DNA from: Actinomycetes bacterium
Lineage (GTDB): Bacteria > Actinomycetota > Acidimicrobiia > Acidimicrobiales > JAMCPL01
Length of the DNA: 64,000 nucleotides
Direction: 5' to 3'
Assembly: GCA_021846515.1 (NCBI GenBank)
Contig: JAJZWU010000001.1
Location: forward strand, 1-64,000
Part shown: positions 1 to 64,000 of the stretch, in pieces
How positions within the stretch are numbered: position 1 is the first letter of the stretch
Layout: every line of letters begins with the position of its first letter
Position numbers and translations under genes: made by a program
The notes under the pieces: model-generated
What the model saw: only the letters and a program-made list of their open reading frames with translations
The model's database searches: none
What the model was told of the DNA's origin: nothing

Positions 1-2
1 AA

Positions 3-1070
3 CTGCGGCCAGCACCCAATACCTTTCGCACAAAGGGTATGGCAGAACAATGGCTTGCAGGAATTGAAGCCGATCTTATGCGAGGAAACTGGTCTGCACC
101 GCAGCGTTCAAAAGAGACTGTCGCTCTGTGGGCTGAACGCTGGATGGCATCCAAGCTGAACTTAAAACCTAAGACCAAGGAAGACTATGAAAACAAGCTA
201 CGTGTCTATGTCTTGCCCAAATGGGGTGATACTCCTATATCCCAGATAACCCGTGCCGACATACAGCAGTGGACACAAGAGATAGTGCAGACAGGTGTAA
301 GTAGCTCCACTGTACGTAGAGCGGTAGGCTGTCTCTCTCGTATACTAAAAGAAGCGGTGGTGGCTGGAACACTGCCATCCAATCCATGCCAACAAATATC
401 ATTACCGCGCGCATCAAAGGGGGAAGTAAAGCCTCTTACGATAGAACAGATAAAGACATTGGCTAACGAGATAGAGAATCCACCCCCAAAGCTGGCAGGT
501 AACGGGGCACAGACAACAGGTCGCCATCACTTCCCAGAATATGGCTTGCTTGTTCGTCTCGCTGCCTTGAGCGGGCTTAGGGCAGCCGAAATTGCAGGGT
601 TAAAGAAAAGACCCATTGATTTGGATAACGGCGTTGTACGTGTCACAGAGACATTATCAGAGGTAAGAGGACATCTATATACTGTGCCGCCAAAGACCTA
701 CCAAGCCAGAGCAGTACCATTGCCCAATTTTCTAGTTAAAGAACTACAAGAGCACCTATCGAAACTAGATGGAGACCAAGACAGCTACGTATTTAGGGCA
801 AGCCAGGGTGGAGCTTTACGCTGGCAGAACTTCTATCATAAGCACTTTAAGCCTGCCGTGTTGCGAGCCGGACTACCAGCAAATACCAGGTTCCATGACC
901 TTAGACATACGGCAGCAGCGCTCATGATTGCAGAGAACGCTCACCCACGAGCCATCATGGAACGCTTGGGACATTCCAGTATAAACGTCACACTCGGTAC
1001 ATACGGCCACCTCCTCCCGACCCTGGATGAAGAACTTACGCAAAAGCTGAATGCACGATGGATAGGTTAG
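3..1070 (+). CDS. Tyrosine recombinase/integrase, 5' end cut by window edge
   Basis: This is a site-specific tyrosine recombinase. The frame is open to the left edge: the codons before the ORF-track ATG at 39 encode a TFRTKGMAEQWL stretch typical of the integrase N-terminus, so the true start lies outside the window. An N-terminal SAM-like core-binding domain (KPKTKEDYENKLRVYVLPKW) is followed by a catalytic domain. The catalytic residues are visible as Arg in LSGLRAAEI, the H-x-x-R box HDLRHT, the second His in ERLGHSS and the nucleophile Tyr in LGTYGHL. The gene ends about 85 bp from the 3' end of tRNA-Trp, the normal position of an integrase next to its attachment site. The element it belongs to should extend leftwards. 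Confidence 0.93.
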   Translation: MRPAPNTFRTKGMAEQWLAGIEADLMRGNWSAPQRSKETVALWAERWMASKLNLKPKTKEDYENKLRVYVLPKWGDTPISQITRADIQQWTQEIVQTGVSSSTVRRAVGCLSRILKEAVVAGTLPSNPCQQISLPRASKGEVKPLTIEQIKTLANEIENPPPKLAGNGAQTTGRHHFPEYGLLVRLAALSGLRAAEIAGLKKRPIDLDNGVVRVTETLSEVRGHLYTVPPKTYQARAVPLPNFLVKELQEHLSKLDGDQDSYVFRASQGGALRWQNFYHKHFKPAVLRAGLPANTRFHDLRHTAAALMIAENAHPRAIMERLGHSSINVTLGTYGHLLPTLDEELTQKLNARWIG

Positions 1071-1076
1071 TCAATT

Positions 1077-1096
1077 CTACACGTTCGCTACACGTT
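1077..1096. repeat. Two direct repeats CTACACGTT between integrase and tRNA-Trp
   Basis: The 9-mer CTACACGTT occurs at 1077 and again at 1088, an 11-bp period or about one helical turn. It lies in the short gap between the integrase stop and the tRNA-Trp 3' end. Phased short repeats beside an att site are typical integrase arm-binding sites. That role is inference. Confidence 0.4.
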
Positions 1097-1154
1097 TTCA
1101 TTAAGTCATCTACTCAACAGTGCCATTTATACCACTTGACCTGCACTTATTTAG

Positions 1155-1227
1155 CAGGGCAGGAGGGACTCGAACCCGCAACCGCCGGTTTTGGAGACCG
1201 GTGCTCTACCAATTGAGCTACTGCCCT
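1155..1227 (-). tRNA. tRNA-Trp (anticodon CCA)
   Basis: Read on the minus strand this is a 73-nt cloverleaf. The 7-bp acceptor AGGGCAG pairs with CTGCCCT, the D arm is GCTC..GAGC, the anticodon loop contains CCA, and the T arm carries GGTTCGAACCC. The discriminator base is G and no CCA is encoded. rpmG lies upstream on the same strand, the usual rpmG-tRNA-Trp order that normally leads into secE-nusG. Here an integrase follows the 3' end instead. Confidence 0.97.
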
Positions 1228-1333
1228 ATCATTTAAACTCATTACAGCTACATTACATGCGTACAGTGCCACAGGCACAGCAAGGTGTGCCCGCCACGGT
1301 ACATCATAAAATTACCGTACTGCCCATCTGGAG

Positions 1334-1498
1334 TTAGCGCGTTTCCTTGTGCAGGGTATGTGCCCTATCCCACGGACAGTACTTCTTTATCTCCATACGC
1401 TCACGATCATTCAGCTTATTCTTCGTAGTAATGTAATTACGCCTCTTGCAAGTTTCACATGCAAGCGTCACACGCACCCTCTTCTCTGCTTTAGCCAT
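1334..1498 (-). CDS. rpmG: 50S ribosomal protein L33 (bL33)
   Basis: This 54-residue protein is too short for the ORF track. It starts [20 protein letters not shown] and ends HTLHKETR, which is diagnostic for bL33 of the large ribosomal subunit. The ATG is preceded by GGAGG about 10 nt upstream. The first zinc-type pair, CETC, is intact. The second pair, usually CPxC in this family, reads CPWD, so one of the four Cys ligands is missing. It lies between tRNA-Met and tRNA-Trp, a conserved context near secE and nusG in bacteria. Confidence 0.93.
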
Positions 1499-1590
1499 TT
1501 ATATTATACCTCCATCTTAAAATTAATCCCTGCCAATTAGTCTTGCTACAACTAATTGTACCAGCCAATCTCCGCCTCACCTAGGCATAG

Positions 1591-1663
1591 TAGCGGCGGC
1601 GGGACTCGAACCCGCGACCACACGATTATGAGCCGTGTGCTCTGCCAACTGAGCTACGCCGCC
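1591..1663 (-). tRNA. tRNA-Met (anticodon CAT), elongator type
   Basis: A 73-nt cloverleaf lies on the minus strand. The acceptor GGCGGCG pairs with CGCCGCT (first pair G-U), the D arm is GCTC..GAGC, the anticodon loop is CTCATAA, and the T arm carries GGTTCGAGTCC. The discriminator is A and no CCA is encoded. The closed acceptor start and the absence of the three G-C pairs of initiator tRNA at the anticodon stem argue for elongator tRNA-Met, although a tRNA-Ile2 precursor cannot be excluded by sequence alone. It lies just upstream of rpmG. Confidence 0.93.
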
Positions 1664-1726
1664 CTCGATGGAACAGGTATTATATATTACCACAACCGGT
1701 GCCAGCTGTTTCAACCGTACAAACGG

Positions 1727-1993
1727 CTAAGCCATGTTACTGCCAGGTTTTCTGGTTCCTGCCAATACGCCCAATGTACTGACAATGGTTGGAGTAGCGT
1801 AATCAGCTACAATTTTTACCCATAATACCCATCCAAAATGACCCGAAGCAAGTACAGTACTCTGGTTGATGCCGACCAGGATGGTACCAACCACAAAACC
1901 AATCAACAATATCCTGCGTCTATGCAATCTATGCAGACAGGTAATTTGAACTGCTTCTCGCGCGTTGCTCCAGGTAGTCAGTTCTCTGCGCAT
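1727..1993 (-). CDS. Small NrtS-like nitrate/nitrite transporter-type membrane protein
   Basis: This is an 88-residue protein with two predicted membrane helices: IGFVVGTILVGINQSTVLA and the segment around WVKIVADYATPTIVSTLGVL. The order basic RRR, VVGTxLxxINQ, a short loop, then W-K...Y..P..VS matches my memory of the small NrtS family, described as a standalone nitrate/nitrite carrier in some bacteria. An AGGATG stretch lies about 10 nt before the ATG. It stands alone between nfo, which points away, and tRNA-Met. No nitrate reductase genes are nearby, so the substrate is untested. Confidence 0.6.
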   Translation of the reverse strand: MRRELTTWSNAREAVQITCLHRLHRRRILLIGFVVGTILVGINQSTVLASGHFGWVLWVKIVADYATPTIVSTLGVLAGTRKPGSNMA

Positions 1994-2363
1994 AGCAATA
2001 TCATCCTATTGGCCCATATGAAAAAATCCTGCCACCTCCGTCTTCTCCTCGCTTGCCAGAACGAAGCCAGTGCATCAGATGCCTACCGGCAACAATGCAG
2101 ACATTTCCTTGCTTGCCAAGAAGGAACACCTAGCGCCACCAACAGAACAACCGCTATACCCACAGCTGACATTATACCATAACAAAGTACTCAAAATATG
2201 CAGCTTGGCGCTAAACTTAAAAGTGATGCTACGGAATAACGTATCGCACAAAGAAATGCTACAGGAGGCAGTACACAGCCGATCAGCATCTCAGCAGCCA
2301 ATATCACACCAAGAAAACTCATATAAACGAAATACCTGCCGCTAACATGGATACGAAGGCAAG
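1994..2363. other. Intergenic stretch without a recognisable gene
   Basis: This is the divergent gap between the NrtS-like gene and nfo. The two plus-strand ORFs listed here (1838..2182 and 2070..2345) have no domain-like composition and no ribosome binding site. I see no RNA gene. GAAGG just before 2364 is the nfo ribosome binding site. Confidence 0.5.
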
Positions 2364-3374
2364 ATGATTATAGGTGCCCATGTAAGTGCAGGAGGAGGCA
2401 TAGGAAAGTCCATCCAGCGAGGAATAGATATAGGAGCTGAAACCATACAAATTTTTACCAACAATCCTCGTTCATGGAGCCAATCTGCCGAAAGCCCAAT
2501 AACCTCAGAAGAGCTCTCTGCCTACCTGAATGCCAGAGAGAAGTTCCCGGCTATAAAAATGGTATTTACCCACGTTACCTATCTGGTCAATATCGCCTCA
2601 AGCGATGATGCCATATATGAGAAGTCAAAGATCAATCTTGCAGCCAATCTGGCTGCCGCATACAGTATAGGAGCAACAGGCGCAGTGCTGCACCCAGGAA
2701 GCCATAGAGGGGCAGGTTTTGAGTCATGCAAAAAACGGATAGTAAACGGTATCGCTTGGGCATTTGATCAAGTAAGCAATAATCCTGCAATTTCAAAAAG
2801 CCATGCTTCCAGAAAGCCAACTGACACGAAAAAGGAGATAGCTGGGAATGCAACCAAGCATAACAAGACTCCCCTACTGTTACTGGAAAATACCGCAGGG
2901 GCAGGTGGAACTGTGGGGAGGTCGTTTGCTGAATTGGCAGAGTTGATCAAACTGCTAGACTCCATCGGCCTGGCAGGTCAGATAGGCATCTGCCTGGATA
3001 CACAGCATCTATGGGCATCCGGCATATCGTATACAACGATAGAAACTGCTGATCAGATGATAAATGATTTTGACAGACTCATTGGCCTAAGTCGCTTAAA
3101 GTGCTTTCATTTAAATGACTCGAAGGTGCCCTTCGGGTCGATGCGTGATCGCCATGAAAACATCGGCAAAGGAACTATAGGCATAGATGGATTGGCTTGC
3201 CTGATTAGCCACCCCAGCCTGGAACAGATACCCGCAATACTGGAAGTTCCTGGAAATGGACACGGCCCGGATAATCATCAGGTTTCTCTGGCAAAAGATA
3301 CTATGGAAATCGGTATAAATGCTCGTAATAGTGCCAACAACAATGACACTTGCCCCAATGAACATACTCAGTAA
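2364..3374 (+). CDS. nfo: Deoxyribonuclease IV (endonuclease IV, AP endonuclease)
   Basis: This enzyme cleaves the backbone 5' of abasic sites in base excision repair, using a three-metal TIM barrel. The family landmarks are in order: N-terminal MIIGAHVSAGGGI, LHPGSHRGAGFE, the metal-binding Glu in LLLENTAGAGGTVG, ICLDTQHLWASG, FHLNDSKVPFGSMRDRHENI and ILEVPGNGHGP. At 336 residues it exceeds the usual length of about 280. Most of the excess is a charged insertion near residues 140-165 (around ASRKPTDTKKEIAG) plus a short hydrophilic tail. GAAGG sits 5 nt before the ATG. Confidence 0.95.
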   Translation: MIIGAHVSAGGGIGKSIQRGIDIGAETIQIFTNNPRSWSQSAESPITSEELSAYLNAREKFPAIKMVFTHVTYLVNIASSDDAIYEKSKINLAANLAAAYSIGATGAVLHPGSHRGAGFESCKKRIVNGIAWAFDQVSNNPAISKSHASRKPTDTKKEIAGNATKHNKTPLLLLENTAGAGGTVGRSFAELAELIKLLDSIGLAGQIGICLDTQHLWASGISYTTIETADQMINDFDRLIGLSRLKCFHLNDSKVPFGSMRDRHENIGKGTIGIDGLACLISHPSLEQIPAILEVPGNGHGPDNHQVSLAKDTMEIGINARNSANNNDTCPNEHTQ

Positions 3375-3518
3375 AACTCATGAAACCTCCAAGTGGGCTG
3401 CTCGATTTGCCGCAGCAGGTAGTACTGGATATAGCATAAAAAATATAGGTGCCTTTATGTCTTACGTACTGAATGCACTGAAACGACCAAGATGCCAACA
3501 AGCAACCCAGGAGGTAAC

Positions 3519-4934
3519 ATGGAAAACTCAGACAACTCGACCGACACTATAAAAACTCGCACGGAATCAGACTCTATGGGCACCATTGAAGTGCCTGCCG
3601 ATCGTTATTACGGTGCTCAGACGCAACGCTCTCTTATACATTTCTCGATAGGCGACGACAAGATGCCCCCATCGGTAATAAGAGCCATAGGTATCCTAAA
3701 GGAGGCGGCAGCATTAACCAATGAAGATTTGGGTAAACTCGACTCCGATCTTGCAAAACTGATCGTACAGGCAGCTAAAGAAGTACGAGACGGCATCTTG
3801 GACGATCACTTCCCCCTGCGCATATGGCAAACAGGAAGTGGAACTCAGACAAACATGAACGCCAATGAGGTGATCTCCAATCGAGCGATAGAACTGGCTG
3901 GGGGGACTATGGGGTCAAAGACACCCATCCATCCTAATGATCATGTAAACATGTCTCAGTCCTCCAATGATACATTTCCGACAGCAATGCACATTGCAAC
4001 CGCTGAAGAAATTGTGCATAAGCTACTCCCCAGTGTGACACTTCTAAAGGACGCTTTGGCCGAGAAATCAAAAGAATTCGCGAGCGTCATAAAGATAGGT
4101 AGAACTCACCTGATGGATGCCGTACCGCTCACACTTGGCCAGGAGATGTCTGGCTATGTAGCTCAGCTTGAGGCAGACATTACAAGGATAGAATCCTCAT
4201 TGGGCGGACTGTATGAGCTTGCCATCGGTGGAACCGCCGTAGGAACAGGGCTGAATACACATCCTGAATTCGGTGAAAGAGTCGCTACAAAGATAGCTGC
4301 TATCACAGGACTCCCATTCGTGAGCGCACCAAACAAGTTTTCTGCACTTGCAGCTCACGATGCCCTTGTACATGCCAGCGCGAGCCTGCGAACGCTTGCG
4401 GTATCTCTTATGAAAATTGCAGACGATATAAGATGGCTTGCATCGGGGCCAAGGTGCGGCCTTGGTGAAATAAAACTTCCACCAAACGAACCAGGCTCAT
4501 CCATCATGCCCGGAAAGGTCAACCCCACACAATGCGAAGCCATGATTATGGTCTGTATACAAGTCATGGGAAACGACAATGCGGTGGCAATCGCCGGAAG
4601 TAGGGGGAACCTAGAACTCAATGTATGTAAGCCGGTCATCATTCACAACGTCATACACTCTATAGAGATTATCTCCGGAGTATGTGATACGTTTCGCAGG
4701 TTTGCAGTAGAGGGGCTCGAGCCAAACCTTGCCAGGATTGGCGATCACCTAAACAACTCCCTAATGCTGGTAACCGCCCTGAACCCCTATATTGGGTATG
4801 ACAAGGCAGCCGAAGTCGCCAAGAAGGCAGACAAGGAAGGAATCACCCTCAAGGAATCATGCACCGCTTTAGGATATATGACTGCCGATGAGTTCGACAA
4901 GGCAGTACGCCCCGAGGATATGATACATCCTTAG
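3519..4934 (+). CDS. fumC: Fumarate hydratase, class II
   Basis: This enzyme interconverts fumarate and malate in the citric acid cycle as an iron-independent homotetramer. The protein has the substrate-binding [13 protein letters not shown] motif, the [14 protein letters not shown] segment, the catalytic loop [13 protein letters not shown] and C-terminal [17 protein letters not shown] chose the ATG at 3519 (471 aa) over the ORF-track start at 3492 because AGGAGG lies 4 nt before it. The first 30 residues are a hydrophilic extension before the conserved [19 protein letters not shown]. The next gene is convergent. Confidence 0.96.
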
Positions 4935-5007
4935 CAAGACTTTCTCCGACCACTGCCGTTGATGCTTGGTAAATGTCATTTGCAGACGGCATCATCATAA
5001 TAAGTAT

Positions 5008-5019
5008 TACACCGGTGTA
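5008..5019. other. Perfect 12-bp palindrome between convergent genes
   Basis: TACACCGGTGTA is self-complementary and lies about 75 bp after fumC and 50 bp beyond the protease stop. It lacks a run of T, so it is not a canonical intrinsic terminator. A protein-binding site or a transcription-ending hairpin are both possible. Confidence 0.3.
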
Positions 5020-5070
5020 GTATCATTAAAGTATGGTTAGCATCACCTTGCCCGTTCAAGTAGCATACGA

Positions 5071-8000
5071 CTACTTCCGGGATTGTCCACTGGTTTTGCA
5101 TTTCGACGAAGGTGGTACAGGGGTGCCTGTAGTCTCAAGGTTGTTCGTATTCCATAGATCATGATGAGCCATAGGCCACGGTCCATTGCTCGCGCAATTG
5201 CTGGTGGTACTCTTCCATACAAACAGATACCCTTCCCTGGTACCTGCCGCAAGCACCTTGTATCCCAATCCACCGAAGGACCCGAAAGTTGGGCTGTTCA
5301 CTACCCATCCACCTGTGAATTTAGGATATCCGGGGGCTGCCTGCCCCTTCCCGTTTACGGCTCTAATATCATAGAGACTGGATCCTTCCACAATATACGG
5401 ACCACCTCGGCCAGCATCCAAGTTGGCCACTATAGGCTGGTCAAAAAACTCCATATCATTTACCGTAGCAGGAAAGCCCTTCAGCATCTGACCCGTAGTA
5501 ACATTCCAGGCATCAAGCTGAGATACATGTGGAGTCTGGTTGGCCGGCAATGCCTCATCAAGACCTCTGCCCAAGCTCAGTGCTGGTGCTATCATATCCA
5601 ATCCTCCTGACTTCCCACTCAGCGGGGCAAAGGATGGAGCCCCAAGGGCAGGCAGACTCAAGGAGAGCAGAGCTTGGATACTGGCACCTTGAGCGGCAGG
5701 GCTACCTGGTACGGCAAAACCCATAACGTTTGGCAAACCGGATGTAGTGCCGATAGCAAACGACCCATTGGGATCAAGCAGATACGCAGGTCCGGTCGTA
5801 GCTATAACACCTACATCCAATGGGGCACTCTGTGACGATGCCGAGGTATTTGCTGTATCCGCCCCCCCGGTAGAGGTGGTAGCACCGGCGGCGCCAGAAG
5901 TAACAGTCTTGCCGGATGCAATGGGCGACTCTGTGGATTGAGCTGGTAGGGCTGCCAAAGCGGGGCTGCTGGTAACTCCATCTCCCACGTCGGGGAGCAC
6001 ACCCGGTGTCAAGTCGGCAATAGAAACCGGCCAACCAGGTAAAAATGCTCCCGGATTTGGATAACCCGGAGGACCTGGAGCACCGGCAGCAACTGGATGG
6101 AGCGAACCGTCAGGATAGACAGCATAGACCATAGAGTTGCCACCATCGGAACTTAATCCTGCCAATTTCAGTATAGCCGCCAACGATCCCAGGTTAGCGT
6201 TGGGCGTCCCTCTATATTGTTCGTTTGAACCAAGAATTAAATCGGGTGGCCCGGATCCACCATCCAGATTGCCTACAGCCGGTGTATCCATAAGCTTGGT
6301 TCCCTGCATAACGTTGGAGGAAGCAGTAAACGTTACCTGGTTATTAACAGGGTTTACACTTGCCACCTTGGATGGATTGACCACGAGTACTGGAAATCCC
6401 GGGGCCAGGGAACCATTGGGCTGCCAAGCGTAAAGGTGCCTATCCATTCCTGATGCGACAATGTCCAGCTGACCATTCCCCTGTAGATCCGCCAGAGCAG
6501 CTGCAGAAAAAATACCTCTTTGCACTCTATTGTCCGGATTGGCCACCCCGACAGCCGAAAATGCGGGATTGGTCTTCACCGGAAAGTTTGGGAGCAACTT
6601 CCCCTGGGCATCCCAGGCGTATACGTCACCATTCCAGGTGGTAGCAACCACATCCAGACAACTCCCATTGGGATGATCCCCTTGGAGGCAGGGAGCAGCC
6701 GCATTTGCCAGATCCCCTACCGCCAATCCTCCACCAATATCCAACAACTCGCCATGAGGGGGAGACACTGCCCCTGATGTGTAAGCAGCCTCCTGTAGAT
6801 GTACCCCGCTATCAAGTCCCGTAGATACCGGCCACCCAGGCAATTCCCTGCCATCGGGTAATAGTGCATGGATATTGCCGTCTGCAGTAGCTACCAATAA
6901 TACATTTTCACCGTTAGGTCCAATCGGCGCCAAAGTCGGTGATGTGTCGATAGAGCTCTTGTAGTGCACAGGCTTGCCGAAAACAAGGCTGGCTGTAGAA
7001 TGGATATACTCTGCTCTCCGCGCCATGCCGACCAGTGGTATCCGTGCATGATCTTCTACTATCACCCTTATGGTAAAGGTAAACTTGTTTGGATTGGCAG
7101 AGCCGTTACTGTTTGCCGGACCGCCCTTGAAACCAGAGCGTTGCAATGAAGTAGGAAACAGCTTAGCTACCTTGCTCAACGATATCCTTGCAAGCAGACC
7201 ACTTTTGACGCCCTTCCCCGTACCACCTGTAACTGAATACCATGCAGAAGGTTCCGGCTGCGCCCCCAGACCGACCTGTATCTGATAGCTCCATGAACAT
7301 GGTGACGATGACAACGACTCCCCCGGACATGATCTCGGTGTCCCAATGATCCCATGTAGCGCGATATTACCTGTAGTACCGTAAAGGCCGAACCATGACG
7401 TACCGGTAATTTCAGCTTGCGGCGGAATCCATCCCCGGCTCACCCATTTTACAGCCTGAGCTGCATTGATACGCCCATAGCCAGTGTAAATATTAAAGCC
7501 AGGCTGAGTGTGGTATCTGGTAGTGGTTATAGGAAGTGACGAAGTTACCTTATAGTTATTGGCCCGACCGTACGGAGGGGCTGCAGTTTGAAAATTGATA
7601 CTGCTGGCAGTCATCGTCACAATCTGTTTAACTTCATTGGCAGACAGAGCCACAGAGTTGCCGGTTACGGTCTTCAACCCCGGATAGGGAGCAAGCTTGT
7701 GCTGTACCATGGCTGCGTTGGCTTCGGACTCTATGAGGCCGGTGATTCCTGAGGCCTTGCCAGTAGCTTCAGATGAGCATGATTGGCTCTCTACCGATAC
7801 AGCAATGTTTGCGCCATAGTTGGTACATCCATTTAGATACAGATAGCTGTTTGGAGACAGCTGAGTTATAGAGCCACCCGTTCCGGACTTGGTGACACTA
7901 TTCACTACAATTACGTGAGATAGGGTAGAAGGTTCATTCTGATGCTGGGACTCTTCATCCGCAGCTGAACCTATTACGGGTACACCATGAGCCTGGGCAT

Positions 8001-9276
8001 AATCTATTGCCTGATGAGCTGTATTGGTAACATCTATCGCTCCCAGTGCCTCTTGAATAATGTTTGCCCCTGAATCGACCGCGAACAGGACACCTTCGGC
8101 AAAAGTATTACCTGAAACGATAAACGAGTCACCTACTCGAACCGGCAGTATCATGCAATTCGGGCATGCTCCTACTTCGTGAGAGATGGTATTGGCCGCA
8201 GCACCTGAATCTGATGCCTCGCCGGTGCCATGATCATAGTGAACTACATCATAAGGGTTGTTGTTATTGTTTAAGAAGTTCCAGCCGGATATGGCCTCGG
8301 TAAACCCGGCCGGGCCAGTATGCCCATAATAATAAGGGTTGGGGGTTCCATTGGGCAAGGTAGGCGTGCCAAACGTCCTTATAAGATCCATCGGTGATAT
8401 ACCCGTATATCCATACTGATCGTAAGTATGATTGGAGCAAAACCAGCCACCATAGTCCTTGGCTACTGCAGCTACTCTGGGGTCGTTGGCATACTGAAAA
8501 ACATTTATAATCCCCGAATTGTTGAGATCGTAAGGATCCGTACCGGCAAACTTAGCTCCCGAAGCCTCCAACTGGCTCTTTGTCTTGCCAGCCGGGTTTT
8601 CAGGAGGAGGTAACGCTGCGGGATTGATATAGAGTTTGCCCACTATGCCGGGATCACACCATTCAATACCCGAGTCAGTTATACCTATCAGGGTGGTCGG
8701 CGACCCGGTAGTCGTCTGCCACGCGGTATCCACGCTGTTGCCCTTTACCCCACACAGTTCCTGTGGATTGCGGTCTATATGCTTATCGGTACTTCTGGCA
8801 CTTGATAGCATCCAACTTCCCCCGCTGTTATCCCAATTTGATGGCCTCAACGGTGGCGATTGTACAGGCGTATGATCAAATTGCACCTCCCTGCCAGGGT
8901 TGGAAGTACCGGCTGGCAATGGTGGCCATGGAACCGTACCGGTCTGGCTGGCAGGCTGTCCGGGCGATGGGGAGTCGGCCGTCTGGGCTGCCGTCGGTGG
9001 CGGGCAAGATGCGGGACGGTGAGAAGTATAGTTTGCTGTTACGGCTCGCGGAAGGGTAGCCCTGGCAAATCCTGATGGGGATGCAGGTGAAGTCGAACAT
9101 GCAGCCAGAACTGTGCCAAGTAGCGCCGGAACAAGAAGGAGGCTTAACCTACCCAAGATGCTCCTGCCCAAGCGATTGCTTATTCCGTAGGTACGAGGAA
9201 CACCGTGTCCGGTATCTACACCTCTGTCAAGTCGCATTGCATTACCATTGGACATACTGAAGGCATTACCACCCAT
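5071..9276 (-). CDS. Large lipoprotein with subtilisin-like (S8) protease domain and propeller-type repeats
   Basis: This 1401-residue predicted surface lipoprotein has a hydrophobic signal ending in lipobox VLAAC, with the lipidated Cys at residue 60. A Pro/Ser-rich linker follows. The S8 peptidase domain spans roughly 180-560: Asp201 in GITDSGIEW, His349 in DHGTG, and Ser501/502 in SCSSEATGKASG. The usual Asn loop reads GSAADEES, a variant I associate with an actinobacterial S8 subgroup. From about 760 onward there are repeated blade-like units of the type DGxxxPGWPV, with LDIVASG and VVATTWNGDVYAW, ending in WPMAHHDLWNTN. This resembles FG-GAP/VCBS or PQQ-type propellers. AAAGGGG precedes the ATG. 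It has no operon partner. The target is unknown. Confidence 0.88.
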   Translation of the reverse strand: MGGNAFSMSNGNAMRLDRGVDTGHGVPRTYGISNRLGRSILGRLSLLLVPALLGTVLAACSTSPASPSGFARATLPRAVTANYTSHRPASCPPPTAAQTADSPSPGQPASQTGTVPWPPLPAGTSNPGREVQFDHTPVQSPPLRPSNWDNSGGSWMLSSARSTDKHIDRNPQELCGVKGNSVDTAWQTTTGSPTTLIGITDSGIEWCDPGIVGKLYINPAALPPPENPAGKTKSQLEASGAKFAGTDPYDLNNSGIINVFQYANDPRVAAVAKDYGGWFCSNHTYDQYGYTGISPMDLIRTFGTPTLPNGTPNPYYYGHTGPAGFTEAISGWNFLNNNNNPYDVVHYDHGTGEASDSGAAANTISHEVGACPNCMILPVRVGDSFIVSGNTFAEGVLFAVDSGANIIQEALGAIDVTNTAHQAIDYAQAHGVPVIGSAADEESQHQNEPSTLSHVIVVNSVTKSGTGGSITQLSPNSYLYLNGCTNYGANIAVSVESQSCSSEATGKASGITGLIESEANAAMVQHKLAPYPGLKTVTGNSVALSANEVKQIVTMTASSINFQTAAPPYGRANNYKVTSSLPITTTRYHTQPGFNIYTGYGRINAAQAVKWVSRGWIPPQAEITGTSWFGLYGTTGNIALHGIIGTPRSCPGESLSSSPCSWSYQIQVGLGAQPEPSAWYSVTGGTGKGVKSGLLARISLSKVAKLFPTSLQRSGFKGGPANSNGSANPNKFTFTIRVIVEDHARIPLVGMARRAEYIHSTASLVFGKPVHYKSSIDTSPTLAPIGPNGENVLLVATADGNIHALLPDGRELPGWPVSTGLDSGVHLQEAAYTSGAVSPPHGELLDIGGGLAVGDLANAAAPCLQGDHPNGSCLDVVATTWNGDVYAWDAQGKLLPNFPVKTNPAFSAVGVANPDNRVQRGIFSAAALADLQGNGQLDIVASGMDRHLYAWQPNGSLAPGFPVLVVNPSKVASVNPVNNQVTFTASSNVMQGTKLMDTPAVGNLDGGSGPPDLILGSNEQYRGTPNANLGSLAAILKLAGLSSDGGNSMVYAVYPDGSLHPVAAGAPGPPGYPNPGAFLPGWPVSIADLTPGVLPDVGDGVTSSPALAALPAQSTESPIASGKTVTSGAAGATTSTGGADTANTSASSQSAPLDVGVIATTGPAYLLDPNGSFAIGTTSGLPNVMGFAVPGSPAAQGASIQALLSLSLPALGAPSFAPLSGKSGGLDMIAPALSLGRGLDEALPANQTPHVSQLDAWNVTTGQMLKGFPATVNDMEFFDQPIVANLDAGRGGPYIVEGSSLYDIRAVNGKGQAAPGYPKFTGGWVVNSPTFGSFGGLGYKVLAAGTREGYLFVWKSTTSNCASNGPWPMAHHDLWNTNNLETTGTPVPPSSKCKTSGQSRK

Positions 9277-9494
9277 TGAAATTACCCCTTTCCAAAGTAA
9301 GCTACCTATTCCAAGTTCTACGAAAAGATTAGCACTTTTGCGTTGTTAAATATATTTAAGTACAAATTATCCCTACAATCAAGGTACGACACGCCAATAA
9401 TCACCCCGCACTCTATCTGCCCTGACCTGAAGACGGGCCAGGCATGGCAAAGGGGGTAATCGCACCAACTATCGCCTTTCCACCGTATTTCCAA
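9277..9494. promoter_or_regulatory. Upstream region of the protease gene, downstream of dprA
   Basis: This 218-bp spacer is followed on the minus strand by the lipoprotein protease gene. An AT-rich stretch around 9330-9370 is the only likely promoter area. I could not pick out a convincing -35/-10 pair. The protease ribosome binding site AAAGGGG lies at its proximal edge. Confidence 0.3.
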
Positions 9495-11015
9495 TCAGGA
9501 TCGCATCCAACATCCTGCGTACTCCTTCGCCAGTCCAATATCTTCAAGTTGCTCCAGACAAAGCGATACACGGCCAACAGAGCTACCCAATCGCATGACG
9601 ATCTCATCAAGAGTTAGCGGGTAAACGCTCAATTGCTCCAACGCGGAATAGAGAACACCCTCCTCTATACCGGGGAGTCTGGCATGCCCCTCCAGCCTGG
9701 AGCTTATCTCATCACAATTAGGTACCATATGATCCCGCCCAGCATGATCTTGATACGCTCCATCCTTGGAACTGGGATCACTGGCAACTGGCAATGGACA
9801 AGAAACAGTTTGACGCTTGGAACCTGGGCATCCCATACTGACAGCCGGCATTTTGTTGGATACTTTCCCCTCTTCATGGCCCGATCCGCTACCTACAACC
9901 GTAGATCTAAGCAAGTCTATGATGTCATCCGCTCCTGTAACCAGATGCGCCCTTCTGGATTTGATCAGTTCGTTACAACCATGCGATGCCAGTGAGGTAA
10001 CTGCACCCGGTACAGCAGCTACAGGAATATCACGGATTTCCGCCTGATGCACCGTATGGAGTGAGCCGCCCTCGGCATGGCTCTCCACTACTACAACGAG
10101 GGATGACATTGCCGCCATGATCCTGTTCCTTGCGACAAAACGCCATCTTGAGGCGGGCATACCAGGTGGAAGCTCTGAAATTACCACTCCGCAGGAGGTC
10201 GCAGCACGAAAAATATCCTGGTTTTTAGCAGGATACGATATATCAGGACCGCCGGCCATAACCGCCACCACGCTGCCACATTTATCCACCGGCACATCCT
10301 CGTGTATAATCCCATCTACCGAATTGTTATACACTGGCAAACTATGACTATCAGGGTTGCAACTGCCATAAGAGCCCTCATGGTCATCAGGACAAGAGCG
10401 AGCATCAGAGCCGGGAATAGCATCAAAGGTGTCATTTTCACCAGAGCTCGACAGGTTGCCAAAGTCGGTGTTGCCGTAGGTATCAGATTGATCAGCAACC
10501 TGGCTACCAGATAGCAATCTACGAATTGCATCTACAGCCCCCCGATGAGCAGCCGCGTCTATGCCGGCAGCCAATCCTGACACCACGGTAATACCTGCCT
10601 GAGCAAGTGCAAAGCCAATCTCGTAAGCTATCTTCATGCCGTAAGGGCTCGCTGATCTGGTACCGACAACACATACCATCTGGGTACGATTAAGTACCGT
10701 AGGATCTCCGTTATAAAATATCACTGCAGGAGCATTCCCATCGAAGCGCAATCTGGAGGGGTAATAAGCAGTATTGAGCGTTTCTATGCCGACACCAGAA
10801 TTATCACAAATTCTCCGCAACCCTTCAAGGACATCCGGACCGCACTTACCCTTCCATCGTTGCGCATAAGTTGCCGTATACTCTCCCTTATCTATAGCCT
10901 GCAGGAGAGATAAGGGGTCAGTGCATCCATCAAACATGATCCGCAACCTTGTTGGAGTCATCCCCTGCAGGGACGCAAGCACACCTGCTGCCATTGACTG
11001 TTCTGAAATACTCAT
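9495..11015 (-). CDS. dprA: DNA-processing protein DprA
   Basis: This protein binds single-stranded DNA and loads RecA during natural transformation. A SAM-like N-terminal part is followed by the Rossmann fold: CVVGTRSASPYG, VSGLAAGIDAAAHRGA, AVMAGGPDISYP, then VARNRIMAAMSSLVVVVES. A C-terminal winged-helix (DML1-like) domain covers about the last 60 residues (SALEQLSVYPLTLDEIVMRL). A Ser/Asp-rich insertion of about 75 residues splits the Rossmann fold after GAVDA, and the linker to the winged helix is also long. The start chosen, MSISEQS at 11015 with GGGAG about 9 nt upstream, gives 506 aa. The frame stays open upstream through a tandem repeat that supplies two more in-frame starts with the same ribosome binding site, plus a TTG at 11198. 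It follows yifB directly. Confidence 0.93.
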   Translation of the reverse strand: MSISEQSMAAGVLASLQGMTPTRLRIMFDGCTDPLSLLQAIDKGEYTATYAQRWKGKCGPDVLEGLRRICDNSGVGIETLNTAYYPSRLRFDGNAPAVIFYNGDPTVLNRTQMVCVVGTRSASPYGMKIAYEIGFALAQAGITVVSGLAAGIDAAAHRGAVDAIRRLLSGSQVADQSDTYGNTDFGNLSSSGENDTFDAIPGSDARSCPDDHEGSYGSCNPDSHSLPVYNNSVDGIIHEDVPVDKCGSVVAVMAGGPDISYPAKNQDIFRAATSCGVVISELPPGMPASRWRFVARNRIMAAMSSLVVVVESHAEGGSLHTVHQAEIRDIPVAAVPGAVTSLASHGCNELIKSRRAHLVTGADDIIDLLRSTVVGSGSGHEEGKVSNKMPAVSMGCPGSKRQTVSCPLPVASDPSSKDGAYQDHAGRDHMVPNCDEISSRLEGHARLPGIEEGVLYSALEQLSVYPLTLDEIVMRLGSSVGRVSLCLEQLEDIGLAKEYAGCWMRS

Positions 11016-11191
11016 CTTGACCGCTCCCGATCGGATAGGTTGGCCATGCCTTGTAACGGTACATGTAGATGTTCCACAAATCCACATCTTGACCGCTCCC
11101 GATCGGATAGGTTGGCCATGCCTTGTAACGGTACATGTAGATGTTCCACAAATCCACATCTTGACCGCTCCCGATCGGATAGGTTGGCCAT
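11013..11191. repeat. 72-bp tandem repeat (about 2.5 copies) over the dprA start
   Basis: Units begin at 11013, 11085 and 11157 with an exact period of 72 bp. The first two copies are complete and look identical; the third is identical for about 35 bp. Each unit carries, on the minus strand, the dprA ribosome binding site and ATG (GGGAGCGGTCAAGATG). As 72 is divisible by 3, the reading frame is kept, and each unit encodes 24 residues ending in GQPIRSGAVKM. The lack of divergence points to recent duplication. It is not a CRISPR because there are no unique spacers. Confidence 0.95.
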
Positions 11192-11226
11192 ACTGCAATT
11201 TGGTAGCAATTCGGTATCTGGATTGT

Positions 11227-12759
11227 TCATCTTAACTGCTCCGCATTGAACATTGCCCGAGCTGCTCTTAGTTGCAACGCTTCAGCCACATGTTCCACCT
11301 TGACAGGTGGATTCTCTCCTGCCAGGTCGGCAATGGTAAGGGCCACTCTACGCACACTATCCATCCCTCTTGCTGAAAGGACACCGCTTCTGAGTCTACG
11401 CTCTATCAATCCCATCGCCTCGGGAGTCAGCGGAGCAAGTTGTTCAAGCGCCCAAGATGGAATACGCGAGTTGCAGGCTACTCCCCTGTCGCGTGCAATC
11501 TCACGCGCCATACTGACTCGAAAGGCTACAATACTGCTTGGTTCTCCCGGAGCTATTGAGAGCAACTCATCTACCTGGGGTTTGGCAAGAGATATACTGA
11601 GATCGAAGCGGTCGAGTAACGGACCCGACAACCTTGCAAGATACCGCTCTCTCGCGCTCCTCGAACATCTACAACTACCCGGAGTCATTCCCTCCCCGCA
11701 GGGACATGGGTTTGTAGCCGCCACAAGCAGAAACCTCGCCGGCAACACTGCAGACACCTTAGCCCTGCTAATCCGCACCAATCCATCTTCAAGCGGCTCA
11801 CGTAATGAATCCAATACGATCCTGGGAAACTCACCAAGCTCATCTAAAAACAGCACCCCCAAATGGGCCAGTGAAATCTCACCCGGTCGCAACCAAGAGC
11901 TGCCTCCCCCTACAATCGAAACGGAGGTGGCAGTATGATGAGGGGCTCGCAAGGAGGGGCGTGAAGGCAGGACATCCCATTCCACCGGCGATCCTGATGC
12001 CGAATATATACGAGCCACTTCCAACGACTCATCGTAACTCAATGATGGCAACACTCCCGGTAGCCTGCTGGCAAGCATAGTCTTTCCGGAGCCTGGAGGA
12101 CCCACCATAAGTAGATGGTGCCCTCCCGCCGCCGCTATCTCGACTGCCCGCCTCCCCACTGCTTGGCCTCTTACATCCGCAAGATCAAGGTAACAGCCGT
12201 TTATACCAGCATCCACTATCTGGGAACCGTCAATAGATTCAGTCGCACTCCACTCCTCCTCGCCCTTCAATGCCCTCACCAACTGCTTTAACGAGGTTGC
12301 ACCGTGTACCTCCCTCGTCGGAATAACAGAAGCCTCTCTAAGACACGATGCCGGCACTACCGCTTTAGTTGCATCGCAGGCACTTACAAGAGAGATCACT
12401 CCGGGGAACTCGCGAAGGGATCCATCGAGGCCGAGTTCACCAAAAAAAGAGTGCCCCTCCACTAGGGCACGGTCAACCTGGCCACTGGCCGCTAACATAC
12501 CTATAGCAATCGGCAGGTCCAGCGCTGCACCTGCTTTTCGTACGGCAGAGGGGGCCAGATTAACCGTTACCCGATTGCTACACCATTTGAAGCCGCTTGT
12601 AAGCAATGCTGCCCTTACCCGATCGCGTGACTCTCTTACTGCCGCATCCGGTAAACCAACAATATTGAATCCCGGGATACCACTGGAAATATGCACCTCA
12701 ACCGATACTGGACTCCCATCCACTCCAAGAAGTATCGCCGAAGGAATACTGGCTATCAT
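11227..12759 (-). CDS. YifB/ComM family Mg-chelatase-like AAA+ ATPase
   Basis: This 510-residue protein is of the ComM type. In other bacteria ComM is a hexameric branch-migration helicase that helps integrate DNA during natural transformation. The N-terminal ChlI-like domain (GIPGFNIVGLPDAAVRESRDRVRAAL, then NLAPSAVRKAG) is followed by the AAA+ core with Walker A GPPGSGKTMLA, the Walker B region GVLFLDELGEF, and the zinc-type cluster CPCGEGMTPGSCRCS. The C-terminal Mg-chelatase helical domain reads LSARGMDSVRRVALTIADL. AAGGAG lies 6 nt before the ATG. The stop is followed closely by dprA on the same strand. Confidence 0.95.
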   Translation of the reverse strand: MIASIPSAILLGVDGSPVSVEVHISSGIPGFNIVGLPDAAVRESRDRVRAALLTSGFKWCSNRVTVNLAPSAVRKAGAALDLPIAIGMLAASGQVDRALVEGHSFFGELGLDGSLREFPGVISLVSACDATKAVVPASCLREASVIPTREVHGATSLKQLVRALKGEEEWSATESIDGSQIVDAGINGCYLDLADVRGQAVGRRAVEIAAAGGHHLLMVGPPGSGKTMLASRLPGVLPSLSYDESLEVARIYSASGSPVEWDVLPSRPSLRAPHHTATSVSIVGGGSSWLRPGEISLAHLGVLFLDELGEFPRIVLDSLREPLEDGLVRISRAKVSAVLPARFLLVAATNPCPCGEGMTPGSCRCSRSARERYLARLSGPLLDRFDLSISLAKPQVDELLSIAPGEPSSIVAFRVSMAREIARDRGVACNSRIPSWALEQLAPLTPEAMGLIERRLRSGVLSARGMDSVRRVALTIADLAGENPPVKVEHVAEALQLRAARAMFNAEQLR

Positions 12760-13269
12760 CTCTGTCTCCTTACCTACTTAACCAACTATTTGCAGCACCC
12801 GTCAGCCTGACAACGAAGAGAACCCGATATGCCACTTGTCGCAAAAATTCTTCGAACGAGGACAGCGAACAATCTCGCCGGCAGATAATACACGTACTGC
12901 ATATATCAAGGAGGGCTCGAATTCCAGCATAAAAATGTCACAGCGCCACAACAATCTCTCATGTAACAGAGCCAAGAGCCGGCACATTTTCAACACCTCA
13001 TGAGCATGGAGCCACTCGACGCACACTCATGCAAGAAAGTATATAAAGGGGTTGTATCGCTTAAATTAATTAAGGGGCAGATTGACCGGCTTACGTAGAG
13101 TAGATACGTCACGCACATAGATTGATGGCAACATATTCTCTGTATCAGGATGGAGATTCAAGCGTTGATTGTACTTACACTACGATAGCCTGGATATTCG
13201 CCAAGATTCCCAAGATTCGCCAAGTTCCAGGCTGCAAGGGGAAAGTCATGAAGGTGCTCGGCAGCTCGG
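12760..13269. other. 510-bp gap between rnhA and yifB, with one weak ORF
   Basis: This gap would hold yraN in many bacteria with a yraN-yifB-dprA order. The only minus-strand ORF is 12802..13026 (74 codons from GTG, with a TGA directly upstream). A stretch LLWRCDIFMLEFEPSLIYAV weakly recalls the YraN nuclease core, but the catalytic pattern is not preserved. A second partial copy of the rnhA 3' end lies at 13195-13230. I do not call a gene here. Confidence 0.3.
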
Positions 13270-13776
13270 CTATTCGCCAATATCTCCCAAGTTCCAGACA
13301 CCGCGCTGGAGGCGAGCAGCTTCATTTGCCATGAAGTCGACCATTTCGTTCATCTCATCTCCGGCATGCCCTTTCGTCCAAGAAAACTCCACAACAAGCG
13401 GACCATCCAACGCCAGTTCCAAGAGCGGTTCCCATAGATCACGATTCGCGACCGGATGTCCTTTTGAGTTCCTCCACTGCCGCTTCATCCATCCCTCCCA
13501 CCACTTGAAATTAAAACAATTCACCAAGTAAGAAGAGTCGCTTATAATAACAGCCTTAGCCTCGTGTCCATCGAGATTCTTGGTCAGCCACTCCAATGCC
13601 TCCAAAGCCGCCGTCACTTCCATCCTCTGGTTGGTTGTTAATTTCTCGGCACCGCTTGCTGATGAACCACCTTGTATCGCCCATGCCCATCCCCCTGGGC
13701 CTGGATTGCCAAGACATGAACCATCTGTGTATATTACCGTTGAAGCTGCCTTATCATGCGCCGATAACTCCGGCAT
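13270..13776 (-). CDS. rnhA: Ribonuclease HI
   Basis: This enzyme degrades the RNA strand of RNA-DNA hybrids (R-loops, primers). The four acidic residues of the DEDD site are visible: Asp in IYTDGSCLGNPGPGGWAW, Glu in RMEVTAALEAL, Asp in ISDSSYLV and Asp in NEMVDFMANEA. The catalytic-loop His lies in WTKGHAG. At 168 residues it has the normal length plus a short tail ending WNLGDIGE. The gene is divergent from aceE. Its last codons resemble a sequence just downstream, suggesting a local 3'-end duplication. Confidence 0.95.
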   Translation of the reverse strand: MPELSAHDKAASTVIYTDGSCLGNPGPGGWAWAIQGGSSASGAEKLTTNQRMEVTAALEALEWLTKNLDGHEAKAVIISDSSYLVNCFNFKWWEGWMKRQWRNSKGHPVANRDLWEPLLELALDGPLVVEFSWTKGHAGDEMNEMVDFMANEAARLQRGVWNLGDIGE

Positions 13777-13921
13777 CTATCGACATCCCCGTCTGTACAT
13801 GGCACACACGCATGCAGAGACAGGCACTACCTGCTTACGCCCCATAACGGACAAGGCCATACGCTTACATCCACTGTCTCGATAATGCATCTGATCATGC
13901 ACTTGCAACCATCCTTGTGTG

Positions 13922-13949
13922 TAGACATTACAGTGATAAGGATTATACT
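13922..13949 (+). promoter_or_regulatory. Promoter of aceE giving a near-leaderless mRNA
   Basis: A -35-like TAGACA (13922-13927) is separated by 16 bp from a -10-like TATACT (13944-13949). The expected transcription start (about 7 bp downstream) lies at 13955-13959, directly before the GTG start at 13960. No Shine-Dalgarno sequence lies at a usable distance. Confidence 0.55.
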
Positions 13950-13959
13950 ATAAATCATT

Positions 13960-16662
13960 GTGTTGTTTGACGGTATTTCGCACCAGCTCCCAGATATAGA
14001 CCCCCAAGAGACTGAAGAGTGGTTGGACTCTTTTGATGCCGTCGTCGGTAGAGAGGGACGTGGACGTGCCCGCTTCTTGCTTATGAAGCTGCTTGAGCGT
14101 GCCCGGACAAGACAGGTCGATTTCCCGGCAACTCTATCTACGCCATACGTGAACACAATAGCCAAGGATCAAGAACCCTGGTTCCCGGGAGATGAATACC
14201 TGGAAAGGCGTATCAGGGCATATATACGATGGAATGCTGCCGTTATGGTTACACGGGCAAACACTCGAAACGAGGGAATAGGTGGCCATCTATCCACCTA
14301 TGCGAGTTCGGCATCTCTGTATGAAGTTGGATTCAACCATTTTTTTAGAGGGAAGTCTGATGGGGGCTTTGGTGATCAAGTCTTTTTCCAGGGACATGCA
14401 TCTCCGGGAATATATGCCCGCGCATTCGTAGAAGGACGACTAACTGAAGAGGAAATGGACAACTTTAGGTCGGAAGTAGGCAAGAAGGGATTACCCAGTT
14501 ATCCACATCCGCGCCTCATGCCTGATTTCTGGGAATTCCCTACGGTATCAATGGGACTTGGGCCCATGCTGGCTATTTACCAAGCTCATATCAACCGCTA
14601 CATGTTAAATCGCGAGTTGGTAGATACTTCCGGTGCAAGGGTGTGGGCATTCGTGGGAGATGGAGAAATGGACGAGCCTGAAGCCCTGGCGGCACTGGGC
14701 GTAGCAGGCAGAGAGCATCTAAACAATCTTATCTTCGTGGTGAACTGCAACCTGCAAAGATTGGATGGCCCGGTCAGGGGGAATGGGAAAATTGTCCAGG
14801 AGTTGGAAGCAGTATTTAGAGGGTCAGGGTGGAACGTTATAAAAGTCATATGGGGGTCAAAGTGGGATGAGCTACTGGCCAGAGACATAGATGGTGTCCT
14901 GCTGGACAAGATGAACACCACACCGGATGGAGAATTCCAAAAATACGCAACCGAATCCGGTGCATATATCAGGGAACATTTCTTTGGGCCTGATCCGCGA
15001 CTCCAAAAAATGGTAGAGCATCTAAGCGACGAGGATCTGCAGAACCTGCCAAGGGGTGGACATGACTACAAAAAACTATATGCTGCATACAAGTTGGCCA
15101 CAGAGGAACGCGAAATGCCGACTGCCATCCTTGCAAAGACAATCAAAGGTTGGACACTGGGACCGGAAATAGAAGCCAGAAATGCTACCCACCAAATAAA
15201 AAAGATGAGCCACACACAATTAACTGCGCTTAGAGAGAGGCTGCACCTAGAAGAGGAAATACCTGACAGTATGCTGGAAAGTGAGTCGCCACCTTATTAC
15301 AGGCCTCCTGAAGGTTCCCCTGCCTATGAGTATATGATGGCGCGACGCAAAATAACAGCAGGACCGATACCACAAAGGATAGTACGTCCACGAACAATAA
15401 ATCGTCCAAAAGAGTCTGCATTCGATGACCTCCTAGCCGGATCAAACGGTCAACCGGTCTCAACTACCATGGTATTTGCCAGGCTGTTACGCAACCTTGT
15501 CAGAGATCCAGAAATAGGCCGCCTATTGGTTCCGATAGTGCCGGACGAAGCCAGAACCTTCGGATTGGAACCGCTTATCTCTGAAATCAAGATATACGCC
15601 CCTGAAGGTCAGCACTACACACCAGTTGATGCAGGGTTACTTTTATCTTACGCTGAGTCAAAGGATGGGCAAATCCTGGAAGAGGGAATAACCGAAGCTG
15701 GGGCAATGGCATCGTTTACCAGCCTGGCTACATCCTATGCGACCTGGGGACAACCTATGATACCCATAATGCTCTTTTACTCTATGTTTGGCTTTCAACG
15801 GGCAGGTGACATAACGTGGCTGATGGGAGATATCCGCGCTCGGGGTATTCTGGCAGGGTGCACCGCCGGACGTACTACGTTACAGGGTGAAGGATTGCAG
15901 CATGATGATGGTCATTCGCCACTGCTTGCCTCCGTAAATCCAGCATGCAATATTTACGATCCCGCATTCTCCTATGAGATCGCCGCTATCATGAAGCACG
16001 CCATAGAGTCGATCTTGGATACAGAGGCAAAAGATACATTTTTTTATCTAACTCTCTACAACGAGAACTACCCCATGGAAGCGTTGCCGGAAGGTAGTGA
16101 CAGAGAAGCCATACTGGAAGGAGCCATCAAGGGAACGTACCGTTATGCAAGCTGCGATAATCCAATGGCTACACTGCTCTTCTCTGGAGTAATGAACCAA
16201 GAAGTCATGAAAGCAAGAGATATGCTCGCCTCACAGTGGAATATCAATACTGATGTGTTTTCCGTGACGTCATACTCTTCACTTAGAAGAGAGGCGCTGG
16301 CAGTAGAACGATATAATATGCTGCATCCCGAAGAGCCGGCACAATCTGCATATATAACTGACCAACTTGCCGGATCACAAGGACCAGTCATCGCGGTAAC
16401 CGATTATGTAAGAGCAGTGCCCGACCAAGTGTCCAGATGGATACCCGAAGGAAGACAATTTATATCTCTAGGAACTGACGGCTTTGGCAGGTCGGATACG
16501 AGGACCGCATTACGAAGTTATTTTGAGACAGATGCCCAACATATAGTAATAGCAGTATTATACGCCCTGGCAAAGAATGGCGATATGCTCATGAGCGAAG
16601 TATCTCGCGCAATAGAACAGTATGGTGTTGCTACCGACCCACAGGCACCATGGGAAATTTGA
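13960..16662 (+). CDS. aceE: Pyruvate dehydrogenase E1 component, homodimeric type
   Basis: This enzyme decarboxylates pyruvate with thiamine diphosphate and feeds acetyl groups to the E2 of the pyruvate dehydrogenase complex. At 900 residues it has the normal length for AceE. It starts close to the conserved LPDIDPQETEEWLDSFDAVV. The ThDP/Mg motif is GDGEMDEPEALAAL...NLIFVVNCNLQRLDG. The pyrimidine domain holds EGITEAGAMASFTSLATSYA and TTLQGEGLQHDDGHS. No other in-frame start exists near this N-terminus, so the GTG at 13960 is favoured even though it lacks a ribosome binding site. It stands alone, without aceF or lpd. Confidence 0.96.
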   Translation: MLFDGISHQLPDIDPQETEEWLDSFDAVVGREGRGRARFLLMKLLERARTRQVDFPATLSTPYVNTIAKDQEPWFPGDEYLERRIRAYIRWNAAVMVTRANTRNEGIGGHLSTYASSASLYEVGFNHFFRGKSDGGFGDQVFFQGHASPGIYARAFVEGRLTEEEMDNFRSEVGKKGLPSYPHPRLMPDFWEFPTVSMGLGPMLAIYQAHINRYMLNRELVDTSGARVWAFVGDGEMDEPEALAALGVAGREHLNNLIFVVNCNLQRLDGPVRGNGKIVQELEAVFRGSGWNVIKVIWGSKWDELLARDIDGVLLDKMNTTPDGEFQKYATESGAYIREHFFGPDPRLQKMVEHLSDEDLQNLPRGGHDYKKLYAAYKLATEEREMPTAILAKTIKGWTLGPEIEARNATHQIKKMSHTQLTALRERLHLEEEIPDSMLESESPPYYRPPEGSPAYEYMMARRKITAGPIPQRIVRPRTINRPKESAFDDLLAGSNGQPVSTTMVFARLLRNLVRDPEIGRLLVPIVPDEARTFGLEPLISEIKIYAPEGQHYTPVDAGLLLSYAESKDGQILEEGITEAGAMASFTSLATSYATWGQPMIPIMLFYSMFGFQRAGDITWLMGDIRARGILAGCTAGRTTLQGEGLQHDDGHSPLLASVNPACNIYDPAFSYEIAAIMKHAIESILDTEAKDTFFYLTLYNENYPMEALPEGSDREAILEGAIKGTYRYASCDNPMATLLFSGVMNQEVMKARDMLASQWNINTDVFSVTSYSSLRREALAVERYNMLHPEEPAQSAYITDQLAGSQGPVIAVTDYVRAVPDQVSRWIPEGRQFISLGTDGFGRSDTRTALRSYFETDAQHIVIAVLYALAKNGDMLMSEVSRAIEQYGVATDPQAPWEI

Positions 16663-16732
16663 CAGCAGCAGATCTTAGAGATAACTTCACTGTAATGGGA
16701 ATGAACTATATATTCAAACGACCACGATCAAA

Positions 16733-18304
16733 TTGAGTTACATAGCCAATCACGCCAAAGATAATCCAGACAAGCCAGCAATCATTACTTCTTGGAATGG
16801 AGATGTGATGACCTATGGGAAATTGGATACAAGATCGTCACGCCTTGCCAATTTAATGGATCGTAGGGGAATTGAAGAGGGCTCAAACGTAGCCATGTGG
16901 ATGAAGAATGGATCGCAATTCCTGGAAGTCGCTTGGGCTGCGCAGCGATCAGGAAAGTATTACACCCCCCTATCCACCAGGCTCACACCCACTGAAGCTG
17001 CATACATCATCTCTGATTGCGATGCCAGCGTGCTCGTAGTATCTGAAGAATTGGTAGATAACGCTATGGAGGCACTCAAGATACTGAACAGGGAATACAG
17101 TGGGCAGAAAAACATCAAAGTGAAATTAGTTGCAGGAACAGCTGATTATTACGATGTTTTTGAATCGTACGAGAAACTGATAGAGGGAGAAGAAGCCCTT
17201 CCTGCCCATAAGGAGAAGGAGGGTCAGGACATGCTCTATTCTTCAGGCACCACCGGAAAACCAAAGGGTGTACGACTTCCCCTTCCTCAAGGACCTATAG
17301 GAAGTCCCAGCCCGGTGGAGATGGTTGCTCAAGGCCTTTATGGCATAAATAGTTCTTCTATCTATCTTTCACCTGCACCGTTATATCACGCTGCGCCACT
17401 ACAATTCACTATGGCTGCACTGCGAATCGGTGCTACCGCTGTAATAATGGATAAGTTCGATCCGCTTGATTTCCTTCGTGCCATTGAAGACCACAAGGTA
17501 ACCCATACACAGGTAGTACCTACCATGATGGTCCGACTGGCAAAGATGCCGGTGGAGATTCACTCGCAATTCGATACTTCTACCCTACAATACATGTTGC
17601 ACGCGGCTGCTCCATGCCCTGTAGACACTAAAAAGCAGATCATTGAATGGATGGGGCCAATAGTATACGAATATTATGCTGGAACTGAACGCAACGGATT
17701 CTGCGCGATAGATTCAAATGAATGGCTTGCACATCCGGGGTCGGTAGGCAGGTCGTTGATAGGTAAAGTGCATATCCTGGATGAAGATGGTAATAATCTC
17801 CCCCCAGGCAAGACCGGTACAATCTATTTCGAGAGTGCAATGCCATTTGAATACTACAAGGATCCAGATAAAACCGCTTCCAGTAGAAGCAAGGAGGGCT
17901 GGACTACGTTGGGCGATATTGGACACCTGGATGACGAGGGCTACCTGTATCTCACTGACCGCAAGGCATTTATGATAGTCACCGGAGGCGTAAATGTATA
18001 TCCCCAAGAGGCAGAAAACCTATTGATTACACATCCTGCCGTCGTGGATGCCGCTGTGTTCGGCATACCGAACGACGACTTTGGAGAGGAAGTAAAGGCT
18101 GTGGTACAGCCCGCCAATATGGATGAAGCAGGTCCGGAGCTGGAAGCTACGCTGATAGCTTATCTCAAGACAAAATTGGCAGATGTTAAATGCCCCAGGT
18201 CTATAGATTTTGAAGCCGAACTACCCAGGGCACCAAATGGGAAACTGTACAAGCAGCAATTGCGCGACAGATACTGGGAAGGTAAACAGTCAAGGATCAT
18301 CTGA
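16733..18304 (+). CDS. Acyl-CoA synthetase (AMP-forming), FadD family
   Basis: This enzyme activates a carboxylic acid to its CoA thioester through an acyl-AMP intermediate. The ATP-binding P-loop-like motif MLYSSGTTGKPKGV lies near residue 167. Motif YEYYAGTERNG and the hinge/C-terminal motif YLYLTDRKAFMIVTGGVNVYPQE are present, and the catalytic Lys is in PRAPNGKLYKQQLR. The chain has the usual length of 523 aa. The start is a TTG without a clear ribosome binding site, and the nearby ATGs are out of frame. A fatty, steroid-side-chain or aromatic acid substrate is possible; the sequence does not decide. It lies 70 bp after aceE. Confidence 0.9.
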   Translation: MSYIANHAKDNPDKPAIITSWNGDVMTYGKLDTRSSRLANLMDRRGIEEGSNVAMWMKNGSQFLEVAWAAQRSGKYYTPLSTRLTPTEAAYIISDCDASVLVVSEELVDNAMEALKILNREYSGQKNIKVKLVAGTADYYDVFESYEKLIEGEEALPAHKEKEGQDMLYSSGTTGKPKGVRLPLPQGPIGSPSPVEMVAQGLYGINSSSIYLSPAPLYHAAPLQFTMAALRIGATAVIMDKFDPLDFLRAIEDHKVTHTQVVPTMMVRLAKMPVEIHSQFDTSTLQYMLHAAAPCPVDTKKQIIEWMGPIVYEYYAGTERNGFCAIDSNEWLAHPGSVGRSLIGKVHILDEDGNNLPPGKTGTIYFESAMPFEYYKDPDKTASSRSKEGWTTLGDIGHLDDEGYLYLTDRKAFMIVTGGVNVYPQEAENLLITHPAVVDAAVFGIPNDDFGEEVKAVVQPANMDEAGPELEATLIAYLKTKLADVKCPRSIDFEAELPRAPNGKLYKQQLRDRYWEGKQSRII

Positions 18305-18417
18305 TCTGCCACCAGGAACAATGTAATAAAAATGACACGCACCGGACGTTTTGATTACGCCCATATAGCCTTTTGCACAAAATAAGCACAAACCGTGTAA
18401 TCATCGCCACATTATGA

Positions 18418-18446
18418 TATAATAACTAATAGGAGTAAAAAAGGAG
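18418..18446 (+). promoter_or_regulatory. -10 box and ribosome binding site of the LRV-repeat gene
   Basis: A perfect TATAAT lies at 18418-18423. GTGTAA, 17 bp upstream, is only a weak -35. AAGGAG at 18441-18446 sits 6 nt before the GTG start at 18453, fixing that start. Confidence 0.5.
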
Positions 18447-18452
18447 AGAAAA

Positions 18453-19505
18453 GTGGCGTTGGGCATATGGAGCCATCCTAAGCTGGACAGTAAGCTGAAT
18501 GGAGAAAGCTTAACTGCAAAAATCTCCGAAACAAATGGTAATGGCGCCACTGGAAGCTACACCGAAGCACCAAGTAATATTCCAGCTCTGAACAGCCTAA
18601 TAAAGCGCATTCTCGATCCAGATGCAAAGAAGAGAAAGCTTGCAGCCAGTGAGCGCAATCTCCATCCATTCATGCAGGCATATCTGGCATTAGATAGTGA
18701 CGAAAAAGTGCGTACAGAATTGGGGGCAAATCCGACTATAGAACCAGGCGTTCTTACTTATCTGGCTCACGACCAGAGCGAAGAGGTAAGGGTAAAAGTT
18801 GCAGCTAATCGTAACATTACTTCAGATATCCTTGTTGAAATGGCTGAGGATGACTCATTCAATGTCCTTGCAACAGTTGCCAAAAGTGCCATGTGCACGA
18901 CCAATGTTCTTGCATACCTGGCAAACAGTCCCAGCAGAGAGGTAAGAGCAGCGGTAGCGGCCAATCAACAGACAGGTCCATCTACTCTTGCCGTGCTCGG
19001 AGAAGACGATTCGGCTGCCGTACGTCTGCAGGTAGCCAGAAATGACCATACACCTGAACATACTCTGGCAGAATTGGCAGGCGATGAAGATAGGGCAGTC
19101 AGAATGGCTGTATACAGCAATCCATCCAGCTCTGACGAGATTCGTAATAAGATAGAAAACTACTCAGTTACCCTCTCTAAGCTGCATCCCGCACTTGATC
19201 CTGCCAGCGATCCTGACTCGCTGGCGGCAATGGCTACCAACGAGAACTGGGTGATACGTCAAGGTGTCGCAATGAACAAATCAGCGCCAAAAGACTTACT
19301 GGCCGATCTGGCCAAAGACCCAAACTGGATGGTACGAAGAGGGGTAGCATCCAACGTAGCAGCTACTGAATCTATACTTGCAGACTTGACGCACGATACC
19401 AATAAGGAAGTAATCCAGGCAGTCGCAGATAATCCAGCTGCAACCAAAGAAATCGTCGAGCTGGCTCTAGCTGCTCTCTCCGCTACATTGAATCCACACA
19501 AGTAG
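18453..19505 (+). CDS. Leucine-rich-repeat-variant (LRV/HEAT-like) repeat protein
   Basis: This 350-residue protein is made almost entirely of 23-24-residue helical repeats of the pattern L..LA.D.s.eVR..VA.N...., for example VLTYLAHDQSEEVRVKVAAN and LLADLAKDPNWMVRRGVASN. About ten units can be counted between residues 75 and 345. A disordered Asn/Gly/Ser-rich N-terminus precedes them. LRV and HEAT-like arrays act as protein-binding scaffolds; the partner is unknown. There is no signal peptide, so it is probably cytosolic. thiE follows 14 bp downstream and is probably co-transcribed, but no thiamine role is visible. Confidence 0.85.
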   Translation: MALGIWSHPKLDSKLNGESLTAKISETNGNGATGSYTEAPSNIPALNSLIKRILDPDAKKRKLAASERNLHPFMQAYLALDSDEKVRTELGANPTIEPGVLTYLAHDQSEEVRVKVAANRNITSDILVEMAEDDSFNVLATVAKSAMCTTNVLAYLANSPSREVRAAVAANQQTGPSTLAVLGEDDSAAVRLQVARNDHTPEHTLAELAGDEDRAVRMAVYSNPSSSDEIRNKIENYSVTLSKLHPALDPASDPDSLAAMATNENWVIRQGVAMNKSAPKDLLADLAKDPNWMVRRGVASNVAATESILADLTHDTNKEVIQAVADNPAATKEIVELALAALSATLNPHK

Positions 19506-19519
19506 CCAACTTCTATAAA

Positions 19520-20179
19520 ATGCCTAAAGTGATTAGCCCGTTCATCAAGACATCAAGCTTGGACAGCAAAAAACTTTACCTATGCGTACCGGCCAGGCAA
19601 GATATAGAACATTTTATATCTGAATGCGTAAGAGGAGGAGTAGATCTGGTCCAATTACGTGAAAAGCATCTGGAAGCACTCGAGCTAATTGACTACGCCC
19701 ATAGAGCAGTAATGGCCTGTCATGACTTGGGCATACAGTTTATTATGAACGATAGGCCCGACATTGCTCTTGAAGTCGGGGCTGATGGTGTCCATGTGGG
19801 ACAAGATGACGTTCCGCCCAAATTGGCGCGCAGAATACTCGGCCAATCTGCTATCGTAGGGCGCTCCACTCATACGTCTCAAGAACTCACTAATAGCCTA
19901 TCAGAGCCAATAGATTATATCTCCGCAGGACCTGTAGTTCCTACTCCTACCAAGCCAGGGAGGAAGGGAACGGGGATTGACTACGCCGCATACGCAACCA
20001 GCCAATCACCGAGGCCGGTATTTGCGACTGGGGGAGTTACTCCAGAGACCATTCCGTCTCTTGCAAAGGCTGGGGTAAGGCATTTCGTAGTAGTAAGGTA
20101 CTTGACTTTGGCAACAGACCCTTATCGTGCAGCGAAAAAATTAACAGAGGCGATTAAACAGTCTATCGATCAATCTTAA
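19520..20179 (+). CDS. thiE: Thiamine-phosphate synthase
   Basis: This enzyme joins hydroxymethylpyrimidine diphosphate and thiazole phosphate to make thiamine phosphate. The TIM barrel shows VQLREKHL, IMNDRPDIALEVGADGVHVGQDD, IVGRSTHTSQE, YISAGPVVPTPTKPG and PVFATGGVTPETI, all family landmarks. The normal length is about 210-220 aa. It follows the LRV gene by 14 bp, and I see no TPP riboswitch before either gene. The other thiamine genes are not nearby. Confidence 0.95.
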   Translation: MPKVISPFIKTSSLDSKKLYLCVPARQDIEHFISECVRGGVDLVQLREKHLEALELIDYAHRAVMACHDLGIQFIMNDRPDIALEVGADGVHVGQDDVPPKLARRILGQSAIVGRSTHTSQELTNSLSEPIDYISAGPVVPTPTKPGRKGTGIDYAAYATSQSPRPVFATGGVTPETIPSLAKAGVRHFVVVRYLTLATDPYRAAKKLTEAIKQSIDQS

Positions 20180-20209
20180 AGACCTATCGATACTCCATAG
20201 ATGATTTGA

Positions 20210-20992
20210 TCATAATAAGTTACAAGCTGCTTTCCATAATGCACCGGCTGCCTCTACGGGTACCAGGTGACCCACACCAGGCAACACGGTAAGTGTTGCT
20301 CCAGAAATTGTTTTGGCAATTACCCTGGCGACCTCTAGGGGCACGTCCCTATCATCTTCCCCCCATACAACCTCGGTAGGACATGCTATCGCCGAAAGAT
20401 CATCTTCATAGTTCTCTGCGAGGAGTCTTACCAGTATGTTTCTCATGATACCGGTTGCATGTGCATAATCATACGAACCGTATTTTCTTCGCAAACCTTC
20501 CATACGACGATCATTGATGATACCAATCTTATTCAACTTCCGCCCTAGGCGGTAAGCCGGTGTAGTGCGCCGTCGCTTACCGTGCCCCGAATCCTGTGTC
20601 ACACGAGCGAGTGGTGCACCTGTAAGCACAAGAGAGCTGACCAGATCGGGCCTGCCGACCGCAAGTCTTACCGCCACCCTGCCTCCAAACGAGTGTCCGA
20701 TCACCACAACAGGCTCACCAATCTCAGCATCCAGTAATCTGGCTACCAGATCTGCATATTCCTTACTGCCCCAAGCTGTAGCCGGGGGAGGGGTGGCGCC
20801 GAATCCGGGAAGGTCCGGCGCCAGTATTCCACAGCAACCTGTTGAAGATGCCAGATTGCTTTCTATTGCCTCGGGAAGAATGCCGGCATAGTCGGTATGG
20901 TCTCTCATCCATCCATGCAGCGCAAGCATATTGATCGGCCGGGGACCAAAGATATCACCAAATAATTCTCCTCCCAGAAATGACTGCAACAT
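20210..20992 (-). CDS. Alpha/beta hydrolase
   Basis: This 260-residue serine hydrolase has the nucleophile elbow GHSFGG, the acid region VWGEDDRDVP and the catalytic His in LPGVGHLVPVE. The N-terminus (LHGWMRDHTDYAGIL, LAPDLPGFGATPPP) is typical of the fold and supplies the oxyanion hole. It is the last gene of a minus-strand group after fabZ and xthA, with 30-bp gaps. The substrate cannot be told from the sequence; esterase, lactonase or haloperoxidase-like activities are all possible. Confidence 0.85.
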   Translation of the reverse strand: MLQSFLGGELFGDIFGPRPINMLALHGWMRDHTDYAGILPEAIESNLASSTGCCGILAPDLPGFGATPPPATAWGSKEYADLVARLLDAEIGEPVVVIGHSFGGRVAVRLAVGRPDLVSSLVLTGAPLARVTQDSGHGKRRRTTPAYRLGRKLNKIGIINDRRMEGLRRKYGSYDYAHATGIMRNILVRLLAENYEDDLSAIACPTEVVWGEDDRDVPLEVARVIAKTISGATLTVLPGVGHLVPVEAAGALWKAACNLL

Positions 20993-21022
20993 ATATGCTC
21001 CTACCTGCCGTTCCCTGCGGGA

Positions 21023-21829
21023 TCAAGACTCAGAGTCTGCATTCGCCATGGGGACATCTTCCAACCATACCATAACCGGTATATGATCAGATGGTTTTTC
21101 ACCCTTACGTGCATTTCTGTCCATCAGGGAAAAACTGCATCTTGAGAGGACAGGCTTTGTTGCGAGAATCAGATCTATCCTCATACCCTGGTGCTTATGG
21201 AATGCGCCACCTCGATAGTCCCACCAGCTATAAAGACCCGACTGCGGGTAACGGAGACGGAAGCAGTCAAACAATCCCCAAGATAGTAGCCCGTTTAGTG
21301 ACTCACGTTCCGGCTTGCTCACATGAGTAGCCCCCTCAAAGACCTGTGTGTCCCATACATCTATATCATCAGGTGCAACGTTGAAGTCACCACATACAAG
21401 CAACGAACTGGTGGGACTATAATGCTGAGCGATGTATGATTTTAAGTTTTCCATCCAGTCCAATTTTTCATAGTAGAACCTACTCCCTACCTCACGACCA
21501 TTGGGTACATACACAGAGACTACCCTGATGCCGCTACAACTAGCAGAGACTACCCTACATCCCATCTCGTCTACGTCCTCCCCCATCCCCTCCTCGGGGT
21601 CATCCAGACCTACCCTGGAAAGTATTGCTACCCCATTCCAGCCTCCATCGCCATGGTGAATGCTTTTATAACCGGCATCACGAAAGACATCCGCCGGGAA
21701 AACGGAGTCGCTCATCTTGGTCTCTTGAAGGCAAAGTATGTCTGGCTCGGCGTACTTTATCCACTCCAGAACTCTTTCAAGCCGTGCACGCAGCGAATTG
21801 ACATTCCATGTCGCCAAGAGCAGGCTCAT
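21023..21829 (-). CDS. xthA: Exodeoxyribonuclease III (AP endonuclease, Exo III family)
   Basis: This is a DNA repair nuclease with AP endonuclease and 3'-phosphodiesterase activity. Visible motifs are ATWNVNSLRARLERVLEW, the metal-binding Glu in DILCLQETKMSD, VSVYVPNGR, VCGDFNVAP (catalytic Asp/Asn) and the C-terminal KPSDHIPVMVWL with the catalytic Asp-His. Its 268 residues are normal. With nfo, the window encodes two unrelated AP endonucleases. It is in a minus-strand group with fabZ and the hydrolase. Confidence 0.95.
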   Translation of the reverse strand: MSLLLATWNVNSLRARLERVLEWIKYAEPDILCLQETKMSDSVFPADVFRDAGYKSIHHGDGGWNGVAILSRVGLDDPEEGMGEDVDEMGCRVVSASCSGIRVVSVYVPNGREVGSRFYYEKLDWMENLKSYIAQHYSPTSSLLVCGDFNVAPDDIDVWDTQVFEGATHVSKPERESLNGLLSWGLFDCFRLRYPQSGLYSWWDYRGGAFHKHQGMRIDLILATKPVLSRCSFSLMDRNARKGEKPSDHIPVMVWLEDVPMANADSES

Positions 21830-21859
21830 AAAACCAGATTACTCATTCATCTCCATGTC

Positions 21860-22378
21860 CTAACTGTCTACCATAACAAAGAGCAGTTCCACCTGACATG
21901 CCAACTGGCCATTTACACTTGCCCTACCTTCCCCCCGGCCTCCACGGGCAGATAGCCTTTTCAGCGAAACTTCAAGGTCCAGGCGATCACCAGGTATCAC
22001 CTGACGCCTGAAGCGAGCCTTTTCAATCCCTCCAAAAAGTGGCAACTTACCATGTGGCGCCTCCTTGGTTGAAGGGATACTAAGTACGGCAGCAGCGCCC
22101 AGCTGAGCTATAGATTCCACCATGAGCACTCCGGGAAGAGTAGGCCTTCCAGGAAAGTGCCCCGAGAAAAAATCTTCTTTGCCAGTAAGATCCCAATACC
22201 CCCTAGCTTCCTGGCCGGGCAACAGATAGGTAATAGCCGTCAAAAATAAAAATGGCGGCCTATGAGGCAACATGTCTTCCGGCATCGGTAATTCTTCCAG
22301 TGCCTGTAGCTGCAGTTCTTGCCCATGGAAATATGCCTTTTTGCCGGAATCCATCTCATCGCTTACACTGTTTTGCAC
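21860..22378 (-). CDS. fabZ: 3-hydroxyacyl-ACP dehydratase, FabZ family
   Basis: This hot-dog-fold dehydratase converts 3-hydroxyacyl-ACP to trans-2-enoyl-ACP in fatty acid elongation. The catalytic His is in MLPHRPPFLFL and the catalytic Glu in HFPGRPTLPGVLMVESIAQ. The later FGGIEKARFRRQVIPGDRL matches the family. It is 172 aa with a hydrophilic N-terminal extension of about 30 residues. It lies apart from the fab operon at 51-56 kb, which lacks a dehydratase, so it may complete that pathway. Confidence 0.93.
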   Translation of the reverse strand: MQNSVSDEMDSGKKAYFHGQELQLQALEELPMPEDMLPHRPPFLFLTAITYLLPGQEARGYWDLTGKEDFFSGHFPGRPTLPGVLMVESIAQLGAAAVLSIPSTKEAPHGKLPLFGGIEKARFRRQVIPGDRLDLEVSLKRLSARGGRGEGRASVNGQLACQVELLFVMVDS

Positions 22379-22499
22379 ATTCCAACATTAGCCCAATGTG
22401 GCACCCTGCGTAAAGAGTAGCCAAGTCATTAGTCTGGAGCGAAGCTGTAATGAGACTGTTCGCTGCGTCACCGTAATTGCGTAAATAGTACTCAAAAAA

Positions 22500-23876
22500 T
22501 TAGTTTAGAACCAGGCTGAATTGAGATGGTGCAACCTGTATTATATCTTCCGATGTCCAGCCATTAGCGCCCAAAGCCTCCACCCGGTTATCGTAGTTTA
22601 CCTGGAGATTGGGATTACCGTTTACTGTGAACTGGTTCACAGTAAACGCACCGGTCATAGAGAGCTGGCCACCATTCACAGTGACGCTCCATCCGGGTGC
22701 ATACAACAAGCCGTCAAATGAAGCGGCTGCAGCTCCGTTACCGACATCTATCTGCCCACTTCCTCCTGCATACAACTGAAGATCTACTGGATTACCTACC
22801 ACCGACGGGCTTGTAGGAGGAGGGACTTCCCACTGATTCACCGTAGCACCTGCCATCGATATAGACGCTGAGCTGGAGCCGGAAGGAAAGACATAAATCT
22901 GCACCTCTCCGTTGTTGGCCGTGGATGAGTAATCCACATTGACAGTTCCCTTGAAGGTCACACCATTAGGGCATGAGTATACTCCCGGCTCCAAAACAAA
23001 AGGATTGGCCGCCGTGCCCTCAAATAAACCATTGTTTGGACATGACTGATAATCAGAAGCCATGCACGGAGTAGGCGGGAATGTACCGGACGGAGAAGGG
23101 CAGGATTGTGCCGGTGGCTGAGGACTGTATTGATTGGTCCCATTCACCCACGAAGGACAATTTGACGAACCGCCATCAAAGGTAATCTGTGCCGTACCGT
23201 AACTGCCCGATCCGTGGCAGGTAATCGTGGAGTCACTCCCAAGATCGGCCGGGGCACCGGTAGCCTGCCCGTATTGATTGGTCGATTGGATATTTACAGA
23301 ACCGCTGTGTCCGTTCATGGCGACTGACGATACACCAAAGATCGGGAATGGATAATCCATGGCGCGTTGCACGGTAGCCTTTACCACATAAGTTACACCA
23401 TGCGATACACCCTGGGAGTAGACGGTGAACACGCCCGGGGACGACGAGGTGCTACGCGCCACATAGCTTGCTCCCGGAGCGGCAGGAATAGACGGTACAG
23501 TACACCAGGTTGCCTGACCCACACAGAAACTCTGGTAATCGGGACCCATCTGGTCAAGACGGAACAGGGCATCAGATACCCCTGCCAATGCCTGAGAACG
23601 TGCAGCCTCCACATTGGCAACCTGCAATGAATTTGACATATCCCCAAAAACAGTTATGAGAAAGCTCATACCTATCAGTACAACAATCATCAATATAGAG
23701 ATAAGTACTATAAGTGAACCTTCCTCTCTCGTATCTATAGAGCTACTCCCCTCGTGTATCACCTCCTCGCCTCCGGGTCTCGCCTCCCTCTCGTAAATCG
23801 TGCACATTGCTGCTCTCGTCAGATTCGTTACACTGCCCATATTAAACATACTCATACCCTTTCGTATTATGCGCAT
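22500..23876 (-). CDS. PilX-like pilus-assembly protein with DUF7305-like C-terminal part
   Basis: This is the third gene of a minor-pilin operon. A hydrophobic helix (REEGSLIVLISILMIVV) about 50 residues from the N-terminus resembles the PilX/PilX_N class, but the position-5 Glu of ordinary pilins is absent. The C-terminal part, rich in Gly, Ser and Asn with paired Cys, ends in VYSCPNGVTFKG, GLLYAPGWSVTVNGG and FTVNGNPNLQVNYD, recalling the DUF7305 beta-helical type found in such operons. It overlaps the preceding gene by 10 bp. MSMFNMG at 23858 is an alternative start. It probably sits at or near a pilus tip. Confidence 0.75.
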   Translation of the reverse strand: MRIIRKGMSMFNMGSVTNLTRAAMCTIYEREARPGGEEVIHEGSSSIDTREEGSLIVLISILMIVVLIGMSFLITVFGDMSNSLQVANVEAARSQALAGVSDALFRLDQMGPDYQSFCVGQATWCTVPSIPAAPGASYVARSTSSSPGVFTVYSQGVSHGVTYVVKATVQRAMDYPFPIFGVSSVAMNGHSGSVNIQSTNQYGQATGAPADLGSDSTITCHGSGSYGTAQITFDGGSSNCPSWVNGTNQYSPQPPAQSCPSPSGTFPPTPCMASDYQSCPNNGLFEGTAANPFVLEPGVYSCPNGVTFKGTVNVDYSSTANNGEVQIYVFPSGSSSASISMAGATVNQWEVPPPTSPSVVGNPVDLQLYAGGSGQIDVGNGAAAASFDGLLYAPGWSVTVNGGQLSMTGAFTVNQFTVNGNPNLQVNYDNRVEALGANGWTSEDIIQVAPSQFSLVLN

Positions 23877-24520
23877 TGCGACCTACTTGGCTGTAAATTG
23901 TCGGGCAATGCGACATTCAATCTCTCGGAGTATGGAAAGGTTTTCGGACCTCCAGAAACTTCCAGCGAAATAGCCACTCTGGCTGTACAGACCGCCACTT
24001 GAGTAGTTGAACTGGTACCTGCTGCGACTAGATTATTCCCCTGATTATCGTAGTAGCTGAATACCGGATTAGTAGACGAGTTGTTAATAAGACCTGTCAG
24101 CTCTGGAAATGGAGTACCCGGGTTTGACGAGCTGCCCACCGTCCTGTAGAGCACTCCGGAAGCAGAGTCGTACGACCAAGTGACCGTCTCTACGCTTCCA
24201 GACTGCGTATCCATTTCGAGCTTCAACGTATTATTGTATTCACTGACAGATGAAAGAGTCATGAGAGGATTGGCGGCTTGTATATCGTGTTGCAATTGCA
24301 ACATAGTTACTCGCACAGAGCTGGTTGAGTTGTCCTGCTTCACGGTAGATGAAGCAGTAGACATCATCATAAGCATAAACCCGGCAAAAGCAGCCATCAG
24401 AATCAGCATTGCGGTCGCTGCTACCATTAGCTCCACCAAAGTAAAGCCATCCTCACCCGATACCTGCACCTGCTCCGTGCCCATACCTGCATCCATGTCT
24501 ATGCCACTATCAGCACTCAT
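23867..24520 (-). CDS. Type IV prepilin-like protein (PilW-like minor pilin)
   Basis: The class III signal is clear: EDGFTLVELMVAATAMLIL, with prepilin peptidase cleavage expected after Gly and Glu at mature position 5. A helix, then a beta-rich domain of about 170 residues follow. I take the ATG at 24520, which overlaps the stop of the preceding gene (AAAATGAGTGCTGA). The ORF-track start at 24598 would overlap it by 89 bp and give a 51-residue leader. The middle position between PilV-like and PilX-like genes fits a PilW-type pilin. Confidence 0.82.
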   Translation of the reverse strand: MSADSGIDMDAGMGTEQVQVSGEDGFTLVELMVAATAMLILMAAFAGFMLMMMSTASSTVKQDNSTSSVRVTMLQLQHDIQAANPLMTLSSVSEYNNTLKLEMDTQSGSVETVTWSYDSASGVLYRTVGSSSNPGTPFPELTGLINNSSTNPVFSYYDNQGNNLVAAGTSSTTQVAVCTARVAISLEVSGGPKTFPYSERLNVALPDNLQPSRSQCA

Positions 24521-26447
24521 TTTGTGAACTGGACCTTTCCGAATAGGGCATCCATGGGCATACAAGGATGGATGCTGAGACACCTGCACCAGAACCATCG
24601 TAGACTACATTAAACAGATGCTGTCCTGTTACCCACCCAGACTGGCCGGCTGAATATACTGTGCCCACAAACTGTGCACCTTGTGAAGCTGAGGCAGATG
24701 ACCCTGCTTGTGCGTTGGCAGAAGACTGCAGCGTCAGCATATAGGGAGATCCGGGGTCACTTGAAGATGAACCTACCGGAGAAGCGCTCACCTGTATAGT
24801 GCCGTTTTGGCATCCAACGGCGCTGGCAGCAAGATCCAGGTTCTCGGACATAAGACCATTTTGCGTCAGGTAAGTCTTGCCGGTATTGGCTGAGGATGCA
24901 CCGGTTGCAGTAAGTGAGATAATAGAACATCCAGAGCTTTCATTTGCGTTGCCATTATCATTGCAACTTGTGGTAGAAGTCTGGTTGCAGTCTCCATTCC
25001 CCTGCTCATTCTGTCCTACCTGCCACGTATAGGTATCATAATTTCCGTCGCCATCATTTGCCTTGATAGTCACCGTATCGCCATTCACTACGCTGCTGGG
25101 AACCTGAAAACTGAGCATGGCTTCATATCCACCCGACGATCCAGGGCCGGTACCGGTTGGGTCATCGGGATTTGGTGGAGATCCGCCACAATTATCGACC
25201 GGGACAAGAGATTGGCGATTTAGCGTCGTGGTGATGACTTGAACTGCCACATTACTGTCTACACTGCCGTTTACAAGCACCTCTCCACCACTGAAAGCCG
25301 TATCGTCCAGATAATATGCGGTGGCAGTGCTTCCTGCAGTTATTTCCGGAGTTGGACTTGCAAGAAGAGACTCCTGGGTCTGCCCGCATCCACTGGCAGA
25401 GCTGCCAGATGGCGGTAATGGAGAGGAGGTATGTCCTGAAGACCCTGAGGTGGTTGCCTGGACAATGCCCGAAGTAGCCCATGATTGCCCTCCCGCACCA
25501 AATGCTATAACCTCCATGTAGTACGTTATGCCGGGAGCCAGTCCTCCTATCTGGTAGCTGGTAGCTGTAGGCAGCTGATGTGGACTTGCGGCCACTCCGG
25601 TGACAGGTGGCATAGTTCCGTTCCCGCTCGTATAAGCAGATGGCAAATCATTGATATTTGCCGAGTATTCCACCACATAGTAACCACTCTGGGTCGAAGT
25701 GCTGGAAGTAGGCGAATTAGGAACCGACCCACCAGACCATGTTACGTTGATGGTATTTGAACCTGATGTCCCGGTCGCTTTTACAGCACTGAGAGTAGTT
25801 GGGGGATTGGGTGATCCGGGCTGGCTGCTGCCAGATCCAGTCGACGAAGAGGAGGTACCACCCGGGCCGTTGTATGCTCCCTGTGCGCCTGGATAGACGA
25901 TCGTACTCTGGCTGACAACTCCTGATTGGGCACCAGCCTGGTACCACCTTACACTGACTGATGCCTCTTTGTAGGCTTGGTAGTCAGTAGTCACACCTCC
26001 CGATCCATTGGGGACTTCCGCATTTGCCCAATCTATATATGTAGCCACAGTGAAACTGGTATTTCCAACCTGAGCCGAATAAACCGGCGCCAGCAGAGGA
26101 TCGTATCCGCTGGGAGGATTTGACCCGAGATATACATAGCTACTCCCTCCCTGCCCGGGTGTATACCATGGATACGATGCCTCTGCTTGACTTACCTGGC
26201 TGCCATAAAACCCCACAGCGGAATATATACTGGACTGCACCTTTGACAACGCCCCCGATGCCAAAGCTACAGCCTCGGACTGCCTCGCGGCAAAAGCCGA
26301 TGCCCCTACACCCCCTGTAAATACCCTGGATGTAGGAATCAACGTCGCTCCCAGGATAAACATTCCGACCAACACCTCTACCAACGTAAAACCTCCGTCG
26401 GTGGAAGCCTTGGTATCTGCCCTCTCTCTCTCTTGATCTCCTTGCAT
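24510..26447 (-). CDS. Large prepilin-like protein with fibronectin type III domain (PilV-like)
   Basis: This is the first gene of the minor-pilin operon. The prepilin signal DGGFTLVEVLVGMFILGATL follows a 19-residue leader. The 645-residue chain is far longer than ordinary minor pilins. After a pilin-like part (to about 215) comes a fibronectin type III domain at about 220-345 (TLSAVKATG, INVTWSGG, YQIGGLAPGITYYMEVIAFG). Ser/Gly-rich segments and a second beta-rich region with several Cys follow. GGAGG lies 7 nt before the ATG at 26447, favouring it over the TTG at 26453. The extra domains suggest binding at the pilus tip. Confidence 0.85.
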   Translation of the reverse strand: MQGDQERERADTKASTDGGFTLVEVLVGMFILGATLIPTSRVFTGGVGASAFAARQSEAVALASGALSKVQSSIYSAVGFYGSQVSQAEASYPWYTPGQGGSSYVYLGSNPPSGYDPLLAPVYSAQVGNTSFTVATYIDWANAEVPNGSGGVTTDYQAYKEASVSVRWYQAGAQSGVVSQSTIVYPGAQGAYNGPGGTSSSSTGSGSSQPGSPNPPTTLSAVKATGTSGSNTINVTWSGGSVPNSPTSSTSTQSGYYVVEYSANINDLPSAYTSGNGTMPPVTGVAASPHQLPTATSYQIGGLAPGITYYMEVIAFGAGGQSWATSGIVQATTSGSSGHTSSPLPPSGSSASGCGQTQESLLASPTPEITAGSTATAYYLDDTAFSGGEVLVNGSVDSNVAVQVITTTLNRQSLVPVDNCGGSPPNPDDPTGTGPGSSGGYEAMLSFQVPSSVVNGDTVTIKANDGDGNYDTYTWQVGQNEQGNGDCNQTSTTSCNDNGNANESSGCSIISLTATGASSANTGKTYLTQNGLMSENLDLAASAVGCQNGTIQVSASPVGSSSSDPGSPYMLTLQSSANAQAGSSASASQGAQFVGTVYSAGQSGWVTGQHLFNVVYDGSGAGVSASILVCPWMPYSERSSSQNEC

Positions 26448-26748
26448 TATCAACCCTCCGACAACTCCTGGTATGATAGGCGACCTTGCCGTATCAATAC
26501 CTAACTCTGCTATAACCCTAAAGCCCTGGCTGCTTTTGTACGATAATGAAACTCTGTTTTATGCCCTATGCCCTAACAACAAATCCCATCTTTATCTAAC
26601 AACCAGTGTTATATTCGACACATATTGTAGCGCGCTTTAGCATTTTTTCACAATTTTAATATATATAGCTACATTTAGTGGTCAGTAATAACGAACGCAG
26701 GGTCAGAGGATGTCAATGTAGGGATAGCGGGTAGCCCAGTAAGACGGC
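26448..26748. promoter_or_regulatory. Upstream region of the pilin operon, downstream of kgd
   Basis: This 301-bp spacer follows kgd and precedes the pilin genes on the minus strand. It is AT-rich between 26620 and 26680. GGAGGG at its edge is the pilin ribosome binding site. I find no hairpin followed by a T-run that would end kgd transcription and no convincing promoter pair. Confidence 0.3.
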
Positions 26749-29700
26749 CTATATTCGCGCAAAGACCCTTTTTATAAGTTCACCATGCTCGGCCTTGTGT
26801 GCAGCCATACTTCCTGACGCAGGGCTTCCCGATTCTGGCCTGCTTACATGAGAAAGTCCTAGATTGCCGCGCAACATTTTGTGCAGCTTACCATGCACAA
26901 ACGCCCAGGCACCCATATTCTCCGGCTCCTCCTGTACCCACATCACATCGCGAACATTAGGATAGCGCTCAAGCACCTTCCCCAATTCATATTCTGGCCA
27001 TGGATAGAGTTGCTCCACCCGCACTACCGCTACCTGTTCACCGGATAGATCTATATCCTGAGCAGCTACGTCATTGCCAGTTGCATTCCGCTCGCGCATA
27101 ATCTCGTAAGCCACCTTTCCGGTACAAAGCACCACCCTGCTCACCCTGGAGGGATCACCTACTGCATCCACCGAAGCCTGCTTGTCCGGCTGTGGTATGC
27201 CAGCCACAGATACATGGTCAGGATACCCTCCGGCGGAACCTCCGGCGGAAACGCAGGAAAACATCGTAGGGTCGTCAAGTACCGGTTCAAAATGACCTAA
27301 TACGATATCATCAATATTCGATTGAGTCTCCTGAGCACGCAGTAGGGATTTAGGTGTCATCACTACCAAAGGAACTTTCGGTCTCTCCAGCATGGTCGAC
27401 ATAAGCAAGTGATAATACTGTGCCCCGGTTGTAGGCTGAGCAACGCGAATATTACCGTTGGCGCTAAGAGTGAGAAAGCGTTCCAGTCTGGCCGAGGAGT
27501 GTTCAGGTCCCTGTCCTTCGTAGCCATGGGGAAGAAGCATGACCAAGCCAGACTGTTGATTCCACTTCTCCTTGGCGGCAACGATAAAATTATCTATCAT
27601 CACCTGAGCCCCATTGCTGAAATCACCAAACTGAGCCTCCCAGGCTACAAACGAATCCAATGCTTCTACCGAGTATCCGTACTCAAACCCAAGTGCAGCG
27701 TATTCCGATAAAAGTGAATCGTATGTAAAAAATCTTCCCATAGTGATACCATCAAAATAGCTGTATCCTCTGTTGCGTGCTATATCCTTTAGGTGGGCCA
27801 GGGGAATCCATTCTGCTCCACTTTCATAATCAACCAGTACCGCATGGCGCTGGCTGAATGTTCCTCTGCGCGTATCCTGCCCGCATAAACGGACATCGTT
27901 ACCGGATGCAAGACGACTACCAAATGCAAGTGCTTCGCATGCAACCCAATCAACTATCCCATCGCTAAGCATCTTTTCACGCTTTTCAAACTGGCGGACC
28001 AACTTTGGATGAAGTGTAAACCCATCCGGGGCTGTCATGGTAGCTCGGACAATGCATTCGACCAAATCCCTGTCGATCATAAAAGGTAATTGCTCGTTTT
28101 GAGGGATACTTCCCTCATCGAGGGCATACCCATGATTGGCATCATTGGACTCCACTATGGGATGGCTACTGGATGCCAGTGCTCTTGTCTCGTCAAGCGC
28201 TCTTTGATATCTCTCATTGAAATCAGCCAAGAGCTCCTCCGCCTTTTCTATTGTAATATTCCCACGATGCACCAAGCTCTCGGCGTACAACTTTCTTACT
28301 GACCTACGCTGATCGATTGCCCTGTACATACGGGGCTGAGTGTAGCTTGGGTCGTCACCTTCATTATGCCCGTGGCGGCGGTAACAGACCATATCTATTA
28401 CGACATCTTTGTGAAATGCACCCCTGAACGCAAAAGCAAGAAGGGCTGCTCTGGCACATGCCTCAGGATCGTCTCCGTTCACATGAAATATGGGAGCCTG
28501 AACCACCTTGGCAATATCGGTAGAATATACCGACGAACGCGCCGACTGAGGGGCCGTTGTGAACCCAAGCTGATTGTTTATCACGAGATGGATGGTTCCT
28601 CCAGTCTGGTATCCAGGCAACTGGGACATCTCCAGGGTCTCAGCAACAACGCCCTGCCCGGCAAAGGCTGCGTCACCGTGTACCAGAACTGCCAGAGACC
28701 GGCCACCAGGGTCGGCCGCCTGGCCAGCGCTCTCAGTACCATCGTCGACACCATTGGCAACATAAGCAATGCCGGTATCACTATAGCCCTCTACACCTAC
28801 AATGCGATCCTGTATTGCCCTTGCCATCCCCTCAACTACTGGGTCTACAGCCTCCAAATGCGATGGGTTGGAAGCCATCATAATAGGCAACTCTTCGCCG
28901 GATCTTGCGGAAAAGATACCCTTGGCTCCATTATGATACCTTACATCGCCACTCCCCTGAACGGAATCAAGGTCTACTATACCCTCGAAATCCTGAAATA
29001 TGTCATTCAACGACATACCAACTATATTTGCCAACACATTTAAGCGTCCTCTGTGAGCCATCCCTATGACAGCTGCCTGCACTCCATCGTTTGTAGCCTG
29101 CTCAAATATGTAGCTGAGTATCACAATAGCGGACTCTGCCCCCTCCAAGCCAAAGCGCTTTTGCCCTACATAGCGCGTATGCAAGAAATGTTCAAATGCT
29201 TCGGCAGAATTTAATAGTTGTAGGATATGTTCCTGCTCACTTGGATCAAATGGTGCTGTGGGCGACTCCATATGATCCTGAACCCAACGCTTCTGCTTTG
29301 GATCCTGGATGTGGGTAAACTCCACCCCAAGCGTGGAACAGTAGGCAGTCCTCAAGATATCCAGAGCTTCACCCAAGCGCATACGCTCCCTACCTCCAAC
29401 GCCATCTACTGCGAATTCTCTATCGTAGTCAAAAATAGTTATGCCGTAGGATGCTGGATCCAACTCTGCATGCATCGGAGGAAGCTCAACAGATAGGGGA
29501 TCAAGATCAGCAATTAAATGCCCCCTTACCCTGTACATGTTTATCAGGCGCTGCACCTGCACCTGCTTATGCATCAACTCGTATATATCGTTTGGAGCAT
29601 GCCTGTCTCTTTCCCATCTCGCCGGATGAATGGGTATATCAAGCTCTGAGAATATCTCATCATAAAATCCATGTTCTCCCAGGAGACATTCCGATACATA

Positions 29701-30738
29701 GGCCAAGAAGATACCCGACTCCGCCCCCTGTATCACCCTATGATCGTAAGTCGATGTCAAGGTGACTGTCTTACTCACACCGAGTTCTGCCAACCCCCGC
29801 GGATCCGCTCCCTGCAATTCTGCCGGATACGATATAGACCCCACACCTACTATTACGCTCTGACCTTTCATTAGGCGTGGTACAGACTGTACGGTACCCA
29901 GCGTACCCGGGTTGGTAAGGGTGGCAGTTGCCCCCTGGAAGTCGTCGACGGTGAGTTTCCCAGAATTACTCCTTCTTATCAGGTCTTCGTAAGCCAGGAA
30001 TAACCCCTTAAACCCCAGGGTATCTGCATTTTTAATCACCGGTACAAGCAAGGTGCGTTCCCCTCCCGCTTTTTTCATATCAATGGCTATACCAAGATTG
30101 ACGTGACGATGAGCTGCCACCCTTGCCTGTACTCTGCCGTTGTCCGACTTATTGGCAACATTACTCTCCGATTTCATCCCATTGCCGCTATTAACGTCAT
30201 CGTTTGCAACTAATTCGTAGACTGAACGCATTGCCGGAACTGTCATAAGCCCCTTGACGACTGCATAGGCAATGATATGGGTAAAACTGACCTTCGCTCC
30301 ACTGCGAGAAACAAGATAACGGTTCATCACCTCTCTCTCCATCTCGAGCAGTTTTGCCGGCACCTGTCTAACCGATGTCGCTGTTGGCACCTCAAGAGAG
30401 GCTTCCATATTCTTTGCTATGAGTACGGCTGCTCCTTTGAGCGGTCTGTAGTCTACATCTGCATCATTCCGGCCTACTTCCACGGCATCTTTGACTACAG
30501 ATGAAGATACAGATGATGGAGCTACGGATGGCCCATTATATCTACCGCCCACGATTATTTTAGAGTCAGGCAAACCGTTGACTGCAGATAGGTCATTGCT
30601 AAAAAACTCACGCCAACTCTCACTCACAGATTGAGGATCACTGAGATACTTTTCATGCATATCATCAATCAGCCAGGTATTGGGTCCAAATGCGCCCGTT
30701 GCGCTGGTCACCCCATTTTCATCAACATATTCAGCCAT
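26749..30738 (-). CDS. kgd: Multifunctional 2-oxoglutarate dehydrogenase E2o-E1o fusion (Kgd/OdhA type)
   Basis: This is the actinobacterial fused form. It combines a succinyltransferase-type E2 catalytic domain and the thiamine-dependent E1 that decarboxylates 2-oxoglutarate in the citric acid cycle. Domains in order are: an N-terminal segment (TWLIDDMHEKYLSDPQSVSE); the E2 domain with YDHRVIQGAESG (His near residue 333); then E1 with GMAHRGRLNVLANI, HGDAAFAGQGVVAETL, VINNQLGFTT and LPHGYEGQGPEHSSARLERF. There is no lipoyl domain, as in the family. I chose the ATG at 30738 (1329 aa) because AGGAG then has normal spacing; the upstream ATG abuts it. A Gly/Pro-rich insertion lies near residue 1185. 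Confidence 0.96.
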   Translation of the reverse strand: MAEYVDENGVTSATGAFGPNTWLIDDMHEKYLSDPQSVSESWREFFSNDLSAVNGLPDSKIIVGGRYNGPSVAPSSVSSSVVKDAVEVGRNDADVDYRPLKGAAVLIAKNMEASLEVPTATSVRQVPAKLLEMEREVMNRYLVSRSGAKVSFTHIIAYAVVKGLMTVPAMRSVYELVANDDVNSGNGMKSESNVANKSDNGRVQARVAAHRHVNLGIAIDMKKAGGERTLLVPVIKNADTLGFKGLFLAYEDLIRRSNSGKLTVDDFQGATATLTNPGTLGTVQSVPRLMKGQSVIVGVGSISYPAELQGADPRGLAELGVSKTVTLTSTYDHRVIQGAESGIFLAYVSECLLGEHGFYDEIFSELDIPIHPARWERDRHAPNDIYELMHKQVQVQRLINMYRVRGHLIADLDPLSVELPPMHAELDPASYGITIFDYDREFAVDGVGGRERMRLGEALDILRTAYCSTLGVEFTHIQDPKQKRWVQDHMESPTAPFDPSEQEHILQLLNSAEAFEHFLHTRYVGQKRFGLEGAESAIVILSYIFEQATNDGVQAAVIGMAHRGRLNVLANIVGMSLNDIFQDFEGIVDLDSVQGSGDVRYHNGAKGIFSARSGEELPIMMASNPSHLEAVDPVVEGMARAIQDRIVGVEGYSDTGIAYVANGVDDGTESAGQAADPGGRSLAVLVHGDAAFAGQGVVAETLEMSQLPGYQTGGTIHLVINNQLGFTTAPQSARSSVYSTDIAKVVQAPIFHVNGDDPEACARAALLAFAFRGAFHKDVVIDMVCYRRHGHNEGDDPSYTQPRMYRAIDQRRSVRKLYAESLVHRGNITIEKAEELLADFNERYQRALDETRALASSSHPIVESNDANHGYALDEGSIPQNEQLPFMIDRDLVECIVRATMTAPDGFTLHPKLVRQFEKREKMLSDGIVDWVACEALAFGSRLASGNDVRLCGQDTRRGTFSQRHAVLVDYESGAEWIPLAHLKDIARNRGYSYFDGITMGRFFTYDSLLSEYAALGFEYGYSVEALDSFVAWEAQFGDFSNGAQVMIDNFIVAAKEKWNQQSGLVMLLPHGYEGQGPEHSSARLERFLTLSANGNIRVAQPTTGAQYYHLLMSTMLERPKVPLVVMTPKSLLRAQETQSNIDDIVLGHFEPVLDDPTMFSCVSAGGSAGGYPDHVSVAGIPQPDKQASVDAVGDPSRVSRVVLCTGKVAYEIMRERNATGNDVAAQDIDLSGEQVAVVRVEQLYPWPEYELGKVLERYPNVRDVMWVQEEPENMGAWAFVHGKLHKMLRGNLGLSHVSRPESGSPASGSMAAHKAEHGELIKRVFARI

Positions 30739-30869
30739 AGACATTCTCCTGAAGCCTGTATAGCGTCTAATCGCATAACTATTACTTACTATGTAAATAT
30801 GTTAGTCGCCAGTAGCCCAGGTAGGCATCAAAGAATTGTATTACGACTCAGTTTGGTGTCATAGCTACC

Positions 30870-32090
30870 TTAGAATGAACGAGACTTCCGGCTCTCAGCC
30901 CAAGTCTTACCGGCTTCCACATCTACATCTTTCGGTAAACCAAGAATCCTCTCGGCTACTATATTGTGCTGCACCTCGGTTGTGCCCCCCCCGATCGTCA
31001 GTGCACAGGAATAGAGATACCCCAGCGACCAAATGAGCGATATCCATGAAAGACCTCCCTCGCCAGGATTCACCCCAACTCCGAGTTCACCCTTCAGGCC
31101 ATCCAGTGGCCCGGCATCACCCAGCATCCCATAAGCACCTGCAATATCTTTAGCCATATCCATAAGATGCTTTCCATGTACGTCTCCCATCGCCTTACGA
31201 ACCGAAGCTTCAGGTCCGGGCTGCTGCCCGGCAAGGGTGGCCGCCAATTGCCTCATCCTCAACAGCCGCAGTATCTCTCCCTCCGTCCATACCTTCACCA
31301 ATCCATAACGCAACACCTTCGATAGCCCCACACCGCTGCGACGCACCAAATCCACCAGTGCCTCAGCATTGGGGCCGTCTCCCCATAGTGCGCCATCGCC
31401 GGAAAGTGAAACACGCTCGTTTCCAAGGGTCACCTTGGCCAACGACCAGCCCTTGTTTACTTCTCCAACCAGGTTGGCGGCTGGCAGCTTTACCTCGTCC
31501 AGAAAGACTTGATTGAATGCGTGCTGCCCAGTCATGTCTACGATTGGTTCAATTCTTACTCCGGGTGAATCCATGGGGCAAATAAAGTAAGATATGCCTT
31601 CGTGCTTTGGAGCATTCGGGTCTGTCCTGGCCAGCAAGATGCCGAACTTTGCCTGGTGGGCGTAGGTGGTCCATATCTTCTGGCCGGTAACTACCCAAAC
31701 ATCACCATCTCTAACTGCCCGTGTGCTGAGAGATGCCAGATCCGACCCACTGTCTGGCTCGCTGAAAAGTTGGCACCATATCTCTTCTCCAGCAAGCATC
31801 GGAAGCAGGTAGCGTTCCTTCTGCTCATCCGATCCTGCATATATGATCGTAGGGCCTGCCCATCCTATGCCTATACGATTCTGCGGTCTCTGGATAGATG
31901 CTCTCTTCAGCTCTTCATCTATCACAAGCTGATCCATAGCACTGGCTCCCAGCCCCCATGGCTCAGGCCAGTGTGGCGCGACATAACCACTTTCAGCAAG
32001 TTCCCTGGAACTCGGATCGGGGTGATCAGCCAACCATGATTTTACTGCCTTGCGTGCCGGATAATCTTCTCCCGGAAGTACAACATCCAT
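30870..32090 (-). CDS. Acyl-CoA dehydrogenase
   Basis: This is a FAD-dependent dehydrogenase of the FadE family, acting in beta-oxidation of fatty or sterol-derived acyl-CoAs. Visible motifs are LFSEPDSGSDLASLSTRA, VTGQKIWTTYAHQA, the core strands ISYFICPMDSPGVRI, and the C-terminal IGGGTTEVQHNIVAERILGLP. The length of 406 aa is normal. AAGGAG lies about 10 nt before the ATG. It is divergent from a FadD19-like synthetase, a pairing that fits a shared degradative pathway. Confidence 0.93.
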   Translation of the reverse strand: MDVVLPGEDYPARKAVKSWLADHPDPSSRELAESGYVAPHWPEPWGLGASAMDQLVIDEELKRASIQRPQNRIGIGWAGPTIIYAGSDEQKERYLLPMLAGEEIWCQLFSEPDSGSDLASLSTRAVRDGDVWVVTGQKIWTTYAHQAKFGILLARTDPNAPKHEGISYFICPMDSPGVRIEPIVDMTGQHAFNQVFLDEVKLPAANLVGEVNKGWSLAKVTLGNERVSLSGDGALWGDGPNAEALVDLVRRSGVGLSKVLRYGLVKVWTEGEILRLLRMRQLAATLAGQQPGPEASVRKAMGDVHGKHLMDMAKDIAGAYGMLGDAGPLDGLKGELGVGVNPGEGGLSWISLIWSLGYLYSCALTIGGGTTEVQHNIVAERILGLPKDVDVEAGKTWAESRKSRSF

Positions 32091-32190
32091 AGTTTTTCAT
32101 CTCCTTATCATTAGAGTCGTTACCAACTGTATAATTAATACAGACTTTAACTGGTATTTTATAGCCACTATACAATAATATATACCCAAA

Positions 32191-32221
32191 TAGACATGAC
32201 CACCACTTTACGGCCTAAGAT
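32191..32221 (+). promoter_or_regulatory. Possible promoter giving leaderless mRNA for the FadD19-like gene
   Basis: TAGACA (32191-32196) and TAAGAT (32216-32221) are spaced by 19 bp, which is long. The -10 ends 6 nt before the ATG at 32228, so transcription would begin at the start codon. No Shine-Dalgarno sequence precedes the ATG. The -35 hexamer equals the one before aceE. Confidence 0.35.
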
Positions 32222-32227
32222 ATAGAA

Positions 32228-33844
32228 ATGACTAATTGGAACTTTGCAGACATATGGGAAACAATAGCCGAGTGTATCCCTGAAGCCAACGCGCTTATAC
32301 AGGACAAGCGCACGATTTCATGGAGTGAGATGGATCACAGGGCAGACGGTATAGCAAAATGGTTGCTCGACCTGGGACTCCAAAAGCAGGATAAGGTCGC
32401 ACAGTACCTCTACAACTGCCCCGAATACCTTGAGTCGGTATTTGGCGTACTAAAAGCCGGGCTTGTCCCGGTGAATACCAACTACAGGTACTACGAAGAG
32501 GAACTGGTATATCTATGGGATAATGCGGATACCATGGCAGTAGTGTTTCATGGTTCCTTTACCGAGAGGATAGAGTCAATACGCAAGTCGGTACCTAAAA
32601 TACGGGGCTGGTTATTCGTAGACGACGGCAGCGGTCCCTGTCCTGACTGGGCTACACCATATGAAGAAGCTGCAAAGAGCTCTATGAACGAGAGAGTGGC
32701 TGCACCATGGGGAAGAAGCGGCGACGACCTCTACCTCCTGTATACGGGAGGAACTACGGGCATGCCAAAGGGAGTCATGTGGCGCCAGGATGATCTTTTT
32801 TACAGGCTGGCAAGTGAGGGCATATCACCGTACAACCCAGATGGAGATATATCTGACGTACGTGCAGCGATCTCAGGACCAGGCCCAGTCTGCATGCCTG
32901 CCTGCCCTCTTATGCATGGCACTGGATCCTTTACGGCTCTCGGCATGCTTGCTCAGGGTGGCTCTGTAATTACACTACAGAAGAGAAACTTTGACCCAGC
33001 TGAGCTGCTTGAGGTGGTTACCGAGAAAAAGGTGAACGTACTCTCTATTGTGGGCGATGCCTTTGCCAAGCCTATCCTGCAGACATTGGAAGCAAATCCA
33101 GGACGCTACGATATAAGCAGCCTGCTGGCGATCATATCGTCAGGTGTGATGTGGAGCGAGCACACGAAAGAAGGGTTGTTGAAGATACATCCTAATATGA
33201 TTCTATTGGACGCATTCTCCTCATCTGAAGCAATTGGCATGGGAGCATCTTTTTCCAGTGGGAACCAGGCGAGCGATACCGCAAAGTTCTCGCTCGGAGC
33301 GAATGTCAAAGTGCTGGATCCGGATACGCTGGAAGAAGTAGTACCTGGATCCGGGGTTGCCGGTATGGTTGCGCTACCTGGAAGGAACCCACTCGGATAC
33401 TACAAGGATGAAGCAAAGACTGAATCTACATTCAGGGTAATCAACGGAGTACGTTACGTGATTCCAGGTGATTTTGCAAGCATTGAAGCAGATGGAAGTA
33501 TTCACCTACTGGGACGTGGTTCTGTATGCATAAACACCGGAGGAGAGAAGGTATACCCGGAAGAGGTTGAAGAAGTCATCAAGGACCTGGACGATGTACA
33601 GGACTGCGTAGTTGTAGGCATTCCAGACGATAAGTTTGGTGAATCTATTACAGCAGTAGTAGAGCTAAAGCCAGGTAAGAACCTCTCTCAGGAAGATATC
33701 ATAAATGCAGTCAAATCAAGGCTGGCGGGCTACAAAGCACCGAAGAGGGTGCATTTCGTGCAGTCCATAGGCAGAGCACCAAATGGCAAGGTGGACTATG
33801 CACGCCACAAGAAGGAGTCGACCGAGTGGGCAGAAAAGCAGTAA
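32228..33844 (+). CDS. Acyl-CoA synthetase, FadD19-like
   Basis: This AMP-forming ligase makes acyl-CoA from a carboxylic acid. The ATP motif LLYTGGTTGMPKGVMW lies near residue 168. MPACPLMHGTGSFTALGML and LISSGVMWSEHTKEGLL are typical of the mycobacterial FadD17/FadD19 group that activates sterol side chains and other long acids. The C-terminal domain has LLGRGSVCINTGGEKVYPEEVEE and the Lys in GRAPNGKVDYARHK. At 538 aa it has the normal length. It ends 6 bp before the convergent rmlA-like gene. Its divergent partner is an acyl-CoA dehydrogenase. Confidence 0.9.
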   Translation: MTNWNFADIWETIAECIPEANALIQDKRTISWSEMDHRADGIAKWLLDLGLQKQDKVAQYLYNCPEYLESVFGVLKAGLVPVNTNYRYYEEELVYLWDNADTMAVVFHGSFTERIESIRKSVPKIRGWLFVDDGSGPCPDWATPYEEAAKSSMNERVAAPWGRSGDDLYLLYTGGTTGMPKGVMWRQDDLFYRLASEGISPYNPDGDISDVRAAISGPGPVCMPACPLMHGTGSFTALGMLAQGGSVITLQKRNFDPAELLEVVTEKKVNVLSIVGDAFAKPILQTLEANPGRYDISSLLAIISSGVMWSEHTKEGLLKIHPNMILLDAFSSSEAIGMGASFSSGNQASDTAKFSLGANVKVLDPDTLEEVVPGSGVAGMVALPGRNPLGYYKDEAKTESTFRVINGVRYVIPGDFASIEADGSIHLLGRGSVCINTGGEKVYPEEVEEVIKDLDDVQDCVVVGIPDDKFGESITAVVELKPGKNLSQEDIINAVKSRLAGYKAPKRVHFVQSIGRAPNGKVDYARHKKESTEWAEKQ

Positions 33845-33850
33845 TATATC

Positions 33851-34597
33851 CTACTCGTCTTTGTTTGCCCCGTTGGCTCTGACAAAGTCATTTACAGCAT
33901 AATAAGCATCTATCGACTCCCCTGCATCTCCCCAGAAACCCTCCAATATATCGTAAGATACACTACCGGCGTTAACGTAAAAGTTATTAACGTCAGTGAT
34001 CTCTAACTCGCCCCTGGCAGACGGTTCAAGATTCTTAACCATCCTGAAGACCTCTGGATCGTAGAGGTAAATTCCGGTTACCGCCAATTTACTCGGTGGT
34101 TCATTGGGCTTCTCGACAATGCGCACTATATGACCGTCCTCATCAAACTCCGCCACACCAAGACTCTGCAGGTGGTTAGTCTCGTGCTCTTCCCATAGCA
34201 ATAGATGAGCGCCTGACCCTTTAGATATAAAATTATCTATACTCTTCTTGATCGATCTTTCCATAATGTTGTCAGCAAGCATTACAACCACCAGATCATC
34301 CCCGACAAACCTCTCAGCAAGACCTAGCGCGTCGGCAATACCTGCCGCCCTCTCTTGGTAGGCATAGGCCAGCCTGTCTATGCCGTATTCATGACCGTTT
34401 CCCAGCAACCGCAGAAATTCTCCTGCATGGGTGCCACCGGTCACTAACATTACATCGCTGATCCCTGCCTTCACGAGTGCCTCTACGGCATAAGCAACCA
34501 TAGGGCGATCCCCTATAGGCAATAGATGTTTGTTTGTAATACGAGTTAGCGGATAGAGCCTGGTGCCACTTCCACCTGCCAGGATCACGCCTTTCAT
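33851..34597 (-). CDS. Short RmlA-type sugar-phosphate nucleotidyltransferase
   Basis: This enzyme transfers a nucleotide to a sugar 1-phosphate, most likely glucose 1-phosphate thymidylyltransferase-like. The signature is GVILAGGSGTRLYPLTRITNKHLLPIGDRPM, with VMLADNIME, VEKPNEPPS and LEITDVNNFY further on. At 248 residues it belongs to the short form, without the C-terminal dimer helices of full RmlA. AAAGGAGG lies 6 nt before the ATG. No other dTDP-rhamnose genes are nearby, so the sugar is uncertain. Confidence 0.87.
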   Translation of the reverse strand: MKGVILAGGSGTRLYPLTRITNKHLLPIGDRPMVAYAVEALVKAGISDVMLVTGGTHAGEFLRLLGNGHEYGIDRLAYAYQERAAGIADALGLAERFVGDDLVVVMLADNIMERSIKKSIDNFISKGSGAHLLLWEEHETNHLQSLGVAEFDEDGHIVRIVEKPNEPPSKLAVTGIYLYDPEVFRMVKNLEPSARGELEITDVNNFYVNAGSVSYDILEGFWGDAGESIDAYYAVNDFVRANGANKDE

Positions 34598-34694
34598 ACT
34601 AATCCTCCTTTGCTCATTACCTCACCGGATGACACTACAATTTAACCGAACAGGCTAAACAATACCACCTTTACATTACTCCGGGTACAGTATT

Positions 34695-35663
34695 ATGTAC
34701 AGTATTATAGATATGTATTCGATGCAACCATCAAGCATGCTCCAGGCATTGCCGGTCCAGGTAAACGGGTTGGTAAAGAGATTCCGTAACGGAGTGGTCG
34801 CCGTCAACGGTCTAAACCTCAGCGTAGAGTCTGGACAGGTATTCGGTCTACTTGGGCTGAATGGAGCAGGTAAGACGACTACTTTGAGAATGCTACTGGG
34901 GTTGGTGCGCCCCGAAAGGGGAATCATACTTATCTTTGGTAATCCAGTTACTCCCGGTGCTCCAGTTCTTAAGAATATAGGTTCCCTCATCGATACTCCT
35001 GGTTTCGTTCCTCATCTTACCGGGCTACAAAATCTGGCATTGTATTGGGAAGCCGCCGGATATGGCAGAAAGTCACCTGCCATAGAAGAAGCGGTGGTAT
35101 TGGCCAACCTTGAAGATGCCATCGATAGAGAGGTTCGCAGCTACTCTTTTGGTATGCGCCAGCGCTTGGGAATCGCCAGAGCACTGCTCGGCAGCCCGCC
35201 ACTGTTAATTCTGGATGAGCCGACTACCGGGCTTGATCCGAAACAAGTTCGCGAAATGCGGTCACTAATCTTAAAGCTGGCCGCTCAAGGCAAGACCATC
35301 CTGCTCTCGTCCCATCTGCTGAACGAGGTAGAGCAGGTATGCTCACACGCTGCAGTAATCCACCACGGTCGCATTGTTGCAAGCGGCTCGTTAGATGATC
35401 TCACTCGCCAGAGCAATATGCTCTATATGGAAGTCAGCAATTCTCCGGTGGCATCATCTGTATTACGAAAAGCCGTGGGGGTCATCTCTGTGCATGACGA
35501 GGGAAATGGCATAGTAGTAGAATTGGCTCCCTGGATGCAAAGAGAAACTATACCCAGAATACTGCTCAATGCAAATATCGACATGACAGCTATGATGCCG
35601 AGAAGAAAATTGGAAGAGGCATTTTTAGGCATGCTTGAAGAAAACGGCGCAGAGGGGATGTAA
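34695..35663 (+). CDS. ABC transporter ATP-binding protein (ABC-2 type exporter)
   Basis: This single nucleotide-binding subunit has Walker A GLNGAGKTTT, signature SYSFGMRQRLGIARAL, Walker B LLILDEPTTGLDP and the H-loop ILLSSHLLNEVEQ. A C-terminal domain of about 90 residues, typical of DrrA/CcmA-like proteins, follows. Several in-frame ATGs (34695, 34713, 34722) lie before the conserved VQVNGLVKRF. A short direct repeat TACAGTATTAT surrounds the first one, so the exact start is uncertain. The permease follows after 5 bp. The substrate is unknown. Confidence 0.92.
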   Translation: MYSIIDMYSMQPSSMLQALPVQVNGLVKRFRNGVVAVNGLNLSVESGQVFGLLGLNGAGKTTTLRMLLGLVRPERGIILIFGNPVTPGAPVLKNIGSLIDTPGFVPHLTGLQNLALYWEAAGYGRKSPAIEEAVVLANLEDAIDREVRSYSFGMRQRLGIARALLGSPPLLILDEPTTGLDPKQVREMRSLILKLAAQGKTILLSSHLLNEVEQVCSHAAVIHHGRIVASGSLDDLTRQSNMLYMEVSNSPVASSVLRKAVGVISVHDEGNGIVVELAPWMQRETIPRILLNANIDMTAMMPRRKLEEAFLGMLEENGAEGM

Positions 35664-35668
35664 CTATC

Positions 35669-36643
35669 ATGCTGCCTTCCGCTCCTCCTCCACCTTCTAC
35701 TCCCTCTACTCCTCCCACGCCTGCATCTCCCTCCACTCCTTCTCCACCTTCTCCTCCTTCGTCTGGCTCATCTGGTCCGCCCAGATGGATTCCACACCCT
35801 TCTGAAAGGAGGTTCCTCTCGGAAATGGGCAGTTTACTCCGTACCGAGTTGGCCAAGCAGCTACCCCGGCCCAGAACCTGGCTCACTCTGGCATTTATGG
35901 CATTTATCCCTATGCTAATCACCGTAGCTTTTGCCTTGGGTGGAACCGCACATGCTGCTCAATCTTCCATAGCCAATGACTTTCTATTGGTTGCCACCAA
36001 ATCAGGTCTGGATATGCCACTGGCCGCACTTGACGCAACAGCTCCATTTTTGCTGGTTGTAGCAGCATCGCTCTTTGCAGGAGAAGCCATAACCGCTGAG
36101 GCGTCTTGGGGAACTCTTCGTGCATTGCTGTCAAAGCCCATCTCAAGAAGTCGTTTACTTGCCAGCAAGGCAATTGTTGGAACAAGTCTAATCGTAGTTG
36201 CATGCCTGGCTGTCTCTGTTTTCGGTCTTATATCAGGAGCAATCGCATTTGGCTGGCATCCTATAGTGACTCCAGATGCCGTTACGTTCAGCCAAGAAGC
36301 TACCCTGGTAAAGATCCTGGTAGCCACCCTGTATACCGTAATATCCCTGGCATCATTGGCATCATTTTCATTCTTTATTTCGACAGTTACTGATTCGACC
36401 ATAGGCGCGGTTGCTTCAGGAACAGGACTGGCCATCGTCTCTGAGATACTTGACAATATACCCGCCCTGGGACACTTAAGAGTAATACTGCCCACCCACT
36501 ATATGCTTGCGTGGGGCGAACTTTTTATACAACCAGCAAACTGGACTCCGATGTTAATTGGAATAGCCGTGCAATTACCCTATACAATCATCTTCTGTGC
36601 ACTGGCATGGTGGTGGTTTACGCGAAAGGATATTCTTAGTTGA
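35669..36643 (+). CDS. ABC-2 type transporter permease with Pro-rich N-terminus
   Basis: This membrane subunit partners the preceding ATPase. The first 45 residues are almost only Pro, Ser and Thr (PPPPSTPSTPPTPASPS). They are followed by a cytoplasmic helix (LRTELAKQLPRPRTWL) and six hydrophobic segments, the first being LAFMAFIPMLITVAFALGG and the last IAVQLPYTIIFCALAWWWF. WGTLRALLSKPISRSRLLASK is typical for the NatB/YhaP-like fold. The stop overlaps the TTG start of cofD (TTGA), so transport and F420 genes may be co-transcribed. Confidence 0.88.
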   Translation: MLPSAPPPPSTPSTPPTPASPSTPSPPSPPSSGSSGPPRWIPHPSERRFLSEMGSLLRTELAKQLPRPRTWLTLAFMAFIPMLITVAFALGGTAHAAQSSIANDFLLVATKSGLDMPLAALDATAPFLLVVAASLFAGEAITAEASWGTLRALLSKPISRSRLLASKAIVGTSLIVVACLAVSVFGLISGAIAFGWHPIVTPDAVTFSQEATLVKILVATLYTVISLASLASFSFFISTVTDSTIGAVASGTGLAIVSEILDNIPALGHLRVILPTHYMLAWGELFIQPANWTPMLIGIAVQLPYTIIFCALAWWWFTRKDILS

Positions 36644-37896
36644 TCGAGAACTGGAATAAACCTACGCCTGCTCAATCTGCTTTTGCCGAACCGCTGTTTA
36701 ATAGGGTAGGAAAACCCATAAGACCTTCACCTGTCAAAACAGCCACATCCACACAACTCCCATATGCTGGAGTAGCTACGTCCGTACGACCCTTGCCTGG
36801 CAAAGAGGGGCTATCCGAGAACCTTGCGGGATTAAAGGTCGCGACATTAGCCGGAGGAGTGGGTGGAGCCAAAATGATACAAGGCATAGTCAATGCAATA
36901 GAATCTTCAAATGTGACCGCCATAGTAAACACCGGCGATGACACAGTCCTCCATGGACTATGCATAAGCCCTGATTTAGATACTGTCACCTATACCCTAG
37001 CCGGCATAATAGACCGAGAGAAAGGTTGGGGATTGACCGATGAATCTTGGACGGTAATGGATACTCTAGCCGAGTTCAATGGAGAAACCTGGTTCCGCCT
37101 GGGAGATAAGGACATCGCCCTACATATGTTTCGAACAGATATGTTGAACCGGGGAGCTACTTTATCCGAGATTACCTCTACTCTATGCAATCATTTCGGC
37201 ATAACCGCACATATACTTCCAATGTCAGACAAACCAGTCAGCACTATGTTAACCCTGATGGACAGCGAAGAGGAGATTGGCTTTCAGGAGTACTTCGTAA
37301 AGTTGTCACACGCGGTACCAGTAAGTAGGATACGTTATTCTGGAGCAGAAGCTTCCGTGGCTGCTCCCGGCGTAATAGAAGCACTTACATCTGCTGACGT
37401 TATAGTAATCTGTCCCTCCAACCCATTTCTGTCTATCCTCCCAATCCTCTCTGTACCCGATATATCTACACTGCTCCCCTCTCCCTTCTACGGGACAGAT
37501 TCAGGTCAAATCTACTCACCCAATGCAGGATCGCTCATAGAAGAATCCACACCCACCAATCAGCACCATATTAATCCAGCAATAAGGGCAAAGACCGTAG
37601 CCGTATCTCCGGTAATAGCCGGTAAAGCACTCAGAGGTCCTGCCGACAGGCTTCTTGGCGAGATGGGATTAGAGCCGACAGCGGTAGGCGTTGCAAGAAT
37701 ATACAAAGATATAGCCTCTGTATTCATAATAGATAGCCAGGACATAAAGCTGAAAGAGGAGATTGAAGCTATGGGAATGACCTGCCTGGTTGCAAATACG
37801 ATCATGGAGGGCATTGAATCATCTCGTAACCTTGCAATTGAGACAATCAGGGCTGCCATCCAGGCAAAATCGAGTACCATTCATTACAACGAGTAA
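36640..37896 (+). CDS. cofD: 2-phospho-L-lactate transferase (CofD/FbiA), F420 biosynthesis
   Basis: This enzyme joins the lactyl- or enolpyruvyl-phosphate side chain to Fo to form (dehydro-)F420-0. The core begins with VATLAGGVGGAKMIQGI, followed by VNTGDDTVLHGLCISPDLDT, WGLTDESW, RLGDKDIALHMFRT, VICPSNPFLSILPIL and SPVIAGKALRGPA, all typical of CofD. At 418 residues it is about 90 longer than usual. A hydrophilic extension of about 62 residues precedes the core, and an insertion (around GTDSGQIYSPNAGSL) lies near residue 290. The TTG start overlaps the previous stop. cofE follows after 5 bp. Confidence 0.94.
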   Translation: MIENWNKPTPAQSAFAEPLFNRVGKPIRPSPVKTATSTQLPYAGVATSVRPLPGKEGLSENLAGLKVATLAGGVGGAKMIQGIVNAIESSNVTAIVNTGDDTVLHGLCISPDLDTVTYTLAGIIDREKGWGLTDESWTVMDTLAEFNGETWFRLGDKDIALHMFRTDMLNRGATLSEITSTLCNHFGITAHILPMSDKPVSTMLTLMDSEEEIGFQEYFVKLSHAVPVSRIRYSGAEASVAAPGVIEALTSADVIVICPSNPFLSILPILSVPDISTLLPSPFYGTDSGQIYSPNAGSLIEESTPTNQHHINPAIRAKTVAVSPVIAGKALRGPADRLLGEMGLEPTAVGVARIYKDIASVFIIDSQDIKLKEEIEAMGMTCLVANTIMEGIESSRNLAIETIRAAIQAKSSTIHYNE

Positions 37897-37901
37897 ATCT
37901 C

Positions 37902-38765
37902 ATGAGAAAAGAATCAGCACAAGCTACAGCCAAACAGACGACAGAAGAGGTCGGCAATTCGCAGATCGGTAATTCGCACATAGACAGTACACAGGTCGTC
38001 AATCTACAGAGAGACTCCTCTACCGGCAATTCCCCTATAGGCAACACCGAAGAGTACGCAAACACTACCACCGGTCTATCAATACTGCCGGCAGCAGGCA
38101 TAGGAGAAGTTACTGCCGGCTGCGACCTGGCCGACCTGATAGTGCAACACTGTCACCTGGAAGATTTTGATGTGCTAGTAGTAACACAAAAGGTCGTATC
38201 AAAAGCGGAAGGGAGAGTAGTGGGTATAGACCCCACCGATCCCGATGCCAAGCGAAAGCTGGTGGAATCCGAATCTCGTAGAATACTGCGCAGAAGAGGG
38301 GACCTGATTATCTCAGAGACATATCATGGCTTTGTATGCGCTAGTGCGGGTGTCGATCTCTCAAACATAGAAGAGGGTTATGCCGTGCTGCTGCCCATAG
38401 ACCCAGACCGCTCAGCTCGCCGTATCCGAGACCGGATAAAAGCTATTAACGGTAAACAAGTGGGAGTCATTATATCCGATACCTTTGGCAGGACGTGGCG
38501 AACCGGACTTACCGATATAGCCATAGGTTGCGCAGGCATAGCCGCAATAGTCGATTTGAAGGGGACCACAGATGCAAATGGGCGCATCTTGAACGCCACG
38601 GAGGTATGCATAGTAGATGAGCTGGCATCAGCAGCCGAGCTCGTCATGGGAAAGTCCTCCGGCATCCCAGCAGCCATCATACGAGGACTACCGCATACGA
38701 TATTTAGAGATTCTTCGGTAAAAGAGGAGGTAATCAGGCATCCTTCCGGAGATCTATTTCGCTAA
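37902..38765 (+). CDS. cofE: Coenzyme F420-0:L-glutamate ligase (CofE)
   Basis: This enzyme adds gamma-linked glutamates to F420-0, using GTP. Motifs are LVVTQKVVSKAEGR, ISETYHGFVCASAGVDLSN, LPIDPDRSARRIRD and VIISDTFGRTWRTGLTDIAIGCAG. The protein ends after the ligase domain (287 aa), so it lacks the FMN-binding reductase domain that mycobacterial FbiB carries. The first 45 residues are an Asn/Ser/Thr-rich extension with repeats of the type GNSxIGN. It lies 5 bp after cofD. Confidence 0.94.
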   Translation: MRKESAQATAKQTTEEVGNSQIGNSHIDSTQVVNLQRDSSTGNSPIGNTEEYANTTTGLSILPAAGIGEVTAGCDLADLIVQHCHLEDFDVLVVTQKVVSKAEGRVVGIDPTDPDAKRKLVESESRRILRRRGDLIISETYHGFVCASAGVDLSNIEEGYAVLLPIDPDRSARRIRDRIKAINGKQVGVIISDTFGRTWRTGLTDIAIGCAGIAAIVDLKGTTDANGRILNATEVCIVDELASAAELVMGKSSGIPAAIIRGLPHTIFRDSSVKEEVIRHPSGDLFR

Positions 38766-38902
38766 GTAGGCCGCTTAGGCAATGCACTTCGCCTGTTTCT
38801 ATCCTTGAAAGTTAACCGGCCTTCCAAGCAGCTTTGCGTATAGATTCAGGTGAATACCATCACACTATTTGCGGGACGCTACACTAGAATTGTGAATATA
38901 GT

Positions 38903-41332
38903 ATGATATTCCAAGATAAGATAACGAGGCGAAAGTTCCTTATCTCCGGAGGCGCGGTAGTAGCAGCAGGTGCGGTAGGAGTAGCTGCATACGAAGCTGC
39001 CTCTGGATCGCATTCTCCTACAACAAGGGCAACCGTAGGTAACTTTGAAGTATGGCTGGAGGAGACAACCGGCACATCCGCCTCAAGCACATCTAAAGGT
39101 GCAGCCAGCAGAAAGGGCTCTACACCTGCTTCGCAGAAAGGCAGCATGGTGCTGCGGGCGGCACATAAGGATAACCCGAGCTTAATATTGTTTGAGACTG
39201 CAGCAGATGGAAACTTTCTTCAGGCGCTGGAAGGGGAGGCAACCTATCTTGATGAGAGTGGCGGCAGCTTCTATGTAAGCGCCACAACAGTATCTGCTAC
39301 CGCTACGGTACTTGTGGACGGCATCTATCCCGGAAAATCCCAGGGAACAATCATTATCAAAGGCATACTGACGGCCGGAGGCAACGGCAATAGTAGAGGC
39401 GATGGACTGCCTAGAAATACTGGCCAAAGCGGAGGAAACGGGGGCGTGGCAGAGACGGGGAACAAGACCGAGAGTGGAAGCATGGCAGGCAGCCCGAACC
39501 GCGATGTCCCATTCGATATTGAAGTATCAGAGCCAGCAACCGACCAGCTACGATTTGCAGTGACCCTTCAAGAACCGGATGGCTTAAAATACACCAGATT
39601 GGCACTCATATGCTCGTCTACACCCGATGAGGCAATTTTCGGCTTCGGCGAACAGCTGACCTACTGCAATATGAAAGGACAGACTATTCCAATCATATCG
39701 CAGGAACATGGAATCGGTAGAGGACTACCCGGTATCAGCAAAGCTGTCGACGACTTTCTTCCAGGCGCGGCAGGCACCCCTGTATCCACCGAAACGGCAT
39801 CCAGCTATTACATGACATCCAGAGGGAGATCGCTTGCTCTAGAGGGTACATGGTACGCCGCCGTTGATCTACGGCAAGGCGATACGATCAGGATAGATCA
39901 ATACTCCACAGAGCTTGCCTGGAGGGTGTTTGCCGGTGCCAGCCCTCTACAGGTGCTGACAACAGCCACATCCTATCTGGGCAGACTACGCCCCCTCCCC
40001 TCCTGGACACAGCAGGGAGTTATTCTGGGGATGGAAGGTGGAACCTCAGTCGCATTGCAGGCGATAGCAACGGCTGAGAACAACGGAATACCCCTTGCGG
40101 GATTATGGCTACAGGACTGGGAGGGATCAAGGACGTCTATTATAGGGACTCAGCTATGGTGGAACTGGGAGTTGGACACCACACTCTATCCAAATTGGAG
40201 TTCCATAACCAGTAGGCTAAGCAACCAGGGGGCCAAAGTGCTCACCTACATCAATCCCTACCTCTGTGCAGAGCCTGGCCATAACAGTCTCTACCTGGAG
40301 GCAAAGTCAAAAGGATACCTGGTATTGAATAGTGACGGCAGTCCTTACTATATAGCCAACTCTGATTTGCCGACAGGTGTGGTCGACATCTCCAATCCCC
40401 GGGCTCGCGAATGGCTTAAGGGCGTCATATTGGATATGGTGCACAGTACTGGAGCGTATGGGTGGATGGCTGACTTTGGAGAGGGACTGCCCATGGAAGG
40501 AGTGCGCATACATTCAGGCAATCCGGCTGAATTTCATAATGAGTATCCGGTTGTATGGGCCGAGGTAAATCGTGATGCAATAAATTCGTTGCCGGACTCT
40601 GCCGAGTACCTGCCATTCAATAGGTCGGGGTTCACCAGCAGTCCCGGTCACATGAGCCTGGGATGGCTCGGAGACCAGCTGCAATCCTGGGATGGCTACG
40701 ATGGGATAAAAACTGCAGTTACAGGCATGCTCTCAGGAGGCATGTCCGGTTTCTCGTTTCTGCACTCCGACATAGGTGGATACGACTCATTGCCTCCGCT
40801 GCTTGGAGGAACCAAGAGATTGTTCACCAGGACACCGGAGTTGCTTATGCGCTGGATGGAACTTGGTGCACTTTCGCCTGTCATGAGAACCCACGAAGGT
40901 CTGGCGCCAGCGCAAAACATCCAATGGAACTCATCGCAGGAGCTAATAGACCAGCTAAAGCAGTGTGTCAAAATATATCTCGCCTGGCGAGATTATAGAG
41001 AGACGCTTATAAAAGAAGCAGTAGCCAACGGGTGGCCTGTAACCAGGCACTTATTCCTGCATTATCCCGGTGACCCCAATACCTACGGTCTGAGATATCA
41101 GTACCTGCTTGGGAGTGACCTCCTTGCCGCTCCTGCACTGGATCCGGGTATCACTTCTGTTAAGGCATATCTACCAGCTGGTAAATGGGAGCTGCTATGG
41201 ACAGGCGAGACCTTTGGATCCACCGCCCAAGGCGGCTGGTATGATATTCCAGCCCCTATTGGAAGACCTGCACTTCTCGGAAAGGCAGGATCTGCCATCT
41301 CTGCTCAAATAGCCCAAGCACTGGCCACGTAG
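38903..41332 (+). CDS. Tat-exported glycoside hydrolase family 31, YihQ-like
   Basis: This secreted or membrane-anchored alpha-glycosidase has a twin-arginine signal TRRKFLISGGAVVAAGAVGV. After a low-complexity N-terminal part (to about residue 210) comes the GH31 barrel. It matches sulfoquinovosidase YihQ over hundreds of residues: nucleophile Asp524 in WMADFGEGLP, acid/base Asp591 in GWLGDQLQSW, then HSDIGGY, PVMRTHEG and YLLGSDLLAAP. Of the YihQ sulfonate-site residues as I recall them, the Gln (404), Trp (420) and Tyr (in DIGGY) are kept, but Arg301 is replaced by Gln417. The true substrate is therefore open: sulfoquinovoside or another alpha-glucoside. A -10-like TAGAAT ends 12 bp before the ATG. 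Confidence 0.9.
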   Translation: MIFQDKITRRKFLISGGAVVAAGAVGVAAYEAASGSHSPTTRATVGNFEVWLEETTGTSASSTSKGAASRKGSTPASQKGSMVLRAAHKDNPSLILFETAADGNFLQALEGEATYLDESGGSFYVSATTVSATATVLVDGIYPGKSQGTIIIKGILTAGGNGNSRGDGLPRNTGQSGGNGGVAETGNKTESGSMAGSPNRDVPFDIEVSEPATDQLRFAVTLQEPDGLKYTRLALICSSTPDEAIFGFGEQLTYCNMKGQTIPIISQEHGIGRGLPGISKAVDDFLPGAAGTPVSTETASSYYMTSRGRSLALEGTWYAAVDLRQGDTIRIDQYSTELAWRVFAGASPLQVLTTATSYLGRLRPLPSWTQQGVILGMEGGTSVALQAIATAENNGIPLAGLWLQDWEGSRTSIIGTQLWWNWELDTTLYPNWSSITSRLSNQGAKVLTYINPYLCAEPGHNSLYLEAKSKGYLVLNSDGSPYYIANSDLPTGVVDISNPRAREWLKGVILDMVHSTGAYGWMADFGEGLPMEGVRIHSGNPAEFHNEYPVVWAEVNRDAINSLPDSAEYLPFNRSGFTSSPGHMSLGWLGDQLQSWDGYDGIKTAVTGMLSGGMSGFSFLHSDIGGYDSLPPLLGGTKRLFTRTPELLMRWMELGALSPVMRTHEGLAPAQNIQWNSSQELIDQLKQCVKIYLAWRDYRETLIKEAVANGWPVTRHLFLHYPGDPNTYGLRYQYLLGSDLLAAPALDPGITSVKAYLPAGKWELLWTGETFGSTAQGGWYDIPAPIGRPALLGKAGSAISAQIAQALAT

Positions 41333-41438
41333 ATAATCTTGCGCTACAACGCTGACGACTTTATTGGACTGGAACCATTTATCGAAATCGTGACTGTTTA
41401 AGCAATTTCGGGTCATTTGGCACCCTGAACGACCACTC

Positions 41439-42368
41439 TTAACCGTTCATGCGCTTAACATAAGCCACCGCCTCCAGAAAACCTTCCGCGTCCGGAGGAG
41501 CGCCTGGAGCAAGTACCATACCTCTCACATGCCGCGCCAGACCTTCTCCCCATGCAGTACGGGCCTGCATATCGAGCGACCAGCGGCGCTTCAAAAACTC
41601 CTCTACCAGCCGTAGTTCCTGCGGATGCAAACCGGTAATGTCCCAGCCGTAGGGTAGATACGGCCGTAGGGGGGGCTGCTGTGGCCGAAAAGACTGCAAT
41701 TGTTGCGGATCTTGTAATGGCTGCGGGAACTGTGCGGGGGGCTGCATGGGGATGGAGGGCCGCATTGAAGACACGGTAGACATGGGCTCCGTTGGCGCCA
41801 TCCCGGATGCTGCAGACATGGTGGCAATGCCCGTCATAAGAGCGTTTCTGTCTCCAGGACGGTCACGAATTACGATGGTTCCGGCAGCCATATCTCCCAA
41901 GCGCTGATGGCGCTTGGCGACAAAGATCAACACCAAGCCGACCAGGTAAGTTGGCGGAGGAAAGGAATCCACAATCCGTAGCAGATTGCGTAACAGGCTT
42001 GTTCGAAATCCTACGGCGCCACCATCCAAACGTACGACCCGCAAGCCCATTATTCGCTTGCCGGGGCTACGCCCTCCCCCAAATGCCTCGAACAGGACAA
42101 AGTACCCAAAGTACACAAGGAACATGTATACGTAGATGGCCGCTTCGATGACATAGCCAATCGTGTCAGCAGCACCACCAAAATGACCATCTGATACGGT
42201 CAAACCCAGAATTGTCGCAGCAACCAGTACAACAACAATGGCTACTGTTATAATAATAAAATCGATCACAAAAGCGAGCACGCGCGAGCCTATACCGGCA
42301 AGAATCAGGTACATTGACACTCCCTCGGGCGTCTGTATGACATAATGTTCTTCGAGTGGTACTACCAT
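41439..42368 (-). CDS. RDD-family membrane protein
   Basis: This 309-residue protein has the RDD core: TPEGVSMYLILAGIGSRVLAFVIDFIIIT (Arg and Asp of the motif), a second helix pair, and FGGGRSPGKRIMGLRVVRLDGG. The second half is a Pro/Gln/Met-rich linker, then a short helical domain (VEEFLKRRWSLDMQARTAW). RDD genes next to SpoIIM and MoxR are common in actinobacteria; the role may be in cell envelope or membrane homeostasis, but it is not established. The start codon overlaps that of the divergent spoIIM-like gene through CATG. Confidence 0.9.
   Translation of the reverse strand: MVVPLEEHYVIQTPEGVSMYLILAGIGSRVLAFVIDFIIITVAIVVVLVAATILGLTVSDGHFGGAADTIGYVIEAAIYVYMFLVYFGYFVLFEAFGGGRSPGKRIMGLRVVRLDGGAVGFRTSLLRNLLRIVDSFPPPTYLVGLVLIFVAKRHQRLGDMAAGTIVIRDRPGDRNALMTGIATMSAASGMAPTEPMSTVSSMRPSIPMQPPAQFPQPLQDPQQLQSFRPQQPPLRPYLPYGWDITGLHPQELRLVEEFLKRRWSLDMQARTAWGEGLARHVRGMVLAPGAPPDAEGFLEAVAYVKRMNG
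42314..42346 (+). promoter_or_regulatory. Possible promoter of the SpoIIM-like gene inside the RDD coding start
   Basis: A perfect TTGACA (42314-42319) lies 16 bp from TATGAC (42336-42341) and 21 bp from CATAAT (42341-42346). It lies within the first codons of the RDD gene because the two genes start head to head. Either -10 would put transcription about 15-20 bp before the ATG at 42367. Confidence 0.4.
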
Positions 42369-43350
42369 GAGAATAGACTATTTCATTAACGAACGTTCTG
42401 CTCGCTGGACAGAACTACAGAAGCTTGTATCAGACTGCCATGGGAAAGTCACCCGTCTCAGTCCGTCAAAAATGCTGAGACTTGGACGGCTATACCGCTC
42501 CGTATCCGCCGACCTTGCCCTTGCGCGCAGAGAATTCCCTGACGCTCCGCTTACCCGCCAGCTTACTTTGCTGGTCGCCAAGACTCATGGCATTGTATAC
42601 GGTAGCCCCAGCAGGCAGGGATCATTCCGCAATTTCGTATCACGACGATTCTGGCAATCTGTGCTGGAGGGTGGATGGATGCTGATATTGTCAGTGGGGT
42701 TACTCGTCGCTTTCTCAGGAATTGGCTTCCTGTGGGCGAAAACAGACCCTTCTCAGGCCATGTCGTTCCTGTCGATACACATATCAGCTCATCCTGGCCA
42801 TGGTGGGATGGTTGGCCTGCCCGTACCGGCAAGAGCCCCTCTTGCCACAGAGATATTCACCAACAACATTTACGTAGCCTTTACGGCACTGGCAGGTGGC
42901 ATGACCATGGGTATATTGACAGTCATCGTGCTGGCTTACAACGGCGCCATGCTCGGCATAGTAGCCTCCACGCTCATACGCGAAGGTTATGGCGGAGAGC
43001 TGATACGGCTGATCGCTCCACATGGATTCCTGGAGCTGTCCTGTATCGTAGTAGCAGCTTCGACAGGTTTCCGCCTGGCTCAGGCGATCGTACAACCTGG
43101 TGACATGCCCAGGCTAAAGTCTCTGCAAACCACCGGACCGCTTGTAATCGACACGGTATTGGGAGTAGCCTGCCTATTGGTCATATCTGGACTGGTGGAA
43201 GGCTTCATCACCCCTGAGAACCTCCCTGTTGGGGTATCACTTGCTATCGGAATAACTCTTGCCGCGATCTTCTGGATACTGGTCGCCGTCCGGGGAAGAG
43301 CAACCAATACACCAGTGGATATATCAGCAGCCTCCACTGTAACGCGATAA
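42367..43350 (+). CDS. SpoIIM-like (DUF95) membrane protein
   Basis: This 327-residue integral membrane protein of the stage II sporulation protein M family has a cytoplasmic N-terminal helical part (RWTELQKLVSDC, LYRSVSADLALARREFP). Its first membrane helix is WMLILSVGLLVAFSGIGFLWA. The family motif FTNNIYVAFTALAGGMTMGILTV and PHGFLELSCIVVAASTGFRLA follow. No other sporulation gene is present; in actinobacteria this family belongs to the MoxR cluster rather than to endospore formation. Its ATG shares two bases with the divergent RDD start. Confidence 0.9.
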   Translation: MRIDYFINERSARWTELQKLVSDCHGKVTRLSPSKMLRLGRLYRSVSADLALARREFPDAPLTRQLTLLVAKTHGIVYGSPSRQGSFRNFVSRRFWQSVLEGGWMLILSVGLLVAFSGIGFLWAKTDPSQAMSFLSIHISAHPGHGGMVGLPVPARAPLATEIFTNNIYVAFTALAGGMTMGILTVIVLAYNGAMLGIVASTLIREGYGGELIRLIAPHGFLELSCIVVAASTGFRLAQAIVQPGDMPRLKSLQTTGPLVIDTVLGVACLLVISGLVEGFITPENLPVGVSLAIGITLAAIFWILVAVRGRATNTPVDISAASTVTR

Positions 43351-43360
43351 TATCTCGTAT

Positions 43361-44839
43361 ATGGCTAACGGTTCATCATGGCTCAGACCTTACTCGGCTG
43401 GAGAAATCATAGATATATCATTCAAGTTGTACAGATCCATGTTCGGCCAGATGATAAAAGCCGTAGCAGTAGTCGCAGTTCCCGCAGCCATACTGGAAGG
43501 ACTACTGACGATGTCTGCACTGCCCCATGGCTTTTTCAGCCACGGGTTGGCAGGGTTCAGCTCATCATCTGTTGCAGGCGCTGGGATATCCACCACCGCA
43601 TCATCATCCAATCTCCAACAGGTGGCTTCACTTATAAACGACATACTGGGTATTGCAGTAAGCGGGATCGCTTCCGCAGCCTGCTTCAAACTCGTGGCCG
43701 ACGCTTACCTGTCAGTACAGCCAAACTGGCGAGCCAGCATATCTTTCGGCCTTAAGCGCCTTCACTCTGTGCTGTGGGTAACCCTGGAATCCACGGTGAT
43801 ACCATTTATACCCTTGATCGCCGTAATACTGGGGGCTATTGTAATCGGCTCCAGATCGCTCCTGGCCGGGGTGATTATAGGAGTTGTACTAGGTCTGTTC
43901 TCTCTGGCGATAGTCGTGTGGCTATGGGTGGGATGGCGTTTCAACGTCATCTCGTTGATAGTAGAGGGAGTAAAAGGCAGGCATGCGCTGGGACGATCAC
44001 TATTTCTGGTGCAGGGACGGTGGTGGCCGACATTTGGCATCCAGCTATTGATGCAGCTTATAGTCGGAATTATCGGAGGGGTAATAAGCGTGCCGCTTGG
44101 CTTGGGCGGAATAGTAATACTTGCGCGTGGCTACACCGCTGCTGGCCTGCTGCTCGTGATGATTGGATCAGTAATCAGCAACGTGCTGTTGATGCCTCTA
44201 TTGGCATCTATGCTGGCGGTACTCTATTTCGACCTTCGTGTCCGCAAAGAGGGACTGGATCTCGCCATAATGGCTCGAGAGCTTGAAATGGGAGATATTG
44301 GAGGTTTTGCGATGGCAGGAGTCCCGGGATTCGCCCCCAAGCGTGCATACGCTCAATATCCATACCCTCAAGGTGTTTATACGCAGCAATACCCGTATCC
44401 CCAGCAACCCGGTCAACAATACCCGCAATACCCGTATCCCCAGGGTAATTACCCTCAGCAACCCTACCCCCAACAACAGCAGTATCCTCATGACCCCTAC
44501 CAGCAGGGCAGCTACCCCCCGTACCAGCAGTCTCCCGATCCGCAGTACTCCTACCCGCAGTATCCGCAGTATCCTCAGCAGTACTCCCCCGAAGGCGTTG
44601 CGCAGCAAGCGCCGACCGGCTATTTCAATCCGCTATCCGATAACCCCTCCAGTTACCTTCCCCCGGCACCCGGCAGTTACCCGCCACCTTCCGGTAATTA
44701 CCCACCGCCCGCCGGCAGCTACCCGCCACCTTCCGGCTACCCCGGCCAGACAATACCCAATGCACCCAACACCCCACAGCCGCCGCCCACGCACGAAGAT
44801 ACCTGGCCGGAACAGCTACCGCCTTCCGGTCACACGTAA
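43361..44839 (+). CDS. Polytopic membrane protein with Pro/Gln/Tyr-rich cytoplasmic tail
   Basis: This 492-residue protein starts with RPYSAGEIIDISFKLYRSMFG, typical of the N-terminal amphipathic region of the glycerophosphodiesterase-like membrane domain family. About six hydrophobic helices extend to residue 295. From about 325 to the end the sequence is a low-complexity array of PYPQ, QQYPQYP and SYPPP units. Such tails are common in actinobacterial membrane proteins and may bind partners or phase-separate; that is inference. It sits within the MoxR cluster, 10 bp after the SpoIIM gene and 2 bp before a DUF4129 gene. Confidence 0.82.
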   Translation: MANGSSWLRPYSAGEIIDISFKLYRSMFGQMIKAVAVVAVPAAILEGLLTMSALPHGFFSHGLAGFSSSSVAGAGISTTASSSNLQQVASLINDILGIAVSGIASAACFKLVADAYLSVQPNWRASISFGLKRLHSVLWVTLESTVIPFIPLIAVILGAIVIGSRSLLAGVIIGVVLGLFSLAIVVWLWVGWRFNVISLIVEGVKGRHALGRSLFLVQGRWWPTFGIQLLMQLIVGIIGGVISVPLGLGGIVILARGYTAAGLLLVMIGSVISNVLLMPLLASMLAVLYFDLRVRKEGLDLAIMARELEMGDIGGFAMAGVPGFAPKRAYAQYPYPQGVYTQQYPYPQQPGQQYPQYPYPQGNYPQQPYPQQQQYPHDPYQQGSYPPYQQSPDPQYSYPQYPQYPQQYSPEGVAQQAPTGYFNPLSDNPSSYLPPAPGSYPPPSGNYPPPAGSYPPPSGYPGQTIPNAPNTPQPPPTHEDTWPEQLPPSGHT

Positions 44840-44841
44840 AG

Positions 44842-45660
44842 ATGAGACCGCCAATACAGGCAACCGTCTTGCTACGCTACATAGCCATTCCCGCCCGAAA
44901 ACTAACCAGCTACGCCCGTAATCAGGTTCGCAGTATCCTCTCCCAGCCTCCATTCCGCCCACGTTCATTACCGAGGCCATTCGCTGGAATATTACACACG
45001 ATAAGTTCGTGGCTGCATGCTATTTTTGCACCACCAGTACACTGGACGCATGACCTGTTTCGGCACATATCCATATCCCTGGGAATTCCGGAAAATGATC
45101 TGTGGTTCATTCTCGCGGCAGTTACGTTTGCAGTCGCTGCCGGTGTCACCACTCTCTATATCCGCCGCGGAGCCAGACTTGGATCAGAGAAGCTGCTCCC
45201 TGGCAAACGCCATGCCGGCATCCCCGGAAATGATCCGGGCAAGCTGAGAAAGATGGCGCAGGAAGCCGAAAACCGCGGCGACTACGCCATGGCTATCCGC
45301 CTGCGCTTTAGCGCTGGTCTTGCAACGCTTGAGCAGATGAGCATTATACATTCGCAGACGGTACACACCAACAACTACATATCAGCAACTATCCACTCTC
45401 CCACCTTCTCCAGACTGGCACAGACATTCGATGAGATCGTATACGGCGGGATGGCTGCATCTCTTTATAATGCTCGCGAAGCAGACACGGGATGGGCAAC
45501 CATACTCCAGGAAGCTCCACCCAGCGACAGTAATGCGCAAGACGATAAGATTGCAGTAGCATATAATGGTCACAACGGGCATAATCACCGTTACCGGCAT
45601 AAGGATCTCACACAGTATAAGAATCCCCCACAGTATAAGGCTCCCCCACGGAACCAATGA
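44842..45660 (+). CDS. DUF4129-domain protein of the MoxR cluster
   Basis: This 272-residue protein has one central membrane helix (LWFILAAVTFAVAAGVTTLYI) and a C-terminal DUF4129-like helical domain: LRKMAQEAENRGDYAMAIRLRF, then FDEIVYGGMAA. An Arg/Pro-rich N-terminal part precedes the helix. DUF4129 proteins are the usual partners of DUF4350, MoxR and DUF58. The His/Asn- and Pro-rich tail is unusual. Its stop overlaps the next start (ATGA). Confidence 0.85.
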   Translation: MRPPIQATVLLRYIAIPARKLTSYARNQVRSILSQPPFRPRSLPRPFAGILHTISSWLHAIFAPPVHWTHDLFRHISISLGIPENDLWFILAAVTFAVAAGVTTLYIRRGARLGSEKLLPGKRHAGIPGNDPGKLRKMAQEAENRGDYAMAIRLRFSAGLATLEQMSIIHSQTVHTNNYISATIHSPTFSRLAQTFDEIVYGGMAASLYNAREADTGWATILQEAPPSDSNAQDDKIAVAYNGHNGHNHRYRHKDLTQYKNPPQYKAPPRNQ

Positions 45661-47027
45661 TAAGGAATCCTGGAATCACTACAAGCACTCCTCCTCGCAG
45701 CGGCAATGACAGCCACGAGCAGCCAGGTCTTCCGGCAAGTCGCAACTGGTGGAGCAGCTCCGGCATCTGGTCAAAGGCTGCCGCCGGCGTGTTGGTGATG
45801 CTGGCAGTGATCTATGCAGGGGTATTGTTGCTGCAGACTTATACAGGTACTCCAAGTGCCGTACCGGTAAACTCTCCCTCGCAACACGGCTCATCGCTCA
45901 GTACCGCTCCAGATGGGTTGGCTGCCTACGCAGACCTCCTGGCAAAATTCGGCCATAAGGTAGACCGGCTTTACGCTCGGTTGTCGGCAGAAACAGAATA
46001 TGCCAGAGTTGCCACTGATACTCTTGTAGTTGCGTCACCCTCAAGCTGGAATGAGAGCGATTCTGCAGCAGTGAGGCGGCTGGTCATAAAAGGGGGAACC
46101 GCCGTACTCGCCGGCAGCTTTCTTGACACCCCTACCATTGAAGGACTGCTCGGCCTCCCCGTCACTACTTCCGCTACTACAAAGACCCCTCGATCGGTTC
46201 CCCGGTTGCAACTATCCGGATACTGTGGTTCCCAACGCTACCTGGCTCTACCATCTTCCCCGTTTACTGCTGGAATACGGGAGGTCGAAACCGTCGCTGG
46301 TTCAGCATGCTTTACTACGCCTGGCAGCTTTTCAAAGATGCTCGTAAACAGCAATGGCATTCTGGGATTATGGAAGCGGGTGGGACAAGGGTCGCTGGTG
46401 CTTATGGCCAGTTCGTCTCCCCTCCAGAACGCCATGATTTCAAAGGATGACAACGCGGCATTTGCCGTGGATCTGGCCGGGCATCCTCGCAACACCGTCA
46501 CCTTCGACGAAACAGTTCATCCCATCACATCCGTAAAACAAGTTGGGTTCGGAGCAGTACCGTTGCATTGGAAGGTGGCACTGGGGCTTGGCCTGCTGGC
46601 AGCTCTTGTTGCCATATGGAGTGTGGGAAAACGGCTGGGACCGGTGTCACCGCCGGAAAGGGCATTGGCGCCGGCACGATCTGGGTACGTTGACGCCATG
46701 GCCACCAACCTGTCCAGGTTGCACTCCGCCGACGATGCCGTAGCCTTATTGCAGGAAGAAGGCAGGAACCGCCTACGGCACAGATTCTCCATACCTACCA
46801 ATGCCGGTGATTCCGGCCTGTTTGTGACGGCGCGCCAGGCATGCGTACCGGATTACGTGCTGGAAGGGCTCTACATAAACACGCACGAGAAAGGAGCACT
46901 GACCGCGGCTGGAAAGGCACTTGCATGGACCGCAGGTGCAGGCGTAGCGCAGGATAGCAGAGAGAATAGAGATAAAAGTGCACAGCCCACAGAACAGCTG
47001 GGCAGTACAGTACAACAGAAAGGATAA
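45657..47027 (+). CDS. DUF4350-domain membrane protein of the MoxR cluster
   Basis: This 456-residue protein has an N-terminal membrane helix (AAAGVLVMLAVIYAGVLLL), an extracytoplasmic DUF4350-type domain beginning SQHGSSLSTAPDGLAAYADLLAKFGHKV and containing TLVVASPSSWNESDSAAVRRLV and KGGTAVLAG, a second helix near residue 310 (WKVALGLGLLAALVAIWSV), and a cytoplasmic helical tail. The domain resembles a Rossmann-like GATase fold. It fits the actinobacterial order DUF4129-DUF4350-MoxR-DUF58. The function is unknown; envelope stress or a chaperone role is often suggested for MoxR systems. Confidence 0.87.
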   Translation: MIRNPGITTSTPPRSGNDSHEQPGLPASRNWWSSSGIWSKAAAGVLVMLAVIYAGVLLLQTYTGTPSAVPVNSPSQHGSSLSTAPDGLAAYADLLAKFGHKVDRLYARLSAETEYARVATDTLVVASPSSWNESDSAAVRRLVIKGGTAVLAGSFLDTPTIEGLLGLPVTTSATTKTPRSVPRLQLSGYCGSQRYLALPSSPFTAGIREVETVAGSACFTTPGSFSKMLVNSNGILGLWKRVGQGSLVLMASSSPLQNAMISKDDNAAFAVDLAGHPRNTVTFDETVHPITSVKQVGFGAVPLHWKVALGLGLLAALVAIWSVGKRLGPVSPPERALAPARSGYVDAMATNLSRLHSADDAVALLQEEGRNRLRHRFSIPTNAGDSGLFVTARQACVPDYVLEGLYINTHEKGALTAAGKALAWTAGAGVAQDSRENRDKSAQPTEQLGSTVQQKG

Positions 47028-47029
47028 AA

Positions 47030-47959
47030 ATGAAAGAGGTTCGTGAACGGCTGAGCAACGAGATATCCAAGGTAGTCGTGGGCCAGCAACGTATGGTTGA
47101 TGCTGCTTTGATTGCCATGGCTACCGGAGGTCATATCCTGGTGGAAGGTGCTCCCGGTACTGCCAAGACGCTTCTGGCTTCAGTGTTGGCACGCGCATGT
47201 GGAGGGACATTCCGGCGGGTGCAGTGCACCCCCGATTTGTTGCCCTCCGACATCACCGGAACGCTAACCCTGCGCGGCGAGGAATTGGCATTTAGACCCG
47301 GACCGGTGTTTACCAACATCCTGCTTGCAGATGAGTTGAATCGCACTCCCCCAAAAACACAGGCCGCATTGCTGGAAGCAATGCAAGAAGGTCAGGTCAC
47401 GGTGGACGGTGTTCCAAGACCGCTTCCCATACCTTTTATGGTCATAGCTACGGAAAACCCCATAGAATACGAGGGAACATATCCGCTCCCTGAAGCTCAG
47501 CTCGACCGCTTTCTGCTGAAGATGAGAATTGACTATCCCAGCGCAGCAGAGGAGATAGCCATGCTGCATCTGGCTCGCACCGGGATATCTCCGGCCAATA
47601 TCGCCGACGTCCAACCAGTTATATTACCTGACGATATACTAACCCTAAGGCAAAACGTCTCCATGGTAAATGCCACCGATGAAGTGATCTCTTATATCGC
47701 CGGCATAGTAAGACGTACCCGGGAGTTACCCAGCGTATCCCTTGGGGCAAGTCCCCGCGCCGCAGTACACCTTCTCGCCGCTTCCCGGGCGCTGGCAGCC
47801 ATGGGAGGCAGATCCTACGTCACTCCCGACGATGTGGCGTCGCTGGCGCTGCCTGTGCTGGCGCATAGAATCGTATTGCAACCGGAAGCAGAGTTGGAGC
47901 ATTTCCAGCCGGAGGATGCCGTACAGGCTGCCCTGTCCAGCACGGTAGTTCCGCGCTAA
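47030..47959 (+). CDS. MoxR-family AAA+ ATPase
   Basis: This 309-residue AAA+ ATPase is thought to act as a chaperone for protein or metal-centre assembly together with its neighbouring DUF58 protein. It begins VRERLSNEISKVVVGQQRMVDAALIA. Walker A is EGAPGTAKTLLA, Walker B NILLADELNRTPPKTQAALLEAMQEG, and sensor 1 IATENPIEYEGTYPLPEAQLDRF. The C-terminal lid contains LGASPRAAVHLLAASRALA. AAAGGAT precedes the ATG. Confidence 0.95.
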   Translation: MKEVRERLSNEISKVVVGQQRMVDAALIAMATGGHILVEGAPGTAKTLLASVLARACGGTFRRVQCTPDLLPSDITGTLTLRGEELAFRPGPVFTNILLADELNRTPPKTQAALLEAMQEGQVTVDGVPRPLPIPFMVIATENPIEYEGTYPLPEAQLDRFLLKMRIDYPSAAEEIAMLHLARTGISPANIADVQPVILPDDILTLRQNVSMVNATDEVISYIAGIVRRTRELPSVSLGASPRAAVHLLAASRALAAMGGRSYVTPDDVASLALPVLAHRIVLQPEAELEHFQPEDAVQAALSSTVVPR

Positions 47960-47981
47960 GAGGATACTGGGAGAATCGGAT

Positions 47982-49256
47982 ATGTGGCCGTCAATCAGCC
48001 CGACATTGCGTATCGCTGCAATAATCATCATACTTGCAGTGTTGATCGTGCTGGTGTCCTTCCCCCTGCCAATCATCGTCCCACTACTCGCCGCCCTGAG
48101 TGGCATAGCAGCCATAGATGCAAGGGCCGCACGGCGCGCACGCGTAGATGTGTCGAGAAGCGCTCCGGCGACTATCGTGAGGGGAATCCCTGCAACATTG
48201 TCCGTTAGGGTCATCGGCTCACCGGTGCTGTCACGCATCCGCCAGCCACTTCCTGCCGAACTATCCAGAACTGCTCCGGATTGGAGCCATGTCTCGCCGG
48301 ACACTCATGGCAGGATCATAGCAACTCATCGCGGAGTATTCGTTCTTCCACCCCTTTCGGTAAGGGTAAGAGGTCCGGTAGGGATGATGCGCCACGACCA
48401 CGAGGCAGGGGTCATCCAGTACATCAAGGTTATCCCCGATCTGCCGGGCGCCAGAGCGCGCGCGATCGCACTCAAAAGAGGCCGCATGCGCGTCGAGGAG
48501 GGGATGTCCAGGGGACGAATGGGTCTCGGAACCGAACTTGAATCGGTACGTGAATGGGTTCCAGATGACGACATCAGACGGGTAAACTGGGCAGCCACAG
48601 CACGTACCGGCCGTTACATGACCAACCAGTACCGTGTCGAGGAGAACCGCAATGTCATCTGCCTTGTGGACACCGGCAGGCTGACGGCCTCCCCGATTGG
48701 AGACGCTACCCGGCTGGATATCAACCTGGACGCAGTATGTGCAGTTGCAGCAGCAGCAGATGCCGCAGGAGATCGCGTAGGGGCATTGGCATTCGCCGGT
48801 AATGTAGTACGTAGCGTACCACCGCGCCGATCCGGTACGCGGACGGTAGTAAACGCTTTGTATGACCTCCAACCGCAGGAAGAAGAGAGCGATTTCGATC
48901 TGGCATTCCGGCGTGTAGCGGCGGAAAAACGTTCTATCCTGGTAGTATTCACAGATATGGTCGACGAGAGCGCGGCATGGTCTCTGCTCTCCGGCATACC
49001 GGTATTGGCAAGGCGGCACGCCGTACTCATCGCATCTGTCGCTGACCCCACACTGGATCAGGCGATCCGCAAGATTCCTGAACGCTCCTACGATGCCTAC
49101 CGGGCGGCAGTTGCCCTTGATGTTCTGGCAGAGCGCAAGAGGGTGACCTCCCTCCTTCGCCGGAAGGGAGTCATTGTAGTCGAAGCTCTTCCATGCTCTT
49201 TCAGCGCGGCATGCGTGGCCGGCTACCTTGACCTCAAACGGCGGGCCTGGGCTTGA
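47982..49256 (+). CDS. DUF58 (von Willebrand A-like) membrane protein
   Basis: This 424-residue protein is the usual partner of MoxR. Two N-terminal hydrophobic segments (LRIAAIIIILAVLIVLVSFP and the following one) precede a beta-rich part and the DUF58 core: GTELESVREWVPDDDIRRVNWAATARTG, then a vWA-like region with VICLVDTGR and VVFTDMVDES. The metal-binding DxSxS of true vWA domains is reduced to DTGR. GGAG lies 9 nt before the ATG. It is the last gene of the cluster, and the next gene is convergent. Confidence 0.93.
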   Translation: MWPSISPTLRIAAIIIILAVLIVLVSFPLPIIVPLLAALSGIAAIDARAARRARVDVSRSAPATIVRGIPATLSVRVIGSPVLSRIRQPLPAELSRTAPDWSHVSPDTHGRIIATHRGVFVLPPLSVRVRGPVGMMRHDHEAGVIQYIKVIPDLPGARARAIALKRGRMRVEEGMSRGRMGLGTELESVREWVPDDDIRRVNWAATARTGRYMTNQYRVEENRNVICLVDTGRLTASPIGDATRLDINLDAVCAVAAAADAAGDRVGALAFAGNVVRSVPPRRSGTRTVVNALYDLQPQEEESDFDLAFRRVAAEKRSILVVFTDMVDESAAWSLLSGIPVLARRHAVLIASVADPTLDQAIRKIPERSYDAYRAAVALDVLAERKRVTSLLRRKGVIVVEALPCSFSAACVAGYLDLKRRAWA

Positions 49257-49354
49257 GCAACGTTTTGTGACGATATTTCCAGTCGCTCACGACATTTTGA
49301 TCAAGTCGTATCGCAACGTGGCTACGAGGAGCGCCCCCGGTTGCCCTTCTCCAG

Positions 49355-50167
49355 CTACCTTGGCGGGCTTATTGACCAGCTCCTGAACTTTCCACAAGGA
49401 GCAGCCAGCAGACGAGCCGTAGTGATAAACCCTGTGTGTGCGACCATACGGTGATCAGGGCGTACCGACCTATCCTCAATATGCCAACCTCTCTGCAATA
49501 CCTCGTAGGTGGAGACAAGCCCGAAGAGACTCCCTTCAAGAACCCGGCGAAGATGGATCACCTGATCCATCGAGGGAAGGTAAGAAAGCAATATACCACC
49601 GGGAATAAGCGCTCTTTCAGCGTGCTCTACCACATGCCATGGTTCGGGCAAATCGAGAAGAATCCGGTCCAATCCAGACAGATCAATTCCCTCATAGATA
49701 TCGTGCAGAGCAACCTGCCAATTCACACTCTCCCCAAATGCTCTCTTTACATTCTCCTCTGCCCGCTGTGCGAAATCTTCCCTCAATTCGTAACCGTAGA
49801 CGATCGCGCCAGCCCTTATTAGCATCATTGAGAGGGCACCTGAGCCTACACCCGCCTCCAAGACTTTGATACCGGGTCCTATATCGGAATGCACAATTAT
49901 GGAACCAAGATCCTTTGGGTAGATAATCTGTGCACCGCGAGGCATCTCCATTACGCGATCCAATAGGGTCGGCCTGAAAACTACCACTTCAAGCCCCTTT
50001 GAAGTCTTTAATACGGACCCCTCTACCAAGCCGATAATGTCCGCATGCTCAATTATGCCTGCGTGCGAATGATAGCGCCCCTCGTTACGCAGCTTGATAA
50101 GGTAACGGCGACCCTTTGTATCATAGAGGACTACGTCTTCACCGGCTGCCAGAGGAATAGCTGTAAT
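49355..50167 (-). CDS. trmI: tRNA (adenine-58-N1)-methyltransferase TrmI, probable AUU start
   Basis: This SAM-dependent enzyme makes m1A58 in the T loop of tRNAs. The Rossmann core has VLEAGVGSGALSMMLIRAG, YGYELREDFAQRAEENV and LDRILLDLPEPWHVVEHA, with MPRGAQIIYPKD before it. The ORF track begins at TTG 50029, but the same frame runs upstream and encodes the family's N-terminal beta domain (AAGEDVVLYDTKGRRYLIKL, then SHAGIIEHADIIGL). The only codons before that domain are ATT, ATT and CTG; the preceding in-frame stop is the TGA of the upstream gene. With AGGTGG 4 nt before it, the ATT at 50167 gives 270 aa and lines up with the M. tuberculosis homologue (Rv2118c) as I remember it. Confidence 0.87.
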   Translation of the reverse strand: MTAIPLAAGEDVVLYDTKGRRYLIKLRNEGRYHSHAGIIEHADIIGLVEGSVLKTSKGLEVVVFRPTLLDRVMEMPRGAQIIYPKDLGSIIVHSDIGPGIKVLEAGVGSGALSMMLIRAGAIVYGYELREDFAQRAEENVKRAFGESVNWQVALHDIYEGIDLSGLDRILLDLPEPWHVVEHAERALIPGGILLSYLPSMDQVIHLRRVLEGSLFGLVSTYEVLQRGWHIEDRSVRPDHRMVAHTGFITTARLLAAPCGKFRSWSISPPR

Positions 50168-50188
50168 AATCCCACCTACTGCCCGATG

Positions 50189-50422
50189 TCAGTTGCGCGC
50201 ACGAGAAGGGCTGACATTGATCTCGATCCTCTCCCCTGTCCTGAGCTTACCGCGCCATACCGGTCTAAGCAGTTTGACCTTTTCGCGCAGGAATAACCAG
50301 GAGACTACGCCAATTACAAGCCAAAGCACGTCACCCTTTAGACCCCTCTTTATGCCGTATGCAGAGATACGTGAAAGTGCCTTCATGTCCAGGCGGCCAT
50401 CCGAAGTACCGGGCAATTTCAT
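50189..50422 (-). CDS. Small hypothetical protein with one membrane helix
   Basis: This 77-residue basic protein has one hydrophobic segment (GDVLWLVIGVVSWLFL) and a positively charged C-terminus (RPVWRGKLRTGERIEINVS). I do not recognise a family beyond similarity in layout to small actinobacterial membrane proteins found near holin-like genes. It is third in a four-gene minus-strand operon, 2 bp after its predecessor and followed within 22 bp by trmI. Confidence 0.6.
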   Translation of the reverse strand: MKLPGTSDGRLDMKALSRISAYGIKRGLKGDVLWLVIGVVSWLFLREKVKLLRPVWRGKLRTGERIEINVSPSRARN

Positions 50423-50424
50423 AA

Positions 50425-50736
50425 TCAGCCTCGCTTTATTTCGATGACAGCTGATTTCAAACGACCCCTGTGCCGGCCAACCAGATAGGCAACAACTACA
50501 GCAATTCCGAGTCCAACAACTGTATACTTTCCGGCCGTATCCCTGACCGAATCCGCCTCCTCATTGGTCTTGGAGGTAAGGGAGCGGAGTCTGCCTTCGA
50601 TGTCCTCTATTGTTATTTTTTGGGTTTGACCGTGCCGTGCCGTGCCGTCCGGGCTGCTTACCTGTGCAGATCGCAGTAAATCATCTGATGATCCATGGGA
50701 GTTGCCTGCACTTCCCACATCTCCTACAGCTGTCAT
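50425..50736 (-). CDS. Small membrane protein with helical N-terminal domain
   Basis: This 103-residue protein has a disordered Ser/Gly-rich start, a polar helix likely to form a coiled coil (IEDIEGRLRSLTSKTNEEADSV) and one membrane helix (YTVVGLGIAVVVAYLVG) followed by a basic tail. Its ATG overlaps the previous stop (ATGA). The layout suggests a membrane-anchored helper of the holin-like protein before it. No function can be assigned. Confidence 0.65.
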   Translation of the reverse strand: MTAVGDVGSAGNSHGSSDDLLRSAQVSSPDGTARHGQTQKITIEDIEGRLRSLTSKTNEEADSVRDTAGKYTVVGLGIAVVVAYLVGRHRGRLKSAVIEIKRG

Positions 50737-51068
50737 TTCATAAGCTCCTCTCGCCTTCTCGCCTCACGCTTGGGTATTCTCCATGCAGCAAATCCCGCAG
50801 TGATAACCGCCGCTACGGCCACAATTATATAGGGTGCCCACGACAGATTACCAGCAAAAACCGAACCCGTCTCTCCCTGCAGTAATCGCAAGATGCCAAC
50901 TATCAAAGATATGGAACCGATAGACACAAAGAGTGCTCCGGCTACACCAAAGATTACATAACGCAGAGCGCCTTTTAGTGGGTCCAGGGTCTCTTGCCTG
51001 ACATATGCGCCCACTGTGGCTGCCAGATCTTTAGCTTCATCTGAGAATGATGGGCCATCTTGCTGCAT
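50733..51068 (-). CDS. Holin-like (phage holin superfamily III type) membrane protein
   Basis: This 111-residue protein has an amphipathic N-terminal helix (EAKDLAATVGAYVRQETLDPLKGAL), two membrane helices (VIFGVAGALFVSIGSISLIVG and YIIVAVAAVITAGFAAW) and a basic tail PKREARRREEL. This matches the DUF1469/holin-like family that is widespread in actinobacterial chromosomes, where it is probably a membrane-associated cellular protein rather than a lysis protein. It is the first gene of an operon with two more small membrane proteins and trmI, and is divergent from fabD. Confidence 0.7.
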   Translation of the reverse strand: MQQDGPSFSDEAKDLAATVGAYVRQETLDPLKGALRYVIFGVAGALFVSIGSISLIVGILRLLQGETGSVFAGNLSWAPYIIVAVAAVITAGFAAWRIPKREARRREELMK

Positions 51069-51210
51069 CCCACCAGCATACTACAGCAACGCCCCTGCAG
51101 CAATAATACTTGTAACATAGAGCATGTAATTGCATAGCGTACTGATCAATAGTACAATTTTACAATATTTACTGGAATAGTATACTAATCAACGAGTAAC
51201 GCCACCATAC

Positions 51211-51226
51211 TATAATGATCGGAGAG
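51211..51226 (+). promoter_or_regulatory. -10 box and ribosome binding site before fabD
   Basis: TATAAT at 51211-51216 is a perfect -10, 24 bp before the fabD ATG. I see no good -35. GGAGAG at 51221-51226 is a weak ribosome binding site at a long distance (13 nt). The likely transcription start (about 51223) would overlap it. Confidence 0.45.
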
Positions 51227-51239
51227 TAGACTACATAAC

Positions 51240-52550
51240 ATGCTTGCATTTATATTCCCCGGACAAGGGTCCCAACGTACCGGCATGGGAACTGCCTGGA
51301 TGGAGCAGCCTTCATTTGAGATAGTGGATGAAGCCGGTGACATACTCAAAAGAGATATCCGGCATCTTCTCCTTAATGCACCTCCAGACGATCTCAAAGA
51401 TACCGCAAACGCGCAGATTGCAACTTTTGTAATGAGCCTGGTAGTGCTGGATTCGATTGAGAGGATAGGACTATCCCCCACTTGGTGCGCAGGGCATAGC
51501 TTGGGCGAGTATACCGCTTTGGTGGCAGGTGGATATATGTCCTTTGAGGATGGCCTGGGACTGGTTCAAGAACGCGGTGACGCCATGAGAGTTGCCGGGG
51601 AGAGGCATCCGGGAACAATGGCAGCATTAATGGGGATAGGGGACCAGGAAGCCGATACTGCATGCAGACTGGCCGATGATGACGTATGGGTAGCTAATTT
51701 TAATGCTCCCGGTCAAGTAGTCATCTCCGGATCGCACGAAGGCGTGAGGCATGCGATTGAAATAGCCAAATCCCTCGGAGCACGTAAAGCACTTGAACTT
51801 CAAGTATCCGGGGCGTTTCATACGCCACTCATGGCAGAGGCAAAAGACAGACTCAGAAAGGCAATTGCAGGTGTAACATGGGAAACCTCTGAGGTTCCCG
51901 TCGTGGCAAACGTAGATGCAATGCCTCACGACAACCCAGCCCAATGGCCTACCATTCTCTCCGCACAGCTCACCAACCCGGTGCGTTGGCATCAGAGCCT
52001 CACCACTCTGAGCGATCTCGGAGCAGCCTGTTTTATAGAGGTAGGCCCTGGGGGGGTGCTCAGCGGACTGGCCAGAAGAGTGCTTCCAGAACATAAGGTA
52101 ATATCAGCCGGGACTCCCGATGATGTAGCCAATCTAATCGAAGAGATTGCCGGCAACGAACTGGTCAGTCATCATGGTGACAACCATGCAGGTGAAAGCC
52201 TGACTATATCGGAAAAATTGATCGTCACAACAGTTACTGGAATATTCAAACCCCGCAGTGACCTGGCAGGGGTAATTCCCGGACCCGGGGCATCCCTCCC
52301 CCGTGCTGCAAGCCCCGTACATGACTCCGGTAATGCCCAGCCTGACGCAATCTCTGGAGGTGGTACAGGTGGTCCACCTGCCATAATATCTCCAGAGGGA
52401 ACAGCGATCGGCGTAGGAGAAGAAATTGGTTACGTAGGAGATGCCCCTGTCATGACCCCATTTGAGGGCAATCTTGTTGGGTTCCTTGCCCATGCCAATG
52501 AAAAAGTCGTTGCCGGCCAGCCAGTCGCATGGATGCGTACTAAATCTTAG
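51240..52550 (+). CDS. fabD: Malonyl-CoA:ACP transacylase FabD with C-terminal biotinyl/lipoyl-like domain
   Basis: This enzyme loads malonyl groups onto ACP. The acyltransferase domain (to about residue 300) has FIFPGQGSQRTGMG, the nucleophile Ser in WCAGHSLGEYTALVAGG and the catalytic His in VSGAFHTPLMAEA. The ordinary enzyme stops there. This one continues for about 135 residues: a first half-motif (TTVTGIFKPRSDLAG), a Pro/Gly/Ser-rich insertion, then GTAIGVGEEIGYVGDAPVMTPFEGNLVG and KVVAGQPVAWM. That is a barrel-sandwich hybrid pattern, but the hairpin that carries the modified Lys (MKM) reads GDA. It is first in the fabD-fabH-fabG-acpP-fabF operon. Confidence 0.93.
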   Translation: MLAFIFPGQGSQRTGMGTAWMEQPSFEIVDEAGDILKRDIRHLLLNAPPDDLKDTANAQIATFVMSLVVLDSIERIGLSPTWCAGHSLGEYTALVAGGYMSFEDGLGLVQERGDAMRVAGERHPGTMAALMGIGDQEADTACRLADDDVWVANFNAPGQVVISGSHEGVRHAIEIAKSLGARKALELQVSGAFHTPLMAEAKDRLRKAIAGVTWETSEVPVVANVDAMPHDNPAQWPTILSAQLTNPVRWHQSLTTLSDLGAACFIEVGPGGVLSGLARRVLPEHKVISAGTPDDVANLIEEIAGNELVSHHGDNHAGESLTISEKLIVTTVTGIFKPRSDLAGVIPGPGASLPRAASPVHDSGNAQPDAISGGGTGGPPAIISPEGTAIGVGEEIGYVGDAPVMTPFEGNLVGFLAHANEKVVAGQPVAWMRTKS

Positions 52551-52570
52551 CGAAACATATAGGTAGCCCG

Positions 52571-53530
52571 ATGCATTCAACCAACCCAACCAGTCGCTAC
52601 GTTCCGACATCCATTATCGGACACAGTGTATTCCTCCCTCCGAAAGTACTGACCAACGCGGAACTGGAAAGGCGTTTTGACACCACTGATGAATGGATAA
52701 GAGAGCGTACCGGGATACGAGAGAGGAGGGTAGGCGGCAAGACATCAGATATGGCCATAGAGGCTGGCCGTAAGGCTGTCAACCTTGCCGGGGTGGATGC
52801 ATCAGAAATCCAGATGTTGGTTCTCGCCACCACAACACCCGACCATATTATGCCTTCTACTGCGTCACTCGTCCATCACCACCTTGGACTGTCGGGAGTA
52901 TCATTCGACATAAATGCAGTCTGTTCCGGATTTGTCCACGCATATATAGTGGCAAATTCCATGATGTCGACCATGGATATAAATACAGCAATTGTAATAG
53001 GTTCAGATTGCCTGTCGTCGCTTACCGGTGCTGACGATCGCACCACAACCGTCCTATTTGGCGACGGCGCTGGAGCCGTCGTACTTAATAAGACACACAA
53101 CAAGAACGCTTACTCTGGCATTCTGGGCATAGATATGGGCACTGACGGAAGTGGCTACGACTTGCTCTTCTGCCCTCATCGAGGCGCAATAGAGATGGAC
53201 GGCCAAGAAGTATTCCGCAGGGCGGTAAGAGCGACAGTTGCATCGGCGGGTAAAGCATTGGAGATGGCTGGGATGAAAGCAGGAGACATCTCTCTATTCA
53301 TACCCCATCAAGCAAATTACCGTATTATCCAGGCAGCCTGTGCAAGGCTGGGTATTTCCGAGCAACACACAGCAGTTACCATAGAGACCACAGGAAATAC
53401 TTCTGCTGCATCTATCCCAATAGCTCTGTCGATGGCCTTGGACGAAGGAATAGTGTCTGAAGGAGACACAATACTAATGTCCGGATTCGGCGCCGGCATG
53501 AGCTGGTCAAGCGTTGTTGTAAGGTTATAG
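52571..53530 (+). CDS. fabH: 3-oxoacyl-ACP synthase III
   Basis: This enzyme starts fatty acid synthesis by condensing acyl-CoA with malonyl-ACP. The catalytic triad is visible: Cys in DINAVCSGFVHAY, His in FIPHQANYRI and Asn in TGNTSAASIP. The C-terminal GFGAGMSWSSVVVRL is typical. Its 319 residues are normal. It lies 20 bp after fabD and 2 bp before fabG. Confidence 0.96.
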   Translation: MHSTNPTSRYVPTSIIGHSVFLPPKVLTNAELERRFDTTDEWIRERTGIRERRVGGKTSDMAIEAGRKAVNLAGVDASEIQMLVLATTTPDHIMPSTASLVHHHLGLSGVSFDINAVCSGFVHAYIVANSMMSTMDINTAIVIGSDCLSSLTGADDRTTTVLFGDGAGAVVLNKTHNKNAYSGILGIDMGTDGSGYDLLFCPHRGAIEMDGQEVFRRAVRATVASAGKALEMAGMKAGDISLFIPHQANYRIIQAACARLGISEQHTAVTIETTGNTSAASIPIALSMALDEGIVSEGDTILMSGFGAGMSWSSVVVRL

Positions 53531-53532
53531 AC

Positions 53533-54291
53533 ATGAATACAACAAACAAACAAACATCTTCATCAGAAATTACTGCCCTGGTAACCGGTGGATCAAGAGG
53601 CATTGGCTTGGCAACAGCAATAGAGCTTTCCGGTAACTGCGACAACGTGGTGATTACCTACAGCTCTGAATTACCTCCATCAACGGTAGAGATCATCAAT
53701 GCGACAAACATATCAGCCATACGTTGCGATGTCCGCTCAAGCGAGGAGGTGGACAGGCTGTTTGACGCCATAGAGGACGACTTTGGATACGCCGGTATTG
53801 TCGTCGCTAATGCAGGCATCACAAGAGACACTCTCTTGTTGCGCATGAACCAGTCTTTATGGGATGAAGTGCTGGCTACCAATCTTACCGGGGTATACAA
53901 TACATTGAAACGTGCAATTCAGCCTATGATCAAGGCTCACTGCGGAAAGATAGTACTGGTCTCATCTGTAGCAGGATTTATCGGATCGCCAGGTCAGGTC
54001 AATTACGCAGCCACCAAGGCGGGACTCATGGGCATGGGCAGGTCTCTCGCACGTGAGTTGGCCAGCCGCAATATAAATGTAAATATAGTAGCTCCGGGCA
54101 TTGTGGACACAGAGATGTCTGCGGCGCTTGGGCAAAAGAAGCTGGACGAGCTTCTGGCCAACGTACCCTTGAGGCGTGCGGCATCTCCACAGGAGATAGC
54201 AAAGGTCATATCGTTTATGACATCAGATGCTGCATCTTACATTACTGGCGCCGTTATTCCGGTAGATGGTGGAATGGCAATGGGTATATAA
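53533..54291 (+). CDS. fabG: 3-oxoacyl-ACP reductase
   Basis: This is an NADPH-dependent short-chain dehydrogenase of fatty acid elongation. The cofactor motif is TGGSRGIGLATA, followed by VANAGITRDTLLLRM, the catalytic Ser in VLVSSVAGFIG and Tyr/Lys in VNYAATKAGLMG. The C-terminus SYITGAVIPVDGGMAMGI is typical. It is 252 aa with a short polar start. The operon position between fabH and acpP supports FabG over other SDRs. Confidence 0.95.
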   Translation: MNTTNKQTSSSEITALVTGGSRGIGLATAIELSGNCDNVVITYSSELPPSTVEIINATNISAIRCDVRSSEEVDRLFDAIEDDFGYAGIVVANAGITRDTLLLRMNQSLWDEVLATNLTGVYNTLKRAIQPMIKAHCGKIVLVSSVAGFIGSPGQVNYAATKAGLMGMGRSLARELASRNINVNIVAPGIVDTEMSAALGQKKLDELLANVPLRRAASPQEIAKVISFMTSDAASYITGAVIPVDGGMAMGI

Positions 54292-54428
54292 GAAAAATGT
54301 GGCCATATTTAGTATGATATGCAACAATATGCCAGTAACATAAAGAAGATGCCTGTAGGCTAAAGTATAAAATCACAGCTTTGGTTGCAGGTACGACAAA
54401 ATATAAATATACAAAAGGAGAGAATAGA
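54292..54428. promoter_or_regulatory. Spacer before acpP, possible internal promoter
   Basis: This 137-bp AT-rich gap is the only sizeable one in the fab operon. It contains several TATAAA-like stretches (near 54367 and 54402) and ends in AGGAG, the strong ribosome binding site of acpP. An extra promoter for the abundant ACP is plausible, but no clear -35/-10 pair stands out. Confidence 0.3.
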
Positions 54429-54668
54429 ATGAGCGATGATGAGACCTTTGACAAACTGTGCCAGTGTGCGGTGGAGGTACTACAGGTTCCACCGGAAAAA
54501 GTGGTGAAAGAAGCCAAGTTTGCCGACGACCTGGACGCTGACAGCCTTGATCTGGTCGAGCTGGTAATGATGTTGGAAGAGAGTTTTGGGATATCGGTAG
54601 ATGAATCAGAGTTGGACGGCATAGATACAGTAGGCCAAGCATACGATCTGGTAAAATCTAAGTTGTAA
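54429..54668 (+). CDS. acpP: Acyl carrier protein
   Basis: This 79-residue acidic protein carries the growing acyl chain on a phosphopantetheine arm. The attachment Ser is in DLDADSLDLVELVMMLEE. I chose the ATG at 54429, with AGGAG about 9 nt upstream. The ORF-track start at 54381 would add an unrelated 16-residue extension. The stop overlaps the fabF ATG (TAATG). Confidence 0.96.
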   Translation: MSDDETFDKLCQCAVEVLQVPPEKVVKEAKFADDLDADSLDLVELVMMLEESFGISVDESELDGIDTVGQAYDLVKSKL

Positions 54669-55891
54669 TGTACATTGGGATAGGTAAAGACGGCCCTATT
54701 GCCGGGAGAAGAGTTGCTGTAACCGGGCTGGGAGTAGTCTCATGTTGTGGTACAGGCGCAGAAGCACTGTGGCATGGGCTATTGGGCGAGCAACACAAGG
54801 GAGAAAGGGTAGTCAATGGCTTTAACCCTCTTGATTGGGTAGGACCAAAAGAGGCCAGGCGCCTGGATAAATATGCTCAATACGCCATAGCGGCCAGCCA
54901 AATGGCTGTTGACGATGCCCAATTGCTCGATGTCGACCCCGATAGGGCTGGAGTAGTCATCTCCACAGGTTTTGGAGGATTGGAAACCTTCCTGGAGCAA
55001 GTTAATGTATTTAACGAGAAGGGTGCAAACCGCGTATCCCCGTTCATGATCCCCATGCTAATGGCCAATGCGGCATCGGCCAATGTGTCAATGCGCTTTG
55101 GCTGGATGGGTCCATCTGAAAATGTGGTAACAGCATGTGCTGCCGGCACACATGGTATATCTCACGCCGCCAGAATGATAGCGTCCGGAAGGCTGGATGT
55201 TGCTATTGGTGGAGGATCGGAAGCATCTATTGCACCACTCACGGTGGCTGCCTTTGGTAATATGACTGCGTTATCGCAAGATGGGATGTCCAGACCATTT
55301 GATAAACGCAGAAGTGGGTTTGTGCTGGGCGAAGGTGCCGGTGTGTTGCTGCTGGAAGAGATGGAACACGCAATCGCCAGAGGTGCTCACATCTATGCAG
55401 AGATCAGTGGAACCGCATCCACTGCAGATGCTTATCACATCACCCAACCGGCGCCAGATGCAAGAGGTGCTGTAACATGCATGCAAATGGCCATTGCCGA
55501 TGCCGGGTTGGAGCCGTCAGCTATCGGCCATATAAACGCACATGGTACATCCACTTCACTAAACGACCTTGCAGAGTCGATCGCCATACAAAAAGTGTTT
55601 GGCGTACCATCGCCACCTGTTACATCCACCAAAGGCATCACAGGACATACACTGGGAGCAGCAGGAGCAATAGAGGCGGTTGCCACCGTACTCTCCATTG
55701 AAAAATCCCTGATACCTCCGACTGCCGGATATGAAATCAATGACGATGAAATAGCTATCGACATAGTAAGTGGATCGCCGAGGCAATGGAAGCCGGTGCA
55801 CGCTATATCCAATTCCTTCGGGTTTGGCGGGCACAACGGTTGCCTGGTAATCAGTGCTGTAAGTAACAACGGGTCACCGTCGGCCGGATGA
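54668..55891 (+). CDS. fabF: 3-oxoacyl-ACP synthase II
   Basis: This condensing enzyme extends acyl-ACP with malonyl-ACP. It begins RRVAVTGLGVVSCCGTGAEALWHGLL. The catalytic Cys is in TACAAGTHGISHAARMI, one His in INAHGTSTSLND and the second in TKGITGHTLGAAGAIEA. The C-terminal NSFGFGGHNGCLVIS completes the family pattern. It has 407 residues. Translation is probably coupled to acpP through the overlapping stop and start. Confidence 0.96.
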   Translation: MYIGIGKDGPIAGRRVAVTGLGVVSCCGTGAEALWHGLLGEQHKGERVVNGFNPLDWVGPKEARRLDKYAQYAIAASQMAVDDAQLLDVDPDRAGVVISTGFGGLETFLEQVNVFNEKGANRVSPFMIPMLMANAASANVSMRFGWMGPSENVVTACAAGTHGISHAARMIASGRLDVAIGGGSEASIAPLTVAAFGNMTALSQDGMSRPFDKRRSGFVLGEGAGVLLLEEMEHAIARGAHIYAEISGTASTADAYHITQPAPDARGAVTCMQMAIADAGLEPSAIGHINAHGTSTSLNDLAESIAIQKVFGVPSPPVTSTKGITGHTLGAAGAIEAVATVLSIEKSLIPPTAGYEINDDEIAIDIVSGSPRQWKPVHAISNSFGFGGHNGCLVISAVSNNGSPSAG

Positions 55892-55930
55892 CCAAACCTG
55901 GCAGGCACAAGCCCCCAACTCCAGCCTTGG

Positions 55931-57544
55931 ATGAAGAGTCGGACATTGGATAAGAATCCTCCCGACCTTGCGTTCGGAACATTCAGCAGAAATGCTCCCT
56001 GGCTCATCGATCCGGCGGGTATTCCGTGGCTTCATGGGATAGATACTCTTCGCGACAGGACAAGGCAGAAAGTGCCACAAATGACAAGAAAAAGGCTACT
56101 GCCACCCGGCAGTAGGGTAGCCACAATCACCTACCAAATAGGATTAGCCTCACTGAAATGGTATCTGACCAAGCGTCATGACAATCGTTCCGCATCCAGG
56201 AGGAAGTTGTCACGCAATATGCGTGTGGCCTTTGAACATCTGGGTCCCACTTTTATCAAGCTGGGACAGATCCTCTCAGCCGGTGAAGGCATCTTCCCTC
56301 AGGAACTCGTCTCCGAGTTCTCGCTCTGCCGTGATAAAGTACCGGCAGACAGTTTCCAGGTAGTACGCGATACGATAGAGTCTGAATTGGGACGCACTAT
56401 AAGTGATGTATTTCTATCCTTTGACCCGATACCCCTGGCTGCTGCATCTATAGCGCAAGTACACCCTGCACGCCTGCGTACCGGCGAACCGGTGGTAGTC
56501 AAAGTGCAGCGCCCCTATGTCAAACGACTCGTGAACAAGGACATAGCAGCAATGAGCTGGATTGCACCGCTGATCTCCGGTAGGATACCGGTAGCCACTC
56601 TTGCAAACCTCCCTGCACTAATTGAGCTGTTTACTGAGACCATAGTAGAGGAACTTGACTTTCGTCTTGAAGCCGCCAACATGCTGGACTTTGCAAACGT
56701 GCTGGCTCGCACCGGCCAGGATGCCCTGGTGGTTGCCAGACCTCACCCCCACCTCGTAACAGAGAAGGTGCTGGTGATGGAACGACTTGACGGATTCGAA
56801 TGGGGCGACGTCGAGGGCATGAGAGCTGCAGGGGTCGATACGGAAGAGGTTCTAAGGGCAGGGTTAAGAGCATTTTTAGAAGGGGCCATACTTTACGGTG
56901 TATTTCATGGCGATCTCCATGGAGGAAATCTGTCAGTACTCCCAGATGGAAAAGTAGCGGTAATGGACTTCGGCATAACTGGGAGACTGGATGACTCAAA
57001 AAGATCTGCTTTTATCAAGCTTATGGTGTCTGCATTGGCCAATGATGCCATAGGACAGGTAGATGCCCTTAAAGGGTTGGGGGCATTGCCTCCCGGGACA
57101 GACTCCAAGAAAGTAGCCACCGACTTGCGTCTCGACCAACCACCACTAGATCCGACAAAGATGGATGTCGATCAACTCGCTGCTGAGCTGAAAGACATCA
57201 CAAAGGCACTGCTATCTAATGGCGTAAAATTGCCAAAGGAACTCACCCTGTTTATCAAGGACATGATCTTTCTGGATCAGGCTGTATCTATACTGGCGCC
57301 GGATGTCGATCTGATCAAAGAGATATCGGAGCTATTTGCGTATTTTTACGAACGCTACGGCGATCAAATTGCAGACGATCTTGGAATATCGCCGGATGAC
57401 ATTCCGGCAATAGATGCCGAGGGTATCAAGACCTCACTTATGATAGCCGACCCGGTAGAGAAGCTGACTTATAACGATCTGAAAGCGAGAAGAGAGAAGC
57501 TCTGGAGCAAGATAGGGGGAGAAGATCCCTCTACCCCCTCATGA
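55931..57544 (+). CDS. AarF/UbiB (ABC1) family kinase-like protein
   Basis: This is an atypical protein-kinase-like ATPase associated with quinone or isoprenoid lipid metabolism in other organisms. It has the KxGQ family motif in HLGPTFIKLGQILSA, the Ala-rich nucleotide loop LAAASIAQVHPARL, VVKVQRPYV with the Lys, the catalytic loop FHGDLHGGNLSVL and the metal motif VMDFGITGRL. At 537 residues it has the normal length, ending in a polar tail without the usual C-terminal membrane helices. It lies 39 bp after fabF on the same strand; the link to fatty acid synthesis is positional only. MTRKRLL near residue 51 is an alternative start. Confidence 0.92.
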   Translation: MKSRTLDKNPPDLAFGTFSRNAPWLIDPAGIPWLHGIDTLRDRTRQKVPQMTRKRLLPPGSRVATITYQIGLASLKWYLTKRHDNRSASRRKLSRNMRVAFEHLGPTFIKLGQILSAGEGIFPQELVSEFSLCRDKVPADSFQVVRDTIESELGRTISDVFLSFDPIPLAAASIAQVHPARLRTGEPVVVKVQRPYVKRLVNKDIAAMSWIAPLISGRIPVATLANLPALIELFTETIVEELDFRLEAANMLDFANVLARTGQDALVVARPHPHLVTEKVLVMERLDGFEWGDVEGMRAAGVDTEEVLRAGLRAFLEGAILYGVFHGDLHGGNLSVLPDGKVAVMDFGITGRLDDSKRSAFIKLMVSALANDAIGQVDALKGLGALPPGTDSKKVATDLRLDQPPLDPTKMDVDQLAAELKDITKALLSNGVKLPKELTLFIKDMIFLDQAVSILAPDVDLIKEISELFAYFYERYGDQIADDLGISPDDIPAIDAEGIKTSLMIADPVEKLTYNDLKARREKLWSKIGGEDPSTPS

Positions 57545-57580
57545 AATAATTTTGAGAAGCCGTAGGTAGCCTATATACAT

Positions 57581-58765
57581 TTAGGGACAGCTGGCTGTCC
57601 ATATCAGCTCCGTACCACCCCCCTGATGGGGATGCACATAAAACTTCCCTCCAAGCAGCCGGGCACGGTCTGCCAGATTACGAAGGCCCATTCCCTTGGG
57701 TCGTGATACGTCATCATCTATACCCACGCCGTTGTCTACAACTCTCATCGTCAATACCCCATTGCATTTTATATTCACCCTTACAGAGGTAGCTTTGGCA
57801 TGGCGAGTTACATTTGAGAGTGCCTCATTCAGGCTGAATATGAGGTTTTCTGCAATCGAAGTTCCCTCTAGCTTCTTCAGCGATCCGGTAATATTCAATT
57901 TGGCATCAATACCTGAATGCAATATATAGTCATCAATCACCTTATGCAAATAGCCGTCCAGCGGCATATCCTCATGATCCGGGTGCGAAAGATGAAAGAT
58001 GGTAGTCCTTATCTGTTTGATAATTTCATCAAGTTCGAAAATAACCTGCTCTACCCTCTCTTCGGCTGCGGCGCTCATACCAAGCCGTTCAATGCCGTTG
58101 AGCATAAGCCCCGCACCAAATAGTCGCTGTATCACCGTATCATGCAGATCCCTAGCTATCCGCTCACGCTCTTCAAGCAATGTCAGAGTGGACAGGCGAT
58201 TATGCATTAGTGCCTTATCTATTACAATAGCGGCAGCATGACTCAGCGCAACTACAATATCTTCATCTTCAAGTGTAAACGGACTGCCATTGGTTTTATC
58301 AGTAAGATACAGGCGGCCAAACTGCTGATCACGAATATTCACTGGCACACCCAAAAAACTGCGCATTATGGGATGCGTGTCAGGATAACCTACATATTTC
58401 GGATGCTTGGTCACATCGTCTATCCGCACAGGTCCTCTATCCAGATCAAGCAAACTGAGTACCCCCCTGCCAATGGGTGGAGTTCCTATCGCCTTAATTT
58501 CATCCTCGCTCATACCAACGGGAATGAACTGCTCTATATTCCCTTCTTCGGACAACACTGATAGTGCGCCATAACGCGCCGAGACCAATTCCATGGCGGA
58601 CTCCACGATCTTCTTCAATATCTGATTCAAATCGAGATCGGAAGCCACCACCAAAACGGCATCTATTAGCTTTTGAAGCCGTTCAACATCTGATATATTG
58701 CTTAAGCCATCCGGCATGATAATAACCGTTCCTTCATCTATTCGGTGTACTTTACGTGCCCCCAT
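57581..58765 (-). CDS. GAF-domain sensor histidine kinase (DevS/DosS-like)
   Basis: This is a cytosolic two-component kinase. A single GAF domain (about 30-185: VERLQKLIDAVLVVASDLDLNQIL...FLGVPVNIRDQQFGRLYLTDKTNG) is followed by a HisKA_3 dimerisation helix with the phospho-acceptor His208 in ERERIARDLHDTVIQRLFGAGL. The HATPase domain has SLNEALSNVTRHAKAT, VVDNGVGIDDD and GMGLRNLADRARLLGGKF. It resembles the mycobacterial DosS/DosT group but has one GAF domain instead of two. I cannot tell whether it binds heme. No response regulator gene is adjacent. Confidence 0.92.
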   Translation of the reverse strand: MGARKVHRIDEGTVIIMPDGLSNISDVERLQKLIDAVLVVASDLDLNQILKKIVESAMELVSARYGALSVLSEEGNIEQFIPVGMSEDEIKAIGTPPIGRGVLSLLDLDRGPVRIDDVTKHPKYVGYPDTHPIMRSFLGVPVNIRDQQFGRLYLTDKTNGSPFTLEDEDIVVALSHAAAIVIDKALMHNRLSTLTLLEERERIARDLHDTVIQRLFGAGLMLNGIERLGMSAAAEERVEQVIFELDEIIKQIRTTIFHLSHPDHEDMPLDGYLHKVIDDYILHSGIDAKLNITGSLKKLEGTSIAENLIFSLNEALSNVTRHAKATSVRVNIKCNGVLTMRVVDNGVGIDDDVSRPKGMGLRNLADRARLLGGKFYVHPHQGGGTELIWTASCP

Positions 58766-58878
58766 GGACAGGTATTGTTCATTGCTTACGCACTCCGTTT
58801 ATATGTTTGTACATATTACTTATACGTCCTTCGTGCAACAGTTAATTATTATCTCGTATCCTGCTGCATAATTCCACA

Positions 58879-60822
58879 CTAGCCGATATCGGCAGTTGCT
58901 GGTTTATCTCTGGGCTTCATCCATATTGCGTACATATGAGCATAACGACCGCCTGACTCCATCAATTCGGCATGTGTGCCCAACTCTACAATCCTGCCAT
59001 CTTCCACTACGGCTATCCTGTCAGAATGCAGTGCAGTAGACAGTCTATGTGCGACAACAATAGAGCTCCGTCCTTCCAGTAATCTATCAAACGCCTTCTC
59101 CACCAGTCTCTCTGTAGCCATATCCACATTAGAGGTGGCTTCATCCACCAGCAACACCTTTGGGTGCGCTATAAACGCACGTGCAAGCGAGATAAGTTGC
59201 TTCTCCCCGGCCGAAAACAAAACCCCCCTGTCACCACAGATGGTGTCAAGTCCATTTGGCAGCCGGTTCATCAGGTAACCGACCCCGACCATCTCCAGCG
59301 TGTCCAGGCAATCCTGATCGCTGCACTCGGTAACTCCAAAAGCAAGATTGTCCCTGAGCGATGAGGTGAAGATAAACGGCTCCTGGGTAATTAGCAGGAC
59401 TTGACTGCGTAATGATTTCAAAGTTACTTTAGATATATCCTGACCATCTATAAGCACACGACCGCTATTTGGATCATAAAAACGATTCACCAACTTCATT
59501 ATGGTTGACTTTCCTGCACCTGTAGGACCTACTAAACAGAGTCTCTCATGACGATTGACATGAAGAGAAAGACCATTCAAAATAATCCTGGATCTCGAAT
59601 ATCCAAACGATACATTATCCATATCCACTACACCCTCTGCGACCACCAGCGGCTTGGCATGTTTACTCTCTCTCAGATCAGGCCTAGTCGATAGAAGACC
59701 GCCGAGCTTACCCATTGCAGCCTGACCTGCCTGATAAGTATTGTATAACTGGACCATCTGCTGGATAGGACCGAAAAAGGTAGAAAGGTAGAGTATAAAA
59801 GCCACCAAGCTACCTACCGACACCTGATGATGCAGGAGCATATCTCCTCCAATGAGTAGTAACGCTGCCTGCGCGGCCATACCGAGTGAGGTAGTTCCTG
59901 GCTGGTAGATAGCCTGTAGACGCGCAGTATAGACATTGGCATCACGATATCTCTCTACTACCTCGTCATGGTGTCTAATATCTCTGGAATAGCGACGGAA
60001 CTGGTCGGCAACGTGATGGCCAGCCAACGATTCAGCCAGATCAGCCAGTACGTCTGCTATACCATCTCGAACCCGCTTAAAACCTATATCTGAGCGGCTC
60101 CTAAACCAGAGCGTCATGGCGGTCAGAACTGGTATAACTACTACTATTGAATAAAGAGCCAGTAGTACATTCATAGCAAATAGCACAGCGGTCACAAATA
60201 TGATGGTCATTGCCTGTACAACCATGGTCAAAAGCCCATTTTGCAGTAGCTGGCCAACCTGCTCTATGTCGCTGGTCATTCTAGTCATGATGCGACCGGT
60301 TCGTTCGGAGGTAAAGTACCCAAGAGGCATCCTCTGTACATGGGTAAAGACCTTCATTCGTATGTCGTAGAGAATAGACTGAGTCAACCTACCGGTAAAC
60401 GCCGTCTGTAATGCCTGCAATACGATAGTGAGCAACACACTAAAAAAGAAGACCAGTGACAGGACGACAAGAACATGTAGGTTCTTATGCATAATGCCGT
60501 CATCTATGGCAATCTTTGTAATGTAGGGAGCAACCTGGAGAGACGCAGCAGCTCCACCCACAAGAACAAGGGCCAGAGCAACACTCCACTTTCTATTAGC
60601 CAGTAATGCCCGTAAATTAAAGTCATCGGACGGATCGTCTATATAATCAAATGCAGGATCAGGGCCGTCATCTAGGCTCTCCCGCTTCTCTATCGCCGAT
60701 ACGCTTTCCAGCAACTCTTCGGGTACACCTCCCCACGCCTGGTTCCCATCCCCGCGCAATGCCCCATTCCCCATACGCCCAAATCCAGCTCCCATTCCTC
60801 CTGGAAACCCACCGAACCCCAT
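58879..60822 (-). CDS. ABC exporter half-transporter, canonical Walker B partner
   Basis: This permease-ATPase fusion forms one half of a heterodimeric exporter with the preceding gene. A Gly-rich N-terminus (GFGGFPGGMGAGFGRMG) and an acidic stretch precede six membrane helices. The nucleotide-binding domain has Walker A GPTGAGKSTIMKL, a degenerate signature FSAGEKQLISLARA (usually LSGGQ) and a complete Walker B with the catalytic Glu, VLLVDEATSNVD. I chose the ATG at 60822 because GAGGAGG lies 8 nt upstream. Start and previous stop overlap. The substrate is unknown. Confidence 0.92.
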   Translation of the reverse strand: MGFGGFPGGMGAGFGRMGNGALRGDGNQAWGGVPEELLESVSAIEKRESLDDGPDPAFDYIDDPSDDFNLRALLANRKWSVALALVLVGGAAASLQVAPYITKIAIDDGIMHKNLHVLVVLSLVFFFSVLLTIVLQALQTAFTGRLTQSILYDIRMKVFTHVQRMPLGYFTSERTGRIMTRMTSDIEQVGQLLQNGLLTMVVQAMTIIFVTAVLFAMNVLLALYSIVVVIPVLTAMTLWFRSRSDIGFKRVRDGIADVLADLAESLAGHHVADQFRRYSRDIRHHDEVVERYRDANVYTARLQAIYQPGTTSLGMAAQAALLLIGGDMLLHHQVSVGSLVAFILYLSTFFGPIQQMVQLYNTYQAGQAAMGKLGGLLSTRPDLRESKHAKPLVVAEGVVDMDNVSFGYSRSRIILNGLSLHVNRHERLCLVGPTGAGKSTIMKLVNRFYDPNSGRVLIDGQDISKVTLKSLRSQVLLITQEPFIFTSSLRDNLAFGVTECSDQDCLDTLEMVGVGYLMNRLPNGLDTICGDRGVLFSAGEKQLISLARAFIAHPKVLLVDEATSNVDMATERLVEKAFDRLLEGRSSIVVAHRLSTALHSDRIAVVEDGRIVELGTHAELMESGGRYAHMYAIWMKPRDKPATADIG

Positions 60823-62612
60823 CACAATACCCTCCTCGGGTAGCTCCCTGAAGGCTCACTTCCTGTCTGGGTAGTAGCAAGTCCATAGATACGGTAATAA
60901 CCCGGCACCCTTTCCAGCAGTTCTTCATGACTACCGGATGCCACAATGCGACCGGATTTCATATAGGCCACCCGATCGGCAAGTTGGATAGTAGAGAGGC
61001 GATGAGCTATGAGCAATATAGTCTTTCCACCTCTTATTGCGGAGATGCCTGCATGCAGCGCAGTCTCAGTCTCTACATCTACAGCACTGGTAGCATCATC
61101 AAATACTATAATCTTGGGATCTGCAATCAGCAAACGTGCAATAGCAACTCTCTGGCGCTCTCCGCCCGACAACGTATATCCTCTCTCTCCGACTACCGTG
61201 TCCAATCCTTGAGGTAATTCCTCTATCAGATGCAACATGCCTGCCTGTCCGGCAACCTCCCAGATCCTATCCATAGTGACATCTGGGTTTGCATAAGATA
61301 TATTTTCCAAAAGAGATGCCGTGAAGAGAAATGGGTCATCTCCCACTATCCCCGCGCACTTTCTCAGACTGTCCAATTTAATATCTCTTACATCTATACC
61401 GTCAATCATTATGCTTCCAGCAGACACGTCGTAAAAACGGGCAAGCAGCTGAGCAATTGTAGATTTGCCACAACCGGTCATGCCAGTAATTGCAACTGTA
61501 TCGCCAGGTTCCAGAGTAAGCGAGAAGCCGTCTAGCAACAATGGCCTGGACGGATACCTGAAACTAACTGAATCAAATTCTACTCGCCCCTGTGGATCTG
61601 GAAGATCTACGGCTCCGGGGGAATCGTAAATCTCTGGACGCTCATCAAGCAACTCCAGAATCCGGCCAGCCGAGGCCGCAGCGCGCTGAAATTGAACAAG
61701 CAACACACCGAGCATCTGGAATGGGGCCTGCAGCATGACAACATAAGCACTGAACGCAACCAAATCGCCCACAGGCAGAGCACCATGTATAACCAACCAG
61801 CCACCATAGAGGAGCACCCCAAGCAACCCCAACCTGGGAATATTCTGGGCAATCGGTGCCCACTTGGCCTGAATATCCACTTGATACACAGTCGCCCATT
61901 GAAGACGCCTTGACAAACGGCTCATCAGCCCGACCTGCTGCTCTTCACGCCCATACGCCTTGATCACACGCACCCCTTCAGTATTTTCACCAGACATTGA
62001 AGTTATATCTGCACGACGAGCCTGCACCAACCACGAAGATGGAAGCATCTGGCTTCTCATTCTCCTGCCGGCCAATAAGACCAGAGGCATCGTAATCACG
62101 ACCACCAGGCTGAGCGTCGGGCTCATGGTCATCATTACGACCAAAGCAAACACGAACAGAACCAACTGGCTCAATATATTTGGCCCAAAAGCAAGTAACA
62201 TCTGTATTACCCTTACGTCTGAGTTGGCTCTCGCTACAAGCTGCCCTGATGATGTCCGATCGTAAAACGATTTAGACAGACTAGTAAGGTGACGATATAT
62301 CATCGTTCTCAAGTCGTACTCTATATCGTAAGCATTTTTCAAAAGCATAAAGCGATACATATACCCGACCCCAAAGCGTGCCACGGCAAGAAGGAGGAGA
62401 ATAACCCCGTATGTCAATAGGGACCCCCTATGAGCTACCAGAGTATTGTCAATGGCCATAGCCAGTACATACGGTCCGGCTACCTGAATAGCATTTGCCA
62501 GCATAGAGCCGATCAACGCTATAATCATTACCCGCTTCCTGTTACTTACCACCGGCCAGAAGCGCTTCACCCATCCCTTAGAGATATCGCCGTCTACCTG
62601 AAGAGCGGTCAT
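60822..62612 (-). CDS. ABC exporter half-transporter with degenerate Walker B
   Basis: This is the second half of the heterodimeric exporter (596 aa). Six membrane helices (first: VMIIALIGSMLANAIQVAGPYVLAMAI) are followed by a nucleotide-binding domain with Walker A GMTGCGKSTIAQL, an intact signature TLSGGERQRVAIARLL, and Walker B IIVFDDATSAVD, where Asp replaces the catalytic Glu. Together with its partner this yields one consensus and one degenerate ATP site, as in TM287/288-type exporters. It starts 24 bp after the aroQ stop, so it may be transcribed with aroB-aroQ. Confidence 0.93.
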   Translation of the reverse strand: MTALQVDGDISKGWVKRFWPVVSNRKRVMIIALIGSMLANAIQVAGPYVLAMAIDNTLVAHRGSLLTYGVILLLLAVARFGVGYMYRFMLLKNAYDIEYDLRTMIYRHLTSLSKSFYDRTSSGQLVARANSDVRVIQMLLAFGPNILSQLVLFVFALVVMMTMSPTLSLVVVITMPLVLLAGRRMRSQMLPSSWLVQARRADITSMSGENTEGVRVIKAYGREEQQVGLMSRLSRRLQWATVYQVDIQAKWAPIAQNIPRLGLLGVLLYGGWLVIHGALPVGDLVAFSAYVVMLQAPFQMLGVLLVQFQRAAASAGRILELLDERPEIYDSPGAVDLPDPQGRVEFDSVSFRYPSRPLLLDGFSLTLEPGDTVAITGMTGCGKSTIAQLLARFYDVSAGSIMIDGIDVRDIKLDSLRKCAGIVGDDPFLFTASLLENISYANPDVTMDRIWEVAGQAGMLHLIEELPQGLDTVVGERGYTLSGGERQRVAIARLLIADPKIIVFDDATSAVDVETETALHAGISAIRGGKTILLIAHRLSTIQLADRVAYMKSGRIVASGSHEELLERVPGYYRIYGLATTQTGSEPSGSYPRRVL

Positions 62613-62636
62613 ATCAATCCAATAGCGACCCGGGCG

Positions 62637-63122
62637 TCACAACAACGCGTGTATGGCCTTGACAGCAAGGATGTAACCAAGACCGCCAAAACCAGCTATA
62701 GACCCCTCAGCTATCTCCGCCAAAACAGATACGTGCCTAAACTCCTCTCGTGCAACAGGGTTGGAGAGATGTACCTCCACTACGATCCCGTCATATGCCG
62801 CCAGGGCATCACGTATTGACCATGAATAATGAGTAAGTGCCCCAAGGTTGGCTATTATAGCTACCGCCCTTCCTGTGGCGGAGTGGATTGAACCAACGAT
62901 CTCTCCCTCATGGTTGGACTGAAAGTGCTCTATGGTAAACCCAAGTTGCTTGGCCTCCTCGGCAGCTGCCTGTATGTGCATATCCAAGGTTGCTCTGCCG
63001 TATATTGCAGGCTCTCTTGTTCCCAGGAGGTCCAGGTTTGGACCTGACACGACAAGGATGATTCCCCTATTGCCGCTGTTTCCTGAGTTCACTTCCAAGT
63101 TGCCAATACTACCGGGGTTCAT
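62637..63122 (-). CDS. aroQ: 3-dehydroquinate dehydratase, type II
   Basis: This shikimate pathway enzyme dehydrates 3-dehydroquinate. The short type II fold shows VVSGPNLDLLGTREPAIYG (catalytic Tyr), FQSNHEGEIVGSIHSA, NLGALTHYSWSIRDAL and EVHLSNPVAREEFRHVS (catalytic His). The 161 residues include a polar N-terminal extension of about 20. Its ATG overlaps the aroB stop (ATGA), indicating coupled translation. Confidence 0.95.
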   Translation of the reverse strand: MNPGSIGNLEVNSGNSGNRGIILVVSGPNLDLLGTREPAIYGRATLDMHIQAAAEEAKQLGFTIEHFQSNHEGEIVGSIHSATGRAVAIIANLGALTHYSWSIRDALAAYDGIVVEVHLSNPVAREEFRHVSVLAEIAEGSIAGFGGLGYILAVKAIHALL

Positions 63123-64000
63123 CCCTGAGCCGCCATGTCTATAAGCACCTCCCGAACCAGTGGCTCATCTATCCCCTCTACTCGCTCCAGCCCATCTTGC
63201 CCATCAAGAACAAATACCATACCTTTGGATACCTTCTTATCTCTCTTCATAAAAGCCATGAGATCATCAACTCGTACGCTGGAGGGGAACTCATATGATA
63301 GCCCCAATCCAGCGACTACCCTCCTGTGCTCATCTACTCTCTCCCTGTCTATTCTACCAAGCCTAAAGGCTAATTCTGCGGCAAACACCAGTCCAATGGC
63401 CACCGCCTCTCCATGGCGTAGATCGATATCGTTAGATTCATCAAAACCTGCAGCCTCCAGTGCATGTGCAAGTGTATGACCGTAATTTAATAGAACTCTC
63501 TTCCCCCCCTGCTCCTCCCTCTCGTCTTCTGATACAAGAGCCGCCTTCAATTCCACACACGTTTTTACCTGCATAGACAGAGGCATGTTCAAAAAATCTG
63601 TCTTTGCGTACTTCCCATTCTGCCGTGACGACTGCACCGGCAGCTCCACGGAAGACATTATAAAGGCATACTTGGCCATCTCGCCCTTACCGCATAGCCA
63701 TTCTCTCTCCGGTAGGGTAGACAGTAGCGAAATGTCACAGATAACCGCAGATGGCTGCCAAAATGCACCTACCAGGTTCTTTCCCTCCGGAATATCAATA
63801 GCAGTCTTTCCCCCTATCGCAGCATCCACCTGAGCCAATAGGGAGGTGGGGATGTTTATATATTTGACACCTCGGTAGTAGATAGCAGACACAAAACCGG
63901 CCAGATCTGTTACCACACCACCACCCAGTGCAATTACTACATCGTAACGATTTATACCTACTTGAGACATCCTCCTGCATAGATCTTCAGCTATTTGCAT
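63119..64000 (-). CDS. aroB: 3-dehydroquinate synthase, 5' end beyond window
   Basis: This enzyme cyclises DAHP to 3-dehydroquinate in the shikimate pathway. The visible 293 residues cover most of the protein after its N-terminal NAD-binding part: VIALGGGVVTDLAGFVSAIYYRG, NIPTSLLAQVDAAIGGKTAID, KNLVGAFWQP and LNYGHTLAHALEA with the metal-binding His. The reading frame is open to the right edge, so the true start lies outside. It forms an operon with aroQ. Confidence 0.95.
   Translation of the reverse strand: MQIAEDLCRRMSQVGINRYDVVIALGGGVVTDLAGFVSAIYYRGVKYINIPTSLLAQVDAAIGGKTAIDIPEGKNLVGAFWQPSAVICDISLLSTLPEREWLCGKGEMAKYAFIMSSVELPVQSSRQNGKYAKTDFLNMPLSMQVKTCVELKAALVSEDEREEQGGKRVLLNYGHTLAHALEAAGFDESNDIDLRHGEAVAIGLVFAAELAFRLGRIDRERVDEHRRVVAGLGLSYEFPSSVRVDDLMAFMKRDKKVSKGMVFVLDGQDGLERVEGIDEPLVREVLIDMAAQG

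Follow-up and report, generated by a model that had tools for sequence, protein, structure and literature searches.

A tandem repeat over the dprA start probably records repeated duplication of the overlapping comM-dprA junction

A 72-bp tandem array lies over the translation start of dprA in the 64,000-nucleotide stretch of DNA analysed here (hereafter the window). Its history is probably one in which a junction of overlapping genes was duplicated repeatedly, likely with captured filler sequence, and not that of a regulatory switch. A second open frame, which was absent from a preliminary description of this DNA, connects the comM stop with the dprA start as an uninterrupted open reading frame (ORF). 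We think it reasonably likely that junction duplication, a relay through this small ORF, and the capture of filler, with the repeats themselves near neutral, make up the whole explanation.

Results

Tandem Repeats Finder assigns the array at 11013-11191 a period of 72, 2.6 copies, and a 98% match (reported span 11006-11191), which confirms the period and the position of the roughly 2.5 copies previously placed over the dprA start (Table 1). Read on the minus strand from 11191 to 11013, the layout is A-B-A-B-A, where A is a 35-bp unit (ATGGCC...AAGATG; ATGGCCAACCTATCCGATCGGGAGCGGTCAAGATG) and B is a 37-bp unit (TGGATTTGTGGAACATCTACATGTACCGTTACAAGGC). The preliminary description had also remarked that the copies appear identical, and successive periods do agree exactly across 107 bp. 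All A copies terminate in GGGAGCGGTCAAGATG, in which an SD-like motif (GGGAG) accompanies an ATG that is in frame with dprA. Thus, the presence of a ribosome binding site and an in-frame start codon in each copy, as described earlier, can be read directly from the sequence. The 25-base unit core has a chance expectation of 0.00 occurrences in the window, and no repeat matches arose in 422 kb of sequence simulated under a first-order Markov model.

Table 1. Features at and around the comM-dprA junction (positions in the window).
Feature	Position	Strand	Basis
comM/yifB, Mg-chelatase family ATPase, upstream gene	11227..12759	-	PF01078 E 3.3e-81, PF13541, PF13335
Bridging small ORF, 72 aa; ATG overlaps comM stop, TGA overlaps dprA start	11012..11230	-	Translation; counterparts in G001-G004
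72-bp tandem array A-B-A-B-A	11013..11191	-	Tandem Repeats Finder and sequence
A copy 1, SD-like GGGAG, ATG 11159-11157	11157..11191	-	Sequence
B copy 1, 34/37 bp resembling antisense dnaJ	11120..11156	-	30/34 versus own dnaJ, E 1.8e-5
A copy 2, ATG 11087-11085	11085..11119	-	Sequence
B copy 2, identical to B copy 1	11048..11084	-	Sequence
A copy 3, last bases are the dprA start codon	11013..11047	-	Sequence
dprA, proposed start ATG 11015-11013 (MSISEQ...)	9495..11015	-	DNA_processg_A domain, PF02481 E 2.4e-56; sibling frames closed upstream

Neither the array, searched in 58 further genomes from relatives, nor a 26-base core of B, searched in viral contigs, has a match, and therefore a mobile repeat was rejected. 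A structured RNA was also rejected, as the array RNA is not unusually structured (fold z-score -1.3) and has no above-threshold Rfam match. Other repeats in the window include a member of a dispersed repeat family at 38847-38888 (up to about 113 bp, with more copies in L155, L158, and L170), as well as degenerate tandem repeats at 35678-35757 and 44670-44737 with periods of 27 and 21 bp, respectively. Positions 5071-9276 encode a large, probably secreted protein of 1401 aa that, by eye from its translation, resembles a subtilisin-type protease.

On the evidence of reading frames and homology, the last ATG (11015) is the most likely start of DprA. In the sibling genomes G001 and G003, the dprA frame is stopped just upstream of the last ATG, which points to this codon as the conserved dprA start, and DprA homology in both begins at or near it. 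For annotation purposes, the DprA start would therefore belong at this ATG rather than at the upstream TTG (11198). On a rival reading, which follows the preliminary description apart from its switch, the repeats instead multiply the dprA start, such that initiation at the ATGs at 11159, 11087, and 11015 yields three nested forms or a higher initiation rate. This proposal would fit the recurrence of the same SD-like GGGAG and ATG from copy to copy, as well as a dprA frame that is open throughout the array (there is no stop from the first A-copy ATG on, and the frame is open as far back as the TTG). However, stops close off the extended forms in G001 and G003, the extension is without a counterpart among relatives, and both upstream ATGs lie inside a frame that is likely crossed by ribosomes. 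We consider multiplied initiation rather unlikely for these reasons. What survives of the nested forms is that a 24- or 48-residue extension is possible from the sequence. Given the closed sibling frames and the point at which homology begins, such an extended DprA would be a by-product confined to this genome, and it could possibly be recognized by peptides of MWICGTSTCTVTR.

A different peculiarity lies within the DprA domain, where residues of about 225-309 (window 10272-10525) look like a Ser/Asp/Gly-rich insertion. The homologous blocks flanking this putative insertion are nearly adjacent in many relatives, and it has weak DNA similarity to G001.

The relatives examined are mostly metagenome-assembled genomes labelled Actinobacteria, Actinomycetes, or Acidimicrobiales, among which G001 to G004 are the nearest relatives compared and belong to the same genus. 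A possible dprA start is located at the comM stop (NTGA overlap, -1) in 53 of 77 related comM-dprA loci, and within about 30 nt of that stop in 20 further loci. The exceptions number four, and two of these are the same-genus G001 and G004. In G003, the sequence surrounding the comM stop matches that surrounding the dprA start at 31 of 34 bases, 92 nt apart, and the comM-end and dprA-start copies in G001 match at 26 of 31 bases and lie 143 nt apart, and in neither case do any of 500 shuffles reach the score. Near-identical copies of this kind are explained by a tandem duplication across the overlap, and the junction is thus duplicated in both G001 and G003. The corresponding copies in the present genome match at 14 of 16 bases, 215 nt apart, which is a weak signal alone (1 of 500 shuffles reaches the score), and junction duplication here is moderately supported.

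The start-to-start distances of 92, 143, and 215 nt are all 2 mod 3. As a consequence, the second TGA is in frame with the first ATG, and the small ORF ends at the dprA start. Because 215 equals 71+72+72 and 143 equals 92+51, the later additions consist of whole codons. This pattern is suggestive of selection for a relay, although with few independent events it is not proof.

The bridging ORF of the present genome overlaps each of its neighbors by four bases. Its ATG (11230) overlaps the comM TGA (11229-11227), and its TGA (11014-11012) overlaps the dprA ATG (11015), such that the stop/start overlap typical of an ATGA termination-reinitiation pair occurs at both ends. Within this ORF, the 72-bp units are 24-codon repeats. 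Its sibling counterparts measure 47 aa in G001, 31 aa in G003, 58 aa in G004 (where the ORF extends a few bases into dprA), and 9 aa in G002. Further frames across the array are likewise open, and so an open frame by itself says little about whether the bridging ORF is translated.

Alternatively, the bridging ORF could act through a functional small protein instead of serving as a relay, with the repeat diversifying its product. Its occurrence at the same place in five same-genus genomes would be consistent with such a function. However, its length ranges from 9 to 72 aa, its sequence is little conserved, and its tail is accounted for by the copied comM end, all of which make a functional product improbable.

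The content of the duplicated junctions provides additional clues. Unit B aligns in antisense with the C-terminal part of the genome's own dnaJ at 30 of 34 bases (E 1.8e-5), which is a short match of moderate significance if the whole genome is taken as the search space. Three of the four mismatches are synonymous, and the plus strand of B encodes VTVHVDVPQ, which are exact DnaJ residues. The G001 junction (L004:1330-1465) carries 37 bp of that genome's own der, in the sense orientation (95%, E 1.5e-9). This fragment is located between two copies of a 14-base flank and ends at the duplicated flank. Both the dnaJ and der matches stop no more than three bases from the insert edges. A match elsewhere in the same genome, as expected of templated filler, is therefore found for der in G001 and at a moderate level for dnaJ here. 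Judged by these alignments, the der match is strong and a dnaJ origin of B is moderately supported, and the most plausible reading of the two pieces is templated filler, picked up as the junction was duplicated.

The G004 insert yielded no significant source, and no clear microhomology is evident by eye at the insert edges where template switches would have occurred. In a 422-kb sample from this genome, few short ectopic matches occur, mostly tandem or dispersed repeats, and thus genome-wide capture of fragments was rejected. The idea that the B copies control dnaJ in antisense was set aside because the der fragment in G001 is in the sense orientation and B carries four mismatches.

The preliminary description further suggested phase variation of a competence gene, and neither part of this suggestion fares well. 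A phase-variable repeat, in which slippage alters copy number and so switches or tunes DprA, could draw on adjacent copies that are identical over 107 bp and able to recombine. However, 72 bp corresponds to 24 codons, and so the gain or loss of whole units would disrupt neither the dprA frame nor the bridging ORF, which makes on/off phase variation unlikely. Moreover, ComEC (PF03772) has no match in six genomes of the family (G000-G005), though dprA and comM are present. The missing match to this channel renders the competence-gene label doubtful and also weighs against a phase-variable repeat, which we regard as highly improbable. Equally improbable is a misassembly of this draft, metagenome-like genome of 77 contigs, since sibling genomes also carry lineage-specific in-frame duplications at the same junction and short-read assemblers collapse such tandem copies more often than they create them.

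Discussion

The following history would reconcile these observations. In the ancestors of this genus, the dprA start would have been positioned at the comM stop as an ATGA overlap, with dprA translated by termination-reinitiation. A tandem duplication across this junction would then have shifted the dprA start in use to a downstream position, leaving between the copies a small ORF composed first of the old dprA start and then of a copied comM tail ending in comM's own stop motif. By ending at the duplicated ATGA, the small ORF would permit a two-step ribosome hand-over from comM to the small ORF and from there to dprA. Later duplications would have extended the small ORF by whole codons, amounting to two 72-bp units here and 51 bp in G001.

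Each lineage would also have acquired about 35 bp of filler with similarity to a housekeeping gene, namely dnaJ in this genome and der in G001, and template switching in replication or repair is the simplest route. On this account, synthesis across the junction would have moved mistakenly to another template for about 35 bases before going back. In this genome, one more B-A duplication would have followed. The main start of DprA synthesis would be the last ATG, with the repeats themselves probably near neutral. We infer the template switch, the translational relay, and this neutrality.

Other routes to the inserted fragments are not favored. Ectopic spacer integration by Cas1-Cas2 (CRISPR-type) is disfavored because Cas1 was not found in this genome (G000) or in G001, whose drafts are 92% and 77% complete, respectively. 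Ku-dependent end joining is disfavored because Ku was not found in this draft genome. The same holds for transformation as a source of fragments, given that ComEC was not found and that the G001 insert fits that genome's own der. Because the genomes are drafts, these negatives carry limited weight.

If the proposed history is true, then an overlap-coupled gene pair tolerates growing duplications, and the duplicated overlap itself makes the bridging ORF. In two sibling-species cases, short gene fragments were apparently captured at the same duplicated junction. One could speculate further that the genus has a hotspot at its comM-dprA junction, where duplication repeatedly captures pieces of about 35 bp from housekeeping genes and builds translationally coupled small ORFs. 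We hold this broader proposal to be doubtful, and, if true, it would represent a way for new small proteins to arise between overlapping genes.

Comparison with known systems

Identical tandem copies at a gene start are reminiscent of phase variation by VNTRs or simple sequences. However, the period here is a multiple of 3, and the frames are independent of copy number. In short-patch double illegitimate recombination in Acinetobacter, a short intragenomic segment is placed at an unrelated site and sequence is substituted. The junctions described here likewise hold a short intragenomic segment at an unrelated site, but their flanks are also duplicated, and ComEC was not found.

Another comparison is with tandem duplication with templated filler, which involves template switching and for which complex insertions are reported from human genomes (for example, PMC5120786). 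As in such cases, a duplicated flank is found beside about 35 bp resembling an unrelated site in the same genome, and this is seen in two sibling species. Relative to those cases, the present example is bacterial, involves one small junction, has little or no visible microhomology, and comes from a genome in which Ku was not found.

The coupling of overlapping genes through termination-reinitiation is experimentally established in general (PMC6728339). As in the ATGA/TGATG overlapping pairs of that work, the comM stop overlaps the ORF start and the ORF stop overlaps the dprA start, with an SD-like motif upstream. The difference is an intervening small ORF that appears to be newly formed, which creates two hand-overs. 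By analogy with such pairs, the bridging ORF would keep the translation of comM and dprA coupled through both.
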